Under the pieces are notes generated by a model. It made no database searches. It was not told the origin of the DNA and saw nothing but the letters and a program-made list of their open reading frames with translations. From Acidobacteriota bacterium (GTDB taxonomy: Bacteria; Acidobacteriota; Terriglobia; Bryobacterales; UBA6623): a stretch of DNA of 64,000 bases. Made by a program: the position numbers and the translations under genes. Positions 1 to 64,000 of this stretch are shown one piece after another. Location of the stretch: NCBI GenBank assembly GCA_016125275.1, contig WGMB01000006.1, forward strand, positions 62,001-126,000. Direction: 5' to 3'. Each line of letters opens with the position of its first letter. Position 1 is the stretch's first letter.

Positions 1-1
1 C

Positions 2-1279
2 GATCTGCTGGCCTACTACCATTCGCTGCGCGACCAGACCGGGCTGACGCACGAAGACGCGATCCGGGACTGCCTGGTCAGCGTGTTGATGTCGCCGGAC
101 TTCCTGTACCGCATCGACCTGGTGGACGGCTTCCCGCCGCAGCTCACGAGCGCGGCGCCGCTGGAAGGCGGGGCGAAGGAGGGGGGCGCGGTGCTGACGC
201 GTCCGCTGTCGGCCTACGCGCTGGCCAACCGGCTGAGCTACTTCTTGTGGGCGAGCATGCCGGACGAGGAGCTGCTGGAGCACGCCGCCGACGGTTCGCT
301 GCTGCGGCGGGACGTACTGGTCGCGCAAGCGCGGCGCATGCTCGAGGACAAGCGGGTGCGGGGGCTGGCGACAGAGTTCGGCGGCAACTGGCTGGAGTTT
401 CGGCGCTTCGAGCAGCTCAACTCGGTGGATCGCGAGCGCTTCCCGGAGTTCGACGACGCGCTGCGCGAGGCGATGTTCCAGGAGCCGATGCGGCTGATCG
501 AGGACGCGGTGCGGCACGACCGCTCGGCGCTCGATCTGATTTACGGCGACTACACCTTCGTCAACCCCGTGCTGGCGCGCCACTACGGCATGCTGGAGGA
601 GGCCCATGGCGACGAGACGCGCTGGGTGCGCGTGGACCACGCCGGCCGCTACGGCCGCGGGGGCCTGCTGCCGATGTCCGCTTTCTTGACGCAGAGCTCG
701 CCGGGGCTGCGCACCAGCCCGGTAAAGCGAGGCTTCTGGATCGTGCGGCGGGTGCTGGGCGAGACGATTCCGCCGCCGCCGCCGGTGGTGCCCGAGCTCC
801 CGAAGGACGAGTCGAAATCGAATCTGACGGTGCCGGAATTGCTGGCGCAGCATCGCGCCAATCCCTTGTGTGCGTCCTGCCACGCGCGCTTCGATTCCTT
901 CGGCTTGGCCTTTGAGGGTTATGGGCCGGTGGGCGAGCGCCGCGACAACGACTTGGCGGGCCGCTTGATCGAAGCCGTGGCGGAGTTTCCCGGCGGCGGC
1001 GAAGGCGAAGGGCTCGCGGGCGTGAAGGAGTACATCCGGGCGCACCGCCAGGACGATTATCTCGACAACCTCAGCCGCAAGCTGCTGGCTTATGCGCTGA
1101 GCCGTTCGCTGCAGCTCTCCGACGAGCCCCTGGTCGAGCAAGAACAGGCGAACTTGAAAGAAAACGACTACCATTTCAGTGCGCTGGTGGAGACAATCAT
1201 TACCAGTCCGCAGTTTCTGAATCGACGCGACGCCGGTTCCGCGCAGCAGAGCGGGGCCGCAACCGAGAGAGGTGAATGA
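2..1279 (+). CDS. DUF1592/DUF1588/DUF1585 secreted heme-binding protein (5' partial)
   Basis: The reading frame is open from the first bases of the window, so the true start lies upstream; the GTG at 83 is internal. The visible part holds the end of a DUF1592 domain, then DUF1588 with one c-type heme motif, CASCH, encoded at 869-883, and a C-terminal DUF1585 region. This order is typical of planctomycete and acidobacterial proteins usually found beside DUF1552 proteins. They are thought to be exported cytochromes, but their reaction is not known. The stop codon overlaps the next start as ATGA, which indicates translational coupling. The family call is strong; the function is unresolved. Confidence 0.85.
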   Translation, partial: DLLAYYHSLRDQTGLTHEDAIRDCLVSVLMSPDFLYRIDLVDGFPPQLTSAAPLEGGAKEGGAVLTRPLSAYALANRLSYFLWASMPDEELLEHAADGSLLRRDVLVAQARRMLEDKRVRGLATEFGGNWLEFRRFEQLNSVDRERFPEFDDALREAMFQEPMRLIEDAVRHDRSALDLIYGDYTFVNPVLARHYGMLEEAHGDETRWVRVDHAGRYGRGGLLPMSAFLTQSSPGLRTSPVKRGFWIVRRVLGETIPPPPPVVPELPKDESKSNLTVPELLAQHRANPLCASCHARFDSFGLAFEGYGPVGERRDNDLAGRLIEAVAEFPGGGEGEGLAGVKEYIRAHRQDDYLDNLSRKLLAYALSRSLQLSDEPLVEQEQANLKENDYHFSALVETIITSPQFLNRRDAGSAQQSGAATERGE

Positions 1280-2616
1280 GAATGGCCCAGCCCGAAAACG
1301 CGAACAACCAGACAGGAGTTTCCCGCCGCGCGGTGCTCCGCGGAGCCGGCGTTGCGCTCGCTCTGCCGTGGATGGAGTCGCTGCAGGCGGCGACGACCAA
1401 TAACGCGCCGGCGACGTTCCCGAAGCGGTTCGGCGTCCTGTTCATGGGCATGGGCGTGAACGAGGACCACTGGAGCGCGGAAGGCTCCGGAGCCGACCTC
1501 AAGCTCAGCAAGACGCTGTCGGTGCTGGAGCCGATCAAGCACAAGGTCAACGTCATCGACGGGCTGTTCAACAAGAACGCGACCGGGCAGGGCATTCACC
1601 CGGCGCAGACCGGCAATCTGCTGTCGGGCGCGCACATTCAGAAGGGCGCCATCATCCGCTCGGGCGTCTCGGTGGACCAGGCGATCGCCGGGCACATCGG
1701 GCAGGACACGCCGCAGTCGAGCCTGGTGCTGGCCTGCGACCAGCCGATGACGGGCTTCCACGAGACGAACTTCTCGCTGGCCTACAGCTCGCACATCTCC
1801 TGGCAGAGTCCGGACTCGCCGGTGCCGGTGGAGGTCTACCCGTCGCTGGCGTTCGACAACCTGTTCGAGAACCGCGGCACGATGCGCAACATGAGCGTGC
1901 TGGACCGCGTGAAGGATCGGACGCAGAGCTTGAACCGGCGGGTCAGCTCGACCGACCGGGCCAAGCTGGACGAGTACCTCACCAGCGTCCGCGAGGTGGA
2001 GAAGCGCGTGGAGCAGATGCGCAAGGGCCTGGAGAAGGCCGAGGAGCGCGCCAAGCAGACCAACCGGCCGGTGTTTACGATGGACCGCCCGGCGAACGGC
2101 CTGCCCGAGGATCTGCGCGACCACACGCGGCTGATGTGCGACATCATCGCGATGGCCTTCCAGACTGACCGCACGCGGGTGGCTTCGCTGTTGCTGGCGC
2201 GCGACCTGTCGGCGATGTACTACCCCTTCCTGGGCGTCAGCGACGGCCACCACGCGGCCTCGCACGACAACCTGTCCGACGGCTACGAACGCATCGCGAG
2301 CTTCCACCTCAGCCAGCTCGTGTATCTGGCCTCGAAGCTCGACAGCATGCCCGAAGGCGACGGCACGGTGCTCGACAACGCCTGCCTAATGTTCCTGTCG
2401 AACCTGTGGATCGGCCGCACGCACGACAACAGCCGCTTGCCGGTGGTGTTGGCGGGCGGGCTGGGCGGCACGCTCGAGACCGGGCGGGCCTTGAACTACC
2501 TGGACGCGGGCGACGACAACCGCAAGATGTGCAGCCTGTACCTGTCGATTATGGAGCGGATGGGGATTCCGGGCGACAGCTTCGGCGACGCCGAAGCGCC
2601 GCTGGAACGGCTGTAG
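1276..2616 (+). CDS. DUF1552 domain protein with Tat signal
   Basis: This 446-residue protein begins with a twin-arginine export signal (SRRAVLRGAGVALALP at about residues 15-30), so it is probably exported folded to the periplasm. The rest matches DUF1552, a family that almost always accompanies DUF1592/1588/1585 cytochrome-like proteins and is distantly related to DUF1501/sulfatase-like proteins. Its start overlaps the preceding stop by 4 nt, so the two are probably made in step and may work as a complex. No catalytic residue can be assigned. A strong terminator follows 22 nt downstream and closes the operon. Confidence 0.88.
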   Translation: MRMAQPENANNQTGVSRRAVLRGAGVALALPWMESLQAATTNNAPATFPKRFGVLFMGMGVNEDHWSAEGSGADLKLSKTLSVLEPIKHKVNVIDGLFNKNATGQGIHPAQTGNLLSGAHIQKGAIIRSGVSVDQAIAGHIGQDTPQSSLVLACDQPMTGFHETNFSLAYSSHISWQSPDSPVPVEVYPSLAFDNLFENRGTMRNMSVLDRVKDRTQSLNRRVSSTDRAKLDEYLTSVREVEKRVEQMRKGLEKAEERAKQTNRPVFTMDRPANGLPEDLRDHTRLMCDIIAMAFQTDRTRVASLLLARDLSAMYYPFLGVSDGHHAASHDNLSDGYERIASFHLSQLVYLASKLDSMPEGDGTVLDNACLMFLSNLWIGRTHDNSRLPVVLAGGLGGTLETGRALNYLDAGDDNRKMCSLYLSIMERMGIPGDSFGDAEAPLERL

Positions 2617-2638
2617 TCCGGCCGGCGACGGAAACGAG

Positions 2639-2673
2639 AAGGGCGCGCGGGAGACCGCGCGCCCTTTCTGTTT
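2639..2673 (+). terminator. Rho-independent terminator after the DUF1552 gene
   Basis: A 12-bp perfect stem (2639-2650 pairing with 2655-2666) closes a GAGA tetraloop and is followed by TCTGTTT. It lies between the DUF1552 stop and the ECF sigma gene, both on this strand. Confidence 0.85.
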
Positions 2674-2732
2674 GGCGGAGCGGGGCCGGGATCTTGCGTT
2701 CGGAGACCCGGCGGTTCGGGATTTTTGCGAAG

Positions 2733-3341
2733 ATGGCGGCGATGTCCGAAGACAATCCGTCTCCCGCCGCCAAGGCGCCCGTCGGCGAGGTCACGCAACT
2801 GCTGCGGATGGCGCAGCAGGGCGACCCGCAGGCGCCGGAACAGCTCTATCCGCTGATCTACGCGGAGCTGCGCCGCATCGCTCGGCGGCTGCTGGCCGGG
2901 GAACGGGCCGGCCACACGCTCGACACGGCGGGGCTGGTGAACGAAGCCTATCTGAAGCTCGCCGACCCCACCCAGAACCCGGCCGAAGGGCGCGCCCACT
3001 TTTTGCGGATCGCGGCCCGCGCCATGCGGCAGATTCTGGTGGATCACGCGCGGCGCAAGGGGGCCGAGAAGCGCGGCGGCGACTGGGCCCGCACCTCGAT
3101 GGACGAGGCGCGCCTGGGGCAGGCGCCGCGCGGCGAGGAGATGCTGGCGCTCGACGAGGCGCTCAACCGCCTGAACGAGGTGGACGAGAGGCTGCGCCAG
3201 ATCGTGGAGTTCCGCTTCTTCGCGGGCCTCTCCGAGACCGAGATCGCCGAGGCGCTCGGCGTGACGACGCGCACGGTGCAAAGAGAATGGGCCAAGGCGA
3301 GAGCTTGGCTGCACAAGGAGCTCTACGGCGGGCGAGAATAA
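2733..3341 (+). CDS. ECF-family RNA polymerase sigma factor
   Basis: The product is about 202 residues and resembles the ECF sigma factors of Planctomycetes and Acidobacteria that sit beside Ser/Thr kinases. Region 2 includes the segment AGLVNEAYLKL and the conserved ARAMRQILVDHARR. Region 4 is a helix-turn-helix, SETEIAEALGVTTRTVQREW. ATG 2733 was chosen; ATG 2742 is equally possible because neither has a clear ribosome site. The frame extends upstream through the terminator, which argues against an earlier start. The stop is 5 nt before the kinase gene, so the kinase fusion downstream is the likely control partner. No anti-sigma factor gene is visible. Confidence 0.9.
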   Translation: MAAMSEDNPSPAAKAPVGEVTQLLRMAQQGDPQAPEQLYPLIYAELRRIARRLLAGERAGHTLDTAGLVNEAYLKLADPTQNPAEGRAHFLRIAARAMRQILVDHARRKGAEKRGGDWARTSMDEARLGQAPRGEEMLALDEALNRLNEVDERLRQIVEFRFFAGLSETEIAEALGVTTRTVQREWAKARAWLHKELYGGRE

Positions 3342-3346
3342 GCTCT

Positions 3347-6300
3347 GTGGATTGGGGGCGAGTCTGGGAGCTGTTCGACGCGGCTCTGGAGAAGCCGGAC
3401 GCCGAGCGCGCCGGCTGGCTGGCCGAGGCCTGCGGCGCGGACGCGGAGTTGCGCGCCGAGGTCGAGGGCCTTTTGGCGGGTCATGACCGGCCGGGCGTGC
3501 TCGATCAGCATGCCATCACGGACCCCGGCGTGTTGGCCGCGCCCCGCAGCAGCGGCTCTCCCAGCGGCGCGGTCGGCCCCTACAAGATCGTGCGTGAGAT
3601 CGGCCGCGGCGGCATGGGTGTGGTCTATTTGGCCGAAGACCCTCGGCAGGGCCGCCGGGCGGCCATCAAGCTGCTGGCTCCGCACCTGAGCACGGACCCG
3701 CAGGCGCGCCGCCGGCTGCTGGCCGAAGCGCGGGCCGCGTCGCGGCTGGATCATCCGAACATCTGCGAGATTCTGGAGGTTTCCGAGACCGACGACGGCC
3801 TGCTGTACCTCGCGATGCCGTTCTACGAGGGCGAGACGGTGGCGCAGCGGATGACCGACGGGCCGCTGCCGCTGGAGCAGGCGCTGCGGATCGCGATGCA
3901 GGCCGCCGCGGGGCTGGGGCGAGCGCACGCCGCCGGTGTGGTCCACCGCGACATCAAGCCGTCGAACCTGATGCTGGCCGAAGACGGCTCGGTGAAGATC
4001 CTGGACTTCGGCGTGGCCAAGATGCACGGGGCGTCGTTGAGCGCGCCCGGCGTGAGGGTGGGGACGCTGGCCTATATGGCGCCGGAGCAACTGCTGGGCG
4101 AGGCGGTGAGCGCCGCGGCGGACCTGTGGGCGCTGGGCGTAACGCTGTATGAGATGACGGCCGGACGGAGGCCCTTTCAGGGCGACTACGAGCCGGCCAT
4201 CATGTACGAGATCCTCAACGAGGAGCCGCCTCCGACGCGCTCGATTCGGCCCGAGTTGCCGGCCGGGCTGGACCGCCTGCTGGGGGCTCTGCTCGAAAAG
4301 AACGCGGCGCGGCGGCTGTCCTCGGCGGCGGAGCTGTGCGAGGAGCTCGAAGCGCTGGAGCGCGGCGAGGAGATCGCGCTGGGGCCGGGCGGCCCGCAGA
4401 ACCTGCCGCATCCGCTAACGACCTTCCTCGGCCGCGAGCGCGAGATCGAGCAACTGGAGCGCATTCTCGACCGGGCCCGGTTGGCGACGATCACAGGGCC
4501 GGCCGGGGCGGGCAAGACGCGGCTGGCGATCGAGGCGGCGCGGCGACTGACGGCGCGGTTTCCGTCCGGGGTGTGGTTCGTGTCGCTGGAAGCGGCGCAG
4601 GGCGCAGCGCAGGCAGCCGCTTTGCTGGCTCGGGCGCTTGGGTTGGAGCCGAGCCCGGAGCGGCAGGTCTTTGACCAGATCGAGGACGCCCTGCGTGCGA
4701 AGAAGACGCTGCTGGTGCTCGACAACTGCGAGTGCATTCTGGAGTGCGTGCCGCGGCTGGCGCGCCTGCTGGAGGCGTGTCCGGAGCTGAAGGTGCTGGC
4801 GACGAGCCGCGCGCCGTTACGGATCGCCGGCGAGCGGGAGCTGAACGCGCCGCCGCTGGAGGTCCCCTCGCCGGAAGCCGGCCTGGCCGACCTGGAGAGG
4901 AACCAAGCCGTGGCGCTGTTTCTGGACCGGGCGCGGGCGGGGCTGCCGAACTTTGAGCTGACGGCGGCGAACGCGGCCAGCATCGCGGAGCTGTGTCGAC
5001 GCCTCGATGGGCTCCCGCTGGCGATCGAGCTGGCGGCGGCGCGCACCAAGCTGTTCTCGCCCAAGGCTTTGCTGGATCGCTTGGGGCAGCGGCTGGACCT
5101 GTTGGCGTCTCCCGGCGCGGATCGGCCCGAGCGCCACCAGACGCTGCGCAAGGCGGTGGAGTGGAGCCACGAGCTGCTCAACCCCACCGAGCGCAAGCTG
5201 TTCCGCCGGATGTCGGTGTTCCGCGGCGGCTGCGAGATCGAGTGCATCCAGGCCGTGTGCGGAGAGCTTCCCGAGGCGGAGTTGCTCGACGCGTTGGACG
5301 CGCTGTTGCAGCACAACCTGGCTCGCCGGACCGATGACGGCCAGGGCGAATCCCGGTTCGACATGCTGGAGACGATTCGCGAGCTGGCCGCCGAGCGCCT
5401 GTTGGCCAACGAGGAGGCCGACCGCGTGCGGCAAGCGCACGCCGAGCACTACCTGACGCGGGCCGAGACGGCCGCGGCCCAGATGACGGGGGCCCTGCAG
5501 GCGGAAGCGCTGGACCGCTTCGAGACCGAGATCCGCAACTGCGAGGCGGCGTTCGATTGGGCCATGGAGCGCGGCGACGCCGAGCGCGCCCTGCGCTTCG
5601 GCCTGGCGCTGTGGCGCTTTTGGCTGGTGCGCGGCCGCATCGAGGAAGGCTCACGGCGGCTGGGCGCGGCGCTGCAACTCGCTGAACGGACCGTCGAGAC
5701 GCGCTTGATCGCGAAGGCTTTGCACGCCAAGGCGACGCTCGACCAGAACCTGGGCGACAACGCCCGGGCGACGGCCGCCCTGGAGCGCAGCCTGGCGCTG
5801 TGGCGCGAGCTGGGCGACGACCGCGGGTTGGCCTCCAGTCTGCTCAACCAAGCCTGGGTGTTCCTGGAGCTCAGCCGGCTGGACGAGGCGGCGGCCTTGT
5901 CGCGAGAAGCCCTGACTCTGCTGGAGAGACTGGGCGACGAGCGGACGCAGGCGGTGGCCTGGAACAACCTGGGCTGGGCGGCGGCGTACCGCGGGCGTCC
6001 GCGGGCGGCTTTCGAGTGTTTCGACAAGGGCCTGACGCTGCGCAGGGGCTCGGGCGACCGCCGCGGCGAGGGCTTCGCATTGGCTTGCATGGCCTGGACG
6101 GAGCTGATGCAGGGCCGCTTCGCGCAGGCGCACCGGCTGATGGACCAAGCGACCCGGCGGCTGGTGCGTATCGGCGACCGCGTCCTGTCCGGCTTCGCGT
6201 TGGTGGGCCGGGCGATGATCCTGCTCGACGAGGGCCGCTTGGGCGAGGCCGAGGAGATCGCGGAGAAGGCCTTGCGAGAGTGGGAGCGGGGCGGCAACCG

Positions 6301-6772
6301 CTCGGGCGAGGCCTGGACCCGCCTGCTGCAGGGGGAGATCGCGGTGGAGCGGGGCGAGCCCGGGGCGGCGATTCGGACGCTGGAGAGCGCGCGGGACGTG
6401 TGGCGCGCCATCGGCGGGGCTTGGGGCGACGCCGGGACTTCAGCGGCGCTGGCTCGCGCGCTGGCCGCCTGCGGCCGCCCGGCTGACGCGCGCCGGGAGT
6501 TGGCGGCGAGCCTGCGCACGCGCCTCCGCCTCGACGATCGGCGGGGATTGGCGGAGTGCCTGGAGATACTGAGCGGGCTCGAATCCGCGGCTCGGCCTGG
6601 GGAGGCCCGCCACTGGGCCGCTCTGGCGGCGACCCTGCGGGCCGACTGTGAATCGCCGCGACCGCCGCGTCGCGGCGACGGCCCGATCCTCGAGCAAGCG
6701 GCCGCTGCGGCTCCCCCCGATTCGGCCGGGCTGCGGCGCGAAATCGAACGCGCCATCACCGGTTTGGGCTGA
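3347..6772 (+). CDS. Ser/Thr protein kinase-STAND ATPase-TPR regulator
   Basis: This 1141-residue protein combines three modules. Residues 79-340 form a eukaryotic-type kinase: GRGGMG loop, Lys108, catalytic HRD with Asp202, DFG with Asp220 and an APE motif, so it should be active. Residues 370-700 form an AfsR/LuxR-like STAND ATPase with Walker A GPAGAGKT (384-391), a Walker B ending in LVLDN, a TSR sensor segment and GLPLAIELAAARTK. Residues 700-1130 are TPR-type helical repeats. There is no transmembrane segment, so it should be cytosolic. GTG 3347 is chosen because the N terminus then matches the VWELFDAALE...LLAGH leader common in acidobacterial kinases. It probably forms an operon with the ECF sigma gene. 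Confidence 0.9.
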   Translation: MDWGRVWELFDAALEKPDAERAGWLAEACGADAELRAEVEGLLAGHDRPGVLDQHAITDPGVLAAPRSSGSPSGAVGPYKIVREIGRGGMGVVYLAEDPRQGRRAAIKLLAPHLSTDPQARRRLLAEARAASRLDHPNICEILEVSETDDGLLYLAMPFYEGETVAQRMTDGPLPLEQALRIAMQAAAGLGRAHAAGVVHRDIKPSNLMLAEDGSVKILDFGVAKMHGASLSAPGVRVGTLAYMAPEQLLGEAVSAAADLWALGVTLYEMTAGRRPFQGDYEPAIMYEILNEEPPPTRSIRPELPAGLDRLLGALLEKNAARRLSSAAELCEELEALERGEEIALGPGGPQNLPHPLTTFLGREREIEQLERILDRARLATITGPAGAGKTRLAIEAARRLTARFPSGVWFVSLEAAQGAAQAAALLARALGLEPSPERQVFDQIEDALRAKKTLLVLDNCECILECVPRLARLLEACPELKVLATSRAPLRIAGERELNAPPLEVPSPEAGLADLERNQAVALFLDRARAGLPNFELTAANAASIAELCRRLDGLPLAIELAAARTKLFSPKALLDRLGQRLDLLASPGADRPERHQTLRKAVEWSHELLNPTERKLFRRMSVFRGGCEIECIQAVCGELPEAELLDALDALLQHNLARRTDDGQGESRFDMLETIRELAAERLLANEEADRVRQAHAEHYLTRAETAAAQMTGALQAEALDRFETEIRNCEAAFDWAMERGDAERALRFGLALWRFWLVRGRIEEGSRRLGAALQLAERTVETRLIAKALHAKATLDQNLGDNARATAALERSLALWRELGDDRGLASSLLNQAWVFLELSRLDEAAALSREALTLLERLGDERTQAVAWNNLGWAAAYRGRPRAAFECFDKGLTLRRGSGDRRGEGFALACMAWTELMQGRFAQAHRLMDQATRRLVRIGDRVLSGFALVGRAMILLDEGRLGEAEEIAEKALREWERGGNRSGEAWTRLLQGEIAVERGEPGAAIRTLESARDVWRAIGGAWGDAGTSAALARALAACGRPADARRELAASLRTRLRLDDRRGLAECLEILSGLESAARPGEARHWAALAATLRADCESPRPPRRGDGPILEQAAAAAPPDSAGLRREIERAITGLG

Positions 6773-6778
6773 TACAAT
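6770..6778 (+). promoter_or_regulatory. Extended -10 promoter element before the zinc-ribbon gene
   Basis: TGATACAAT overlaps the kinase stop and lies 43 nt before the next ATG, which has a good ribosome site (AAGGAAGA). No clear -35 was seen, as expected for extended -10 promoters. Confidence 0.45.
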
Positions 6779-6821
6779 GGCCGCGTCCGCTGTCGTGGCG
6801 GGCAAGGGGAGAAGGAAGACC

Positions 6822-7298
6822 ATGCCTTTTTGCAACTCCTGCGGCTCTCAAGTGGATGCGGGGGTCAAATTCTGTCCCGGCTGCGGCCAAGCGATGGCGG
6901 GAGGCTCTGCGGGCGCGAGCCCTTCAATGGGCGGTTCGGTCGGGGGCGGCGGCGCGGTGACGGCGGCGGCCAACGACAACCTGATGGGCGCGCTGGCCTA
7001 TCTGCTGATTCCGGCGATCATCTTTTTGATCATCGAGCCCTACAACCGCAACCGCTTCGTCCGCTTCCACAGCTTCCAGTCCTTGTTCTTCTGCTTGGCG
7101 TCGGTCGTCTTGCAGGTGGCGCTGGGCGTTCTGAGCTCGGTTTTGGCAGTCGTGGGCATCGGCTTCCTGGTTGCGATGGTGATGCCGCTGGTCAGCCTCG
7201 CTCTGTTCGTGGTGTGGATCATCCTGGTCGTAAAAGCCTTCCAGGGGACGCAGTACCGCCTGCCGCTGATCGGCGACTGGGCGGCGAAGCAAGTCTAG
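6822..7298 (+). CDS. Zinc-ribbon membrane protein (Tic20/DUF4870-like)
   Basis: The 158-residue protein starts with a zinc ribbon, MPFCNSCGSQVDAGVKFCPGCG, giving two CxxC knuckles. A Gly/Ser/Ala linker follows, then about three hydrophobic segments resembling the DUF4870/Tic20-like fold found in many small bacterial membrane proteins (YLLIPAIIFLIIEPYNRNRFVRFHSFQS is characteristic). ATG 6822 is preceded by AAGGAAGA at good spacing; the open frame upstream lies inside the kinase gene and is not used. The role is unknown. It probably has its own promoter. Confidence 0.82.
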   Translation: MPFCNSCGSQVDAGVKFCPGCGQAMAGGSAGASPSMGGSVGGGGAVTAAANDNLMGALAYLLIPAIIFLIIEPYNRNRFVRFHSFQSLFFCLASVVLQVALGVLSSVLAVVGIGFLVAMVMPLVSLALFVVWIILVVKAFQGTQYRLPLIGDWAAKQV

Positions 7299-7310
7299 GA
7301 CCCGGCGTCC

Positions 7311-7316
7311 TACAAT
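7311..7316 (+). promoter_or_regulatory. -10 element (TACAAT) before the translocase-like gene
   Basis: TACAAT ends 14 nt before the GTG at 7331. The predicted transcript would start about 7 nt before the codon, leaving no room for a Shine-Dalgarno site. Confidence 0.4.
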
Positions 7317-7330
7317 GAGGCGATCGCCCC

Positions 7331-10180
7331 GTGGCGGTCGGCGACTCTGCGAAGAAAGCGCCGCCGCGTCCGATGAGCCCCGTCAGCACTGCCCGCGCAT
7401 TCTTCCAGCGGTTGGCGTTCGCCTTTGAGGTCGAACCCGGAGAGCTTCGCCCGACGGTGTTGCTGAGCGGCTTTCTGCTGCTCGGCATGGCGACAGTGAT
7501 CTGCCTCAAGGCCGTCAGCGACTCGGTCTTTCTGAGCGAGTTCGACGCCAGCCGCCTGCCGTATGTCGATTTGGCCGTGACGGGCTTGGTCGGCTTGGCC
7601 GTCAACTACTACCTGAGCTGGACGCGCCGGGCCTCGCTGGCTCGGCTGATCTACGCCACGCAACTGTTCGTGGCGGCCAGCCTGGTGCTGTTCTGGATTC
7701 TGCTGCGGCTGCAGTTTCCGCTGTCGCCGGCCATGCTCTACGTGTGGGTGGGCGTGTTCGCGGTGCTCATCCCGAGCCAGGTGTGGTCGCTGGCGGGGCT
7801 GGTCTTCAACACCCGGCAGGCCAAGCGGCTGTTTTCGCTGGTGGGCAGCGGCGGCATTTTGGGGGCGGCGCTGGGCGGGAGCTTTGCCGGCGCGGTCGGG
7901 CCGTGGATCGGCGCTGAGCAACTGCTGCCGGCCAGCGCCTGCTTCGTGGTGGGTTCGGCCTGGTGCGTGTGGGCCCTGAGCCGTTCGGGCGCGCCCACCG
8001 AGCCCGGCGCGGCGGCGCCGAAGCAGACCGGTCCGCCGATCTTCGAGAGCCTGGGGCTGGTCTGGAACAACCCGTATCTGCGGGTGATGGCGCTGGCGGT
8101 CTTCGCCTCGACCATCGCCGGGACGCTGGTGAAGTTTCAGTACAAGGCCGTGCTGCAGCTCGAGTTCGGCTCCGACCGCGATGCGCTGACCTCGTTCTCG
8201 GGCTACTTCTACGGCTACATCGCGGTCTTCTCGTTCGTGTTCCACACGCTGTTCACCAGCCGGCTGCTGCGGCGGCTGGGGGTGAGCTGGTGCTTGCTGA
8301 TTCTGCCCCTGTCGCTGATGACCGGCATGGTCGGCCTGCTGGTTGCGGCGAACTTGTTCACGGCGATCCTGGCGCGCGGCGGGGACCAGGCCTTTCGCCA
8401 CTCCATCGACCGGGCTTCGAGCGAGCTGCTGTTCGTGCCGGTTCCGGCGGACTTGCGCAACCGTGTGAAGAGCTTTCTCGATATGGCGGTGGGACGCGCC
8501 GCCGACGGCGCCGCCAGCCTCATTCTCGTCGTGTTGCTACAACTGTCGCGGTCGGAGGTCGGTCCGGTGAGCTTGGCCGGCATCGCCTGTGTGATCGTCT
8601 GGATGGGGTTGATCTTGCGCCTCCGCCGCGAGTACCTCAACACCCTGCGGACGACGATCGAGCGGCCCAACCTGGAAGCCGAGACGTTGCTGGCGGGTTT
8701 GGCGGAATCGGGTCCGTCGCAGGAGCTGGAGGCGAGCCTGCAGAGCTCGGACCGACGCGACCTGGAGGCGGCCGTGGGCTGGTTGCAGTTCCAGAGCGTG
8801 GGGCAGGAGCAGGCGCAGTTGGCGTCGCTGCTGGAGCACGATTCGCCGACGATTCGGCACAAGGCGCTGGCGGCGGTCCTCGAACATGAGGTGTCCGGCT
8901 GCCACCGAGAGGTCTTCACCTATCTGCGGCGGGAGGGCGAGATCGACGAGCGCTGGCGGGCGCTGGAGTATCTGGAGCGCCAGGCGCCGGAGCAGTTGGC
9001 CGCCGAGCTCCGCCAATCGCTGACGGCCGGCGGCGAACAGCCCGAGGCGACCCCGCTGGCGGCGACCGAAGCGGCGTGGGCGCTGGCGCACGAGAGCGGC
9101 GAGCTCCACGAAGCCGCCAAGAAGCTCCTGCGAGCGTATGTGGAAACGGCCCTGAAGGGTTCCGACGCCGAGCGCGCGGACGCGGCGCGGCTGCTCGGCC
9201 GCGCGGGCTCTCCAGCCGAGGCCAACGGCCACTTCAGCGCGCTGCTCAGCGACCCGAGCCCGCAGGTCGTGCTGGCGGCCCTGGAGTGCGCCGGACGGCT
9301 CAAGCCCTGGTCGCAGGCCCAGCGCATCATCGATCTGCTCGAAGACCGCCGTTTCGCTCCGGCGGCGCGGCGCGCTCTGGCGGCCTTCGGCAAGCCGATC
9401 CTCGAGAAGCTCAGCGATGCGCTGCGCGATTCCGGCGCCAGCGCGACGCGGCAGCGGCAGGCGGCGCGCGCCATCGGCATGATCGGCGGACGGGAAGCGT
9501 CGCGCTATCTGCTGGCCTACTTGCGGCGTCCGCAGCAGGCGGCGCGCGAGGAGGTGCTGCGGGCGCTGAACCGCCTGCGGGAGTCCGACCAAACCCTGCT
9601 GTTCGACCGGGACATCGTGCAACGGCTGATCCAGGCGGCCCTGGGGCGGTTCTACCAGCTCGGCGCCTTGCGGCAAGGGGTGGAGACGAGCCGCGAGGGC
9701 GCGGCCTTTCTGCGCCGTTCGCTCTCCGAGCGGATGCTGCGGGCGCGCGAGGAAGCGTTGATTCTGCTGGGGCTGATCTACCCGGTGCGGGAGATCCGCG
9801 ACGCCCGCTCGCGCTTGGCCAGCGGCCGCCCGGACTTGCAGTCCAACGCCGTGGAGTTCCTCGACTCGCGCCTGCTGGGCAACCCCCTGCGGCCGATGCT
9901 GCTGCCGGCGCTGGAGGAAAGCGACGACAACCGGCTGCTGGCCGTGGGGGCGCAGTTGTTCGACCTCGAGACGCTGCCCTACCCTACGGTGATGCGGCGG
10001 CTGCTCGAGAACCCCGACGCCTGGCTGCGAGCCTGCTCCTGTTACGCCATCGCCGAGGCCGGAGTGACGGCGTTGGCTCCGCGGGTGGCGGCTCTCGAGG
10101 CCGACCCGGACCCCATCTTGCGAGAAGCCGCGGCAGCCGCCGGAGCCCGTCTTCAAACGGCCAGCGAATGGAACAACTGA
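7331..10180 (+). CDS. Nucleotide-translocase/MFS-like transporter with HEAT repeats
   Basis: The 949-residue protein has an N-terminal membrane half (about residues 35-440, roughly 11-12 hydrophobic segments) resembling the Npt1/Npt2 ATP:ADP translocase branch of the major facilitator fold. Features include the PYVDLAV loop, an RQAKRLFSLVGSGGILGAALGG segment and DRASSELLFVPVP. The cytosolic half, about residues 450-945, is a HEAT-repeat array. Free-living bacteria carry such proteins without importing host ATP, so the substrate is unknown. Its end overlaps the next gene by 13 nt. GTG 7331 was kept; ATG 7373 would trim 14 residues before the first membrane segment. Confidence 0.8.
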   Translation: MAVGDSAKKAPPRPMSPVSTARAFFQRLAFAFEVEPGELRPTVLLSGFLLLGMATVICLKAVSDSVFLSEFDASRLPYVDLAVTGLVGLAVNYYLSWTRRASLARLIYATQLFVAASLVLFWILLRLQFPLSPAMLYVWVGVFAVLIPSQVWSLAGLVFNTRQAKRLFSLVGSGGILGAALGGSFAGAVGPWIGAEQLLPASACFVVGSAWCVWALSRSGAPTEPGAAAPKQTGPPIFESLGLVWNNPYLRVMALAVFASTIAGTLVKFQYKAVLQLEFGSDRDALTSFSGYFYGYIAVFSFVFHTLFTSRLLRRLGVSWCLLILPLSLMTGMVGLLVAANLFTAILARGGDQAFRHSIDRASSELLFVPVPADLRNRVKSFLDMAVGRAADGAASLILVVLLQLSRSEVGPVSLAGIACVIVWMGLILRLRREYLNTLRTTIERPNLEAETLLAGLAESGPSQELEASLQSSDRRDLEAAVGWLQFQSVGQEQAQLASLLEHDSPTIRHKALAAVLEHEVSGCHREVFTYLRREGEIDERWRALEYLERQAPEQLAAELRQSLTAGGEQPEATPLAATEAAWALAHESGELHEAAKKLLRAYVETALKGSDAERADAARLLGRAGSPAEANGHFSALLSDPSPQVVLAALECAGRLKPWSQAQRIIDLLEDRRFAPAARRALAAFGKPILEKLSDALRDSGASATRQRQAARAIGMIGGREASRYLLAYLRRPQQAAREEVLRALNRLRESDQTLLFDRDIVQRLIQAALGRFYQLGALRQGVETSREGAAFLRRSLSERMLRAREEALILLGLIYPVREIRDARSRLASGRPDLQSNAVEFLDSRLLGNPLRPMLLPALEESDDNRLLAVGAQLFDLETLPYPTVMRRLLENPDAWLRACSCYAIAEAGVTALAPRVAALEADPDPILREAAAAAGARLQTASEWNN

Positions 10181-10620
10181 CCATCCTCGACCGCGCCATA
10201 CGGCTGCAGAAGGTGGAGCTCTTCAGCGAGCTCGACACGGAGCTGCTAGCCCTGATCGGCTCGGTGGCGGAGCAGATCCGCGTGGAGGCCGGCGACACGC
10301 TGATCGCCCAGGGCGGCAGCCTGGACGCCCTGTACGTGGTGCTGGCCGGCAGCATCCAGATGCGGCGCGACGGCAAGGCTCTGTTCACGGTGGGCCGTGG
10401 CGACACGATCGGCAATTGGGCTCTGTTCGATCGACAGCCGAGCGTGGTAACGGCCGTCGCCGTGGAGCAGACCTGGCTGCTGCAGATCGACCGGGAAGCC
10501 TTCTATGACCTGCTCGCCGACCACCCCGAGATGACCCGCGAGCTCTTCTTCGCATTGTTCAAACGCGTCCGCTCGTTGCTGTCGCTGGGAATCAATACGC
10601 CATCCAACCCGGCCTCCTAG
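10168..10620 (+). CDS. Cyclic-nucleotide-binding-fold (CAP-like) protein, no DNA-binding domain
   Basis: The 150-residue protein is a single CAP-family beta-roll followed by a short helix; no winged helix follows, so it is not a transcription factor. The segment GDTIGNWALFDRQPSVV occupies the phosphate-binding cassette, but the usual Gly-Glu and Arg of that cassette are replaced by Gly-Asn (Asn83) and Ser92, so cyclic nucleotide binding may be lost. The start lies inside the last codons of the translocase gene (13-nt overlap, different frame), implying coupled translation and a shared complex. In related bacteria the translocase, HEAT and cyclic-nucleotide modules occur as one chain. Confidence 0.82.
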   Translation: MEQLTILDRAIRLQKVELFSELDTELLALIGSVAEQIRVEAGDTLIAQGGSLDALYVVLAGSIQMRRDGKALFTVGRGDTIGNWALFDRQPSVVTAVAVEQTWLLQIDREAFYDLLADHPEMTRELFFALFKRVRSLLSLGINTPSNPAS

Positions 10621-10631
10621 GCGGTTTTCCG

Positions 10632-10637
10632 TATACT
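10632..10637 (+). promoter_or_regulatory. -10 element (TATACT) before the histidine kinase gene
   Basis: TATACT ends 12 nt before ATG 10650. The intervening bases are pyrimidine-rich (GAGTCTTCTTGG) and hold no ribosome site. Confidence 0.45.
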
Positions 10638-10649
10638 GAGTCTTCTTGG

Positions 10650-12434
10650 ATGGACCTCGCCCCAACGCGCAATCTGGCTGACCTGGAGGAAGAGAATCGG
10701 CGCCTTCGCCGCGCCGTGGAGGAGCTCTCCATCCTCAACGCCATCGGCTCGGCCATCGGCTCCACGATGGACCTCAATGAGGTGGTGGAGCTGATCGTCC
10801 AGGAGAGCGTCAAGAACCTCAACGTCGAGCAGGCCGCAGTCATGCTGCTGCAGCATGACGAGGAGACCGATCCGTTCCGCACGATGGCCCGCAAGGCCCA
10901 CTCGGGCACCGAGGTCGTGCCGTTCCGCTTTGGCCAGCAGCTCACGGGCTGGATGCTCAAGCATCGCAAGCCCCTGCTGATCAACAACCTGCAAGAGGAC
11001 GAACGCTTCAAGACGGTGGCGCCGAGCGACTTTCCGATCCGCTCGCTGCTGAGCGTGCCGCTGCGGGCCAAGGGCCAGATGGTGGGCCTGCTCAACGTCT
11101 TCAACAAGCGGGGGGCGGAAGGGTTCACCAAGGAAGACCAGCGGTTGCTGTCGATCATCGCGTCGCAGTCGTCGCAAATCGTGGAGAACGCGCGGCTGTA
11201 TGAGGAGCTCCAGCGCCGCAGCCGCGAGCTCGAGGATTCGGAGAAGAAGTACCGCGGGCTGATGCAGGGCGCGGCGGAAGCGATCCTGCTGGCCAGCGTG
11301 GTCAACCAGCGCATCATCGAGGTCAACGGCCGCGCGGAGACCATGACGGGCCGGCCGCGTGAACGGCTGCTCGGCCGCAGCCTGGCGCAGGTGCTGCCGG
11401 TCGAGAAGCTCGACGACCCGGAGACCTTCGAGCGCATGAGCGAGGGCGACGACCTGCGCCTATCGTTCTCGTTGGGCGAGGCCTCGGAGAAGCGCTACTA
11501 CGACCTCAGCGCCACGCTGGTGAGCTACTCGGGCAAGCGGCTGATCCAGGTGATCTGCCTGGACGTGACCGAGCGCGAAAAGCTGGCCGACCACCTGCGC
11601 GACCACGCCACCGAGCTCGAACGAGAGGTCGAAGCGGCCACGCGCGACCTGCGCGCTTCGCAGGCCAAGCTGGTGCAGCAAGAGAAGATGGCGGCCCTGG
11701 GCAAGCTGGTGGCCGGCGTAGCGCACGAGATGAACACGCCGATCGGCACCATCAACTCGAACGCCGACACCCTGAGCCGCTCCTTGCAGATGGTGCGGGC
11801 GATCGTCAGCGCCGAGACGGCCCCGGCCGACATCCGCGAGAACAAGCGCCTCAACCAGGTGCTGAGCCTGCTCGAGGACATCGCCCGCATCAATAAGCTG
11901 GCCTGCGAGCGGATCGTCTCCATCGTAGGGTCGTTGCGCAACTTCGCCCGCCTGGACGAGGCGGACCTGCAGATCGCCGACCTGCACGAAGGCATCGAGA
12001 GCACGCTCACGCTGGTGCACCACGAGATCAAGCACCGGATTCAGGTGATCAAGGACTACGGCGAGATTCCGCCGGTGCGGTGCCATCCGAATCAGATCAA
12101 TCAGGTGTTCATGAACCTGCTGGTGAACGCCGCGCAAGCCATTCCCGACCAGGGCGAGATCCGGATTCGGACGTTCCGGGACGGTGATAGAGTGAAAGTG
12201 CAGTTCTCAGACAGCGGCGTCGGCATTCCGGCCGAGAATCTCTCGAAAATCTTCGATCCGGGCTTCACGACCAAGGGCGTGGGCGTCGGAACCGGCTTGG
12301 GCTTGTCGATCTGTTTCAAGATCGCGCAAGATCACGAAGGCGGCATCGAGGTCGAGAGCGAGGTCGGACGAGGCTCGACGTTCACTCTGTGGCTGCCGAT
12401 CCGCGACGAAGAGGAAGATCATGGCCGCGGATGA
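10650..12434 (+). CDS. GAF-PAS sensor histidine kinase
   Basis: A 594-residue soluble kinase. Order: short coiled coil (residues 8-30), GAF domain (about 35-190), PAS domain (about 205-310), coiled coil (315-345), then a dimerisation and phosphoacceptor helix, [19 protein letters not shown], with the phosphorylated His359. The ATP-binding domain has an N box ([16 protein letters not shown]), G1 (DSGVGIP) and G2 (GVGTGLGLS). There is no membrane segment, so it senses a cytosolic signal, the GAF domain being the likely ligand or redox site. It overlaps the response regulator by 14 nt, so the two form a two-component pair. Confidence 0.93.
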
Positions 12435-12903
12435 GAGGACTTCAGTGATCGCGATCGTCGACGACGAAGAAATGGTATTGACGAGCTTGCGCTCGTTCCT
12501 ATTGCTCGAAACCGACTATGAGGTCGAAACCTGGCGCTCGCCGCGGGAAGCGCTGACGCAACTGAAGGACAAGAACCTCGACCTGATCATCTCGGACTAC
12601 CTGATGCCGGAGATGAACGGCATCGAGTTTCTGCTGGAAGTCAAGAAGATCCACCCCTTCGCGACGAGGATTCTGCTGACCGGGTACGCCGACAAGGAGA
12701 ACGCCATCAAGGCGATCAACGAGGTGGGCCTGTACCAATACGTGGAGAAGCCCTGGAACAACGACGACCTCAAGCTGACGATCCAGAACGGGCTGGAGCG
12801 GCGCTTCCTGATGGAGAAGCTCGAGAGCAAGATCCAGGAAGTGCAGCGCGTGCAGCAGAGCTTGCAGGACATTCAGTCGCAGATCATCAAGGCGTTCATG
12901 TGA
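12421..12903 (+). CDS. Stand-alone receiver-domain response regulator
   Basis: The 160-residue protein is a receiver domain with acidic pocket Asp14/Asp15, phospho-acceptor Asp59 (in ISDYLMPEMNG), Thr87 and Lys110 (YVEKPW). The KPWNNDDLKLTI tail resembles RpfG-type receivers, but no HD-GYP or DNA-binding domain follows; the C terminus is a coiled coil (about 125-158). It therefore probably acts by protein contact, perhaps as a feedback phosphate sink or a dimeric adaptor. It overlaps the kinase gene by 14 nt and is its evident partner. Confidence 0.92.
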   Translation: MAADERTSVIAIVDDEEMVLTSLRSFLLLETDYEVETWRSPREALTQLKDKNLDLIISDYLMPEMNGIEFLLEVKKIHPFATRILLTGYADKENAIKAINEVGLYQYVEKPWNNDDLKLTIQNGLERRFLMEKLESKIQEVQRVQQSLQDIQSQIIKAFM

Positions 12904-12907
12904 TCCG

Positions 12908-14020
12908 ATGAAGCTTCGCGTCGAGTGGCTGCTGGCGATTGCGCTCCTGGCGTCCTGCGGCTCCTCGGAGCCGCGCGAGGCTTCGGCCGCCGCCGAAGGG
13001 CCGGAAGTGATCGTGAGCGACGTGGCGACGCCCACGCCGGAGAACCCCAGAAACACCGAGGGCGACGTGGTCGTGCTCGCCGACGGCCGCCTGCTGGTGG
13101 CCTGGTCGGATTTCTACGGCGGCGCCGAGGACCACTCCGAAGGCCGCATCTCGGCGCGGATCTCCGACGACGGCGGCCGCAGTTGGGGCGAGCGTTTCGT
13201 GTTGCAGGAGAACGTCGGCGAGCAGAACGTGATGTCGACGAGCTTGCTGCGGTCGAAGACTTCGGGCGACATCCTGCTCTTCTACGGCGTGAAGAACTCC
13301 AAGAGCGACCTGCACTTCTGGGTGCGGCGCTCGAGCGACGAGGCGGCGACGTGGAGCGAGCCGACGCTGGTGGACGCCCAGCCCGGGTACTCGGTGATGA
13401 ACAACGACCGGGTCGTGCAGCTCGCCGACGGGCGGCTGCTGGCGCCGATCGCCTTCACCGAAGAGGTGTTCAAGCCTGGGACGGCGTTCCGCACAGCCGT
13501 GTACTACTCCGATGACGACGGCCGCACCTGGGCCCGCAGCGCAGACTCGCTCGAAGCTCCGCAGCGCGGCGCGATGGAGCCGGGCTTGGTGGAGTTGGCC
13601 GACGGCCGGGTGTTGCAGATCATCCGAACGCAGGTGGGCAAGATCTGGCACTCCTACTCTTCGGATCGGGGTGAGAGCTGGAGCCCGGCCGAGCCCTGGA
13701 TAATCCCGTCGCCGGAAGCCCCGGCCACGATTGTGCGGCTGCCGGACGCGCGGCTGGCGCTGTTCTACAACCCCGTCTACGTGGAAGGGGCCAACCACGG
13801 CGGCGCCCGGACGCCGCTGTCGGTCTCGTTGTCGTCCGATGAGGGCCGGAGCTGGTCCGCGCCCCAGGCGATCGAGGACGACCCCGACCAGACCTTCTCC
13901 TACATCTCCGTCACGCCGCACGAGGACCGGCTGCTGATCACCTACTGGGTGGGCCAGGGACGCTTGTACGGCTTGCGCTTCCGCAGCATCCCGCTGGCAT
14001 GGTTCGACGCGGCGCCGTGA
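12908..14020 (+). CDS. BNR/Asp-box sialidase-fold lipoprotein
   Basis: The 370-residue protein has a lipoprotein signal with lipobox LASC (lipidated Cys17). It then forms a six-bladed propeller with five Asp boxes: SDDGGRSW, SSDEAATW, SDDDGRTW, SSDRGESW and SSDEGRSW. The fold is that of exo-sialidases and related glycoside or polysaccharide enzymes. The FRIP arginine motif of true sialidases is not evident, so the substrate is open. It lies only 4 nt after the response regulator and overlaps the NUDIX gene, suggesting read-through. Confidence 0.82.
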   Translation: MKLRVEWLLAIALLASCGSSEPREASAAAEGPEVIVSDVATPTPENPRNTEGDVVVLADGRLLVAWSDFYGGAEDHSEGRISARISDDGGRSWGERFVLQENVGEQNVMSTSLLRSKTSGDILLFYGVKNSKSDLHFWVRRSSDEAATWSEPTLVDAQPGYSVMNNDRVVQLADGRLLAPIAFTEEVFKPGTAFRTAVYYSDDDGRTWARSADSLEAPQRGAMEPGLVELADGRVLQIIRTQVGKIWHSYSSDRGESWSPAEPWIIPSPEAPATIVRLPDARLALFYNPVYVEGANHGGARTPLSVSLSSDEGRSWSAPQAIEDDPDQTFSYISVTPHEDRLLITYWVGQGRLYGLRFRSIPLAWFDAAP

Positions 14021-14433
14021 AGGTGATCCTGGCGGCTGGGGGCGTGCTGTGGCGCGAGGAGGCCGACGGGGCTCGCCGTGTCGCAGTGATCTCCCGGGCG
14101 CGCTACCCGGGCGAGCGATCGCTGCCGAAGGGCAAGCTCGAGAAGGGCGAGACCTTCGAGCAGGCCGCCGTGCGGGAGATTTTCGAGGAAACCGGCTGCG
14201 TGGCGGAGGTCGTGGGCTTTGTAGCCTCGGTGGACTACTGGGTGAAGAAGCGCCCCAAGGTGGTGCTGTTCTACGACATGCGGCTGATGCGCGCCACGCC
14301 GTTCCAGCCCAATCGCGAGGTCGAGGCCCTCGACTGGCTGTCGCCGGAGGACGCGCTGGCGACGCTCAGCTATGGGCTCGAGCGCGACGTGGTGCAGCGC
14401 TGGCTGACCGAGCCGACGGTCGCCGGCGCGTAG
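14017..14433 (+). CDS. NUDIX hydrolase
   Basis: A 138-residue NUDIX protein with a complete Nudix box: G, five residues, E, seven residues, then REIFEETGC. This motif binds the metal that cleaves nucleoside diphosphates linked to another group; the size and KRPKVVLFYDM segment resemble diadenosine polyphosphate or 8-oxo-dGTP type enzymes, but the substrate cannot be read. GTG 14017 was chosen because it makes a GTGA overlap with the preceding stop. ATG 13999, six codons earlier in the same frame, is the alternative. Confidence 0.85.
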   Translation: MKVILAAGGVLWREEADGARRVAVISRARYPGERSLPKGKLEKGETFEQAAVREIFEETGCVAEVVGFVASVDYWVKKRPKVVLFYDMRLMRATPFQPNREVEALDWLSPEDALATLSYGLERDVVQRWLTEPTVAGA

Positions 14434-14454
14434 AATCCGAGGAGGGTCGAGCCA

Positions 14455-14485
14455 AACCAAAAACCCCCGGCTCGGAAGCCGGGGG
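14455..14485 (-). terminator. Rho-independent terminator of the phosphofructokinase gene
   Basis: A 9-bp GC stem (14464-14472 with 14477-14485) with a 4-nt loop has an A run on its left, so on the minus strand the stem is followed by TTTTTGGTTTGG. It lies 31 nt after the minus-strand stop at 14516 and also sits after the convergent NUDIX gene. Confidence 0.85.
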
Positions 14486-14515
14486 CGCAAGGAAATCGGA
14501 GCGAGCGCGGGAGCC

Positions 14516-15691
14516 TCAGAAAGCCGTCGTCAGGAAGACCGGCAGACCGGCCTTGCGGCTGTAGTCGGGGCGGTAGCGCTCGATGTTGTACATCGTGGTG
14601 GTATCGACGCTGCGGGGGCCCTTGCTGGCGTCCGGCAGATCGGCCACGGCGAAGCAGCCCTTCTGGATGCCCATCATCTTGCCGCGCAATCCGTCGACGA
14701 TCGACTCGACGGCCATCGTCGCAAAGGTCGTGGCAACCATCTTGTCAAAGAAGTCCGGCTCGCCGCCGCGTAGATCGTAGGTCAGGTCGCTGACCACGGT
14801 CTCCAAGCCTGCCCGGCGCTTGAGCTCTTCGGAGAAGTGCTCGCCCACGTTGACCTTCTTGCGGTGGCCGTAGGCGTCGGCCTCGCCGTACTCGGCAGTC
14901 TCGCGGCCGATCCAAGTGGCGCCCTCGGAAAGCACGACCATGGAGTAGTTGCTGGGGTTGTTGTGCTTGTCGGTGACCAGCAGCTCGATCATCTTGTCGA
15001 GGTCGAAGGCGTGCTCGGGGATGGCGCAGCGCAGGTTGGTGACGTAGGCGGTGTAGAGCGCGGTGAAGCCGGCGTCGCGTCCGAAGATTCGGAACACGCC
15101 GACCCGCTCGTGCGAGCCGATGGTGGTCCGCTGCCGGCCGATGGCGTCGATGGCGCGGGTGAGGGCCGTCGAAAAGCCGATGCAGTACTCGGTGTTGCGG
15201 ACGTCATTGTCCATGGTCTTGGGGACGCAGACCATGGGAAAGCCTTCGTTGTTGAGGCGGTCGGCGTAGCTGAGGGTGTCGTCGCCGCCGATGGGAACCA
15301 GGTAGTCCACGCCGAGCTTTTCGAGGTTCTCGAGGACCACCGGCGTCAGATCGACGACGCCCGGGCTGACTTCCTTGAAATCGCCGAGCCGACTCTTCAG
15401 ATGCTCGGGAACGGCGTCGACCTTGGTCTTGGACGGTTTGGTGCGGGAGGTGTGCAGGAAGGTGCCGCCGGTGCGGTCGATCGTGCGCGTGTTCTGGCGG
15501 TTGAGGTCGAGGAAGTACTCGTCGTCCCGCCCGTTGTCCCAGGTGGGCGCGACCAGGCCCTTCCAACCCCGTCGAATGCCGACGACTTCGAGCCCGTGGT
15601 TGCGAGCCCCGTAGACCACCGACTTGATGACCGCGTTGAGGCCGGGAACATCGCCCCCTCCGGTGAGAATGCCAATCTTCTTCACTGCCAT
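14516..15691 (-). CDS. 6-phosphofructokinase, pyrophosphate-type signature
   Basis: The 391-residue enzyme phosphorylates fructose 6-phosphate in glycolysis. It has the N-terminal GILTGGGDVPGLN loop and the substrate motif PKTMDNDV. At the donor site it has Gly-Gly-Asp-Asp-Thr (Asp138) and Lys158, the pair that marks pyrophosphate-dependent enzymes; ATP-dependent ones usually carry Gly at both places. Some ATP-using relatives break this rule, so the donor stays uncertain. ATG 15691 is preceded by GGAGGAGGGAG at good spacing, which rules out the longer open frame. A terminator follows. Confidence 0.92.
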   Translation of the reverse strand: MAVKKIGILTGGGDVPGLNAVIKSVVYGARNHGLEVVGIRRGWKGLVAPTWDNGRDDEYFLDLNRQNTRTIDRTGGTFLHTSRTKPSKTKVDAVPEHLKSRLGDFKEVSPGVVDLTPVVLENLEKLGVDYLVPIGGDDTLSYADRLNNEGFPMVCVPKTMDNDVRNTEYCIGFSTALTRAIDAIGRQRTTIGSHERVGVFRIFGRDAGFTALYTAYVTNLRCAIPEHAFDLDKMIELLVTDKHNNPSNYSMVVLSEGATWIGRETAEYGEADAYGHRKKVNVGEHFSEELKRRAGLETVVSDLTYDLRGGEPDFFDKMVATTFATMAVESIVDGLRGKMMGIQKGCFAVADLPDASKGPRSVDTTTMYNIERYRPDYSRKAGLPVFLTTAF

Positions 15692-15747
15692 GTGAGCAAC
15701 TCCCTCCTCCGTCAACGAAAACAAAACTTGAAAAAACCGGGCCGGCT

Positions 15748-16206
15748 TCAGCCCAGAAAGACTTCCTCGGGTTTGCCGAGCTCCCAGTCGAGGTGATTGA
15801 TGTAGAGCAGGATCAAGGACTCCGGCCACTCCGGCTGAAGCTCGGTGAGGAGCTTCTTCTGCCAGCCGTCCTGGAGCAGATCCTCGGCTTGCGCGTCTTT
15901 GTCGAAGAAGCCGTTGCCGTCGTGCGGGATGCCCAGCGCGTCGAGGGCCTTCACCACGAAGTCCAGGTGCGAGACGAGGACGGCCTGCGCGGTTTCGCGG
16001 GCGAGGTTCTCGTCGCCCTGCTCGAGCCGTTCCCAGAGCTTGGGGGCGGCGCGGCGGAGCTTCTCGCGGCCGAGCTTCAGCAACCTGGCGCGGAACTTGA
16101 AGGTCTCATAGAGCTTGTAGGTCCGCAGGCTTCCCATCGAAATCCGCCCCAACAAGTCGTCGAAACGCTCCCGGCCGAGCCCTACGAAGATGGCGGATAA
16201 CGTCAT
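15748..16206 (-). CDS. Conserved hypothetical protein, helical
   Basis: A 152-residue soluble protein that I do not recognise. It looks almost wholly alpha-helical and charged (segments LRTYKLYETFKFRARLLKLG and ETAQAVLVSHLDFVVKALD) and has no signal peptide or membrane segment. It lies 56 nt upstream of the phosphofructokinase gene on the same strand. A TATCCT hexamer 7 nt before ATG 16206 and no ribosome site suggest a leaderless transcript. Confidence 0.68.
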   Translation of the reverse strand: MTLSAIFVGLGRERFDDLLGRISMGSLRTYKLYETFKFRARLLKLGREKLRRAAPKLWERLEQGDENLARETAQAVLVSHLDFVVKALDALGIPHDGNGFFDKDAQAEDLLQDGWQKKLLTELQPEWPESLILLYINHLDWELGKPEEVFLG

Positions 16207-16247
16207 TTCTTGGAGGATACCAAACCGGCCCCTCGCCGCCCCGCGCG

Positions 16248-17117
16248 TCAGGGTTTGCGAAACACAGCGGCCAGGAAGAGGGCCTCGTCGAGACCGCGCC
16301 GCGGCCCGAACCAGGCGCCCCAGCAGCCCAGGGCGACCTCGGCCAGAGCCAGGCGGGCCGGGGAGGCCAACAGGTCGCGGCTGCAGCGGACCAGCTCGGC
16401 GAAGCGAGGGTCGCGGTCGCGGTGCTCGTTGTCGAACCATTTGACGGCCAGGCGCGGATGGATCGGGCCGTTCTCCCAGGGCGTGGCTTCGACGTATTCG
16501 AGCCCGGCGTCGCAGAAGCGGTCCAGCGCCGCTCGCGGAGCGTCGAGCCCGACATGGCCGTCGGGGTCGATGATCCGTCGGCGATAGAGCTCCGGATCCT
16601 GCTTGGACAGCTCCACCAGCGGATGCGCGCCGTCGACCTCGATGACGTGCACGGTCCGGCCGCCGGGGCGCAACACGCGCTCGATCTCGGCATGGACGGC
16701 CGGCTTGATGGCGAACGGCGTGTGGCCGAGCACATGGGAGGAGACCACGCAGTCGAAGCTCTCGTCGGCGAAGGGCAGAGCGGCCAGAGACCCCAGCAGG
16801 GCTCCATCGTAGTGTTCGGCGCATTCGACCAGAGCGGCCGACGCCAGGTCGATTCCGATCGCCCAGGCGGCGCGCCGGCGAAAGATCTCACGGCCTCGGG
16901 CCGAACCCAGGTCCAGCAGGCGGCAGCCCGCGGGCACCGCGCGCCGCCAGAAACGCCATTCGCGGTAAGACCAGTAGGGCAGCGCGCGCAATACGGCGGC
17001 CTGCCAGCCCTGCGGGCAACGGTGATAGGGGACGTGCGCCTCGACGTAGCGGTCGTAGAACCGCCGGACGTCCGGGGAATCCGCCGGCGGAGCGCCGACC
17101 CTATCGGGACCCGTCAT
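16248..17117 (-). CDS. Class I SAM-dependent methyltransferase
   Basis: The 289-residue protein has methyltransferase motif I (LLDLGSARGRE), the acidic end of strand 2 (GIDLASAALVE), motif II near LPFADESFDCVVSSHVLGH and motif III (VLRPGGRTVHVIE), matching the Methyltransf_11 group. The C-terminal 70 residues are extra and hydrophobic in part, perhaps membrane-associated. The substrate is unknown; position after galE suggests a sugar or surface polymer. ATG 17117 makes an ATGA overlap with the galE stop. Confidence 0.85.
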   Translation of the reverse strand: MTGPDRVGAPPADSPDVRRFYDRYVEAHVPYHRCPQGWQAAVLRALPYWSYREWRFWRRAVPAGCRLLDLGSARGREIFRRRAAWAIGIDLASAALVECAEHYDGALLGSLAALPFADESFDCVVSSHVLGHTPFAIKPAVHAEIERVLRPGGRTVHVIEVDGAHPLVELSKQDPELYRRRIIDPDGHVGLDAPRAALDRFCDAGLEYVEATPWENGPIHPRLAVKWFDNEHRDRDPRFAELVRCSRDLLASPARLALAEVALGCWGAWFGPRRGLDEALFLAAVFRKP

Positions 17118-18070
17118 GTCCTGCTCTGCTTGAACTCCCAGGCGCTGCGAATCGAATCTTCCAGCGTTCGCTGGGGCTTCCAGCCGAGCTTCTGCTGGAT
17201 CTTTCGGGAATCGGCGACGAGCTCCGGCGGATCGCCCGGCCGCCGCGCGACGGCGATCTCGGGGATCTCCTTGCCGGTGACCCGGCGGGCCGTGTCGATG
17301 ACCTCGCGAACGGAGTCGCCGCGGCCGACGCCGACGTTGTAGCCGCCAGCCAGCTCGGCGGGCGCTTCCAGAGCGAGAATGTGCGCGTCGGCCAGATCGA
17401 GCACGTGCACGTAGTCGCGAATGCAAGTGCCGTCGGGCGTGGGATAGTCGTTGCCGAAGACCTTGATGGCGGGCATCTCACCGGCGGCCGCGCGCAACAC
17501 CAGCGGAATCAGGTGCGTTTCCGGCTCGTGGCGTTCGCCGCGCGTGGGCGAGGCGCCGCAGGCGTTGAAGTAGCGCAGCGCGAAGAAGGGCAGCCCGTGC
17601 AGGCGATGCGTCCACTCGAGAGCCTTCTCGAAGGCCAGCTTCGACTCGCCGTAGGGGTTGATGGGCTTCTTCGGAGCGTCTTCGCCGATGGGCGGGGCGA
17701 CCTTGTCGCCGAAGATGGCGCAGGTGGAGGAAAAGATGAAGCGTTCGACGCCGGCTTGCTGGGCGGCTTCGAGCAGATTCAGCGCCGAGACGAAGTTGTT
17801 GCGGAAGTAGAGGTTCGGCCGCTCCATCGACTCGCCGACCAGGGCGTAGGCGGCGAAGTGCATCACGGCCTGGATCGGTCGCTCCGCAAACAGCCGGGTC
17901 AACGCGGCTTGGTCGGCCAGATCGGCTTCCACGAAATCGGCGCCTTCGGGGATGACGTCGCGGCAGCCGCGGCTGAGGTTGTCGAGAATGCAAACCTCGT
18001 AGCCACGGGCCAGCAGTTGCTCCGCCGTGATGCCGCCGATGTAGCCTGCTCCGCCCGTGACGAGGATCAT
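17114..18070 (-). CDS. galE: UDP-glucose 4-epimerase
   Basis: The 318-residue short-chain epimerase interconverts UDP-glucose and UDP-galactose using bound NAD. It has the NAD motif GGAGYIGG at residues 6-13, a catalytic SST triad element (FSSTCAIFG), YGESK with the catalytic Tyr and Lys, and NVGVGRGDSV for the UDP-sugar site. Length is slightly below the E. coli enzyme. It lies 10 nt after the SGNH gene and overlaps the methyltransferase gene, so the three are co-transcribed and probably supply a surface polysaccharide. Confidence 0.93.
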   Translation of the reverse strand: MILVTGGAGYIGGITAEQLLARGYEVCILDNLSRGCRDVIPEGADFVEADLADQAALTRLFAERPIQAVMHFAAYALVGESMERPNLYFRNNFVSALNLLEAAQQAGVERFIFSSTCAIFGDKVAPPIGEDAPKKPINPYGESKLAFEKALEWTHRLHGLPFFALRYFNACGASPTRGERHEPETHLIPLVLRAAAGEMPAIKVFGNDYPTPDGTCIRDYVHVLDLADAHILALEAPAELAGGYNVGVGRGDSVREVIDTARRVTGKEIPEIAVARRPGDPPELVADSRKIQQKLGWKPQRTLEDSIRSAWEFKQSRT

Positions 18071-18080
18071 CGCCCCCAGG

Positions 18081-19163
18081 CTAGCGGCGGGCCTCGACGG
18101 CGGTCAACTCCTGGGCCGCGGTGCGGGCCGCCAAGGCGTGTCCCTGGGGCGTCCAGTGGGAGTCCGGCGTGTAGAAGAGGCGCAGCGAGGGGTCGGCCGC
18201 AACGGCGGCGCGGAAGGCGGGGAGCAGGTCGATGACGGCGATGTTGCGCCTCAGGCCCCAGTCTTGGAGGAACCGCTGGGGGCGATCCAGATCGAGCTCG
18301 GAGCGGTCCATCGCCAGACCGCGCAGCATGGCGTCGAGCTCGGCATCGTCGATCTGCCAGCTTCGAGGGACGGCCACCACGACCAGCTTCGAATCGTGAC
18401 CGTCGCACCAAGCGGCTATGCGATCCAGGGCGGCGGCCATGCCCTCGAACAGCTCCGCCGGCGCGTCGCGGCGGTGGACTTGGGCGAAGGCCCGCATCCA
18501 GGAATCCCAGTTGTGAGGGACTCGCGCGGCCGACGCCGGTCCATAGCGAAACTGCAAGGCGCGCAGCAGTTGCAGCAAGCGCGATTCGAGAGCGGCGCGC
18601 CGCACCGGGCCGGGGCCGCCGCCGGGCTCGCGCAGCAGGCCGTCCTCGACCTCGAAACGGCCGGCGCCGCCGATCTCGACGTCGAGAAAGTCGTTGCCGA
18701 CGAACAGGGCCAACAGCGTCCAGGACGGCCGCTGCGAGTCGAAGACGGTCTCGAGCAGTTGGGCCTGGTCGGACGTTCCGGTTCCCGGCACGGCGGCGTT
18801 GAGGACGCGGGCGCCCAGCTCGCCTTCGAGCCGACGATAGAGGCTGTCAGACTCTTCGACGCCCCAGCCGAAGGCGAACGAGTCGCCGAGCCCCAATACA
18901 GAGTCGGCCAGATCCGCTGCGGCGCCCGGATCGTCGCGCCAGCCGTCTTCGTTGGTACGCACCGCGACGTCCCACAACGGCGTGACGTGGCGCTTGTCGA
19001 GGTAGGGGAGCAGCCGCAAGTTGCCGGCGGCGTCGCGGCGGTAGATGTCGAGCTCGACCTGCGGCGCGGACGGAGTCAGGATGCGCAGAGCGGCTTCGGC
19101 GAGCGCCAGCCCGAGGCCGGTCGCCAGCAGCGGGACCAGCCAGCGCAGGCCTGGGGCCTTCAC
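18081..19163 (-). CDS. SGNH-hydrolase-like membrane-anchored protein
   Basis: The 360-residue protein has one N-terminal membrane anchor (about residues 7-25), then an SGNH/GDSL fold: GDSF (block I Ser), a GND element (LFVGND, block III) and the C-terminal SHWTPQGH (block V His). The layout resembles AlgJ/AlgX- and DltD-like enzymes that acetylate or deacetylate exported polysaccharides. GTG 19163 gives a GTGA overlap with the upstream gene stop. The neighbouring galE supports an envelope-sugar role. The exact reaction is inferred. Confidence 0.78.
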   Translation of the reverse strand: MKAPGLRWLVPLLATGLGLALAEAALRILTPSAPQVELDIYRRDAAGNLRLLPYLDKRHVTPLWDVAVRTNEDGWRDDPGAAADLADSVLGLGDSFAFGWGVEESDSLYRRLEGELGARVLNAAVPGTGTSDQAQLLETVFDSQRPSWTLLALFVGNDFLDVEIGGAGRFEVEDGLLREPGGGPGPVRRAALESRLLQLLRALQFRYGPASAARVPHNWDSWMRAFAQVHRRDAPAELFEGMAAALDRIAAWCDGHDSKLVVVAVPRSWQIDDAELDAMLRGLAMDRSELDLDRPQRFLQDWGLRRNIAVIDLLPAFRAAVAADPSLRLFYTPDSHWTPQGHALAARTAAQELTAVEARR

Positions 19164-20095
19164 TCGAGCGCGACCGCCTCGGACGGACGCCGGCAGAGCT
19201 CGCAACTCCTCCTGCCGGGGGGCAGGCCGCCCGCCCAGCCGTGAAAGTCGTTCGGACTCCGCACTTTTTCGCGGTGGACGCAGTCCGGCGAGCCGCAACC
19301 GGCTTGCGCCCAGTAGCCGCTCAGCATCGCCCGATGGACGCTTCGCGCGGCCGCCAACATCTTTTCGTGGTCGACGATGGGCAGGGCGCTCTGCTCGGCC
19401 TTCTCGTCGTTGGGGCTGGCTTCCAGGGCCCCGTTCGAAGCCGTCGCCAGCTCCCGCAGCAGCGCGTCGCAGCGCGGCTGGATGGCCGGACGGACCACGC
19501 CCAGCGACCGCAGGTGACGCAGTTGCCGGATCTGGATACGGCCCGCTTCCAGCGAGGCTCGCTGCTCGTTGACGCGCAGCCGGCCGTCGACCTGCGAGAC
19601 CGTTACCGCCTGGCCGGCGCCGATCGAAGCCACCTGCTGACCGCTCACGAAAGCGCGCAACGCCCCGGAGTCGAGCCAGACGGAGGTGAGGTCCGGCCGG
19701 TCGCTGAACACGACCGCGTGGGAACCGGCATCGAGAGCCAGCTCGACGCCCCCAGACTCAACCGTAAATGGCTCTGATTGCGGGACTTGTACATCCAGGG
19801 AGACGCCGACCAGCCTGGCCTTCTCACGCCAGACCGCCGCCTCCGAGCCGGGTCCCAGCGCCAGCTTCGCGCCGGAAGAGAGCGCGATGCGCAGCGGCAG
19901 GTAGTTGGTGACCACCGTCTCGCCCTCCAGGATCGTGCCGTTGCCGAAGGTCTCCGCCCCTTCGATGTAGAAGGGGTCGTCGCTGACGGCGAAGCCGATC
20001 GGCGGGCCTCCTGCGCGGAGAGCGCCCGCGGAAGCCGCCGCAAGAATCGCCGCGGCCAGCGCCGGCAGGAATCCGCTGCGGGGCAAGCGCGCCAT
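19160..20095 (-). CDS. FecR-like exported protein with C-terminal Cys pairs
   Basis: The 311-residue protein has a Sec signal peptide (cleavage near ALRA-GG, about residue 29). A FecR-like beta domain follows (about 40-170; TNYLPLRIALSSGAKLALGPGSEAAVW and SGQQVASIGAGQAV are typical). A helical region leads to a tail with CGSPDC and CELC, a possible metal site or disulfide pair. No sigma factor gene adjoins it, unlike classic FecR, so it is more likely an envelope structural or polysaccharide-linked protein. ATG 20095 follows a TATGAT hexamer by 8 nt with no ribosome site. Confidence 0.72.
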   Translation of the reverse strand: MARLPRSGFLPALAAAILAAASAGALRAGGPPIGFAVSDDPFYIEGAETFGNGTILEGETVVTNYLPLRIALSSGAKLALGPGSEAAVWREKARLVGVSLDVQVPQSEPFTVESGGVELALDAGSHAVVFSDRPDLTSVWLDSGALRAFVSGQQVASIGAGQAVTVSQVDGRLRVNEQRASLEAGRIQIRQLRHLRSLGVVRPAIQPRCDALLRELATASNGALEASPNDEKAEQSALPIVDHEKMLAAARSVHRAMLSGYWAQAGCGSPDCVHREKVRSPNDFHGWAGGLPPGRRSCELCRRPSEAVALE

Positions 20096-20103
20096 TGCAG
20101 GCC

Positions 20104-20109
20104 ATCATA
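20104..20109 (-). promoter_or_regulatory. -10 element (TATGAT) before the FecR-like gene
   Basis: On the minus strand TATGAT ends 8 nt before ATG 20095, placing the likely transcript start at or next to the start codon. Confidence 0.45.
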
Positions 20110-20162
20110 GCGGAGGCGCCGGCCGGCGCAGGGATGCTCGCTGCCGGCGGGCTTCGTTGGGG

Positions 20163-20168
20163 TACAAT
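20163..20168 (+). promoter_or_regulatory. -10 element (TACAAT) before the Sua5-family gene
   Basis: TACAAT lies 48 nt before TTG 20217 and inside the longest open frame, which argues that the earlier in-frame TTG at 20157 is not the start. Confidence 0.45.
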
Positions 20169-20216
20169 CGCAGCTTGCGGCCTCGCGTCGCTGGACGACC
20201 ACGGAAGCGCGCTCCC

Positions 20217-20864
20217 TTGGGCACAGAACTGCTAGAAATTTCCTGCCTCGACCCCGATCCGGCAAAGATCCAGGAGGCCGCCGACCGAATCAAGCGCGGC
20301 CAGGTCGTGGCCATCCCAACGGACACGCTCTATACGCTGGTCGCTGATCCGTTCAGCCTGCACGCCGTCTCGTCGGTGTTTCGGGCCAAGGGCCGGGAGT
20401 TGCACCGCTCGCTGCCGATCCTGGTGGATTCGATCACCATGGCGGAAGACTACGCGGCGCAGCCGCTGAGCGCGCGCTTCTTTTTGCTGGCGCGCCGATT
20501 CTGGCCGGGCCCGCTCACGATCATCACGCCCTCCTCTTCCCTATTGCCGCTCAAGGTGACCGGCAACAGCGGGCGTCTGGCGATTCGGCAGAGCGCGTCG
20601 CCGCTGGTACAGAAACTGGTGGAGACGCTCGAAGGGCCCGTCATCTCCACTTCCGCCAACCGCTCCGGCCAGCCCACCTGCCGCAGCGGAATCGAGGTGT
20701 TCGGCGAGATGGACGGACGCGTCGACCTGATTCTCGACGGCGGCGCAGTGGAGGGCGCCGGCGCCACCACGGTGGACATCACCGAGCCGGAGTGGCGGCT
20801 CATCAAGGAAGGCGCGGTGTCCCGCGCTCAGCTCGAAGCCGTTCTGGACGGCGGCGAAGGCTAG
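20217..20864 (+). CDS. L-threonylcarbamoyladenylate synthase (Sua5/YciO/YrdC family)
   Basis: The 215-residue protein makes threonylcarbamoyl-AMP for the t6A modification of tRNA. It has the strand-loop AIPTDTLYTLVADP, KGRELHRSLPILV for nucleotide binding, FWPGPLTII and the SANRSG signature. TTG 20217 (preceded by GGAAG) was chosen because the upstream candidate precedes the likely promoter. Normally the KxR...SxN residues distinguish Sua5 from YciO; the motif is KGRELHRS, which leaves YciO-like function possible. Its stop shares CTAG with the convergent gene. Confidence 0.88.
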   Translation: MGTELLEISCLDPDPAKIQEAADRIKRGQVVAIPTDTLYTLVADPFSLHAVSSVFRAKGRELHRSLPILVDSITMAEDYAAQPLSARFFLLARRFWPGPLTIITPSSSLLPLKVTGNSGRLAIRQSASPLVQKLVETLEGPVISTSANRSGQPTCRSGIEVFGEMDGRVDLILDGGAVEGAGATTVDITEPEWRLIKEGAVSRAQLEAVLDGGEG

Positions 20865-22264
20865 GCCTGCGCCCGCCGGACGGGTAGTCCCGCGGCTTCC
20901 CAGCCGCCGAGCCCGCCGGCCATCTCCGTCACACCCGGAACGCCCTCTCCCTGAAGAATGCCGGCGGCGATGGCGGAGCGGTATCCGCCCGCGCAGTGCA
21001 CGACCTTGAGCCGTTCGCGGGGGACTTCGTGCAACCGCTGCCGCAGACGGCTGAGGGGAATGTTCAGGCTGCCCTCAATGGATTTCTCGCCGTGCTCCTT
21101 CTCCGAGCGCACGTCGATTACGACCGGAGGATCGGCGTCGGAGAGCATGTCGAGGACAGCGGCCGGGCTGAGCCGGTCCCAGCCCTCGGCAAGATCGCGG
21201 CGCGCTTCCAGCGCCTCGACGCCCTCCCCCAGGTAACCCGTCACTCGATCGAAGCCGATGCGTCCGAGCCGCATGGCGGACGGCTCTTCCTGGCCCGCTT
21301 CCGTGATGAGGATGATGGGGCGTTCCTTGTCGAGCAGCGTGCCGGCCCAGGTGGCGTACTGGCCGCCGAGCCCGATGTGGAGGCTGCCGGCGAGATGGGC
21401 GCGGGCGAAGTCGGCCGGTTCCCGTGTATCCAGCACTTGCGCGCCGGCGGCCTGCCGCTCCAGGACCTCCGCCAGCGACAGCGGCTGGAGGGCTTCGAGC
21501 AGCGACTCGTCGAGCGTGGGCCGCTCCCGCGAGTTCAGGGCGGCGTCATAGCTGAAATAAGCGGGGGACTCGGGCAGGTCGGCTGTCATCAACCGCACGA
21601 AGGTCTCCCGGTCCATCGGTTGGAGGGCGTAGTTGACGGCCCGCTGTTCGCCGAGCGTGGAGACCGTCTCTTTGCTCAGCTTGCGGCCGCACAGCGAGCC
21701 GGCGCCGTGCGCGGGGTAGACGAGCGTTTCGTCGGGCAGCGGCAGGATCTTCTCGTGCAGGGAGTCGTAGAGCTTGCCGGCCAACTCGACGGCGGAGACG
21801 CCCACGGCGGCCTGTAGGTCGGGCCGGCCGACGTCGCCGATGAACAGCGTATCGCCGGTGAGCACGGCGTAAGGCCGAGCAGGATCGCGAAGCCGGTCGA
21901 AGACCAGCAGACAGATCGACTCCAAGGTGTGCCCCGGCGTCTCGAGGGCCTGTAGGCTAACAGAGCCGAGCTCGAGCGAGTCTCCGTCCCGCAGTGGGCG
22001 AAAGGCGAACTCGGCGTGGGCTCGGGCGCCCATGCAGATCTCGGCTCCGGCGCGCTTTCGAAGCTCCAAGTGGCCGGCGATGAAGTCCGCGTGACAGTGC
22101 GTCAACGCGACGTACCGAATCTGAAGCCCGAGCGTTTTGGCGTCGTCGAGATACTGCTGCACGTCGCGCTGGGGGTCGACGACCAATCCCACGCCGGAAG
22201 ACTCGCCCCCGACGAGGTAGGAGGCGTGGGCCAAGCAGTTGAGGTAGTACTGTTTCAGGATCAT
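20861..22264 (-). CDS. Persulfide dioxygenase-like MBL protein with two rhodanese domains
   Basis: The 467-residue protein starts with a metallo-beta-lactamase domain (1-245) with THCHAD (His56, His58, Asp60), His112, Asp138 and His186, the iron site of ETHE1-like persulfide dioxygenases, which oxidise glutathione persulfide to sulfite. A first rhodanese domain (about 260-355) has no Cys in its active loop (ITEAGQEEPSA) and should be inactive. The second (about 365-460) has Cys424 in HCAGGYRSA and should transfer sulfur. The enzyme probably detoxifies sulfide in one chain. The peroxiredoxin gene is 52 nt upstream. Confidence 0.88.
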   Translation of the reverse strand: MILKQYYLNCLAHASYLVGGESSGVGLVVDPQRDVQQYLDDAKTLGLQIRYVALTHCHADFIAGHLELRKRAGAEICMGARAHAEFAFRPLRDGDSLELGSVSLQALETPGHTLESICLLVFDRLRDPARPYAVLTGDTLFIGDVGRPDLQAAVGVSAVELAGKLYDSLHEKILPLPDETLVYPAHGAGSLCGRKLSKETVSTLGEQRAVNYALQPMDRETFVRLMTADLPESPAYFSYDAALNSRERPTLDESLLEALQPLSLAEVLERQAAGAQVLDTREPADFARAHLAGSLHIGLGGQYATWAGTLLDKERPIILITEAGQEEPSAMRLGRIGFDRVTGYLGEGVEALEARRDLAEGWDRLSPAAVLDMLSDADPPVVIDVRSEKEHGEKSIEGSLNIPLSRLRQRLHEVPRERLKVVHCAGGYRSAIAAGILQGEGVPGVTEMAGGLGGWEAAGLPVRRAQA

Positions 22265-22316
22265 CCGTCAACCCGCCGCTCGGCCCCGCCTCCGCCGCGA
22301 GAGCTGTGGCCAAGCC

Positions 22317-22976
22317 CTACTTGGGCTGCGGCACGACCCGCAGGTAAGGTTTCAGCGTCTTCCAGCCGTCGGGATACTTCTCCTTGGCCTCGTCGTTGCT
22401 CACTGCGGGCACGATGATGACGTCTTCGCCCGGATTCCAGTTGGCCGGGGTCGCCACCTTGTGTGTCGCCGTCAGTTGCATGGAGTCGAGCACCCGCAGC
22501 ACCTCCGCAAAGTTGCGGCCGGTCGTCATGGGGTAGGTGATCATCAGCTTGATCTTCTTGTCGGGGCCGATGATGAACAGCGAGCGAACCGTAGCGTTCT
22601 GGGCGGCGGTGCGCGCCTTCGCGTCGCCAGTCGCCTCCATGTGGATCATGTCGTACTTCTTGGCCACTCCGAGGTCGGTGTCGCCGATCATCGGGTAGCC
22701 GACGGCGTGGCCTTGGGTCTCTTCAATATCCTTGGACCACGCCAGGTGATCCTCCACGGAATCGACGCTGAGGCCGATGAGCTTGGTGTTGCGCTTGGCG
22801 AACTCTTCCTCGAGCCAAGCCACGGCCCCGAGCTCCGTCGTGCAGACCGGCGTAAAATCCTTGGGGTGTGAGAAGAGGACGGCCCAGCCGTCGCCGATCC
22901 ACTCGTGGAAGTGGATCGTGCCTTGCGTGGTTTCGGCGGTGAAATCCGGCGCTTCTTGGCCGATGTGCAAACCCAT
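22317..22976 (-). CDS. 1-Cys peroxiredoxin (Prx6/AhpC-TSA family)
   Basis: The 219-residue protein removes peroxides through Cys45 in the PVCTTE motif. The length, FSHPKDFTPVCTTE and the C-terminal extension (NPGEDVIIVPAVSNDEA) match the Prx6 class, which lacks a resolving Cys on the same chain. ATG 22976 is preceded by AAGGAGG. It is followed by the persulfide dioxygenase-rhodanese gene, suggesting a combined peroxide and sulfide stress unit. A TAAGAT hexamer at 23037-23042 on this strand is a candidate promoter. Confidence 0.95.
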   Translation of the reverse strand: MGLHIGQEAPDFTAETTQGTIHFHEWIGDGWAVLFSHPKDFTPVCTTELGAVAWLEEEFAKRNTKLIGLSVDSVEDHLAWSKDIEETQGHAVGYPMIGDTDLGVAKKYDMIHMEATGDAKARTAAQNATVRSLFIIGPDKKIKLMITYPMTTGRNFAEVLRVLDSMQLTATHKVATPANWNPGEDVIIVPAVSNDEAKEKYPDGWKTLKPYLRVVPQPK

Positions 22977-23153
22977 TCGTGCCTCCTTCGAGCCTTGCCG
23001 GCGGAATGAGCCGGACGCAGGCTTCCAGCAGGCCTAATCTTAGCTCACGGCGCCGGAGGGCCTGCTCCGGCCTCCCCCGAATCCGCCCGCCGATCCGGCC
23101 GCTGCGCGCCAGGTGTTAGCATGGGCGGTTCACGCTGGGGAGAGAATAAGACT
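22977..23153. promoter_or_regulatory. Divergent promoter region between peroxiredoxin and folD
   Basis: On the minus strand TAAGAT (23037-23042) gives a leader of about 54 nt with AAGGAGG before the peroxiredoxin. On the plus strand TAGCAT (23117-23122) precedes the folD GTG. A 7-bp GC hairpin with a 6-nt loop (23052-23071) lies between them; its role is unknown. Confidence 0.4.
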
Positions 23154-24071
23154 GTGGCCGGCCGCATCCTTTCCGGAAACCAAATCCGCGATCAGATTCT
23201 CGCGGAGCTTGCCGAGCAAGTCGCTGATTTGGCGCGGCGCGGCGTCGTGCCGGGGCTGACGGCGGTGCTGGTCGGCGACGACCCGGCTTCGCAGATTTAC
23301 GTTCGCAACAAGATGGCGGCCTGCGAGAAGATCGGGCTGCGCAGCCGCACCTTGCGTCCGCCGGCCGACCTCTCCACGGAGGACCTGTTGGCGATCGTCG
23401 AGGAGCTCAACGCAGACCCTGAGGTCGACGGCATCTTGGTGCAGTTGCCTCTGCCGCGCCAAGTCGACGCCGACCGCATCTTGCTGGCGATTGATCCGGC
23501 CAAGGACGTCGACGGCTTCCACCCGATGAACGTCGGGGCGCTGGCCACCGGCAAGCCTCGGCTGGTGTCATGCACGCCGGCCGGGCTGATCGAGATTCTC
23601 AAGCGCAGTGACATTCCGATCGCCGGCAAGCGCGCCGTGGTCTTGGGGCGCAGCAACATCGTCGGCAAGCCGGCCGCGCTGTTGCTGTTGGCCGAGAACG
23701 CGACCGTGACGGTGTGCCATTCGCGCACCCAGGATCTACCTTCGGTGGCCCGCGAGGCCGACATTCTGGTGGCCGCGCTGGGCCGGCCGGCGATGATCGG
23801 CGCAGACTGCATCCGGCCGGGTGCGGTGGTCCTCGACGTCGGCATCAACCGTATCACCGATCCAGCCGAGGCCGAGCGGATCTTCGCCCGGCAGCCCGAA
23901 AAGCTCGCTCGCTTCCGCGAGAAGGGTTCGATTCTGGTGGGCGACGTGCACCCGGCCGACATGGAGGAGCTGGCGTCGGCCTACACGCCCGTGCCGGGCG
24001 GCGTCGGTCCGCTGACCATCGCCATGCTGATGTCGAACACCGTCCGCGCGGCGGTGTTGCGGCGAGGCTGA
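23154..24071 (+). CDS. folD: Methylenetetrahydrofolate dehydrogenase/cyclohydrolase
   Basis: The 305-residue bifunctional enzyme converts methylene-THF through methenyl-THF to formyl-THF with NADP. Landmarks are YVRNKMAACEKIG (catalytic Tyr and Lys), VQLPLP, KDVDGFHPMNVG, TPAG and GRSNIVGKP for the cofactor. GTG 23154 is chosen because GGGGAGAG precedes it at good spacing; the ATG at 23121 overlaps the likely -10 TAGCAT. It is followed 6 nt later by coaE. Confidence 0.95.
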   Translation: MAGRILSGNQIRDQILAELAEQVADLARRGVVPGLTAVLVGDDPASQIYVRNKMAACEKIGLRSRTLRPPADLSTEDLLAIVEELNADPEVDGILVQLPLPRQVDADRILLAIDPAKDVDGFHPMNVGALATGKPRLVSCTPAGLIEILKRSDIPIAGKRAVVLGRSNIVGKPAALLLLAENATVTVCHSRTQDLPSVAREADILVAALGRPAMIGADCIRPGAVVLDVGINRITDPAEAERIFARQPEKLARFREKGSILVGDVHPADMEELASAYTPVPGGVGPLTIAMLMSNTVRAAVLRRG

Positions 24072-24077
24072 GCCGCC

Positions 24078-24695
24078 ATGCTGCGGGTGGGTCTCACGGG
24101 CGGTCTCGCCAGCGGCAAGTCGTTTGTCGCCGGGGTGTTGCGCGAGTGTGGGGCGCAGGTGATCGAGGCCGATAAGCTGGGGCACGAAGCGCTGCTGCCC
24201 GGCGGCGGAGCCTACGAAGGCGTTGTGGCGGAGTTCGGCGAGGCGATCCTCGACCGTGACGGGCGGATCGACCGCAAGAGGCTCGGCGGCATCGTCTTCG
24301 CCGATCCGGACCGCCTTGCGAAGCTCAACGCGCTGGTGCACCCGGTCGTGTTTCGCCGCCAAGAGGAGTTCTTCGAGCAGGCCCGGGCCGAAGACCCGGC
24401 CGCGGTGGCGGTAGTGGAGGCGGCGATCCTGATCGAGACCGGGGGCCGCGAGCGCTACGACCGCATCGTTCTGGCGGTCTGTCCGCCGGAGCTCCAGATC
24501 CAGCGCTTCATGGCCCGTGAGAACGGCTCGGAGGAGCAGGCGCGGGCTCGCATGGCGCGCCAAATGCCGTTGATCGAGAAGATTCCCTTCGCCGACTACC
24601 TCATCGACACCTCGGACTCCCTCGCCGAGACTGCGGAGCGCGCCCGCGCCGTGTACGCCAAACTAAAGGCGGAGGCCGTCCACAAAGTCGTATGA
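24078..24695 (+). CDS. coaE: Dephospho-CoA kinase
   Basis: The 205-residue P-loop kinase performs the last step of coenzyme A synthesis. It has the Walker A loop GLTGGLASGKS (residues 6-16), the VIEADKLGHEAL substrate segment, LNALVHPVV and a lid with RMARQMP. It lies 6 nt after folD and overlaps the protease gene as ATGA, so the three form one transcription unit. Confidence 0.95.
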   Translation: MLRVGLTGGLASGKSFVAGVLRECGAQVIEADKLGHEALLPGGGAYEGVVAEFGEAILDRDGRIDRKRLGGIVFADPDRLAKLNALVHPVVFRRQEEFFEQARAEDPAAVAVVEAAILIETGGRERYDRIVLAVCPPELQIQRFMARENGSEEQARARMARQMPLIEKIPFADYLIDTSDSLAETAERARAVYAKLKAEAVHKVV

Positions 24696-25849
24696 GCTCG
24701 AAAGTGTTTCGCGTCCTGCTGCTGTCGGCGGCCCTCGTCTGCGCCTTCGCCCTGGGGACGATCGCGGTCGACTGGCGCGGAGGGCCGGCGAACGCGCCGC
24801 TGTCCGCGGACCCTTTCTGGACGACCGCGCAGACCAACGGGCTGACCGCTGACGAGACGGCCAACATCGATATCTACGATCGCGCCTCGAAAGCCACGGT
24901 CAACATCACCAGCACGGTGCTGCAGCGCGGTTGGTTTTTCGAGATCTACCCGCAGCGGGAATCCGGCTCGGGCTTCCTGATCGACGACGAGGGCCGCATT
25001 CTCACCAACTTCCACGTGTTGGGCGGCGGCGCCCCGAAGATCGAGGTGAATCTGCTGGGCGAGGAGGAGACGCGCCGCTACGAGGCCAAGGTGCTGGCCG
25101 TGGACGAGGTCAATGACCTGGCGCTGATCCAGATTCAGCCCGACAAGCCCCTGCCCTACCTGACTCTGGCGGAGGATGTCGAGCTGAAGGTGGGACAGAA
25201 GGTGTTGGCCATCGGCAACCCGTTCGGGTTGGAAGGCAGCCTGACGGTGGGCGTCATCAGCTCCCTGGGCCGCTCGATCCGCAACGAAGACAACAGCGTT
25301 CTGGAGGACATGATCCAGACCGACGCCGCCATCAATCCCGGCAACTCCGGCGGCCCGCTGCTGAACTCGGCCGGAGCCGTGATCGGCGTGAACACGGCGA
25401 TCTACGGCCCGGGCGGCAACATCGGCATCGGTTTCGCCATGCCCATCGGCCGCGCCCGGCCGCTGCTCGAGTTCGTGCGGTCCGGCGGCGCGGCCCAGCG
25501 GCCCGAGCATCCCGGGTTCACGTCCGTCTTCCTGGACCGGCGCTTCGCCCAGGCGCTCGAGCTGCCCCCGGGCGGCTATCTGGTGGCCGAGGTGGAATCC
25601 GGCTCGGCGGCGGCGGCAGCCGGCTTGCGCGGCGCCACCCGCGAGGTGTTTCTCGGCAACTACCGCATTCCCTGGGGCGGGGATTATATCGTGGCGGTCG
25701 ACGGGCGGCGCATCACCAGCCAGGACCTGCTGCGAAAGATCCTGGCGCTCAAGAAGGGCGGCGACGCCCTGAAGCTCACCGTGCTGCGTGACGGCGAGGA
25801 ACAGGAGATTGCGATCGTGCTGCGCTCCGAGGGGCAGCAGCGGTTGTAA
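24692..25849 (+). CDS. HtrA/DegP-type serine protease with one PDZ domain
   Basis: The 385-residue protein has an N-terminal signal or anchor (residues 5-26) and so acts in the periplasm. The trypsin-like domain has His108 (NFHVLG), Asp142 (VNDLALI) and Ser219 (NPGNSGGP). A single C-terminal PDZ domain (about 280-380) follows, with the GGYLVAEVESGSAA carboxylate loop. The layout is that of DegS rather than DegP. Overlap with coaE by 4 nt is an unusual pairing with no obvious shared role. Confidence 0.92.
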   Translation: MSSKVFRVLLLSAALVCAFALGTIAVDWRGGPANAPLSADPFWTTAQTNGLTADETANIDIYDRASKATVNITSTVLQRGWFFEIYPQRESGSGFLIDDEGRILTNFHVLGGGAPKIEVNLLGEEETRRYEAKVLAVDEVNDLALIQIQPDKPLPYLTLAEDVELKVGQKVLAIGNPFGLEGSLTVGVISSLGRSIRNEDNSVLEDMIQTDAAINPGNSGGPLLNSAGAVIGVNTAIYGPGGNIGIGFAMPIGRARPLLEFVRSGGAAQRPEHPGFTSVFLDRRFAQALELPPGGYLVAEVESGSAAAAAGLRGATREVFLGNYRIPWGGDYIVAVDGRRITSQDLLRKILALKKGGDALKLTVLRDGEEQEIAIVLRSEGQQRL

Positions 25850-26108
25850 TTTACACCGGCGGCGTTCGTCCCAAAGTGATATGCTGCCGGTGTTTCGTCT
25901 CCCGCCTGCCCGGTCGGAACGAGGCCCAAGGCCCTTCCCGGGGCGGGAACGGAGCGGTGAGACGTCGCCGCGCCGACGACGAGATGAACTCCCCATGCGC
26001 TGGAGCCTGACTTGAAACCGCTAGCGGGGGATGAGTAAATTTATATGAGTCGATTGCAAGCAGATTCCTGCGCGACAAATCGCTATTACCTACTCACGAC
26101 GAGGGACG
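25850..26108. other. Intergenic region before the Gld-type ABC operon
   Basis: No convincing gene is present. At the left an interrupted inverted repeat (ACACCGGC near 25854 with GCCGGTGT near 25885) flanks a TGATATGCT element. At the right the DNA becomes AT-rich, and TTGAAA (26012-26017), an 18-nt spacer and TAAATT (26036-26041) make a plausible sigma-70 promoter for the ABC operon, leaving a leader of about 60 nt. Confidence 0.4.
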
Positions 26109-26894
26109 ATGCTGGACTCGAATAGCCCTGTAGCGATCGAGGCCGCCGGCCTGAGCAAGTTCTACGGCAACTTCGCGGCGATCCGCGATGTGTCGTTCGC
26201 CGTGCCGGCCGGTCAGGTCACCGCCTTCCTGGGCCCCAATGGCGCCGGGAAATCCACCACTTTGAAGATTTTGACCGGCTACTTGACGCCGACCAGCGGG
26301 ACGGCGCGCATCGCCGGGCTGGACGTGCAGAAGGACCGCATCCAGGCGGCCGAGAAGCTCGGCTACCTGCCGGAGAACGGACCGCTGTATCCGGAGATGA
26401 CGCCGCTGGAGCTGTTGCAGTTCTTCGGCGAGGCGCGGGGGATGGAGGGCGCGCGGCTGAAGAGCCGCCTGGACGCCGTCGTCGCCCAGACGCACCTGGA
26501 CGAGGTCCTCGAAAAGCCGATCCACAAGCTCTCCAAGGGCTTTCGGCAACGGGTCGGCATGGCGCAGGCGCTGTTGCACGAGCCGGACATCCTGATCATG
26601 GACGAGCCGACCAGCGGTCTCGACCCGAACCAGATTCACGACGTCCGCGAGCTGATTCGGAGGCTGGCGGAGACCAAGACGGTGTTGCTCTCCACCCACA
26701 TCCTGCAGGAGGTCGAGGCTGTTTGCGACCACGTGGTGATGGTGAACGAAGGACGCATCGTCTTCGACGGGCGGCCCGCCGAGATGGCCGGGTCGGACGG
26801 GTTGGAAGCCGCCTTCTATCGGCTGACCGGCAAGATCCGTCCGGAAGTCCCCGCCGGCGCCGGCCTGGCGCCCGCAGCCCCGGAGGAAGCCTGA
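26109..26894 (+). CDS. ABC transporter ATP-binding protein (GldA-like)
   Basis: The 261-residue ATPase has Walker A GPNGAGKST, Q loop with YLPENGPLYPEMT, signature LSKGFRQRVGMAQAL, Walker B ILIMDEPTSGLDP and the switch His in LLSTHIL. The YLPENGPLYP loop and context match GldA and related CcmA-type subunits. It pairs with the permease-GldG fusion 4 nt downstream. The transported substrate is unknown. Confidence 0.9.
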   Translation: MLDSNSPVAIEAAGLSKFYGNFAAIRDVSFAVPAGQVTAFLGPNGAGKSTTLKILTGYLTPTSGTARIAGLDVQKDRIQAAEKLGYLPENGPLYPEMTPLELLQFFGEARGMEGARLKSRLDAVVAQTHLDEVLEKPIHKLSKGFRQRVGMAQALLHEPDILIMDEPTSGLDPNQIHDVRELIRRLAETKTVLLSTHILQEVEAVCDHVVMVNEGRIVFDGRPAEMAGSDGLEAAFYRLTGKIRPEVPAGAGLAPAAPEEA

Positions 26895-26898
26895 GACC

Positions 26899-29535
26899 AT
26901 GAAGCAGCGTTGGCATCTTCCCAAAGCGATCTTTCGCCGCGAGCTGACGAGCTATTTCTCGAGCCCGACCGGCTATGTGTTCATCACCCTGTTCGTCTTC
27001 TTGAGCGCCGTGGCGGCGTTCTGGCGGGAAGGCTTCTTCCTCAACAACTTGGCGAACCTGGACTCGCTCAACGAGTTCTTTCCGTATCTGCTGATCTTCT
27101 TCATCCCGGCGATCACGATGAGCGCCTGGGCGGAAGAGAAGCGAACCGGTACCGATGAGCTGCTGCTGACGCTACCGGCGAGCGACCTCGACATCGTGCT
27201 CGGCAAGTTCGGCGCGATGTTCGCCATCTACACCGTGGCGCTGGTCTTTTCGCTGAGCCACGTGATCGTGTTGCTGTTCTTGGGCAGTCCCGATTTCGGG
27301 CTCCTGTTTGCGACCTACCTCGGCTACTGGCTGACCGGCGGCGCGATGATCTCGCTGGGCATGTTGGGCTCGCTGCTGACGGCGAACCTGACGGTGGCCT
27401 ACATCGTGGGCGCGCTGCTGTGCTCGATCCCGGTGTTCATCGAGCACGCCGAGGCGCTGTTCAGCGGCCGGGCGGAGCGACTGATCCGGGGACTGTCGTT
27501 CGTGGAGCAGTTTCGGGACTTCGCCTCCGGCGTGATTCCGCTGTCGGGCCTGCTGTACTTTGCGGCCTTCACGGCGGCGATGCTCTACCTGAACGTGGCT
27601 CTGCTGGGCCGCCGGCACTGGTCCACGGCCGCCGACGCGCCCAAGCTCGCCCGGCACTACTGGGCCCGCGGGCTGGCGCTGGTGATCGCCGTGACGAGCG
27701 TGACGATCCTGGCCGGCAAGCTCGGCGGACGCATCGACGCCACCGCCGAGCGCATCCACTCGCTGTCTCCAACGACCAAGGAGCTGCTGCGCGGCCTGGA
27801 CCCGGACAAGCCGGTGTTCATCACGGCCTACCTCTCGCAAGATGTGCCGCGGCGCTACCTGCAGACCCGCAACAACATCGCCACGATGCTGCGGGAGTTC
27901 GACTCGATCGGCGGAGACCGCGTCCACGCCCGCGTCGTCACGACCGAGAAGTACACCGACGAGGCCTCCGAGGCGCAGGACCGCTACAACATTCAGCCGC
28001 GGCCGGTGCCGGTGTTCGAGCAGTCGGCCGGCGCACCGAATGAGATCTTCCTGGGCGTGGCGTTCCGCGCCGGCGCCGAGGAGTTCGTGATCCCGTTCTT
28101 CGATCCGGGCCTGCCGGTCGAATACGAGCTGATGCGCTCGATTCGGGTGGTGGCGCAGTCGGACAAGAAGAAGATCGGCGTGCTCAAAACGGGCGTCGAG
28201 CTGTTCGGCGGCTTCGACTTCCAGAACCGCCGGCGCACCGCGGACTGGTCGATTCTGAGCGAGCTGCGCAAGCAGTATGAGGTGACCCAGGTGGACGCCA
28301 ACGTCGACTACCCGGAGGACCTCGACGCTCTGGTGGTGGTGCTGCCCAACACGCTCGCGCAGACCGATGTGGCGCGGCTGAAGAACTACGTCGCCGCCGG
28401 CAAGCCCACGCTGCTGATGGTCGATCCGCTGCCGGCCTTCAACATGGAGCTGTCGCCGCAGCAGATTCCGCCGAGCCCCTTCCAGCAAGGCCAGCCGCCG
28501 CGGACGCCGGCCGACCTGACATCTGTTTTCGACGTGCTCGGCGTGCAATGGCCGAGCGAGAAGATCGTCTGGGATAAGTACAATCCGCACCCGCAGTTCC
28601 GTTCGTTGCCTCCGGAGGTCGTCTTCATCTCGCCCAACAACGAGGCCGACGAGTTCAACGCCGACAATCCCGTGACGGCCGGGCTGCAAGAGGTGGTGGC
28701 GCTCTACGGCGGCACGATCCAGGCGCAGGAAGGCGCGGAGACGGAGTTCACGCCGCTGCTGCGGTCGGGCAAGGATTCCGGCACGATGCTGTGGTTCCGG
28801 CTGGTGCAGCAGAGCTTTTTGGGCGTCCAGTTGGCGACGAACCTGCCGCACGAGCCCGACGCGGAGTCGTACGTTATGGCGGCGGAGATCCGCGGCAAGA
28901 GCGAGGGCGGGGTCCACGCCATCGTCATCGCCGACGTCGACGTGATGGGCGAGCAGTTCTTCCAACTGCGGGCGCAGGGCGTGGAACAGCTCGAGTTCGA
29001 CAACGTGACGCTGCTGCTCAACGCGGTGGACCGGTTGGCCGGCGACGAGTCGTTCATCGAGCTGCGCAAGCGGCGCAAGCGGCACCGGACGCTGGAAACC
29101 GTGGAGTCGTTGACGAAGGTCTACGAGGACCAGCGGATGGAGGAGACGCGGCAGGCCGAAGCGGACGCCGACGCGCAGCTCGAACAGGCGCAGAAGCGGC
29201 TGGACGACGCCGTGGCGGAGCTCAGGGCCCGCACGGATCTGGACCCGCGCGCCCGCCAGATCATGATCCAGAACCAGCAACAGGCGGAGAACCGCCGGCT
29301 GACGGTGGCGCGCAAGAACATCGAGGACCAGAAGCAGCGCCTGATCGAACGCAGCAAGGCGGCGATGGAGACCTCGATCCGCCGCGTGGAGGGCTCGATC
29401 AAGGTGGCCGCGGTGGCGCTGTCGCCCGTACCGGCGTTCCTGCTGTTCCTGTTCGTCTCGGCGCGCAGGCTGCGGCGTGAGCAAGCGCATGTGGCTAGGG
29501 AGAGGTTGGTGGAGAAGGGAGAGAAGAAGGACTAA
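26899..29535 (+). CDS. Fused ABC permease (GldF-like) and GldG-like protein
   Basis: The 878-residue protein joins a six-segment ABC-2 permease (residues 1-235, with AWAEEKRTGTDELLLTLPAS typical of GldF) to a GldG-like extracytoplasmic module (about 250-740). It opens with a further membrane helix and the SPTTKELLRGLDPDKPVFITAYLS motif. A long charged coiled coil (about 745-840) and a last membrane segment (about 846-862) follow. In Bacteroidota, GldF and GldG are separate and act in gliding motility or type IX secretion. Fused forms are common elsewhere and their role is unknown. Confidence 0.88.
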   Translation: MKQRWHLPKAIFRRELTSYFSSPTGYVFITLFVFLSAVAAFWREGFFLNNLANLDSLNEFFPYLLIFFIPAITMSAWAEEKRTGTDELLLTLPASDLDIVLGKFGAMFAIYTVALVFSLSHVIVLLFLGSPDFGLLFATYLGYWLTGGAMISLGMLGSLLTANLTVAYIVGALLCSIPVFIEHAEALFSGRAERLIRGLSFVEQFRDFASGVIPLSGLLYFAAFTAAMLYLNVALLGRRHWSTAADAPKLARHYWARGLALVIAVTSVTILAGKLGGRIDATAERIHSLSPTTKELLRGLDPDKPVFITAYLSQDVPRRYLQTRNNIATMLREFDSIGGDRVHARVVTTEKYTDEASEAQDRYNIQPRPVPVFEQSAGAPNEIFLGVAFRAGAEEFVIPFFDPGLPVEYELMRSIRVVAQSDKKKIGVLKTGVELFGGFDFQNRRRTADWSILSELRKQYEVTQVDANVDYPEDLDALVVVLPNTLAQTDVARLKNYVAAGKPTLLMVDPLPAFNMELSPQQIPPSPFQQGQPPRTPADLTSVFDVLGVQWPSEKIVWDKYNPHPQFRSLPPEVVFISPNNEADEFNADNPVTAGLQEVVALYGGTIQAQEGAETEFTPLLRSGKDSGTMLWFRLVQQSFLGVQLATNLPHEPDAESYVMAAEIRGKSEGGVHAIVIADVDVMGEQFFQLRAQGVEQLEFDNVTLLLNAVDRLAGDESFIELRKRRKRHRTLETVESLTKVYEDQRMEETRQAEADADAQLEQAQKRLDDAVAELRARTDLDPRARQIMIQNQQQAENRRLTVARKNIEDQKQRLIERSKAAMETSIRRVEGSIKVAAVALSPVPAFLLFLFVSARRLRREQAHVARERLVEKGEKKD

Positions 29536-29538
29536 GCC

Positions 29539-30783
29539 ATGAATGAGCTCAAAAAGACCCTCTTCTTTGTTCTCGGGGCGGCCGTGTTGGCGGCTGCGGC
29601 GATCGTTGTTGACCCCGGCGCTTCGGCCCCGGATATCTTCAACGACCAGGGCGAGCTGTTCTTCCCGACCTTTACCGATCCCAATGCGCCCAAGAGCATC
29701 GAGGTCATCGACTACGACGCAGACACCGCCACGGCCACCCCGCTAAAGGTGGAATTCCGCGACGGCCAGTGGATTTTGCCGTCGCACAACAACTACCCCG
29801 CCGACGCCTCCGACCGGCTGGCCAAGACCGCCGCGGCGCTGATCGAGATCAAGAAGGACATGATCGTCAGCGACCGCGTGGAGGATCATGCCGAGTACGG
29901 CGTCGTCGATCCGCTCGACGAGCAGGTGACCTCGCTCGAAGGCCGCGGCAAGCGCGTCACGCTGAAAGACGGCGAGGACAATGTGTTGGCCGACTTCGTG
30001 ATCGGCAAGGCGGTCGAGGACAAGCCCGGCTACCGCTATATGCGCGTGCCCGGGCAGCGCAGGGTTTATGCCGTGCAGACGCAGGTCGACCCGTCGGCGC
30101 AGTTCCGCGACTGGATCGAGACCGACCTGCTGAAGCTCTCGGCGGCGGACTTGCGGCGCGTGCTGATCAACAACTATCAGATCCAGGAGCAGTTCGGGAT
30201 GGCGCGCATCGTGCCGCGCGAGACCGTCGAGCTGACCAAGAACAGCGACAACGAGTGGCGACTGGGCTCCCGCAAGCCGAACGAGGCGAAGATGAACGCG
30301 CTGACCGGCGCGCTCGACAACCTCAAGATCGTCGACGTCATCCCCAAGCCGGACTTCCTGACCGCCGACCTCAAGACCAAGGGACAGATCCAACCCTCGA
30401 TGGCCGCGGCCCGGGAGCTGGTCGACAAGGGCTTCTACCTCGGCGGCGACGGGAAGATCTTCGGCAACGAGGGCGAGATCATCGTCGACACGCAGAACGG
30501 CATCCGCTACACGCTGCAATTCGGCGAGATCGCGTCGAACGGCGGCAAGCAGGAGGCCGGCGAGGCGGATTCCGCCGGCGGCGAGCGCCGCTTCCTGCTC
30601 ATCGCCGTCAGCTTCAGCGACCAGCGCGCCAAGAGCTACGCCGGAGAAGGCAAGGAGCCGGACGCCAAGGGCAAGGAGCTGTTCGACGAGCTGCAGGACC
30701 GCTTTGCCGGCTGGTACTACGTGATCTCCGGGGCGGACTTCAACAATCTGCGGCCGAGCAAGGCGGACTTGCTGAAGGGCTAG
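29539..30783 (+). CDS. DUF4340 domain protein
   Basis: The 414-residue protein has one N-terminal membrane helix (residues 6-24) and an extracytoplasmic body made of repeated DUF4340 units (YPADASDRLAKTAAALIEIK near residue 85; another with LTKNSDNEWRLGSRKPNEAK near 235). DUF4340 proteins regularly follow Gld-type ABC genes and are probably accessory subunits on the outer face. It starts 3 nt after the fusion gene stop. Confidence 0.87.
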   Translation: MNELKKTLFFVLGAAVLAAAAIVVDPGASAPDIFNDQGELFFPTFTDPNAPKSIEVIDYDADTATATPLKVEFRDGQWILPSHNNYPADASDRLAKTAAALIEIKKDMIVSDRVEDHAEYGVVDPLDEQVTSLEGRGKRVTLKDGEDNVLADFVIGKAVEDKPGYRYMRVPGQRRVYAVQTQVDPSAQFRDWIETDLLKLSAADLRRVLINNYQIQEQFGMARIVPRETVELTKNSDNEWRLGSRKPNEAKMNALTGALDNLKIVDVIPKPDFLTADLKTKGQIQPSMAAARELVDKGFYLGGDGKIFGNEGEIIVDTQNGIRYTLQFGEIASNGGKQEAGEADSAGGERRFLLIAVSFSDQRAKSYAGEGKEPDAKGKELFDELQDRFAGWYYVISGADFNNLRPSKADLLKG

Positions 30784-30785
30784 CC

Positions 30786-31535
30786 GTGCGGAACGGCTTT
30801 CCGATCTACGATACGCACACGCACATCGGGCGGGCGCGTCACTCCGGCATGCGCTTCACGGCCGAGGACATGCTGCGCTCGATGGACGGCTACGGCGTGG
30901 AGCGAGCCGTGCTGATTCCGTATCCGGTGGTGGAAGACCATCGCGCCGCGCACGACGAGATCGGAGCGGCGGTCGCCGCCCACCCGGACCGCTTTACCGG
31001 CGCTATTTGCCTGAATCCGTTCATCCCGGAGCAGGAGTTCCGGGACGAGGCGGCCCGCTGCGTCGAAAAGCTTGGGTTGCGGGCCCTGAAGCTCCAGCCG
31101 CAGTATCAGCCGCTCAATCCGGTCTCACCGCGCTCGGACTTCTTCTTCGAGACGGCCGCGCGGCACCGGCTGCCGATCATCGCACACACTGGCTCGGGCG
31201 TCCCGTTCTCGCTGCCGTCGCTGTTCATCGCCCCTGCTCGGCGGTTCCCCGAAGCGACGATCGTGCTGGGGCACGCCGGCGGGCCGACCTACGCGCTCGA
31301 AGCCATCGTGGCGGCCTCGGTCTGCGAGAACATCTACATCGAGCTGTCGTCGCTGATGCCGCACCACGTACTCGAGGTCCTCGCGCACGTCCCGCCGACG
31401 CGGCTGATGGCGGGCTCGGACCTGCCTGCGAGCCTCTCCACCGAGATCGGGAAGATTCTGGATCTGCCGGTCGAAGACACCGTCAAACGGGCGATCTTGT
31501 GGGAGACGCCGCGGCGGGTCTTCGACGGAGCCTGA
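30786..31535 (+). CDS. Amidohydrolase family 2 metal-dependent hydrolase
   Basis: The 249-residue TIM-barrel hydrolase (amidohydrolase_2 type) shows the metal ligands DTHTHIG near the N terminus, HTGSG, LGHAGG and the catalytic Asp in AGSDLP. GTG 30786, 2 nt after the DUF4340 stop, fits the family start (usually 1-5 residues before the DTHTH strand). It is the last gene of the ABC operon, but a link to transport is not evident. The substrate is unknown; related enzymes decarboxylate aromatic acids or hydrolyse lactones. Confidence 0.87.
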   Translation: MRNGFPIYDTHTHIGRARHSGMRFTAEDMLRSMDGYGVERAVLIPYPVVEDHRAAHDEIGAAVAAHPDRFTGAICLNPFIPEQEFRDEAARCVEKLGLRALKLQPQYQPLNPVSPRSDFFFETAARHRLPIIAHTGSGVPFSLPSLFIAPARRFPEATIVLGHAGGPTYALEAIVAASVCENIYIELSSLMPHHVLEVLAHVPPTRLMAGSDLPASLSTEIGKILDLPVEDTVKRAILWETPRRVFDGA

Positions 31536-31538
31536 GGC

Positions 31539-33344
<1,806 letters not shown>

Positions 33345-33433
33345 GTCTTCCCATTCTGTGGGATTTTGCAGCGGATCTTTGAAACAGCCGCCCGCCAGCA
33401 TGCATCTATCGGGCAGAAGGAGGCAAAAACAAA

Positions 33434-33976
33434 ATGAGCAAACTGATCAAAAACACACCTCGGCTGGCCGTGTCCCTGCTCGCGCTGGCCCTTTCGGCCG
33501 CTCCGCTGGCGGCGGTCGGCGCGCAAGAGATGTCTCGGATGGAGAATCAGGTGCGGCATGAGCTGGTGATGCTGCCGTACTACAGCGTGTTCGACAACTT
33601 CAGCTTCAAGGTCGACGGTTCGAAGGTGACCCTGATGGGGTCGGTGACCCGGCCGACGCTGAAGTCCGGCGCCGAGCGCGTCGTGAAGAACATCGAGGGC
33701 GTGACGAGCGTGGACAACCAGATCGAGGTCCTGCCGGTTTCCCCCAATGACGATCGCATCCGTGTGGACGTCTACCGGTCGATCTACTACAACCCGTCGT
33801 TTACGCGGTACTCGTTCCAGGCCGTACCGCCGATCCACATCATCGTGAAGAACGGCGACGTGACGCTGGAAGGCGTGGTCAACTCCAAGATGGAGAAGAA
33901 CATCGCCGGCATGCAGGCGAACGGCGTGGCCGGGGTCTTCTCGGTGCACAACAACCTGCAGGTCGAGAACGACTAA
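33434..33976 (+). CDS. Exported protein with two BON domains
   Basis: The 180-residue protein has a Sec signal peptide (cleaved near VGA-QE, about residue 30) and two BON domains (about 35-100 and 105-178). Their hallmarks are a hydrophobic repeat with GSVTRPTLKSGAERVVKNIEGVTSV and DVTLEGVVNSKMEKNIAG. BON domains bind phospholipid and stabilise the envelope (as in OsmY). A strong ribosome site (AAGGAGG) precedes ATG 33434, and a strong terminator follows, so it is probably a monocistronic, well expressed stress protein. Confidence 0.92.
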   Translation: MSKLIKNTPRLAVSLLALALSAAPLAAVGAQEMSRMENQVRHELVMLPYYSVFDNFSFKVDGSKVTLMGSVTRPTLKSGAERVVKNIEGVTSVDNQIEVLPVSPNDDRIRVDVYRSIYYNPSFTRYSFQAVPPIHIIVKNGDVTLEGVVNSKMEKNIAGMQANGVAGVFSVHNNLQVEND

Positions 33977-34000
33977 ACGGTCTGAGCAGCAGGAGTCGGC

Positions 34001-34035
34001 GAGGCGAGCCTGGGGAGGCTCGCCTCTTTCCGTTT
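34001..34035 (+). terminator. Rho-independent terminator after the BON gene
   Basis: A perfect 11-bp stem (34001-34011 with 34016-34026) with a GGGG loop is followed by TTTCCGTTT. The T tract reaches the stop codon of the convergent MFS gene at 34034. Confidence 0.88.
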
Positions 34036-35329
34036 ACATGCGGGGTTGCGAGCGGACCTCGTAGGAGTCTCGATCGAAGGCGGCGGCTTCGGGCTCGGGC
34101 AGGCGGCCGCTCCAATCGCCCCAGGCCCAGGCCAGGCCCGTGGCCAAGGCGCAGCAGCCCGCCGCCGCAGCGATGACGCGGGGCGAGTAGGCGTCGGAGG
34201 CCACGCCGGCCGCCGTCAGCGAGAGCATCATGACGGCCCAAGTCATCGTCTCGATCGTGGAGTAGACGCGTCCGCGGTAGGCGTCGTCCACGTGCCGCAG
34301 CAGTTGTTCTTGGTTCAGGACGGTGCTCAGGCCGACGCCCGTGCGGGACAGGCCGACAAAGAGGCAGGCCAGCCAGAACGCGGGCGCTTGGCTGAAGCAG
34401 ATGTAGGCCAGGCCGTGCAGCAAAAAGGCAGCCGTGACCATGCGCTTGTAGCCCTTGAAGGTCAGCTTGGGACCCGCCCAGTGCGAGTAACTGGCGCCGA
34501 TGAGGAGGCCGACGCCGGCCGCGCTCCAGATGACGCCGATTCCCGTGGCGCCGCGGTCGAAGACGATCTCGCCGAACAGGCTGAACAGGATCTGCGCCGC
34601 CCCTCCGCCGAAGGCCCAGCCGACGTGCAGCAGCGCGATGCCGAATAGCAGCGGGCGCGAACGCAGGTAGCGGAGGCCGTCGCGGTATTCGCTCCAGGGC
34701 TTGGCCATGTCCTGCTCGGTCAAGGCTTTTCGCTCGGGCCGAAAGTGCCCTTTCTCCACCTTGAGCAGCGCCACCATCCAGGCCGAGAAAAAGAACGAGA
34801 AGCCGTTGATGAGAAAAGCCGCCTCGTAGCCCAAGCCGGCAGCGCTGACGCCGCCGAACAGGGTTCCCAGCGTGACCGTCATGTACTTGGTGGTCTGGGT
34901 GAGCGAGTTGGCGGTATGGAGCTCTTTGGCGTTCGCGATGGTCGGCAGGATCGCCGTTCGTCCGGAGGTGAAGAACGGGGAGGCGAACATGAGGGCGCCG
35001 CTGAGCGCGTAGATCGGCCACAGCGGCTCGTAGCGCACCGTCAGCACGAACAGCAGCCCCAGCAGCCCGCGCACGAGGTCGCTGCCCAGCATCAGCTTGC
35101 GGCGGTCGAAGCGGTCGAGCGAGACTCCCGCGATGGGCCCGGCCAGCATCATCGGGATGGCTCGGGAGAGCATTACGACGCTGACCACCGCGCCGGAGCC
35201 GGTGCGCTCGAGGATCAGGCTGAAGACGGCGATCGTGTTGAAATGGTCGCCGATCTCGCTGACCAGTTGCCCCAGCCAGGTGTAGCGGTAGTTTCGGTTG
35301 GTCCTCAGGAGCTCGAGGAAGTCGTGCAA
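34034..35329 (-). CDS. MFS transporter (EntS/MFS_3-like)
   Basis: The 431-residue protein has 12 predicted membrane segments. It begins with FLELLRTNRNYRYTWLGQLVSEIGDHF, followed by DRFDRRKLMLGSD, the A-type motif of MFS_3 exporters related to the enterobactin exporter EntS and macrolide efflux proteins. The substrate is unknown. It lies 60 nt downstream of smpB on the same strand and may be co-transcribed with it. Confidence 0.88.
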   Translation of the reverse strand: MHDFLELLRTNRNYRYTWLGQLVSEIGDHFNTIAVFSLILERTGSGAVVSVVMLSRAIPMMLAGPIAGVSLDRFDRRKLMLGSDLVRGLLGLLFVLTVRYEPLWPIYALSGALMFASPFFTSGRTAILPTIANAKELHTANSLTQTTKYMTVTLGTLFGGVSAAGLGYEAAFLINGFSFFFSAWMVALLKVEKGHFRPERKALTEQDMAKPWSEYRDGLRYLRSRPLLFGIALLHVGWAFGGGAAQILFSLFGEIVFDRGATGIGVIWSAAGVGLLIGASYSHWAGPKLTFKGYKRMVTAAFLLHGLAYICFSQAPAFWLACLFVGLSRTGVGLSTVLNQEQLLRHVDDAYRGRVYSTIETMTWAVMMLSLTAAGVASDAYSPRVIAAAAGCCALATGLAWAWGDWSGRLPEPEAAAFDRDSYEVRSQPRM

Positions 35330-35389
35330 CTTCCAGGATAAGACGAGGCCGGCGAGGAGGGTCCCGCGAGCCGGGACGGAAACAGCCGC

Positions 35390-35872
35390 TCAGACCCTGC
35401 GCGGCGACAGCGCGGCGCGCGCCTCGGCTTCCTGGTCGCGCTTCTTGATGGTCTCGCGCTTGTCGTGCAACTGCTTGCCCTTGGCCAGCGCCAGCTCCAC
35501 CTTCAGCCGGCCGTTCTTGAAGTACATCTTCGTCGGCACTAGGGTGAGCCCCTTTAGCCGCGTCTTGCCGATCAGGCGGTTGATCTCGCGGCGGTGGACC
35601 AGGAGCTTGCGCACCGTGGTCGGGTCATGGTTGTTGCGGTTGGCCTGCTCGTACTGGCTGATGTGGGCGTTGTAGAGGAAGAGCTCGTCGTGCTCGACGG
35701 CGGCGTAGGAGTCGCGCAGTTGGACCTTGCCCGCCCGGGCGGACTTGACCTCGGAGCCCGTCAACACGATGCCGGCCTCGAGCGTCTCGAGGAAGTGGTA
35801 CTCGTGCCGCGCCCGCCGATTGTCGGCCACGAGCTTGATGCTGTCGCCCGCTTGTGCGTCCTTCTGGCTCAT
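35390..35872 (-). CDS. smpB: SsrA-binding protein SmpB
   Basis: The 160-residue protein binds tmRNA and carries it into stalled ribosomes. Motifs: ADNRRARHEYHFLETLEAGIVL, TGSEVKSARAGKVQLRDSYA, YLNAHISQYEQANR-like NAHISQYEQ, HDPTTVRKLLVHRREI and a basic C-terminal tail after GKQLHDKRETIKKRDQ. The open frame extends upstream into the opposite-strand secretin gene but that part is not real. The tmRNA gene itself is not in this window. Confidence 0.95.
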   Translation of the reverse strand: MSQKDAQAGDSIKLVADNRRARHEYHFLETLEAGIVLTGSEVKSARAGKVQLRDSYAAVEHDELFLYNAHISQYEQANRNNHDPTTVRKLLVHRREINRLIGKTRLKGLTLVPTKMYFKNGRLKVELALAKGKQLHDKRETIKKRDQEAEARAALSPRRV

Positions 35873-35920
35873 GGAAATCCGTCGTTCGCTCGACTCGTCC
35901 GCCGCGGCGGGAGCGAGGAT

Positions 35921-35940
35921 CGACCCAATTTTTAGGGTCG
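35921..35940. repeat. Inverted repeat in the smpB/secretin intergenic region
   Basis: CGACCC (35921-35926) and GGGTCG (35935-35940) flank the AT-rich spacer AATTTTTA. It sits in the 171-bp region between divergent genes, so it could be an operator or a small hairpin. A GTTTTTT tract follows on the plus strand. Confidence 0.5.
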
Positions 35941-36043
35941 CACGTTTTTTCGCCGGCGGCTGCCGATGTTTTCTTGCACGCCCGGGCCGCGGCGCGCGTC
36001 TGCCTTTGGTAGGAGCGGAACCCTGGGTCCGCTGTTCTTGCGC

Positions 36044-38476
36044 ATGCGCTCCAACGCCAGATTCGTTTCGCTCGTCATCGTCCTCTCGCTCTTGCTCCCC
36101 GGCCCGTTGCCGCTGGGGCCCCGGCCGGCGTGGGCGGGCGACCGCAAGGCCAAGCAGCTCTACTCGCAGTCTCGGCAAGCCGAGCTCAAGAAGGACTACG
36201 ACCTGGCGCTGAGCCTGGCGGAGCAGGCGGGCCTGGAAGACCCCAACGACCACCGCTACGAGCTGGCCGCACGCCGGCTGCGGTTCGTCGCCGGCCAAGC
36301 GCATGTGGACACCGGCCGGCGTTTGCGCGAGCAAGGGCACCTCGAGGAGGCCTTGGCTGAGTTTCAGCGCGCCATCGAGCTCGACCCCGGCTCGACCGTC
36401 GCCGCCCAGCAGCTCCGGCGGACCCGCGAAATGCTGGAGGAGCGCAGCGGACAGGACAAGGACGACCCTGAGGACGACTTCATGGCCTCGGCGCTCGAAA
36501 AGGACCGGGCCCAGCGCGAGGACATGGTCGATTCGCTGATCGAGCCGCCTCTGCTCAAGCCTCTGTCGAGCCAACCCATCGACGTCACCATGTCCGAACA
36601 GTCGCAGGTGATCTTCGAGACGATCGGCAAGCTCGCCGGCGTCAACGTGCTGTTCGACCCGGACTACTCCGACAAGAAGATCGACATCCAGATCCAGAAC
36701 GCCACGCTGTATGAAGCGCTCGACTACGTGAGCCTGATCGCGCGAGCCTACTGGAAGCCCATCAGCGACAACGCCATCTTCATCACCAACGACAACACCA
36801 ACAAGCGCCGCGAGTACGAGGAGGAGGTCGTCAAGACCATCTACCTCAACAATGTCGCCACGCCGCAGGAGTTGCAGGAGATCGTGACGGCGATTCGCGG
36901 CCTGACCGACATCCGGCGGATGTTTCCGGTCACCTCGATGAACGCTCTGATCCTGCGCGGGACCGAGGCGAAGCTCGCGCTGGCCGAAAAGGTCGTTTAC
37001 GACATCGACAAAGCGCGGCCCGAGGTCATCATCGACGTGCTCGTGCTGGAGGCCTCCAAGAGCAGGGTGCGCGAGCTGGGCATCTCGCCGGTCACGGGCG
37101 ACGGCAATGGCATCAGCATCCCGGTGGGCTTCAACCGCAATGCGGGCGACAGCACGTCGGGTTCCGTGAGTCTGGGCGACCTGAACACGATCAAGGGCAG
37201 CGACTGGGTGACTACGTTGCCCGGAGCCCAGTTGACGGCCCTGTTCAGCAACTCCGACACGAACCTGCTGCAATCGCCGCGGATTCGGGCGTCGGACAAC
37301 CAGCAGGCCAGCCTCCGCATCGGCGACCGCATCCCGATCGCGACCGGCAGCTTCCAGCCCGGCGTTGGCGGCGTGGGCATCAACCCGCTCGTCAACACGC
37401 AGTTCCAGTACACCGATGTCGGTGTGAACGTCGACATCCAGCCGAAGGTGCACAACGACCGGGAGATCTCGATGCACGTCGAGATCGAGATCTCGAACGT
37501 TCGCGACTACGTGGACCTGGGCGGCGTGAAGCAGCCGGTGATCGGCCAGCGGACGATCACGCACGACATTCGCCTGGAGGAAGGCGAGGCCAGCATTCTG
37601 GGCGGCTTGAACCAGGCGCAAGTCTTCAAGACCAAGTCCGGTGTGCCGTTTCTGGGCGAGGTTCCGCTGCTGGGCCGCTTCTTCAGCATCACGCGAGTGG
37701 AGCAGAACGAGAACGAGATTCTGGTGGTGCTGATTCCGCACGTCGTGCGGCTGCCGACGATCGACGACACCAACCTCAAGTCGGTCGCATCCGGCACGGA
37801 TCAGGTGTTTACGGTGCGCTTCGAGCATGACGGCAACGGCGAGGGCGCGCTGCCGGAGAAGGGCGCTTCGATCGAGCCCAAGCCCAAGGAAGCGATTCAG
37901 GCCGCGGCGCCCCCGCCGCCGAGCGCCACCGCTCCTCCGGCGGCTCAACCGTCTCCGACGCCAACGCAGCCCGCGCCTGCTCCGCAGCCGGCCGAGCCGC
38001 AGCCCGCGACGCCGCAACCCACGCAACCGGCTCAGCCGGCCCAGCCCGCCGGCGGCGGGGCGCAGTTGCGCTTCGATACGCCGAGCCTATCGGTGAAGAG
38101 CGGCCAGAAGGTGACGATGAACCTGCTCGTCGATGGCGCTCAGCAACTGTTCGGCTCGCCGCTGCGAATCCGCTATAACCGCGAGCAGCTCAATCTCGTC
38201 GATATCACCAAGGGCGCCTTCCTGGCCGGCGAGGAGGCCACCGATCTGATCTTCTCGCGCAACATCCGCAACCAAGTAGGCCAGGCCGCGGTGAACATCT
38301 CGAGGTTCCCCGGCACCGGCGGCGCGGACGGCTCGGGCGTGCTGGTGACGCTGACCTTCGAGGCGCTGGCCCCGGGCGAGGCGACCGTGCTGGTGACGCC
38401 GACCGGAGCCCGCAACGCCGACCAGCAGATCATTGACGTGGGCGCCGGCCGCGCCACCGTCAATGTGACGCCCTGA
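36044..38476 (+). CDS. Secretin with N-terminal TPR and C-terminal cohesin domain
   Basis: The 810-residue outer-membrane channel protein has a Sec signal peptide (cleaved near AWA-GD, residue 30). TPR-like helices follow (about 32-150), then a secretin N-domain (IDVTMSEQSQVIFETIGKLA) and a ring-building domain that ends in the secretin core (EVIIDVLVLEAS to VLIPHVVRLP, about 320-575). A Pro/Ala/Gln linker (about 618-672) leads to a cohesin-type beta domain (about 675-805). Secretins of this form occur in Acidobacteria and related groups and pair with pseudopilins. ATG 36044 was chosen so that the signal peptide is N-terminal; the frame opens at 35966. Confidence 0.9.
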   Translation: MRSNARFVSLVIVLSLLLPGPLPLGPRPAWAGDRKAKQLYSQSRQAELKKDYDLALSLAEQAGLEDPNDHRYELAARRLRFVAGQAHVDTGRRLREQGHLEEALAEFQRAIELDPGSTVAAQQLRRTREMLEERSGQDKDDPEDDFMASALEKDRAQREDMVDSLIEPPLLKPLSSQPIDVTMSEQSQVIFETIGKLAGVNVLFDPDYSDKKIDIQIQNATLYEALDYVSLIARAYWKPISDNAIFITNDNTNKRREYEEEVVKTIYLNNVATPQELQEIVTAIRGLTDIRRMFPVTSMNALILRGTEAKLALAEKVVYDIDKARPEVIIDVLVLEASKSRVRELGISPVTGDGNGISIPVGFNRNAGDSTSGSVSLGDLNTIKGSDWVTTLPGAQLTALFSNSDTNLLQSPRIRASDNQQASLRIGDRIPIATGSFQPGVGGVGINPLVNTQFQYTDVGVNVDIQPKVHNDREISMHVEIEISNVRDYVDLGGVKQPVIGQRTITHDIRLEEGEASILGGLNQAQVFKTKSGVPFLGEVPLLGRFFSITRVEQNENEILVVLIPHVVRLPTIDDTNLKSVASGTDQVFTVRFEHDGNGEGALPEKGASIEPKPKEAIQAAAPPPPSATAPPAAQPSPTPTQPAPAPQPAEPQPATPQPTQPAQPAQPAGGGAQLRFDTPSLSVKSGQKVTMNLLVDGAQQLFGSPLRIRYNREQLNLVDITKGAFLAGEEATDLIFSRNIRNQVGQAAVNISRFPGTGGADGSGVLVTLTFEALAPGEATVLVTPTGARNADQQIIDVGAGRATVNVTP

Positions 38477-38486
38477 CGAAGAGGGC

Positions 38487-38492
38487 TATGAT
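38487..38492 (+). promoter_or_regulatory. -10 element (TATGAT) before the first pseudopilin gene
   Basis: TATGAT lies 10 nt after the secretin stop and 9 nt before ATG 38502. It could give a separate leaderless transcript for the pseudopilins. Confidence 0.4.
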
Positions 38493-38501
38493 TCCGAGGC
38501 C

Positions 38502-39302
38502 ATGAGAGCGCGCGTTCCATCGTCGATTCCAGCCGCGCGGCGCCGAGGCGCCTCGCGCGCCGGGCTGACGCTGGTCGAGCTGATCGTGGCGTTCTCGATT
38601 CTGCTGGTGCTCTCCACCATGGCCCTGCCGCTGACCAAGATGAAGGTTCAGCGGGAGAAGGAGCGGCGCTTGCGGATGGCGCTCGAAGAGGTCCGCACGG
38701 CGATCGACCGTTACAAGGACGCCTCCGACAAGGGCCTGTTGGGCGAGCAGGACCCGGACAACCACGGCTACCCCGAGAGTCTCGACATTCTGGTCGAGGG
38801 CGTGGAGGTCAACAACACCGCCGGCGGCGCCGGCGCCATGGGCATGGGCATGGGCCAGCAGGGCGGCATGGGCGGCGGCATGCAACAGGGCGGCCTGGGC
38901 GGCCGCAGCGGGTCGTCGATGGGCAACCGCAGCTCGTCGTTCGGGGGCAGTAATCGGGGATCGAGCTTCGGGGGCGGCGGTTCCAGTTTCGGTGGGGGCA
39001 ACTCCAGCTTCGGCAGCCGTAAGTCCGGCGGCTTCGGCGGAAGCTCTTCCTCGCGGATGAAGAACTCCACGGCCGGTCGCTTCGGCGAGAGCAGCGGCGC
39101 CGGCGAGGACGACGACGAGCCGAAGACGATGCGCTTCTTGCGCAAGATCCCCGTCGACCCGATCACGGGCCGAGCCGACTGGGGCATGCGCTCGGTGAGC
39201 GACTCGCCGGATTCAATGAGTTGGGGCGGCGGCAACGTCTTCGACGTCTTCTCGCTGTCGATGGACACTGCTCTCGACGGCACCCGATACAGTGATTGGT
39301 AG
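38502..39302 (+). CDS. Pseudopilin with Gly/Met/Ser-rich insertion
   Basis: The 266-residue protein has a type III prepilin signal: Gly21, then LTLVELIVAFSIL, with the conserved Glu at +5, so it is cut by prepilin peptidase and built into a pseudopilus. The helix and LRMALEEVRTAIDRYKDA match GspG-like major pseudopilins. Residues 107-196 are a low-complexity stretch rich in Gly, Ser, Met, Gln and Phe, absent from usual GspG. After it the family resumes (FLRKIPVDPITGRADW). It overlaps the next gene frame slightly if that gene starts at its GTG. Confidence 0.88.
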   Translation: MRARVPSSIPAARRRGASRAGLTLVELIVAFSILLVLSTMALPLTKMKVQREKERRLRMALEEVRTAIDRYKDASDKGLLGEQDPDNHGYPESLDILVEGVEVNNTAGGAGAMGMGMGQQGGMGGGMQQGGLGGRSGSSMGNRSSSFGGSNRGSSFGGGGSSFGGGNSSFGSRKSGGFGGSSSSRMKNSTAGRFGESSGAGEDDDEPKTMRFLRKIPVDPITGRADWGMRSVSDSPDSMSWGGGNVFDVFSLSMDTALDGTRYSDW

Positions 39303-39309
39303 GTCCGAA

Positions 39310-39696
39310 ATGCGCGACTCCACCCGAAAGTCCGGATTCACGCTGGTCGAGATCATGGTGGTGATGGCGATCATCGTCACTCTGTTGGCGATCGCCGTCC
39401 CCTTCTACACCACCTCCATCGTGCGTGCGAAGGAGTCGGTGCTGATGAGCAACCTGTTCACCATGCGTTCGGTGATCGACCAGTACACCTACGACAAGGA
39501 AGAGCCGCCGCAGGCGCTCGACGATCTGGTCCGCGAGGGCTATCTGCGCGAGGTTCCCGTCGATCCCTTTACGGAGTCGCGGGATAGCTGGGAAGTGATC
39601 ACTGACACCGGACCGACCGGCCAAAGCGGCGTGTTCGACGTGCGCAGCGGGTCGGACCGGGTGGGCCTGAACGGCACAGCCTACAAGGAGTGGTAG
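39310..39696 (+). CDS. GspG-like pseudopilin
   Basis: The 128-residue protein has a prepilin site at Gly9-Phe10 (FTLVEIMVVMAIIVTLLAIAVP) with Glu at +5. The rest is GspG-like: VIDQYTYDKEEPPQALDDLV and VPVDPFTESRDSW, then a short C-terminal strand. ATG 39310 was chosen; GTG 39292, overlapping the previous gene by 11 nt, is possible. With the preceding pseudopilin and secretin it makes a small type II secretion-like set; the ATPase and platform genes are elsewhere. Confidence 0.9.
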   Translation: MRDSTRKSGFTLVEIMVVMAIIVTLLAIAVPFYTTSIVRAKESVLMSNLFTMRSVIDQYTYDKEEPPQALDDLVREGYLREVPVDPFTESRDSWEVITDTGPTGQSGVFDVRSGSDRVGLNGTAYKEW

Positions 39697-39697
39697 C

Positions 39698-41665
<1,968 letters not shown>

Positions 41666-41668
41666 TCT

Positions 41669-43315
41669 CTACCAGGATACCGAGCCTGCGGTCGGCTGGG
41701 TTTCCAGGGTGGAGCTTGGGTTCGAAGCGGAGGCCGAGGGGCGGCGATAGGCCCTGAGGGAGCGCACCGCGCGCTCGAAGCTCCGCAGGTCCTTGCCCTG
41801 AAGATTCGAGCCCGTAATTCGTCGGTCGCGGTATATCTCCAGGGCCGTTTGGGCCGAGGGGCCGAGGCTCTCGGCGATCGCCTCCAGCGTGACGGCCAAC
41901 TCCGGCGCGCCGGCCTCCAGGCTCTCCCAGAGCAGAGCCGCGCGAGCGGCCGAGAAGAGGACGCCGAGGCGAAGGAGCGGCTCGTTAGTGTGGGCCGTTT
42001 CGAACCAGTGCGCAAACTCGGCGACCGAGCGGGAGGCGGCGTGGCCGATAGCCCAGCCGGGGAGCTCGGGGAACCGGGCGACGCGGTGGCCGGCGAGTAG
42101 AGCGAATGAGACCGGGTCGGTTGCCGCCGACTGCGCCGCCCGAAACGCCGCCGGAGAGTGCGGTTGGACGGCGCGCCGGTTGGTCGGCAGTAGCAGGAGG
42201 CCGTCGGACGCCAGCGCTGGGTAGGGGCTGCGGCTGCTCTCGAGGCGGGCCGCGGCCCCAATGGCGGACACATCGGAGATGCCGTGTCCCATGACAATGA
42301 AGGATTCTTCGGGCGGTCCCGGCAGCGTGCGAGCGCGCCAGTCGAGCAAGGGCAGCGTCTCGGGCGACCAGTTCCCCCGCAGTCGGACCCTCACCGCCCC
42401 GGCTCGTTCCGCTTCGCGGTCGATGCGGTCGGCGATCCCGCGGCTGCATCGAACAACGAACGCGAGCACTTCGCTCAGCGGCGGCGCAGGCTGGAGGTGC
42501 AGGGATTTCTGGAGGCGACTGATCGTCTCGGCCAGCTCTGCCTCCTCGGGGTAGACAGCGCGGAATCGCGACAGGACGGAGCCCATGTCCACGACCTCGC
42601 CGTGCTCCAGCCACAGCAGCACGCGCGCGAGATCGGTCGCCGATTTGACCAAGTTCCGACCCACGTGGACCCCGGTAGGCTCCGCGCAGAGACGGAAGGC
42701 GTGCTTCCAGACGAACTGGACCTCCATCCAACCCCACAAGGAGGCGTAGCTGCAATCGGAGGGCCGGCCGGAGAGCAGCTTTGGCCCGGCCAGGCGGCGC
42801 CAGTCACGCAAGGGTCCCACGACGCGCGGCCCCCCGGTGGGGAGAGACGCCGCTGAGGCCAGGTGCTCAGGCGGGCCGGCAGGCCACGCCAGGAACGGAG
42901 CCGTGGTCGCTCGCCGGTAGCCGCTCCGGCTGTAGACGCAAAACTCGACGATGTCCTTGGTCAACGGCAACCGGGAATAGAGGTTGCGGATGCGATCGCG
43001 GAGGTCCGCCTCGCGACCGTCGACGGCAACCGCCACTAGGTCGACATCGGACAGCCCGTAGGCGGCGTCTCCGCGGGCGAAACCGCCCCGGATATAGATG
43101 GTGGAGTCCGGAGAGATCCGCCGGAGCCAGGCGACGGAGCCGGCGATGATCAAGCGATAGACCAGAGCCCACAGGCGGCGCAACGGCCCCGCTCCGGTCC
43201 GGATCATCACGCGCCGGACTTGCTTGAGGCCCGCGCGCAACGGACCCTCAAGCCAGGACGCTTCGGGACGCCGTTCCGTCCGCCGCGTAGCGGGCGGGTC
43301 CGACCAGTCAGCCAT
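41669..43315 (-). CDS. Pol-beta-type nucleotidyltransferase-like protein
   Basis: The 548-residue protein is not in a family I can name. An N-terminal segment, YIRGGFARGDAAYGLSDVDLVAVAV (about residues 73-97), fits the Pol-beta nucleotidyltransferase pattern: hG[GS], then DxD (Asp89 and Asp91), with a possible third acidic residue in DIVEFCVY. The rest is helical with no membrane segment or signal. Its first 20 residues have several Arg and Pro and could be overlong. It lies between ssb and the ABC-F gene, 3 nt from the latter. The nucleotide transferred and the target are unknown. Confidence 0.72.
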   Translation of the reverse strand: MADWSDPPATRRTERRPEASWLEGPLRAGLKQVRRVMIRTGAGPLRRLWALVYRLIIAGSVAWLRRISPDSTIYIRGGFARGDAAYGLSDVDLVAVAVDGREADLRDRIRNLYSRLPLTKDIVEFCVYSRSGYRRATTAPFLAWPAGPPEHLASAASLPTGGPRVVGPLRDWRRLAGPKLLSGRPSDCSYASLWGWMEVQFVWKHAFRLCAEPTGVHVGRNLVKSATDLARVLLWLEHGEVVDMGSVLSRFRAVYPEEAELAETISRLQKSLHLQPAPPLSEVLAFVVRCSRGIADRIDREAERAGAVRVRLRGNWSPETLPLLDWRARTLPGPPEESFIVMGHGISDVSAIGAAARLESSRSPYPALASDGLLLLPTNRRAVQPHSPAAFRAAQSAATDPVSFALLAGHRVARFPELPGWAIGHAASRSVAEFAHWFETAHTNEPLLRLGVLFSAARAALLWESLEAGAPELAVTLEAIAESLGPSAQTALEIYRDRRITGSNLQGKDLRSFERAVRSLRAYRRPSASASNPSSTLETQPTAGSVSW

Positions 43316-43338
43316 CTCCCCGCGGGGAGAGCTGGTTG

Positions 43339-43830
43339 CTAGAACGGCACATCGTCATCGCCCACGCCCATGTCGCTGTCGTCGCGACGGCCGCCGCCTC
43401 CACCGCCGCCGAAGCCGCCCCCGCCGCCGGGTCCGGACGAGCGCCGGGCCGGGGAGGGACGCTGTTCGAAGTCGCCGCCGCCTCCGCCGCTGCGGCCGCC
43501 GAGCAGTTGCAGGCCCGAAGGACCGTCGCAGACCACTTCCGTGCGGTACTTCTTCTGGCCGTTCTGGTCTTCCCAACTCCGCGTTTGCAGGCGGCCCTCG
43601 ATGAAGACTTGAGTGCCCTTGGTCAGATACTGCGAGACGTTCTCGCCCCGCCACAGAACGATGTCGTGCCAATCGGTCTCGTCCCGCCATTCGCCGGTCT
43701 GGCCGTCCTTGACCGACCGCGCCGTGGCGAGACTGAAGTTCGTCACCGAGACGCCGCTGGGCGTGAAGCGCGTCTCGGCGTCCTTGCCGAGATTGCCGAT
43801 CAGCAGTACCTTGTTGAGTCCTCGAGCCAT
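43339..43830 (-). CDS. ssb: Single-stranded DNA-binding protein
   Basis: The 163-residue protein has an OB fold (NKVLLIGNLGKDAETRFTPSG, then WRDETDWHDIVLWRG, and QLLGGRSGGGGG at the end), a Gly-rich linker, and the conserved acidic tip DDDVPF that recruits repair proteins. ATG 43830 lies only 8 nt after TATACT on the minus strand (43839-43844), so the transcript is probably leaderless. It lies 23 nt before the NTase-like gene on the same strand. Confidence 0.96.
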   Translation of the reverse strand: MARGLNKVLLIGNLGKDAETRFTPSGVSVTNFSLATARSVKDGQTGEWRDETDWHDIVLWRGENVSQYLTKGTQVFIEGRLQTRSWEDQNGQKKYRTEVVCDGPSGLQLLGGRSGGGGGDFEQRPSPARRSSGPGGGGGFGGGGGGGRRDDSDMGVGDDDVPF

Positions 43831-43838
43831 GGTTACAA

Positions 43839-43844
43839 AGTATA
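43839..43844 (-). promoter_or_regulatory. -10 element (TATACT) of ssb
   Basis: On the minus strand GGTATACTTTGTAACC precedes the start. The hexamer ends 8 nt before ATG 43830, so transcription should begin within about 2 nt of the codon. Confidence 0.5.
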
Positions 43845-43873
43845 CCTTGCGCGCGACGGCGCCGGAGCCGTGA

Positions 43874-43879
43874 TAGGAT
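43874..43879 (+). promoter_or_regulatory. -10 element (TAGGAT) of the mutarotase-like gene
   Basis: GATAGGAT ends 12 nt before ATG 43892; there is no Shine-Dalgarno site in between. It is divergent from the ssb promoter 30 nt away. Confidence 0.4.
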
Positions 43880-43891
43880 CTGTGGCGGTTC

Positions 43892-44974
43892 ATGTCGTAC
43901 GCGCATCGCCCGACGGTTTCGCTCAACAACGGCCGACTGGAGTTGACCGTTCTTCCCGGCGGAGGGCACATCGCCGCCGTTCGCCTCTTGCCCGGCGGCG
44001 TGAGCCCTTTATGGGACCCGCCGTGGGAGACGATCGATCCGCGGCGCCATGACGTGACCCGCCACGCCGAGTACGGCGACGACGTGGACGCGCAGTTGCT
44101 GGCCGGCATCGTCGGGCACAACCTGTGCTTCGACGTCTTCGGCATCCCTTCCGAGGAGGAGGCGGCCGTCGGCCTCGGCGTCCATGGGGAGGGCTCGGTC
44201 GCGGACTGGGATGTCACCGTGGACGGGCTGGAGATGACCTGTCGCGCCGAGCTCCCCTTGGCCGGCATGGACTTCGAGCGGCGCTTGACGACCCGGCCCG
44301 ACTCCTCGGTCGTCGTCATCTCCGAGACGGCTTACAACCGGACGGGCGTCGACCGTCCGGTCGGGTGGACGCAGCATGTGACGCTCGGTCCGCCCTTTCT
44401 GGAGAAGGGCAAGACGCAGTTCCGCGCCTCGGCCGGGGCCTCCAAGATCTTCGAGGGCGAGTTCGCCGCCGGCTACGACCGGTTCGTGGCGGGCGCGGAG
44501 TTCCAGTGGCCGTGGGCTCCGCTCGACGACGGCGGCTTTGAGGACTTGCGGACGCTGACCGACCGGGGAGCGTCAGGCGCCTTCACGACGCACTTGATGG
44601 AGCGCGGACGCAGTCAGGCGTTCTTCACCGCCTGGAGCCCGTCGAGTCGGACCGCACTGGGCTACGTTTGGCGGCGCAGCGACTTCCCCTGGCTCGGCAT
44701 CTGGGAGGAGAACGGATCGCGCGAGCGTGCGCCCTGGCGCGGGCGGACGCTGACGCGCGGCATGGAGTTCGGCGTCTCGCCGTTCCCGGAGACGCGCCGG
44801 GAGGCCATTGACCGCGGCTCGCTGTTTGGGGAACGCACCTACCGCTGGTTGCCCGCGCGGGGCAGCGTCTCGGTGGACTACTGCCTCTTCTTGGCGGAGT
44901 GCGACCGGCCGCCGGAAGCGGTGGTGCGGCGCGGCGGAACCATATCGGCGCCGGGCCTGTTCGAGATCACGTAA
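43892..44974 (+). CDS. Galactose-mutarotase-fold protein (aldose 1-epimerase-like)
   Basis: The 360-residue soluble protein begins NNGRLELTVLPGGGHIAAVRL, the usual first strands of the mutarotase-like fold. GWTQHVTLGPPFL (His in the middle sheet) and the C-terminal LFLAECDRPPEAVV are seen in acidobacterial relatives. The catalytic His pair and Glu of aldose 1-epimerase cannot be confirmed by eye. It may bind a sugar ring in the cytosol. Its stop overlaps the end of the convergent aroK by 8 nt. Confidence 0.72.
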   Translation: MSYAHRPTVSLNNGRLELTVLPGGGHIAAVRLLPGGVSPLWDPPWETIDPRRHDVTRHAEYGDDVDAQLLAGIVGHNLCFDVFGIPSEEEAAVGLGVHGEGSVADWDVTVDGLEMTCRAELPLAGMDFERRLTTRPDSSVVVISETAYNRTGVDRPVGWTQHVTLGPPFLEKGKTQFRASAGASKIFEGEFAAGYDRFVAGAEFQWPWAPLDDGGFEDLRTLTDRGASGAFTTHLMERGRSQAFFTAWSPSSRTALGYVWRRSDFPWLGIWEENGSRERAPWRGRTLTRGMEFGVSPFPETRREAIDRGSLFGERTYRWLPARGSVSVDYCLFLAECDRPPEAVVRRGGTISAPGLFEIT

Positions 44975-45494
44975 GGCTGAGGCGGAAGATCTCGTCGACG
45001 ATCGTCTCGGGGTCGCGATCGGCGTCGATCGTTTGGTGGGCCTGGCCGTAGAGTGGCAGGCGGGCGGCGTACAGGGCTCGGAATCTCTCCGGGTCGCTCG
45101 CCAGCGGACGATGCTCCTCGCTCGCGATCCGGCGCCAGAGCGTTTCGACCGGAACATCGAGGAAGACCACCAAGCCGCCGTCGGAGAGCAGCCGCTCGCG
45201 ATTGTCGGGTTGGACGAAAGCGCCGCCGCCCAGCGCCACCACCCGGGCTCGGCCGCCGCGAACCAGTCGGATCTGTTCCTTCAACGCGGTCGCTTCGATC
45301 GCCCGAAAGCGCTCCTCGCCTTCGGCTTCGAAGATTTCGGCGATCCGCCGGCCCTCGGCCTGCTCGATCTCCTGGTCCAGATCCACGAAGCTCCAGCAGA
45401 GCTTGGAAGCCAGCAAGCGGCCGACGGTTGATTTGCCGCAGCCCATGAAGCCCGTCAAGTAGATTCCGGGAGTCGCCTTGAGTCGCTGGTCCAT
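44967..45494 (-). CDS. aroK: Shikimate kinase
   Basis: The 175-residue kinase phosphorylates shikimate in the aromatic amino acid pathway. It has Walker A GFMGCGKST, the DLDQEIE shikimate-binding Asp, GEERFRAIEA (Arg-binding FR motif) and ALGGGAFV. The lid segment is RPL. It lies 15 nt after the SDR gene on the same strand. Confidence 0.94.
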   Translation of the reverse strand: MDQRLKATPGIYLTGFMGCGKSTVGRLLASKLCWSFVDLDQEIEQAEGRRIAEIFEAEGEERFRAIEATALKEQIRLVRGGRARVVALGGGAFVQPDNRERLLSDGGLVVFLDVPVETLWRRIASEEHRPLASDPERFRALYAARLPLYGQAHQTIDADRDPETIVDEIFRLSLT

Positions 45495-45509
45495 CGGTAG
45501 AACCTTTGC

Positions 45510-46337
45510 CTAGCGCGCGGGTTGGGCGGCCCGCGTCGAGTTCATGCGCGCCATGCGGCGTTCGACGACGCCGGGCAGCAGGCGCGACGCCCACACGGCG
45601 AACCAGCCGTTCCAAGGGGAGATGACGGTGCGGCGGCGTTTGTGAATCGCTCGCAGCAGGTCGTCGGCGCAGCGCTCGGCGCTGATCTTGATGTTCTGCT
45701 GGTTGGCGACGTGCTTGGGAATGTCACCGGCCAGGGCGTGCTCGCGAAACGGAGTCTCCACCAGGCAGGGGCAGAAGCAGAGCGTGTTGACGCCGGTTCC
45801 TTCGAGCTCCATCCGCAGGCAGTAGGCGAAGCCGTTGAGGGCGAACTTCGAGGAGGAGTAGGCATTCTGCCAGGGCAGGGCCAGCAGCCCGCCGATCGAG
45901 CTGACGGCCACGACCGAGCCGCCGCGGGGGATCGTCGGCAGCAGCAGCCGGGTCAGCTCCACCGGCGCGAAGTAGTTGATATCGAAGACCTTCCGCACCT
46001 GGGCCGGGTCCGCTTCGTAGGAGGGGGCGTAGAGGCCTACAGCGGCGTTGTGGATCAGGATGTCCAGGCGAGGAAACCGTTGGCGGCAGGCTTCTGCGAG
46101 CCCAGCGACATCCTCGGGGCGAGACAGGTCGGCGCCGCGAATTACGACATCGGCCGGCGCGCAGGCCGCGGCGGTCTCCTCCAGGCGCTCGACCGAGCGG
46201 CCGGTGAGCAGCAGGCGGGCCCCTTGGCGCGCGAAAGCCAAAGCGGCGGCGCGACCGATCCCTGACGAAGCTCCGGTGAGTAGAACGGTCTTATCGCGGA
46301 AGTCCAAGCGTTTGCCGCCCCGTCGGACGAAGGCCAT
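45510..46337 (-). CDS. Short-chain dehydrogenase/reductase
   Basis: The 275-residue Rossmann protein has TGASSGIG (residues 21-28), NNAG-like IHNAAVGLYAP, catalytic Ser in AVSSIGG and YSSSK. The region after FCPCLVETPF and the WNGWFAVWASRLLPG tail resembles SDRs that act on lipid-like or steroid-like ketones and associate with membranes. The substrate is unknown. The open frame continues far upstream but the ATG at 46337 gives the normal N terminus. It is divergent from the Lon-like gene, whose ATG is only 9 nt away. Confidence 0.88.
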   Translation of the reverse strand: MAFVRRGGKRLDFRDKTVLLTGASSGIGRAAALAFARQGARLLLTGRSVERLEETAAACAPADVVIRGADLSRPEDVAGLAEACRQRFPRLDILIHNAAVGLYAPSYEADPAQVRKVFDINYFAPVELTRLLLPTIPRGGSVVAVSSIGGLLALPWQNAYSSSKFALNGFAYCLRMELEGTGVNTLCFCPCLVETPFREHALAGDIPKHVANQQNIKISAERCADDLLRAIHKRRRTVISPWNGWFAVWASRLLPGVVERRMARMNSTRAAQPAR

Positions 46338-46346
46338 AATCGTAAC

Positions 46347-46985
46347 ATGCCGAGCGGGCCTCTCCCTCTGTTCCCGCTGCCTCTGGTACTGATGCCCGGG
46401 GCCCTGCTGCCCTTGCACATTTTCGAGCCGCGCTACCGCCGCTTGGTGGGAGGCGCGGCCGAGGACGGCAGCGAATTCGGCATCCTCCTCACCCACGACG
46501 GGCGCGTCGAGGACGGCAGCATCGAATCGGCGGGCTGCACCGCCGTGGTGGAGCAGGTGACCAAGCGCTACGACGACGGCCGTTTCGATGTGACGGTCCG
46601 CGGCGTGCGCCGCTTCCGCACGCTGGAGCTCGACCGTTCCGAGGAGTGCCTGCGCGCCCATGTCGAGTACTTCGACGACGAGCCGGACTTGCCTCTCGAG
46701 CCGGCCGAGAAGAGCCGCCTGCGGGCCGTGGCCATGGACGCTGCGCGGCTGGCAGGGGCGTCTGTCGAGCAACGGTTCGACCCTGCCGAGCCAAATCCCA
46801 GCTTTTCGCTGGCCGCCGAGCTGCCGCTCGACGTCGGCTTCAAGCAGCAGTTGCTCGAGCTTCGTTCCGAGCGTCGCCGCGCGGCAGCCCTCGAAGCCTA
46901 CTTGCTGGCCTGGATCCAGCGCACGGACGCCGCGCGGCGGGCGCGCGGCGTGGCGGGCTCCAACGGTCATGCTCGCCCGGTGTAG
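46347..46985 (+). CDS. Lon substrate-binding (LON) domain protein
   Basis: The 212-residue protein contains only the N-terminal substrate-recognition domain of Lon protease: LPLFPLPLVLMPGALLPLHIFEPRYRRLV, then DGRFDVTVRGVRRFRTLEL. No AAA ATPase or protease part follows, as in the LonN-only PF02190 proteins of many bacteria. It may recognise misfolded proteins or regulate Lon. It is divergent from the SDR gene, with the start codons nine bases apart. Confidence 0.9.
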   Translation: MPSGPLPLFPLPLVLMPGALLPLHIFEPRYRRLVGGAAEDGSEFGILLTHDGRVEDGSIESAGCTAVVEQVTKRYDDGRFDVTVRGVRRFRTLELDRSEECLRAHVEYFDDEPDLPLEPAEKSRLRAVAMDAARLAGASVEQRFDPAEPNPSFSLAAELPLDVGFKQQLLELRSERRRAAALEAYLLAWIQRTDAARRARGVAGSNGHARPV

Positions 46986-47025
46986 GGTCGCGTCAAAAAA
47001 ACTTGCAAATGTTGCACCGGGGCGG

Positions 47026-47054
47026 TTGACGTCCGCGGCGAGCGCGCCTAGACT
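47026..47054 (+). promoter_or_regulatory. Sigma-70-type promoter of the HELRH gene
   Basis: TTGACG (47026-47031), a 17-nt spacer and TAGACT (47049-47054) form a near-consensus promoter. Its transcript would have about 54 nt before ATG 47115. It is the clearest full promoter in the window. Confidence 0.7.
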
Positions 47055-47114
47055 CATGCCCGGGCCCGGACAGCGTTTGTCCGAAATCCCACCAACCGCC
47101 GCGAGGCGCTCACG

Positions 47115-47786
47115 ATGTCGCGACCGAGGTCGCAGACGGCCCTGTATGCCGTCCTCTGCGCTCTGCTCGCCCCCGGACTCCTGCCGGGCGCGGCGGCGAT
47201 CCGGCTTTCGGTTCCGCGAGAGTCGTCGCCGCTGGTGCTGAGTCAGATGCGCAAGGAGCTCCAACGCATCACCAAACCGAGCGGCGTGGCCCTGGACTGG
47301 GTCGCAGACGGCGAGGCGCGCCTGGGACGTCGCGTGAGCGTCAGGCTCATCGGCCGCTGCATGGCCGTCGGCGGCGCCGACCGAGCCCGAGGTCCGCTGG
47401 GCTGGACGCGGGTGATTGACGGCCGAATCCTGCCCTACGTCGAAGTCGACTGCGACCGCGTCCGCACGACGATAGCGCCGGAGATCGAGCGGCAGGATCC
47501 GGCGTTCCGCGAGGTGGCGATGGGGCGCGCGCTGGCTCGGGCCCTGGCGCACGAGTTGCGCCACGCGCTGTCCCGCACTTTCTCTCACGGCCGGGACGGC
47601 CTGACGCAGGAGAGGCTCGGCGCCCGCGATCTGCTGCACGGGTCCTATCACTTGGAGCGATCGGACCTAGAGTCCATGGCGGAGCTGGCCCGCCGCGAGG
47701 AGCAGGAGCAGGCCGACGGCTCCGCGAAGGATAGAGGGGCCACGAGCGAGACTCTCCAAGATTATTCAATCGATATCGGGCGTTAG
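47115..47786 (+). CDS. Exported protein with HELRH metalloprotease-like motif
   Basis: The 223-residue protein has a signal peptide (cut near AAA-IR, about residue 28) and a basic central region. The segment RALARALAHELRHALSRTFSHGRDGL holds His-Glu-x-x-His, the core of zincin proteases, at about residues 145-149. The downstream zinc ligand is not certain. The C-terminal third is charged and helical. Exported proteins with an ALAHELxH motif are common in Acidobacteria, and none has a known substrate to my knowledge. A good promoter precedes it. Confidence 0.75.
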   Translation: MSRPRSQTALYAVLCALLAPGLLPGAAAIRLSVPRESSPLVLSQMRKELQRITKPSGVALDWVADGEARLGRRVSVRLIGRCMAVGGADRARGPLGWTRVIDGRILPYVEVDCDRVRTTIAPEIERQDPAFREVAMGRALARALAHELRHALSRTFSHGRDGLTQERLGARDLLHGSYHLERSDLESMAELARREEQEQADGSAKDRGATSETLQDYSIDIGR

Positions 47787-48199
47787 ATGCTAGTGTAAAG
47801 AGATCGGCATAAACGCTTCTTATGCCCCTCATCCAAAGTTTCAGGTCGACTTCTAACACCACCCACGCCTAGACTGGGGAAGTATGATTCGTGACGAAGT
47901 TGTCGCGGATCTCGTCCTTTTCAGCCCCACGGCGGGCTAGCCATCCACGAATGATCCTTCTCTACGACGAGAAGTCGGACCGCTGACCAGTCGCACAGCG
48001 GCGGGCGGCGAATGCGAAAGCAGGGTACAGGGGTTCCCAGCCAGAGCATGCATAGAGACTGAGGGACTTAGGCCTCAGTCCTCCGAAATCGTAGAACCAA
48101 ACAAAAACCGTCGAGTGCGTTCCCGTCAGGGAACGTGAGCAGTATTGCTTTACCTCGACAAGAGCGCAGCCCGCCCGGGCTGCCGACAGGAGGTTTCCA
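47787..48199. other. 413-bp leader/intergenic region before the TonB-dependent receptor
   Basis: No gene was found. The left half is AT-richer than its surroundings. The right half holds two clean hairpins: an 8-bp stem GACTGAGG/CCTCAGTC with an 8-nt loop (48057-48080) and a 7-bp stem CGTTCCC/GGGAACG with a GTCA loop (48118-48135), separated by an A-rich run. A ribosome site AGGAGG lies at 48188-48193. This may be a regulatory leader of the receptor gene. No known riboswitch consensus could be matched. Confidence 0.5.
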
Positions 48200-51100
48200 T
48201 TGGTGGGAATTCATCATTCGCTCGAGCGCTGGTTACGGCTGTCCGCCTCCTTCGCGCTCGCGCTGTTTCTGACGACAGGCCTGTACGGCCAGGCGACGAC
48301 CTCTCTCAATGGCACGGTGACCGATGCTTCGGGCGCCGCCATTCCAGGCGCAACCGCAACGCTCTCCGAGCAGGGAACGGGCGCCGAGCGCACCGCGCAG
48401 ACCAACGACCGCGGTTTCTATCAGTTCTTGCAGATTCCTCCCGGCAAGTACGACCTGGTGGTCGAAATGGAGGGTTTCAGCACGGAAGTCGTCACCAGCA
48501 TTGAGCTGCTGGTGGGCACGCCGGCGACCGCCAACATCGCGCTGGAAGTCGGCGCGGTGTCGGAAGTGGTGACCGTCGAAGCCGACGCCGTCACGCTGAA
48601 CACGACCGACGCAACCGTGGGCAACGCCTTCAACGAGACCAAGGTCCGCCAGCTCCCGCTGCTGACCCGCAACGTGGTCGAGCTGATGAGCCTGCAGACG
48701 GGCGTCAACCAGACCGGCGAGGTGCTCGGCGCCCGCAAGGATCAGAACAACGTGACGCTGGACGGCGTGGACGTCAACGACCAGCAGTCGCCGGAGCCGT
48801 TCGGCTCGGTCTTGCCGGTGCCGCTGGATTCGGTACAGGAGTTTCGCGTCACCACCGGCGGCGGCAACGCCGACCTCGGGCGCTCCTCCGGCGGCCAGGT
48901 TTCGCTGATCACCAAGTCCGGCACCAATGAGTTCCATGGTTCGCTCTACGAGTTCCACCGCAACACGGTGACGGCGGCGAACACCTTCTTCAACAACCTC
49001 TCCGGCGTCGAGCGCGAGAAACTCATCCGCAACCAGTACGGCTTCTCCGTCGGCGGTCCGATCGTCAAGAATCGCGCCTTCTTCTTCCTCAACTACGAAG
49101 GCCGCCGCGATGCGCGTTCGGCCAGCCAGTTGCGCACGGTCCCGTCCGAGACGCTCAAGCAGGGCATCCTGACGGTGGCCGGCAACGACGGCAATTCCTA
49201 TCAGCTCACCCCGGCGGAGTTCGCTCAGGCCGATCCCGGCGGCATCGGCTCGAATCCGCTGATGCTCGACCTGCTCAAGCAGTTCCCGACCGGCAACGAT
49301 CCCGCCGCGGGCACCGACGGCGGCGCCAACTTCTCGGGCTTCCGCTTCAATGCGCCGCTACAGATCGACAACAAGGCGTACGTAGCGAAGGTCGATTTCA
49401 ACATCGACAAGTCCGGCAGCCATCGCGTCACGTGGCGCGGCACCCTGGCTGACAACGTGCAAGACCTCCAGAGCGCCCTGTCCCAGTACCCCGGCGTCGA
49501 CGGCTCGAAGCAGCTCGACAACAGCCGCGGTTTCGTGGCCAGCTACACCGGCGTGCTGACGCCGTCGATGATCAACAACTTCCGCTTCGGCTACACGCGG
49601 CAAGGTCTGGCGACCTCCGGCGTCACCGGCGCGGCCTTCAACCTGTTCGACATCGACGAGCTCGTCAACTACAGCACCCGCCCCAGCTCGCGTCACATCC
49701 CGACCTACAACTTCTCGAACGACCTGAACTGGATCAAGGGCAACCACAACATCAAGATCGGCACCAACATCCGCCTGATCCGAAACAACCGCTCCAACTA
49801 CAGCTCGGTGTTCCCGTCCTACGGCCTGTCGCAGGGCTTGCTGGGCGGCTTGGGCGCGGACATTCAGCGCGGCATCAACACCGTGCTGCAGCAGAAGACG
49901 GGGAATCCGAACCTGCAATTGGCCAGCAGCCAGCTCTCGACGATCTCGGGCGCGGCGCTCGACCTCACCGGCGCGTTCACTTCGATCGGCGTCACCTACC
50001 AGTACGACGCGCAGGGCAACGTTCTGCCGGTCGGATCGCCGGCGGTTCGCCGCTTCGCGACCGAGGAGTACGAGTTCTACGTCTCCGATACGTGGCGCGT
50101 AAAGCCCTCTCTGTCAATCACCTACGGCCTACGCTACAGCTATTCCCGGCCTCCCTATGAGACCAACGGCCTGCAGGGCGTGACGACGGTGCCGCTCGAG
50201 CAGTTCATGGCCGACCGCGTTGGCGCGGCCGAAGCCGGCGTGCCTGCCAACCAGTTGTCGAGCTCGCTGCTGACCTGGATCGCCGGCGGTCCGGCCAACA
50301 ACGGCCCGAGCTGGTTCAACCCGGACAAGAACAACTTTGCTCCGCGCCTCTCGATCGCCTGGAGCCCGCAGAATCCCGAAGGCATCGTGAAGAAGATCTT
50401 CGGCAACAACGGCGTGTTCCGTGTGGGCGGCGGCTTGTTCTTCGATCGCTACGGCAACTTCCTGGTGACGCAGACCGACCAGCAGGGCACTTTCGGCGTC
50501 CAGGCGAGCCGTTCGGATCCGACGACCTACAACTTCTCGACGGCCTACCGCTACGACGGCGGCTTCCCGTCGTTGCCGGCGGCTCCGGCGGGCGGCTTCC
50601 CGTTCACCCCGGCCCTCAACCGCGCCATCGACGGCTCGGGCATCACGGCCGCTTCGAACCTGAAGGCTCCGTACAGCCTGCCCATCACCGCCAGCTTCTC
50701 CCGCGAGATTCCGGGCGGTATGACGCTGGAGCTCGGCTACGTCGGCCGTTTCGGCCGCAAGCTGCTGGCGCAGCACGATCCCGCCAGCCCGCTCATCTTC
50801 TGGAAGGACCCCAAGTCCGGCCAGACGCTGGCTGACGCACTGCAGGCCAACCGCACGCTGTTCGAGGACCAGGGCTTGACCAACGACATGGTCGCGGCCA
50901 ATCCCAACTTGGTGCCGACGCAGGGGTTCTTCGAGAATATGTTCCCCGGCCTGGCGAACTACGCCATCCCGGGTTCGGCTTCGGCGAACTTCTTCTACGT
51001 CAACAACGACTGGGGTCGTGAATCCGAGCTCGATACGATCAACGAGCTCGACCGCGAGCTCAGCCCGTTCAACGGCACCGACTACTATCACGGCCCCAAC

Positions 51101-51979
51101 TCGGCTCCGAACTGCATCGTGGCGACCGGTTGCTATACCTTCTTCGCCAAGCAGTTCAGCTCGCTGCCGGTGTGGGAGAACCTGGGCTACTCGAACTTCC
51201 ACGGCATGACCGTGTCGATTCGGAAGCGCTTCACGAAGGACTTGACCTTCGACTTCAACTACACCTGGTCGCACTCGATCGACATCGGCTCGGCCGCGGA
51301 GGGCAACCTCTCCACGCCGTTCCAGTCGTCGGGCAGCTTCTCCGACACGGCCGGTAACATTATCAACACCTTCCGGCGCGACCAGAACCGTGGCGACTCG
51401 GACTTCGACATCCGGCAGCAGTTCAACACGAACTTCATCTGGGGTCTGCCGTTCGGTCGCGGCAAGGCGTTCGGCGACGGCGCTCCGGGCTGGGTCAACC
51501 AGATCATCGGCGGCTGGCAGGTCTCGGGCCTGGTCCGCTACCGCACCGGTCTGCCGGTCGACATCGCCAACGGCTCGCGTTGGTCCACGAACTACTACGG
51601 CTCCGGTCGCGCTCTGATCGTGGGCGACATCGAGACGCAGGCGCACGCCGACAACGACGACGGCGTTCCCGGTCTGTTCTACGACGGCAACGCGGCGCAG
51701 GACAACATGCGATTCAACCGTACGGGTTCGGTGGGCCCGCGCAACATCTTCCGTGTCGACGACTACTTCAACACCGACTTGGCCCTGGGCAAGCGGTTCA
51801 CGATGCCGTTCGAGGGCCACTCGGTGCAGTTCCGCTGGGAGGTGTTCAATGCGCTCAACAACGTGAACTTCACCGGCACGGGTATGCAGATGCGCTATGA
51901 CCGTCCGGCGGTTCTGGGTCAGTACCGCAACACGAGCGATCCGCGCGTGATGCAGTTCGCGCTGCGCTACGAGTTCTGA
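48200..51979 (+). CDS. TonB-dependent receptor with N-terminal CnaB/carboxypeptidase-like domain
   Basis: The 1259-residue outer-membrane protein has a signal peptide (FALALFLTTGLYGQA, cut near residue 31), a CnaB/carboxypeptidase regulatory-like domain (about 35-115), a plug domain (about 120-245, with DGVDVNDQQSPEPFGS) and a beta-barrel ending FALRYEF. This layout, with the GNADLGRSSGGQVSLITKSGTN plug segment, is the large acidobacterial OAR-like family. Many have no known TonB box, and the substrate is usually thought to be a glycan. TTG 48200 or GTG 48203 follows AGGAGG at 6 or 9 nt. A long leader and a strong terminator frame it. Confidence 0.9.
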   Translation: MVGIHHSLERWLRLSASFALALFLTTGLYGQATTSLNGTVTDASGAAIPGATATLSEQGTGAERTAQTNDRGFYQFLQIPPGKYDLVVEMEGFSTEVVTSIELLVGTPATANIALEVGAVSEVVTVEADAVTLNTTDATVGNAFNETKVRQLPLLTRNVVELMSLQTGVNQTGEVLGARKDQNNVTLDGVDVNDQQSPEPFGSVLPVPLDSVQEFRVTTGGGNADLGRSSGGQVSLITKSGTNEFHGSLYEFHRNTVTAANTFFNNLSGVEREKLIRNQYGFSVGGPIVKNRAFFFLNYEGRRDARSASQLRTVPSETLKQGILTVAGNDGNSYQLTPAEFAQADPGGIGSNPLMLDLLKQFPTGNDPAAGTDGGANFSGFRFNAPLQIDNKAYVAKVDFNIDKSGSHRVTWRGTLADNVQDLQSALSQYPGVDGSKQLDNSRGFVASYTGVLTPSMINNFRFGYTRQGLATSGVTGAAFNLFDIDELVNYSTRPSSRHIPTYNFSNDLNWIKGNHNIKIGTNIRLIRNNRSNYSSVFPSYGLSQGLLGGLGADIQRGINTVLQQKTGNPNLQLASSQLSTISGAALDLTGAFTSIGVTYQYDAQGNVLPVGSPAVRRFATEEYEFYVSDTWRVKPSLSITYGLRYSYSRPPYETNGLQGVTTVPLEQFMADRVGAAEAGVPANQLSSSLLTWIAGGPANNGPSWFNPDKNNFAPRLSIAWSPQNPEGIVKKIFGNNGVFRVGGGLFFDRYGNFLVTQTDQQGTFGVQASRSDPTTYNFSTAYRYDGGFPSLPAAPAGGFPFTPALNRAIDGSGITAASNLKAPYSLPITASFSREIPGGMTLELGYVGRFGRKLLAQHDPASPLIFWKDPKSGQTLADALQANRTLFEDQGLTNDMVAANPNLVPTQGFFENMFPGLANYAIPGSASANFFYVNNDWGRESELDTINELDRELSPFNGTDYYHGPNSAPNCIVATGCYTFFAKQFSSLPVWENLGYSNFHGMTVSIRKRFTKDLTFDFNYTWSHSIDIGSAAEGNLSTPFQSSGSFSDTAGNIINTFRRDQNRGDSDFDIRQQFNTNFIWGLPFGRGKAFGDGAPGWVNQIIGGWQVSGLVRYRTGLPVDIANGSRWSTNYYGSGRALIVGDIETQAHADNDDGVPGLFYDGNAAQDNMRFNRTGSVGPRNIFRVDDYFNTDLALGKRFTMPFEGHSVQFRWEVFNALNNVNFTGTGMQMRYDRPAVLGQYRNTSDPRVMQFALRYEF

Positions 51980-52007
51980 ACGGAGCTCGCAGCTACCGCC
52001 TTTTGCT

Positions 52008-52042
52008 GCGCCCCCGGCTTGCAAGCCGGGGGCGCTTTTTTT
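52008..52042 (+). terminator. Rho-independent terminator after the TonB-dependent receptor
   Basis: A perfect 13-bp stem (52008-52020 with 52023-52035) with a two-base loop is followed by seven T. The stem core CCCCCGGCTT is shared with the terminator at 14464-14485. Confidence 0.93.
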
Positions 52043-52071
52043 GTGGGGCGGCGACGTATTACCATCGCGCC

Positions 52072-54075
52072 ATGCCGATCGATCGCCGTATGTTCCTGGC
52101 CGGGCTCTCTGCGCCCGCCTTGGCGCCCCTCCAACTCTCCGCCCAGCAGTCCTTTGAGCCTCTCAACCGCTTCCCCAGGATGGTTCAGGAGTGGTTCGTC
52201 GACCAGCTCCGTGAGGCTCAGCGCCGCCGTCTCGAACGTTTCGACGCCTTGCGGACCCGGGCGGACGCCGAAGCCTACGTGGCCGACGTGCGGGCGCGCA
52301 TCCGGGAATGCTTTGCGCCGTTTCCCTCCAAGACGCCGCTGAATGCGCGCGTTCTCGGCGCCGTCGAGCGCGAGGGCTACAAGATCGAGAAGGTGGTGTT
52401 CGAGAGCCGGCCGGGGATGCTGGTGTCGGCCAACTTCTACCTGCCCGTGGGGCGTCCCGGGCCGTTTCCGGGCGTGGTGGGGACCTGCGGCCACTCCTCC
52501 AACGGCAAGGCGATCGACGCCTATCAGTCGTTCTGCCAAGGGCTGGTGAAGCAAGGCTACGCAGTGCTGATCTTCGACCCGCTCGGCCAGGGCGAGCGAG
52601 TGCAATACGGCGACCGTGTGCCGGTCGGCGTGCAGGAGCACCTGCTGGCCGGCAACCAGCAGTTCCTGATCGGCGAGTTCTTCGGCTCCTGGCGCGCCTG
52701 GGACGGCATCCGGGCGCTGGATTACCTGCTGACGCGTCCGGAGGTCGACCCGCGGCACGTGGGCGTGACCGGCAACTCCGGCGGCGGAACCGAGACGACT
52801 TGGCTGGCGGGGCTGGATTCGCGCTGGACGATGGCGGCGCCGAGCTGCTTCGTCACGGAGTTTCGGCGGAACCTCGAAAACGAGCTGCCGGCTGACACCG
52901 AGCAGTGCCCGCCGCGCGCCATCGCCTTGGGACTCGACCATGAGGATTTTCTGGCGGCCCTGGCGCCCAAGCCGGTGATCCTGCTGGGCAAGGAGCGCGA
53001 CTACTTCGACGCTCGCGGGCTGGAGGAGGCGCTCAACCGACTCAAAAAGCTGTGGCGGTTGTTGGGGGCGGAGGAGCGCGTCTCGCTGTTCATCGGCCCC
53101 ACCTATCACGGCTACTCGCAGGAGAACCGCGAGGCCATGTACGGCTGGTTCAACCGCTGGACGGGCGTCGCGGAGGGGCACGCTGAGCCGCCGCTGACCA
53201 TCGAGACCGACGCGAGCCTGCAGGCGACCGCGAGCGGCCAGGTCGCCAAGGAGGGCTCCAAGCCGATCTTCGCCTTCACGGCGGAAACGGCCCGAGCGCA
53301 GGTCGGCGGTCGGCGGCTGGCGGGACCGCCGTTGACCGAAGCCCTGCGGGACGCCCTGAAGCTGCCCGAGCGAGAGCATCCGCCCTACGCCCGCATCCTG
53401 CGCAACATCGCTCCCCGCGGCTATCCCAAGGAGTTCTTCGCGCAGTACGTCCTCGAGACCGAGCCGGGCATCGAGATCGTGCTGACTCGCCTTTCCGATG
53501 AGCGTTTGCTGTCGCGCCCGCCGCAGGACGGCAGCCCCGCGGTGCTCTACGTCTCACACCATTCCGCCGACGAGGAGCTGCGTTCCGAGGCGCTCGTGCG
53601 GGAGCTGGCCGAGGCTCACCCGGAGGCGGCCTTTTATGCGCTCGACGTCCGGGGAGTCGGCGAGTCGCGTCCGAACACTTGCGGCGAGGATTCTTTCCTG
53701 GAGCCCTACGGGTCGGACTACTTCTATGCCATCCACGCGCTGATGCTGGACCGCCCCTACGTCGGCGGCAAGACACACGACGTGCGGGCGACGCTCGACT
53801 GGCTGGGCCGCTACGGCCACCACGAGGTCCGCCTGGCGGGACTGGGCTGGGGGACCTTCCCGGCGCTGTTCGCGGCGCAATTCTCGCCTCGCGTGAGCAC
53901 GGTGACGCTCAAGGGGGCGCTGACGTCCTACCAGGACGTGGCCGAGGCGGAGCTCTACGACTGGCCGCTGTCCTGCTTCGTGCCCGACGTGCTGCGCCGC
54001 TTCGACCTACCCGACCTACGGGCGGCTCTCGGCGACCGGCTGCGCGTGATCGACCTCAAGGGCGCGCGAGGATAG
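52072..54075 (+). CDS. Two-domain acetyl-xylan-esterase-like alpha/beta hydrolase
   Basis: The 667-residue protein has an RRMFLAG twin-arginine-like signal. Domain 1 (about 40-380) is an alpha/beta hydrolase with the nucleophile Ser in GVTGNSGGG and the C-terminal His in IGPTYHGYSQE, resembling acetyl-xylan and glucuronoyl-type esterases. Domain 2 (about 420-660) has a second hydrolase fold (YVSHHSADEELRSEALVRELAE, then LDVRGVGES). Its nucleophile elbow reads GLGWG, without Ser, so it is probably inactive. TATTAC lies 9 nt before ATG 52072. Confidence 0.82.
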   Translation: MPIDRRMFLAGLSAPALAPLQLSAQQSFEPLNRFPRMVQEWFVDQLREAQRRRLERFDALRTRADAEAYVADVRARIRECFAPFPSKTPLNARVLGAVEREGYKIEKVVFESRPGMLVSANFYLPVGRPGPFPGVVGTCGHSSNGKAIDAYQSFCQGLVKQGYAVLIFDPLGQGERVQYGDRVPVGVQEHLLAGNQQFLIGEFFGSWRAWDGIRALDYLLTRPEVDPRHVGVTGNSGGGTETTWLAGLDSRWTMAAPSCFVTEFRRNLENELPADTEQCPPRAIALGLDHEDFLAALAPKPVILLGKERDYFDARGLEEALNRLKKLWRLLGAEERVSLFIGPTYHGYSQENREAMYGWFNRWTGVAEGHAEPPLTIETDASLQATASGQVAKEGSKPIFAFTAETARAQVGGRRLAGPPLTEALRDALKLPEREHPPYARILRNIAPRGYPKEFFAQYVLETEPGIEIVLTRLSDERLLSRPPQDGSPAVLYVSHHSADEELRSEALVRELAEAHPEAAFYALDVRGVGESRPNTCGEDSFLEPYGSDYFYAIHALMLDRPYVGGKTHDVRATLDWLGRYGHHEVRLAGLGWGTFPALFAAQFSPRVSTVTLKGALTSYQDVAEAELYDWPLSCFVPDVLRRFDLPDLRAALGDRLRVIDLKGARG

Positions 54076-54080
54076 CCGGA

Positions 54081-55325
54081 TCAGGCGCCGGAAGGGATCG
54101 GCTCGATCCGGAACGCAAAGAAGCCGTCGCCGGCGTCCCGGCCGGGCAGACGCTCCAGGCGCTGGGTGATCCGGAAGCCGCCGGTCTGGCGCAGGACCGT
54201 CTCGACCACCTGCTCGTTCTCCTCCGGCTCGATCGAGCAGGTGGCGTAGACCAAGGCGCCGCCGGGGGCCAGCGCAGCCAAACCTTGCCGCAGGATCTCC
54301 CGTTGACGCTTCTGGAGGTCCAGCAGGTCGGCGGGCCGCAGCCGCCATTTGATCTCGGGGTTGCGCGCCAGCGTTCCGGTGCCCGAGCACGGCGCGTCGA
54401 TCAGGATCTGGTCGAAGCGACGGCGGAAGGGCAGCGGCTTCTCGGCGTCGAGCGCGACCACGGGGACCGGCTCGGCGGCCAAGTCGTTGAGCGTCCGCAG
54501 GCGATGACGGTACAGGTCGCAGGCAAAGACGCCGGCGGCCGAGCCGCGCAGCTCTACAGCGTGCTGGGTCTTGCCGCCCGGCGCGGCGCACAGGTCGAGC
54601 AGCGTCTTGCCCGCCTCGGGACGCAGCATCGGGGCGATGCGCTGCGAGCCAAGGTCCTGGATCCGCACGCGCCCCTCGGCCCAGCAGCGAGTCTCCGACG
54701 GGCGCCCCTCCTCGAGCCGGTAGGCGCCGGGGAGGCCGGACGGAACCGCCTTCACACCTTCAGCTTCGAGCAGCCGAACGGTCTCGTCGTAAGGGAACCG
54801 GGCGTTGAAGCGCAGGAAGGTGGAGGGCTGCTGCTGATAGGCCTCCAGGATCGCCCGCGCCGCTTCGGCTCCATGGCGTTGTCGCCAGCGCTGCAGCAGC
54901 CAAGCCGGGTTGGCCGCCTCGATCTCCCGGGCGGCCGGCGGCCGCGGCGGAAGCCTGCGTAGCACGGCGTTCACTAGGCCGGCGGCGGCGGCCTTGGGGC
55001 CGGCCTTGAGCAGCTCTACGCTCTCGGACACGGCCGCGCGGTCCGGAATCCTCGACAGATAGCGGAGCTGATAGGCGCCCAGCCGCAAAGCCGCGCGAAC
55101 CTCTCGGTCGAGGCTTTCCACGGGCCGGCGGGCGGGCGCGGCGGCCAGGGCGTCCAGCGCGCCGCGCCAGCGCAGCACGCCGAGGGTCAGTTCGGTGGCG
55201 AGGGCTCGGTCGCGGACTTCGAGCCTTTCCAGCGCAGGGCCGTGCAGCAGCTCATCCGCAAAGGCCCCCTCGTCCACCCGCAGCAGAATGTCGAAAGCGG
55301 CTCGGCGAGCCGGAGATGCGGCCAT
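54081..55325 (-). CDS. rsmB: 16S rRNA (cytosine-5) methyltransferase RsmB-like
   Basis: About 414 residues. An N-terminal NusB-like RNA-binding domain (residues 1-130) is followed by a Rossmann methyltransferase: motif I LLDLCAAPGGKTQ, the proline-cysteine motif DAPCSGTGTLARNPEI and the catalytic Cys in ATCSIEPEENE. The layout is RsmB (Fmu/Sun), which methylates C967 of 16S rRNA. ATG 55325 was chosen, with TACAGT 7 nt upstream; GTG 55334 is an alternative. It ends 5 nt from the esterase gene's stop in a convergent arrangement. Confidence 0.92.
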   Translation of the reverse strand: MAASPARRAAFDILLRVDEGAFADELLHGPALERLEVRDRALATELTLGVLRWRGALDALAAAPARRPVESLDREVRAALRLGAYQLRYLSRIPDRAAVSESVELLKAGPKAAAAGLVNAVLRRLPPRPPAAREIEAANPAWLLQRWRQRHGAEAARAILEAYQQQPSTFLRFNARFPYDETVRLLEAEGVKAVPSGLPGAYRLEEGRPSETRCWAEGRVRIQDLGSQRIAPMLRPEAGKTLLDLCAAPGGKTQHAVELRGSAAGVFACDLYRHRLRTLNDLAAEPVPVVALDAEKPLPFRRRFDQILIDAPCSGTGTLARNPEIKWRLRPADLLDLQKRQREILRQGLAALAPGGALVYATCSIEPEENEQVVETVLRQTGGFRITQRLERLPGRDAGDGFFAFRIEPIPSGA

Positions 55326-55423
55326 TTCCGGCACTGTAGCAAAGCGGGCGCGGCGCTTGACACGTGGTAGACTACGCCTTGAAAACCGGGTCCCGGCGGC
55401 TCCCGGAGACGGATGCGGCGGCT

Positions 55424-55849
55424 ATGGGCGAGGAAGTCGAGCTGACGATCTCCAGCCATCCTCGCTGGATGCGGCTGGTCCGGCAGGTGGTCCACGAGTT
55501 CGCCGTGGAGGCGGGCTTCGGCTCTCGGGACGCGCATGCCGTCACGCTGGCGGTGGGCGAGGCGATCGGCAACGTCATCAAGCACGCCTACCAGGGCCGC
55601 ACGGATCAGAAGTTTTCGCTCGCTTGTAGCGCGAACGGGGTGGGGTTGGAGGTTCGGATCGCGGACCACGGGGAAGCGTTCGATCCCATTTCGAGGACTT
55701 CATTGCCTCCCGACGAGCTGCGCCCGGGAGGTCGGGGCTTGTTTCTGATGCGCGCCATCATGGACGAGATGGAATACGAGCGCGATGGCGACATGAACGT
55801 GGTCCGCATGCGAAAATTTCGGAACACACCCGCCCGCCAAGATTCCTGA
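55424..55849 (+). CDS. RsbW-like anti-sigma factor/serine kinase
   Basis: The 141-residue GHKL ATPase has an N box (VGEAIGNVIKHAY), G1 (IADHGEAFDP) and G2 (GGRGLFLMRAIMDE), as in SpoIIAB/RsbW. Such proteins bind a sigma factor and phosphorylate a STAS partner. ATG 55424 was chosen; the open frame also allows GTG 55364. Only 4 nt separate it from the STAS gene, which is followed by Mla transporter genes. The bound sigma factor is not obvious here. Confidence 0.88.
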   Translation: MGEEVELTISSHPRWMRLVRQVVHEFAVEAGFGSRDAHAVTLAVGEAIGNVIKHAYQGRTDQKFSLACSANGVGLEVRIADHGEAFDPISRTSLPPDELRPGGRGLFLMRAIMDEMEYERDGDMNVVRMRKFRNTPARQDS

Positions 55850-55853
55850 AGCT

Positions 55854-56192
55854 ATGGAGATCAACGTCAAGCGCGACGGCGCCCGCTCGATCGTCTACGT
55901 CACAGGCGATATCGATCTGTACACCTCGCCGCAACTGCGCGAGACGGTGCTTGACCTTTTTCAACGACGCAACCAGCAGCGCGTCGTGCTGAATCTCTCC
56001 GAGGTTCACTACATCGACAGCTCCGGCATCGCGAGCTTGGTCGAAGGTTTGCAGGAAGCCAAGAAGCTGCACGCCCGGTTCATTCTGGTTGGGTTGAACG
56101 AGGCGCCGCGCCACGTGCTCGAGCTCACGCGCCTGCTCAACGTGTTCGAGATCGCCGCCTCCGAAGAGGAAGCCACGGCGGCGGACGCCTAA
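55854..56192 (+). CDS. STAS-domain anti-sigma factor antagonist (possible MlaB)
   Basis: The 112-residue STAS protein has the phosphorylation loop VHYIDSSGIASL, with Ser56/Ser57 at the site used in RsbV and SpoIIAA. It should be a substrate of the RsbW-like kinase directly upstream. It is also in the position of MlaB, the STAS protein of Mla lipid transporters, since mlaE begins 19 nt downstream. Either role, or both, is possible. Standard MlaB does not need a phosphorylatable Ser. Confidence 0.9.
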   Translation: MEINVKRDGARSIVYVTGDIDLYTSPQLRETVLDLFQRRNQQRVVLNLSEVHYIDSSGIASLVEGLQEAKKLHARFILVGLNEAPRHVLELTRLLNVFEIAASEEEATAADA

Positions 56193-56211
56193 GGGCTCGG
56201 ACCGCGCACGC

Positions 56212-57009
56212 ATGAGATTTCTGGAATCCGTCGGCAACTCGGCGATCGAGAAGATCGAGTACGTGGGCGGTCTTTCGATCCAGCTCTGGCGGGGCTGGCT
56301 GGCGTCCTGGCGGGTCAATCCGTTCACTGGGAGCCGCCTCCGCTGGCGATCCACGATCGACCACATGGCGGTCGTCGGCGTCCACGCTCTGCCGGTGGTC
56401 TGCCTGATCGCTGGCGCGACGGGGCTGATCCTGGCCTTCCAGGGCGGCGCGGAGCTGCGGCGCTTCGGCGCGCTGCAGTTCGTCATCAACCTGGTGGGCG
56501 TCTCGATGACACGCGAGTTGGGCCCACTGATGACGGCCATCGTGGTGATCGGCCGCTCAGGGTCATCCTTCTCGGCAGAGATCGGCACGATGGTGGTGAC
56601 GGAAGAGGTTGACGCCTTGCGCACCATGGCGCTCGATCCCATCGAGTTTCTCTTGGCGCCCAAGTACGTGGCGATGATGGTGATGCTGCCGTGCCTGACG
56701 ATCGCGGCAGTGGCTTCGGGCATCCTCGCCGGCGGCATCTTCACCTACTTCACGATGGGGATGTCGCTGCAAGTCTACCTGCGGGCAACGCTGGACGTGC
56801 TGGTGCTGCGCGACATCGTCACGAGCATGATCAAGGCCGTTGGCTTTGGCACGATCATCGTGCACGTGGGCTGCTTCGAGGGCTTTCATGTCTCCGGCGG
56901 CCCGATCGGCGTCGGCCAGTCGACAACGGCTGCGGTGGTCAAGTCGATCTTTCTGGTCGTTCTGGCGGATCTCCTCTTTACGGCGTTCTTCTACCTGTTC
57001 TGGAGATGA
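56212..57009 (+). CDS. mlaE: MlaE-family ABC lipid transporter permease
   Basis: The 265-residue inner-membrane permease has about 5-6 hydrophobic segments. FQGGAELRRFGALQFV and ELGPLMTAIVVIGRSGSSFSAEIGTMVVTEEVDAL are the MlaE/YrbE signature. It works with MlaF and the MCE protein MlaD to move phospholipid between inner and outer membrane. It overlaps mlaF as ATGA and is 19 nt after the STAS gene. Confidence 0.95.
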   Translation: MRFLESVGNSAIEKIEYVGGLSIQLWRGWLASWRVNPFTGSRLRWRSTIDHMAVVGVHALPVVCLIAGATGLILAFQGGAELRRFGALQFVINLVGVSMTRELGPLMTAIVVIGRSGSSFSAEIGTMVVTEEVDALRTMALDPIEFLLAPKYVAMMVMLPCLTIAAVASGILAGGIFTYFTMGMSLQVYLRATLDVLVLRDIVTSMIKAVGFGTIIVHVGCFEGFHVSGGPIGVGQSTTAAVVKSIFLVVLADLLFTAFFYLFWR

Positions 57010-57833
57010 GCAAGGAAGTCCACCCCGCGCTCCGGAAGCGCCTGCGGGCCGACGGCGTGGCGCCGCTGATCTCCGTGCAGGACCTCGTGGTGCGCTATGG
57101 CGACAAGGAGGTCCTCAAGTCCGTCAACCTCGACATCTACCCGGGAGAGACCATGGTCATCCTCGGCGCCAGCGGTTCGGGGAAGAGTACGCTGCTGCGG
57201 CACCTCGAGGCGTTGGCGCGGCCGACCTCAGGGCACATCTATATCAAGGGTGTCGACGTGGCGACGTGTACGAACGAGGAGCTCCAGCGTGTCCGCCGCA
57301 TCATGGGCGTCTCGTTCCAGAGCGCCGCGATGTTCAACTCCATGACGGTGGGGGACAACGTCGCCCTGCCCCTGCGCGAGCACACCAAGCTGGCCGAGCC
57401 GACCATCAAGCTGATGACGCAGATGAAGCTCTCGCAGGTCGGGCTGGAAGGCGCCGAGAACCTGTTTCCGGCGCAGCTCTCCGGCGGCATGAAGAAGCGC
57501 GCTTCGGTGGCGAGGGCCTTGGCGATGGACCCGGAGATCCTGGTCTTCGACGAGCCGTCGGCAGGCCTCGACCCCATCATCGGCGCGGGCATCGACCAGC
57601 TCATCCTGCATCTCAAGCAGGCTTTCAAGATGACCATCGTGGTCGTCACGCACGAGATGGCCAGCGCCTTCCTGATCGCGGACCGGATGTGCATGCTGCA
57701 TCAGGGCAAGATCATCGCCATCGGCACGGTGGAGGAGATCAAGCGCCACGAGCACCCTCGCGTTCGGCAGTTTCTGCAGCGGATCCCCGACGAGCCGGGC
57801 TCCGCCGACGCGAACTATCTGACGGGTCTCTGA
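57006..57833 (+). CDS. mlaF: MlaF-family ABC ATP-binding protein
   Basis: The 275-residue ATPase has Walker A GASGSGKST, Q loop FQSAAMFNSMTV, signature LSGGMKKRASVARAL, Walker B ILVFDEPSAGLDP and switch His in VVTHEM. The SGGMKKR form of the signature is typical of MlaF. ATG 57006 overlaps the mlaE stop; the longer open frame is inside mlaE. It is coupled with the permease and MlaD genes. Confidence 0.95.
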   Translation: MSKEVHPALRKRLRADGVAPLISVQDLVVRYGDKEVLKSVNLDIYPGETMVILGASGSGKSTLLRHLEALARPTSGHIYIKGVDVATCTNEELQRVRRIMGVSFQSAAMFNSMTVGDNVALPLREHTKLAEPTIKLMTQMKLSQVGLEGAENLFPAQLSGGMKKRASVARALAMDPEILVFDEPSAGLDPIIGAGIDQLILHLKQAFKMTIVVVTHEMASAFLIADRMCMLHQGKIIAIGTVEEIKRHEHPRVRQFLQRIPDEPGSADANYLTGL

Positions 57834-57869
57834 GTCGCGCATGGAGCGCTGGTATGCTGGAGGCGTTGA

Positions 57870-58853
57870 ATGAGTAACGAAGCCAAGGTCGGGCTCTTCG
57901 TGGTGGTCGCCCTGGCGATCTTCGTCGTGACGTTCCTGTCGGTCGCCACGATCCAGCTTTCCGGCAACAAGGTTCCCTACAAGGCTCATTTCAAGTTCGC
58001 CGGCGGCCTCGACGGCGGCAAGCTGGTGCGCTTCGGCGGCCTCAAGGCGGGCGTCATCACCGACGTGGGCCCGTCGCCCGACGATCCGACCATGGCCGAG
58101 GTCCGCTTCGAGCTGCGCGAGGACGTGCCGATCAACGCCGATTCGATCGCCTCGATCTCCAGCCTCAACGCGCTGGGCGACAACTACTTGGAGATTTCGC
58201 CCGGCTCCAAGGACGCCGCGCGGGTTCCGCCCGGCGGACTGGTGAAGTCCGAGGAGGCGATCACCTTCAGCGATATCACCAAGAAGGTGGCCGGCGTGAC
58301 CGACACGGCCCAGGAGCTGATGGTTGACGTCAAGGGCGACATCGAGCTGATGATCGCCGACCTGCGCGACCTCACCCACAACCTGCAGGAGCTGACCAAC
58401 GAGGAGAACCAGCGCAACGTCGCCGGTCTGCTGCGCAACGCCAACGAGATGGTCGAGACGCAGGCGCCGAAGATCGACCAGATCACCGATCAGATCGCCG
58501 CCCTGCTGACCAAGGTGGACGCCACCGTGGACGACCTCCGCAAGGTCGCCCAGACCGCCGACAAGACCGTCTCCAACGTCGACCAGACGGTGACGGAGAT
58601 CCGCGAGCCGATCAAGAAGGATCTGGCCGAGCTCGAGGAGACGCTCGCCGAGGCCCGCCTGATGGTGGAGGACCTGCGGTCGCTGGTCGCGGTGAACAGC
58701 GGGGACATCAACGAGACGATCGAGAACTTCCGAGCGACTTCGGAGAACCTCGAACAGTTCAGCGACGAGATTCGCCAGCGTCCCTGGAGTCTGTTGCGGA
58801 CCAAACCCAAGGCCGATCGCCAAGTGCCCGTGGGCGCCGGTGCGGCGAAGTAG
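57870..58853 (+). CDS. mlaD: MlaD-family MCE protein
   Basis: The 327-residue protein has one N-terminal membrane anchor (residues 6-30), then an MCE domain (about 38-120, YKAHFKFAGGLDGGKLVRFGGLKAGVI). A long amphipathic, probably coiled helix follows (about 135-300, heptads such as LTKVDATVDDLRKVAQTADKTVSNV). It forms the periplasmic hexameric ring that receives lipid from MlaE. The helical extension is much longer than in E. coli MlaD and may form a tube as in PqiB or LetB. TATGCT and GGAGG precede its ATG. Confidence 0.93.
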   Translation: MSNEAKVGLFVVVALAIFVVTFLSVATIQLSGNKVPYKAHFKFAGGLDGGKLVRFGGLKAGVITDVGPSPDDPTMAEVRFELREDVPINADSIASISSLNALGDNYLEISPGSKDAARVPPGGLVKSEEAITFSDITKKVAGVTDTAQELMVDVKGDIELMIADLRDLTHNLQELTNEENQRNVAGLLRNANEMVETQAPKIDQITDQIAALLTKVDATVDDLRKVAQTADKTVSNVDQTVTEIREPIKKDLAELEETLAEARLMVEDLRSLVAVNSGDINETIENFRATSENLEQFSDEIRQRPWSLLRTKPKADRQVPVGAGAAK

Positions 58854-58868
58854 CTCAGGAGTTTTCCG

Positions 58869-59396
58869 ATGCGCATGATGGCCTGCATGCTGCTGACCGC
58901 CGCCTGCCTCCTGGCGGAAGAGCCTCGCTTCACCCCGGACAACCAGATGCTGCGGCCCGAGGGCTACCGCGAATGGGTGTTCGTGGGCTCGTCGCTGGGC
59001 ATGAGCTACAACGAAGGCGCCGCATCCAGCTCCCGCAAGCAGGACTACCACGTGGTGTTTCTGGAGCCGAAGGCCTGGAGGGAGTATCAGAAGACGGGCA
59101 AGTTCCCCGAAGGAACCGTCCTGATGATGGAAGTGTACTCGGCCGGCCAGCGCGAATCGATCAATCGGGCCGGCAGCTTTGCGGACAAATTCTTGCGGGT
59201 GGAGGCGGCCGTCAAGGACTCCAAGCGCTTCGACGGCGCCTGGGCCTACTTCGACTTTGGCGGCCCGGCGGCCGAAGGCGGCCTGAAGGAGCGTTCGACG
59301 GCGTTTGCCAAGGAACGCTGCTGGGCTTGCCACAACGAGCACGCCGAGACGGACAACGTCTTTACCCAGTTCTACCCCCGGCTCGGCGCCCGGTGA
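58869..59396 (+). CDS. Cytochrome P460 family protein
   Basis: The 175-residue protein has a short signal peptide (MLLTAACLLA, cut near residue 16) and the conserved P460 body (GYREWVFVGSSLGMSYN and GTVLMMEVYSA). Near its end is the heme motif CWACH (Cys151, Cys154, His155), followed by AETDNVFTQFYP. P460 cytochromes oxidise hydroxylamine or nitric-oxide-like compounds in some organisms. In Acidobacteria the role is usually unknown. It lies 15 nt after mlaD and overlaps the kinase gene as GTGA, so it may be co-transcribed with both. Confidence 0.9.
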   Translation: MRMMACMLLTAACLLAEEPRFTPDNQMLRPEGYREWVFVGSSLGMSYNEGAASSSRKQDYHVVFLEPKAWREYQKTGKFPEGTVLMMEVYSAGQRESINRAGSFADKFLRVEAAVKDSKRFDGAWAYFDFGGPAAEGGLKERSTAFAKERCWACHNEHAETDNVFTQFYPRLGAR

Positions 59397-60397
59397 GCGG
59401 CTTCGTCCTGAGCGCGACCACGGCGCCGGAGCTCCTGACCCGTCGCGGGATCGCCGGCCCTTTTGCATGCCGCGAGCTGGGGGGAGGTGTCTCGAACGTC
59501 GTCGTGCTGGTCGAGTCCCCGGCCGGCCCCTTTGTCCTGAAACAGGCCCTGCCGCAGTTACGCGTGCGCGACGAATGGCTGGCGGACCGCAACCGCATCT
59601 TTCGCGAGCGTGACGGCCTGCTGGCCGCTGCGAGCCTGCTGCCGGCCGGCTGGATTCCGAAGGTGCTGTGGAGCGCCGACGAGGATTACCTCTTCGCAAT
59701 GGAGGCCTTCTCTCCCGAGGCCGAGTCCTGGAAGGACGAGCTGCTGCGGGGCGAGACCAGCGCCGAAAAGGCCCGCCAGGCCGGCTTGGCGTTGGGACTA
59801 ACGGTGCGTGGCTCCTGGCGGAACCCCGAGTTGGAGCGCCAGTTCGGTGATCAGCGGGCGTTCGATCAGCTCCGCACCGATCCCTACTACCGCACCATCG
59901 CCCGCCGCCATCCGGCTATCGCCGACGCCGTAGGGGAGTGGGTCGAGGCCGTTACGCCGCTACGGCTGGCGCTGACGCATGGCGACTGGAGCCCCAAGAA
60001 CATGGTCTCGCTCGGCGAGCGGCTGCTGTTCATCGACTACGAGTGCATCCACTTCGGCGACCCTTCCTACGATGCGGCCTTTGCCCTCAACCACTTGATC
60101 CTCAAGGGCGTCCACCGCTCCCAGCAGCAAGCCGAATACCACCATCTAGCGCGAGTCTTCCTGACCTGGACGCTGGCCGTGCTGCCCGCCGAAGCCTTGC
60201 CGCGCTTCGAGTCGGCAGCGATGAGGCACCTGGCCTTCCTGTTGTTGGCGCGCATCGACGGGAAGTCGCCGGCCGAGTATCTCCGGGATGAAGCGGTTCG
60301 CGACCGGCTGCGGCGGACAGCGCTACAACTGATCGCCGACCGGCCCTCGACGCTGGAGGGAGTCTTGGCGACGGTCGAGCGTTTTCAGGCAAGCTAG
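59393..60397 (+). CDS. Aminoglycoside phosphotransferase-family small-molecule kinase
   Basis: The 334-residue kinase shows the Brenner motif LTHGDWSPKNM with catalytic Asp198 and the metal-binding Asp215 in FIDYECIHFGDPSYDAA. The N-lobe has GGGVSNVVVLVE and the Lys of LKQALP. The sequence resembles methylthioribose kinase-like and homoserine kinase-like proteins more than true drug-resistance enzymes. It starts at GTG 59393 overlapping the cytochrome stop, and is followed 8 nt later by an enolase-like gene, so it may phosphorylate a small hydroxy acid or sugar. Confidence 0.85.
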   Translation: MSGFVLSATTAPELLTRRGIAGPFACRELGGGVSNVVVLVESPAGPFVLKQALPQLRVRDEWLADRNRIFRERDGLLAAASLLPAGWIPKVLWSADEDYLFAMEAFSPEAESWKDELLRGETSAEKARQAGLALGLTVRGSWRNPELERQFGDQRAFDQLRTDPYYRTIARRHPAIADAVGEWVEAVTPLRLALTHGDWSPKNMVSLGERLLFIDYECIHFGDPSYDAAFALNHLILKGVHRSQQQAEYHHLARVFLTWTLAVLPAEALPRFESAAMRHLAFLLLARIDGKSPAEYLRDEAVRDRLRRTALQLIADRPSTLEGVLATVERFQAS

Positions 60398-60405
60398 AGG
60401 GTCGC

Positions 60406-61704
60406 ATGTCGTCCCGCATCCGCTCCGTAGACGCTTGGCAGATCCTGGATTCCCGGGGCAATCCTACGCTCGAGGTCGAGATCGGCCTCGAAAGCGGCGT
60501 CGTGGGCTCCTTCCAAGTCCCCTCGGGGGCCTCGACAGGCCGCCATGAGGCCGTGGAGCTGCGCGACGGAGCGGGCGGACGCTATCGCGGCAAGTCCGTG
60601 CTGCGCGCTGTGGAGAATGTGCGGACTGAGATCGCCGCGGCGCTGATCGGACTGCCCGCGGACGACCAGGCGTTGGTCGACCGGACGCTGATCGAGCTCG
60701 ACGGCACGGCCCAGAAGGCTCGGCTCGGAGCCAACGCCACCTTGGGAGCTTCAGGCGCGGTCGCCCGGGCGGCGGCGCGGCAGACCGGCGTCCCGCTGTG
60801 GCGCTATCTGGCCGGCGACCGGCCGGCCGCCCTGCCCGTGCCGATGGTCAACATCCTCTCCGGCGGCCTCCACGCCGGGCGGCAGATCGAGTTCCAAGAC
60901 TTCTTGGCCGTTCCGCACGGCTTCTTCTCGTTCGCGGAGGCGATCGAGGCCATTGCGCTGACCCATCGAGCCATGGGCGAGTTGCTGGGCGAGCAAGGCT
61001 TCGAGCTGACCGGCGTGGCTGACGAGGGCGGCTTCGGGCCCCGGCTGCAGTCGAATCGGCAGGCGTTGGACCTGCTGCTGACGGCCATCGAACGCGCCGG
61101 CTTCGAGCCGGGCGAGCAGATCTCGGTAGCCATCGATGTCGCCTCCAGCCACTTTCACCGCGACGGCGGCTACGACCTGCGCAGCGAGAATCGCTGGCTG
61201 AGCGAAGACGAGATGATCGACTTGCTGGCGGAATGGACCGGCCGTGCGCCGGTTTTGTCGATCGAGGACGGGCTGGCTGAGGACGCCTGGGACGGGTGGC
61301 GCAAGCTGACCGATCGGCTCGGCGACCGCTGCCGGCTGATTGGCGACGACTTCTTCGTCACCAACCCGGAACGCCTGGAGCGCGGCATCGAAGCCGGCGC
61401 CGGCAACGCGGTGCTGGTGAAGATGAACCAGATCGGCACGCTCACCGAGACATTCCGCGTGATCGACAGGGCCCGCGAAGCCGGCTTCACGGCGGTGATC
61501 TCGGCGCGGTCGGGGGAGACGGAGGACGACTTTCTGGCCGATCTCGCCGTGGCCAGCGGAGCCGGCCAGATCAAGGTCGGCTCGGTGACACGTTCCGAGC
61601 GGCTGTCGAAGTACAACCGCTTGCTGGCGCTGGAAGCCCGCACCGCCCGGACCGGCGAAGGCCCGGGGAATTTCGAGGTTTCCCGGCGCCTGATGCTGGG
61701 CTAG
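60406..61704 (+). CDS. Divergent enolase-superfamily protein (enolase paralogue)
   Basis: The 432-residue protein aligns with enolase end to end: SRGNPTLEVEI, VPSGASTG, ADEGGFGP (Glu207), the metal ligands in AIDVASS, SIEDGL and IGDD, KMNQIGT (Lys339) and GQIKVGS (Lys390). Two active-site residues differ. The SHRSGETED motif reads SARSGETED (Ala367 in place of His), and the conserved QEF reads QDF (Asp165 in place of Glu). A standard enolase is expected elsewhere in the genome. The reaction may be a related dehydration of another phosphorylated acid. It is downstream of the APH-type kinase. Confidence 0.88.
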   Translation: MSSRIRSVDAWQILDSRGNPTLEVEIGLESGVVGSFQVPSGASTGRHEAVELRDGAGGRYRGKSVLRAVENVRTEIAAALIGLPADDQALVDRTLIELDGTAQKARLGANATLGASGAVARAAARQTGVPLWRYLAGDRPAALPVPMVNILSGGLHAGRQIEFQDFLAVPHGFFSFAEAIEAIALTHRAMGELLGEQGFELTGVADEGGFGPRLQSNRQALDLLLTAIERAGFEPGEQISVAIDVASSHFHRDGGYDLRSENRWLSEDEMIDLLAEWTGRAPVLSIEDGLAEDAWDGWRKLTDRLGDRCRLIGDDFFVTNPERLERGIEAGAGNAVLVKMNQIGTLTETFRVIDRAREAGFTAVISARSGETEDDFLADLAVASGAGQIKVGSVTRSERLSKYNRLLALEARTARTGEGPGNFEVSRRLMLG

Positions 61705-62189
61705 AAGAGGCCCTGACAAAAGGCCGCCAGCAACCCCGCCGCCCCGGCGGTGACGAACAACATCCCCAGGCAGCCGCTCTTGGCGGCGGCGTTCGCCGGA
61801 GCGCCCGCGATTCGCGCGGGGACGGCCGTCCTGGCCTCGGGCGAGTCAGCCGCGATCGCCCGCGCCGTGGCTCCGGCCGCCCGGATCCGCCTAGCGGCAT
61901 CCTCGGCCCTCGCTTGGTCCACCCCGTCAAGGACCAGGGCGGGCGTCGACTCGACCAGCTCCTTGGAGTCCTTGAGTCCCAGCCCGGTGATCTCGCGGAC
62001 CGCCTTGATGACCTCGATTTTGCGGTCCCCGGTCCATTCCAGCACGACTGCGGCGGGGCCGCCCCGGGCCGGCGACGGGACCGCGCGGGATTCCGCGAGC
62101 CGCCGGCTGATGGCTTGGTGCTCCTCGACCGAGATCTCGCCCCGCGAGAGGCGGAGGTCGGCGATGTGCTGGGGGTTCTGGGGCTCCAT
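61701..62189 (-). CDS. SHOCT-like/L7-L12 C-terminal-domain membrane protein
   Basis: The 162-residue protein starts with a short segment like SHOCT (LRLSRGEISVEEHQAI, about residues 12-27). Residues 47-112 match the C-terminal domain of ribosomal protein L7/L12: KIEVIKAVREITGLGLKDSKELVE is nearly identical to it. A C-terminal hydrophobic segment (about 140-158) should anchor it in the membrane. This is not a ribosomal stalk protein. The L7/L12 domain may bind translation factors at the membrane. It is 17 nt downstream of trpD and its stop shares CTAG with the enolase gene. Confidence 0.8.
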   Translation of the reverse strand: MEPQNPQHIADLRLSRGEISVEEHQAISRRLAESRAVPSPARGGPAAVVLEWTGDRKIEVIKAVREITGLGLKDSKELVESTPALVLDGVDQARAEDAARRIRAAGATARAIAADSPEARTAVPARIAGAPANAAAKSGCLGMLFVTAGAAGLLAAFCQGLF

Positions 62190-62206
62190 GGCGTCGGCGA
62201 TGGCGG

Positions 62207-63244
62207 TCAGTCGGCGCGGTAGGACTGCGTGAGGGCCACGAAGCTTTCGAGCTTGGCCATAGCCGCCCCGCGGTCGATCGATTGCCGGGCCAGCGCCATG
62301 CCCTCGAGCAGATCCGCGGCGGCTCCGGAGGCCACCAGCGCCAGCGAGGCGTTGGCGCAGACGATGTCGCGCGCGGGCCCGTTGGAGCCCTCCAGGACCG
62401 CCCGCACGATGCTGGCGTTTTGGACGCGGTCTCCGCCCAGGAGCTGCCCGGGGAGGGCGCGGGGCAGGTCGAAATCGTCCGGGGTGATCTGGCGCGAGAA
62501 AGCCGCGCCGTCGCGCACTTCGGCGAGCTGCGTGGAGGTCGTGGTCGTGACCTCGTCGAGGCCATCGTCGCCGTGGACCACAAAGGCGCGCCGGACGCCG
62601 AGCCGGACCAGCGCTTGGGAGACCAGCGGCAGCAACCGCTCGTCGGCGACGCCCAGCACCTGAGCCCCCGCCCCGGCGGGGTTGGTGAGCGGGCCCAAGA
62701 TGTTGAAAACCGTACGGATCTTGAGGGCCTTGCGCACCGGTTGCACCGACCGCATCGCCGGGTGGATCAGCGGGGCGAACAGGAAGCCGAAGCCGACCTC
62801 GTCGATTGCCTCGGCGGCCTGCGCGGGCGTGAGCTGTACGTTTGCGCCGAGCTCTTCGAGTACGTCGGCCGAACCGCAGCGGCTGGTGATCGAGCGGTTG
62901 CCGTGTTTGGCCACCGGCACGCCCGCGCCGGCGACCACGAAAGCGCTGGCGGTGGAGATATTAAAGGACTTGACCGCGCCGCCGCCGGTGCCGCAGGTGT
63001 CTACCAACTGCTCCGGCCGCACGCTGACGGGCGCCACCGGGGCGGCGTGCGAGCGCATCGAGCGGGCGAAACCGACCACCTCGTCGACCGTCTCGCCCTT
63101 CATGCTCAAGGCCGTGAGCAGGCCGCCGATCAGCGCCGGTTCGGCTTCGCCTTCGAGGATTTCGTCGAGCGCTTCGGACGCCTCGGCCTCGGTCAGATCC
63201 TGTCTTGCGGCGGCTTTCTTCAGCGCGCCTTCGACTGCCGTCAT
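62207..63244 (-). CDS. trpD: Anthranilate phosphoribosyltransferase
   Basis: The 345-residue enzyme joins anthranilate with PRPP in tryptophan synthesis. It has DTCGTGGG, KSFNISTASAFVVAGAG, KHGNRSITSRCGSADVLEELG and NILGPLTNPA, plus a C-terminal HGDDGLDEVT segment. The start at ATG 63244 gives the usual N terminus. The other trp genes are not near it. Confidence 0.95.
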   Translation of the reverse strand: MTAVEGALKKAAARQDLTEAEASEALDEILEGEAEPALIGGLLTALSMKGETVDEVVGFARSMRSHAAPVAPVSVRPEQLVDTCGTGGGAVKSFNISTASAFVVAGAGVPVAKHGNRSITSRCGSADVLEELGANVQLTPAQAAEAIDEVGFGFLFAPLIHPAMRSVQPVRKALKIRTVFNILGPLTNPAGAGAQVLGVADERLLPLVSQALVRLGVRRAFVVHGDDGLDEVTTTTSTQLAEVRDGAAFSRQITPDDFDLPRALPGQLLGGDRVQNASIVRAVLEGSNGPARDIVCANASLALVASGAAADLLEGMALARQSIDRGAAMAKLESFVALTQSYRAD

Positions 63245-63271
63245 GGAAATTGCGTTCCCTCGAAACGATGC

Positions 63272-63279
63272 CTTATAGT
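63272..63279. promoter_or_regulatory. Overlapping divergent -10 elements between trpD and sucC
   Basis: CTTATAGT reads TATAAG on the minus strand (about 28 nt before trpD) and TATAGT on the plus strand (about 50 nt before sucC). The two genes could compete for one AT-rich site. Confidence 0.4.
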
Positions 63280-63329
63280 GGGTCTTCCGACTACGATCCG
63301 CCTCGATTGTAGCGTCACCGACCGATCCC

Positions 63330-64000
63330 ATGAAAATCCACGAGTATCAGGCCAAGGAGATCCTGCGCCGCTACAAGGCGCCGACGCCGCGGGGCGAGGT
63401 CGCCTACACGCCCGACGAGGCGAAGGAGATCGCCGAGAAGCTCGGCGGACGCGTCGTCGTCAAGGCGCAAATCCACGCCGGCGGGCGCGGCAAGGGCGGC
63501 GGCGTGAAGCTTGCCGACGGCCCCGAGCAGGCCAAGGAGATCGCCTCCAAGATCCTGGGCATGACGCTGGTGACGCACCAGACCGGGCCGGAAGGTCGGC
63601 TGGTCAAGCGCGTGCTCGTCGAGGAGACGCTGCCCATCGCTCGCGAGATCTACCTGGGCGTGACGCTCGATCGCGCCATCGGCAAGGCCGTGTTCATGGC
63701 GTCCACGGCTGGCGGCATGGAGATCGAAGAGGTCGCCGCCAAGGACCCGGACCTGATCCTGAAGGAAGTCATCGAGCCGGGCATCGGCCTGGCCGGCTAC
63801 CAGGCGCGTCGGCTGGCGTTCAAGCTCGGCATCGAAGGCGCCGCCTTCAACCCGGCCGTGCAGGCCATCCAGGCGCTCGCCCAGGTCTATGAAGAGACCG
63901 ACGCGAACCTGATCGAAATCAACCCGTTCGTGGTGACCGACGACGGCCGCGTGGTGGCGCTCGACGCCAAGCTCGACGTCGACGACAACGCCCTCTACCG
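63330..64000 (+). CDS. sucC: Succinate-CoA ligase (ADP-forming) subunit beta, 3' partial
   Basis: The first 223 residues are visible; the gene runs off the window. MKIHEYQAKEILRRY, VVVKAQIHAGGRGKGGGVKLA (ATP-grasp) and IEINPFVV with the metal Asn are typical of the beta subunit. It makes ATP or GTP from succinyl-CoA in the citric acid cycle. sucD should follow outside. Confidence 0.97.
   Translation, partial: MKIHEYQAKEILRRYKAPTPRGEVAYTPDEAKEIAEKLGGRVVVKAQIHAGGRGKGGGVKLADGPEQAKEIASKILGMTLVTHQTGPEGRLVKRVLVEETLPIAREIYLGVTLDRAIGKAVFMASTAGGMEIEEVAAKDPDLILKEVIEPGIGLAGYQARRLAFKLGIEGAAFNPAVQAIQALAQVYEETDANLIEINPFVVTDDGRVVALDAKLDVDDNALY

Follow-up and report, generated by a model that had tools for sequence, protein, structure and literature searches.

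A predicted partner-switching module encoded with an MlaE/F/D-type MCE lipid ABC transporter in Acidobacteriota and other phyla

In SpoIIAA/RsbV systems, the STAS protein stands upstream of the output of its kinase. In the SypA/SypE pair the order is apparently the opposite, according to the available sections of PMC10120452. The E. coli Mla transporter also contains a STAS protein, MlaB, and its residue Thr52 lies near the centre of the MlaF–MlaB interface, where a T52E substitution weakens binding (PMC7367683, available sections). A T52A protein still bound yet was inactive (excerpts of PMC7367683 and PMC5016091), so the residue has an additional role. Earlier E. coli papers only hypothesised that MlaB is phosphorylated: the idea is raised in the accessible text of PMC5016091, and regulation via Thr52 phosphorylation is presented as a possibility, with no kinase or phosphatase named, in the excerpts of both studies (PMC5016091, PMC7367683). 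Among the matches listed from the open PMC literature, no title or abstract opening linked a kinase or phosphatase to Mla. The main text of the review PMC8256260 holds no word beginning 'Mla', and the word 'kinase' is absent from the main text of the paper on Mpc, the Mla-Pqi chimeric system (PMC12436622).

We analysed a 64,000-nt stretch of an Acidobacteriota genome (the window; GCA_016125275.1, contig WGMB01000006.1), in which genes for a kinase, a STAS protein, MlaE, MlaF and an MlaD-like MCE protein form a single tight block on the + strand. An earlier note on this DNA had described a GHKL kinase, a STAS protein, mlaE, mlaF and mlaD with their spacings, and the open reading frames and protein families agree with that description. 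The features are:

55424..55849, + strand: serine kinase of the GHKL class, RsbW/SpoIIAB-type (141 aa with the ATG start); PF13581 (HATPase_c_2), E 5e-30
55854..56192, + strand: 112-aa STAS protein that resembles MlaB in its position and SpoIIAA in its sequence; PF01740, E 1.5e-21
56016..56027, + strand: presumed phospho-acceptor loop of the STAS protein, D55-S56-S57-G58, from D-S-S conservation and the S56/T52 alignment
56212..57009, + strand: MlaE-type permease, 265 aa; PF02405, E 7.5e-70
57006..57833, + strand: MlaF-type ATPase, 275 aa; ABC_tran; PRK11831 MlaF, E 1e-64
57810..57830, + strand: C-terminal tail of MlaF, in which Y271 and L275 correspond in the alignment to Y261 and L265 of E. 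coli
57870..58853, + strand: long MCE protein of MlaD-like type (327 aa) whose C-terminal part is helical; PF02470, E 1.3e-15, residues 34-112

The kinase and STAS genes are separated by 4 nt, STAS and MlaE by 19 nt, MlaE and MlaF overlap at ATGA, and 36 nt precede the MlaD-like gene, which is followed by a P460 gene where relatives tend to have a gene for a PqiC-type lipoprotein. An in-frame GTG at 55364 is an alternative start for the kinase. A promoter search returned no sigma-70-like site, and terminators were at chance level. By their family matches, the permease, ATPase and MCE protein encoded together constitute an MlaE/F/D-type MCE ABC transporter. The best NCBIfam model for the ATPase is PRK11831 MlaF, with a score under the model cut-off, and the MlaD-like protein matches TIGR00996 and TIGR04430, both under cut-off. 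The genome, which is 97.6% complete, has no Pfam match to MlaA (PF04333) or MlaC (PF05494), and the E. coli and Caulobacter controls were positive. Therefore, the locus is an MlaE/F/D-type MCE transporter and not a complete Mla pathway, which corrects the earlier note.

We think it probable that a partner-switching module here targets the STAS subunit of the inner-membrane MCE lipid ABC transporter (MlaE–MlaF–long MlaD), rather than a sigma factor. In the proposed mechanism, the STAS protein bound to MlaF, as E. coli MlaB is, would keep the ATPase on the permease and the transporter on. The adjoining RsbW-like kinase would use ATP to place a phosphate on S56, in the middle of the contact surface, and so turn the transporter off; the kinase may also hold the unphosphorylated STAS protein, with the same outcome. 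A sensor phosphatase of the SpoIIE/PP2C type would strip the phosphate and restore transport. Phosphatases with such a sensor domain (GAF, FHA-GAF, HAMP or CHASE2) are encoded beside the block in other lineages; in the genome of the window, the phosphatase is presumably encoded elsewhere.

The order kinase–STAS–MlaE recurs more than chance. It was kept in 17/17 near-relative loci read, all with a window-type MlaE. A species-wide contig scan found it in 49/80 loci (the best 80 of 133 relatives), and these 49 come from four phyla: Acidobacteriota, KSB1, Omnitrophota and one Nitrospirota genome. The 49 exclude the window itself (L001) and L030, a near copy of L087, which are included where 51 kinase rows are counted; L086 and L097, which run into contig ends, were left unclassified, and a third edge locus, L109, was assigned to class B. 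Distances for kinase, STAS, MlaE and MlaF covary across 44 of the 49 loci (rho 0.74-0.83; L091, L096, L098, L108 and L139 omitted). The spread is patchy, with the block present in 2/149 evenly drawn Acidobacteriota genomes, its own genome counted, and no relatives were found in viral contigs. A kinase match was absent from 41/42 loci outside the clade of the window (L006-L035, L054-L065). On an arbitrarily rooted tree, the kinase-bearing block may be the older form, and the STAS-alone and STAS-MlaE-fusion arrangements may have arisen by loss.

The kinase has the intact ATP-binding boxes expected of a GHKL partner-switching kinase. In a 32-row alignment (the window plus 31 of the 49 loci, with L098 and 17 others omitted), the only six invariant columns are the ATP-site residues E, N, D, G, G and G of the N box, D-x-G and G-x-G. 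All six are present in 51/52 kinase rows compared, and in 48/49 kinase loci from the best 80 of 133 relatives; the exception is L098, where the kinase is degenerate and the block is still kept. The nearest structures are RsbW/SpoIIAB for the kinase (RsbW 6m36 in the PDB, E 1.3e-11) and TM1442/SpoIIAA for the STAS protein. The kinase misses both RsbW equivalog cut-offs (TIGR01924, 66 vs 155 bits; NF003144, 74 vs 145 bits). A kinase–STAS read-through chain model, run without a negative control, was informative, with a pTM of 0.78.

The STAS protein passes the cut-off of TIGR00377 (anti-sigma factor antagonist) and carries a candidate acceptor in a D-S-S-G loop, as a partner-switching substrate would; the intact phosphorylation loop at Ser56/57 reported earlier reads D55-S56-S57-G58. 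S56 aligns with Thr52 of E. coli MlaB, to which the protein is identical at 18/97 aligned residues. Against the MlaB model NF033618 it scores 26 bits, far under the cut-off of 90, and so is not assigned to the MlaB family by score. A survey that relied on this model family described the distribution of MlaB as sparse (PMC10665443, available sections), and this STAS type may therefore have been missed. D-S-S occurs in 49/49 kinase loci (best 80 of 133 relatives) and in 0/16 kinase-less loci in which MlaE and a STAS-like region form one protein. No kinase was seen near those 16 loci, where Ser or Thr stands at the aligned position in 7/16; this alignment is unsure because the STAS profile detects the fused region weakly and in 9/16. 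The acceptor Ser is also kept in 9/9 kinase-less separate STAS rows (one at a contig edge), so the Ser is no proof of phosphorylation. Glu64 in the STAS helix is present in 51/51 kinase rows, 9/9 kinase-less separate-STAS rows and 2/16 fusions. Since it is kept where no kinase was found, Glu64 is probably read by the transporter.

A SpoIIE/PP2C phosphatase gene lies near the block on the same strand in 16/49 kinase loci and was not found within the stretch of the other 33 (best 80 of 133 relatives). PF07228 was confirmed in 8/8 of the phosphatase neighbours tested, and in L122 the PP2C gene is immediately 5′ of STAS. The genome of the window has seven PF07228 matches, none of them in the block itself. 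The 42 loci outside the clade are an unfair control for PP2C, because they carry only ∼1.5 kb per side.

The C-terminal tail of the window MlaF resembles the tail that docks at the E. coli MlaF–MlaB interface. The motif [YF]xxx[LIVM] was found in 33/46 kinase-class rows, 8/9 kinase-less separate-STAS rows and 3/44 remaining rows; in this count L033 stood as lacking STAS, although it has a STAS gene. In Veillonella, which is without MlaB, a shorter MlaF tail is present (PMC10665443, excerpts). Differential MlaF positions fell in the helical subdomain in 11/30 cases, which was not significant (p 0.07). A STAS–MlaE–MlaF read-through chain model (pTM 0.58, without a negative control) gave no support for the placement of STAS on MlaF. 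In a related group, the fusion of a STAS-like region to MlaE links STAS with the transporter.

A classical anti-sigma switch, with the kinase binding a distant sigma factor, the STAS protein acting only as antagonist and the transporter co-transcribed as an envelope-stress output, would suit the structures nearest to both proteins. Its target could exist, since the sigma-70 family genes of the genome include open frames of 260 and 318 aa, which we take to be FliA/SigF-like. However, 0 of 11 SigB/F/G matches in the genome exceeded the cut-off, searching the block revealed no sigma factor gene, and a looser-threshold search of the loci gave two weak matches (L092, 25 bits; L089, 19 bits), both in flanks and on the opposite strand. 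Moreover, the kinase and STAS protein stay with MlaE–MlaF across phyla, with STAS fused to MlaE in relatives, and the second STAS gene of the genome is paired with a kinase of its own at another site, which leaves a separate pair free for a sigma role. We consider this alternative unlikely. The earlier note had offered a phospho-switch on the transporter or a sigma-factor switch as alternatives; the order in four phyla, PP2C in a third of kinase loci, the STAS–MlaE fusion, the lack of a sigma gene found in the block and the separate kinase partner of the second STAS gene favour the former.

Signalling could also run in reverse, with the state of the transporter setting the level of free STAS protein, which would free the kinase for another target, so that the block reports the lipid state of the envelope. 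One and the same set of genes could work in either direction, and a STAS protein upstream of the kinase output is the SpoIIAA/RsbV arrangement. Against this, no third conserved target gene was noticed in a non-exhaustive view of the flanks; the recurrent neighbours tested were PP2C and a PqiC-type lipoprotein (PF03886, over cut-off in 5/7 short genes tested downstream of the MCE gene and under it in one). We regard this direction as quite unlikely. Alternatively, the STAS protein might be only a fixed assembly subunit, with the Ser retained because folding or ATPase coupling requires it, and with the kinase as an accessory that does not regulate transport. Retention of the Ser without a kinase, binding by the inactive E. 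coli T52A protein and the degenerate L098 kinase would all fit, but such a role is hard to reconcile with intact ATP sites in nearly all kinase rows, with the PP2C neighbours, or with the absence of D-S-S from all 16 fusion-class loci, none of which has a kinase seen nearby. We find this very unlikely.

Returning to control of the transporter through its STAS subunit, we put at somewhat above even the chance that a complete module of sensor PP2C, kinase and STAS has a trans-envelope lipid ABC transporter as its direct target, without involvement of a sigma factor, and that reversible Ser phosphorylation of an MlaB-like subunit switches lipid traffic post-translationally. If true, partner switching would control a transporter directly and, in several phyla, give cells a fast means of regulating trans-envelope lipid traffic. 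The conserved block in many uncultured bacteria suggests how cells may switch a pump without a change in gene expression. As a candidate kinase, substrate, phosphatase and target all occur in these blocks, the question of MlaB phosphorylation becomes testable in vitro.

The locus resembles E. coli MlaFEDB in combining STAS, MlaF, MlaE and an MCE protein, in the aligned S56/T52 and in the equally spaced Tyr and Leu of the MlaF tail. It differs in that E. coli mlaFEDCB has no annotated kinase or phosphatase beside it apart from kdsC, a sugar phosphatase gene located further along, and in lacking MlaA and MlaC matches; E. coli MlaB, at 97 aa, lacks the final strand and helix that SpoIIAA has (PMC7367683, available sections), whereas the window STAS protein has 112 aa. 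In SypE–SypA of Vibrio fischeri a serine kinase likewise controls a STAS protein, and the STAS protein is the more downstream; however, that pair was studied via biofilm formation and not a transporter, and SypE is both kinase and phosphatase (excerpts of PMC10120452). Like RsbU–RsbW–RsbV and SpoIIE–SpoIIAB–SpoIIAA, the locus joins a GHKL kinase and a D-S-S-G STAS protein in one block, with PP2C in a third of kinase loci, but the partners that stay constant here are subunits of an ABC transporter and no sigma factor was found in the block. Finally, Mpc shares MlaF and MlaE homologues, a 331 aa MCE protein, a PqiC-like lipoprotein, no detected MlaC and an MlaE-linked STAS domain; unlike in the window, that STAS domain is fused to MlaE (PMC12436622, available sections).

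The five plus-strand ORFs that the earlier note had placed in one block, and their spacings, were re-found as it described them:

55424-55849, + strand, RsbW/SpoIIAB-type GHKL kinase (ORF call; a GTG at 55364 is a possible longer start)
55854-56192, + strand, STAS protein, 4 nt after the kinase
56212-57009, + strand, MlaE, 19 nt after STAS
57006-57833, + strand, MlaF, ATGA overlap with MlaE
57870-58853, + strand, MlaD-like (MCE) protein, 36 nt after MlaF

The gene names stood, with two reservations. Pfam and NCBIfam were consistent with them, but the STAS protein fell far below the MlaB cut-off (26 bits versus 90) and the kinase below the RsbW equivalog cut-offs. The STAS protein is SpoIIAA-type, scoring above the TIGR00377 cut-off and with TM1442 as top PDB match. 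The block is flanked by rsmB upstream, on the opposite strand, and a cytochrome P460 gene downstream. Beyond it, an APH-family phosphotransferase ORF (59396-60397) has the P460 gene on one side and enolase on the other, and positions 60406-62189 hold the enolase gene and, in the opposite orientation, a small protein whose C-terminal domain is that of ribosomal L7/L12; four bases are common to both ORFs.

The genome carrying the block (7.55 Mb, 20 contigs, completeness 97.6%) has two MlaE genes. The second, on contig C14, lies alongside MlaF and an MCE gene, and no kinase or STAS match was found in the 13 kb read around it. Since MlaA and MlaC were unmatched in this genome, we use 'Mla' for the MlaE/F/D module alone. 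The search found only two PF01740 STAS genes, a third match (PF13466) being below cut-off, and the other one, on contig C15, is also preceded by a kinase; this second RsbW-like pair is perhaps a generic switch of the genome. It lies at L003:7635-8755 (∼181.6-182.8 kb), where the neighbours resemble glycine-cleavage genes (labels by eye). Among 21 PF13581 matches, the kinases of both STAS pairs scored 105 and 91 bits and the others ≤35.

Conservation of the gene order, for which the earlier note had proposed a search, was borne out. Using the window MlaE as query in 61 genomes, we found window-type MlaE (62-83% identity) in 17 others, 16 of the same family and one (G166) of another family within the taxonomic order. 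Kinase-STAS-MlaE-MlaF was kept in 17/17 of these loci, with MlaD next in 16 (stretch read). The big sister family f65 has distant MlaE genes only (best matches 33-40%), and kinase or STAS matches were found in 0/12 of its loci within the ∼1.5 kb read. A species-wide scan gave 133 relatives; the best 80 comprised 49 loci with a kinase and separate STAS (class K), nine in which a separate STAS but no kinase was found (class B, including one at a contig edge), 16 with a long MlaE frame and no kinase (class C), four with neither, and two cut by contig edges. Class K among these 80 is mostly from Acidobacteriota, with KSB1, Omnitrophota and one Thermodesulfovibrionales genome. Class C frames (358-446 aa) have room for an N-terminal STAS region, which the STAS profile matches weakly in 9/16; of the two rows run through Pfam, L136 scored above the PF13466 cut-off and L123 below. 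Window-type STAS is patchy, exceeding 130 profile bits in 2/149 evenly drawn Acidobacteriota genomes (its own and G060; next score 84 bits). In UASB270 and KSB3, STAS-MlaE blocks without a kinase have a divergent AAA+ NtrC-like gene (label by eye) upstream (L110:3096-4172, L114:3142-4227).

The 124-row MlaE tree, whose root is arbitrary and several of whose joins are weak, has a 99/98 branch that separates classes K, B (except E. coli) and C (79 rows, including one with neither gene) from 44 rows without STAS plus E. coli. Kinase-less Acidiferrales rows are nested within kinase-bearing ones, which makes a loss of the kinase in these rows probable. Across 44 loci, the kinase, STAS, MlaE and MlaF show correlated pairwise distances (rho 0.74-0.83), as expected of a co-inherited block.

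Only six columns were invariant in 32 aligned kinases (E43, N47, D78, G80, G100 and G102), which belong to the GHKL ATPase N and G boxes. All six residues were present in 51/52 compared rows, the exception being a partial loss in L098. This degenerate kinase (L098:4195-4620) lacks the N box and second glycine box and has no Pfam match; its block is retained and the STAS DSSG loop is intact. The STAS motif was DSSG (40) or DSSA (9) in 49/49 class K loci and DSAG (5) or DSSG (4) in 9/9 of class B. D-S-S was found in 0/16 class C loci, nor elsewhere in the stretches cut out; at the aligned acceptor position, where the alignment is unsure, they have Gly (8), Ser (4), Thr (3) or Ala (1). Therefore, the D-S loop tracks a separate STAS protein, kinase nearby or not, and Ser retention alone is no proof of anything. 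Glu64, in the helix after the loop, was kept in 51/51 K, 9/9 B and 2/16 C rows; because it is kept without the kinase, it suggests a contact with the transporter.

The E. coli MlaF C-terminal extension, which includes Tyr261, Leu265 and Leu266, docks at the MlaF-MlaB interface (PMC7367683, accessible part). The window MlaF ends in ANYLTGL, Y271 and L275 aligning with Y261 and L265, positions that are Tyr in 91% and Leu in 75% of 43 non-redundant rows from classes K and B. A [YF]xxx[LIVM] tail occurs in 33/46 K, 8/9 B, 1/15 C and 3/44 remaining rows, these three including L097 (contig-edge relative) and L033 (has a STAS gene); 12 of the other 13 K tails read [YF]-[LIV]-x-G-[AF]. The tail should be read cautiously as a STAS-linked sign, given that Veillonella MlaF has a shorter tail and no MlaB (PMC10665443, accessible part) and that the STAS-less rows are distant in phylogeny as well.

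For locus L074, a kinase*STAS chain with Gly in place of the stop was predicted from 77 rows with mean pLDDT 86 and pTM 0.78, which suggests a defined relative placement; its halves matched SpoIIAB (1til, Z 17.5) and TM1442 (1vc1, Z 18.6), P. aeruginosa MlaB scoring Z 13.2. The STAS*MlaE*MlaF chain of L071 (62 rows) folded well domain by domain (88.8), but its pTM of 0.58 speaks neither for nor against a STAS-MlaF contact.

Same-strand SpoIIE-family PP2C genes accompany 16/49 class K loci (17/50 counting a near duplicate), 1/10 of class B (L122) and 0/16 of class C, counts limited by contig ends. In class K they lie upstream of the kinase in 11 (L108 with a ∼0.85 kb gap) and downstream of MlaD in five, and come from KSB1, Omnitrophota, Nitrospirota, Acidobacteriota and two unassigned records; L122 is from Desulfovibrionaceae. 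Pfam confirmed PF07228 in 8/8 neighbours tested, seven with GAF, FHA-GAF, HAMP or CHASE2 domains. In L122 (1732-3381, Halodesulfovibrio MAG), a GAF-PP2C gene lies directly 5′ of the genes for STAS and MlaE, and the search nearby showed no kinase. In Omnitrophota loci L134, L135 and L143 the PP2C gene is directly 3′ of the MCE gene, and the L135 protein (7282-9171) has a CHASE2 sensor domain (Pfam). The window's own genome has seven PF07228 matches, none inside the block.

We favour a partner switch with the transporter as output. The kinase would turn the transporter off and PP2C would turn it on, a direction proposed by analogy with E. coli, where T52E gave its result and MlaF assembly requires MlaB (PMC7367683 and PMC5016091, accessible parts); S56, the presumed acceptor of the window STAS, aligns with E. 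coli MlaB T52 (identity 18/97 aligned residues). A rival reading is that the kinase's sigma target is encoded remotely. Against it, SigB/F/G models gave 11 matches in the genome, none above cut-off, and own-genome sigma queries against all loci gave only two weak matches (L092, L089), both on the opposite strand. The other rivals to a switch acting on the transporter are signalling in the reverse direction and a STAS protein with a structural role alone.

Among the matches listed from an open PMC library, a scope that leaves most subscription papers and all preprints outside, we found no report linking a kinase or phosphatase gene to an Mla-type operon. Ten genes 3′ of MlaD were run through Pfam. 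PF03886 (PqiC-type lipoprotein) was above cut-off in five of seven short genes (L117, L083, L099, L115 and L116), just below in L111 and not found in L080; the three long genes encode a rotamase, a hydantoinase-like protein and a CheW/response-regulator protein. As far as the accessible part of PMC12436622 describes it, the Mpc system resembles these blocks in the PqiC-type lipoprotein, found downstream in other lineages, and in the long MCE protein.
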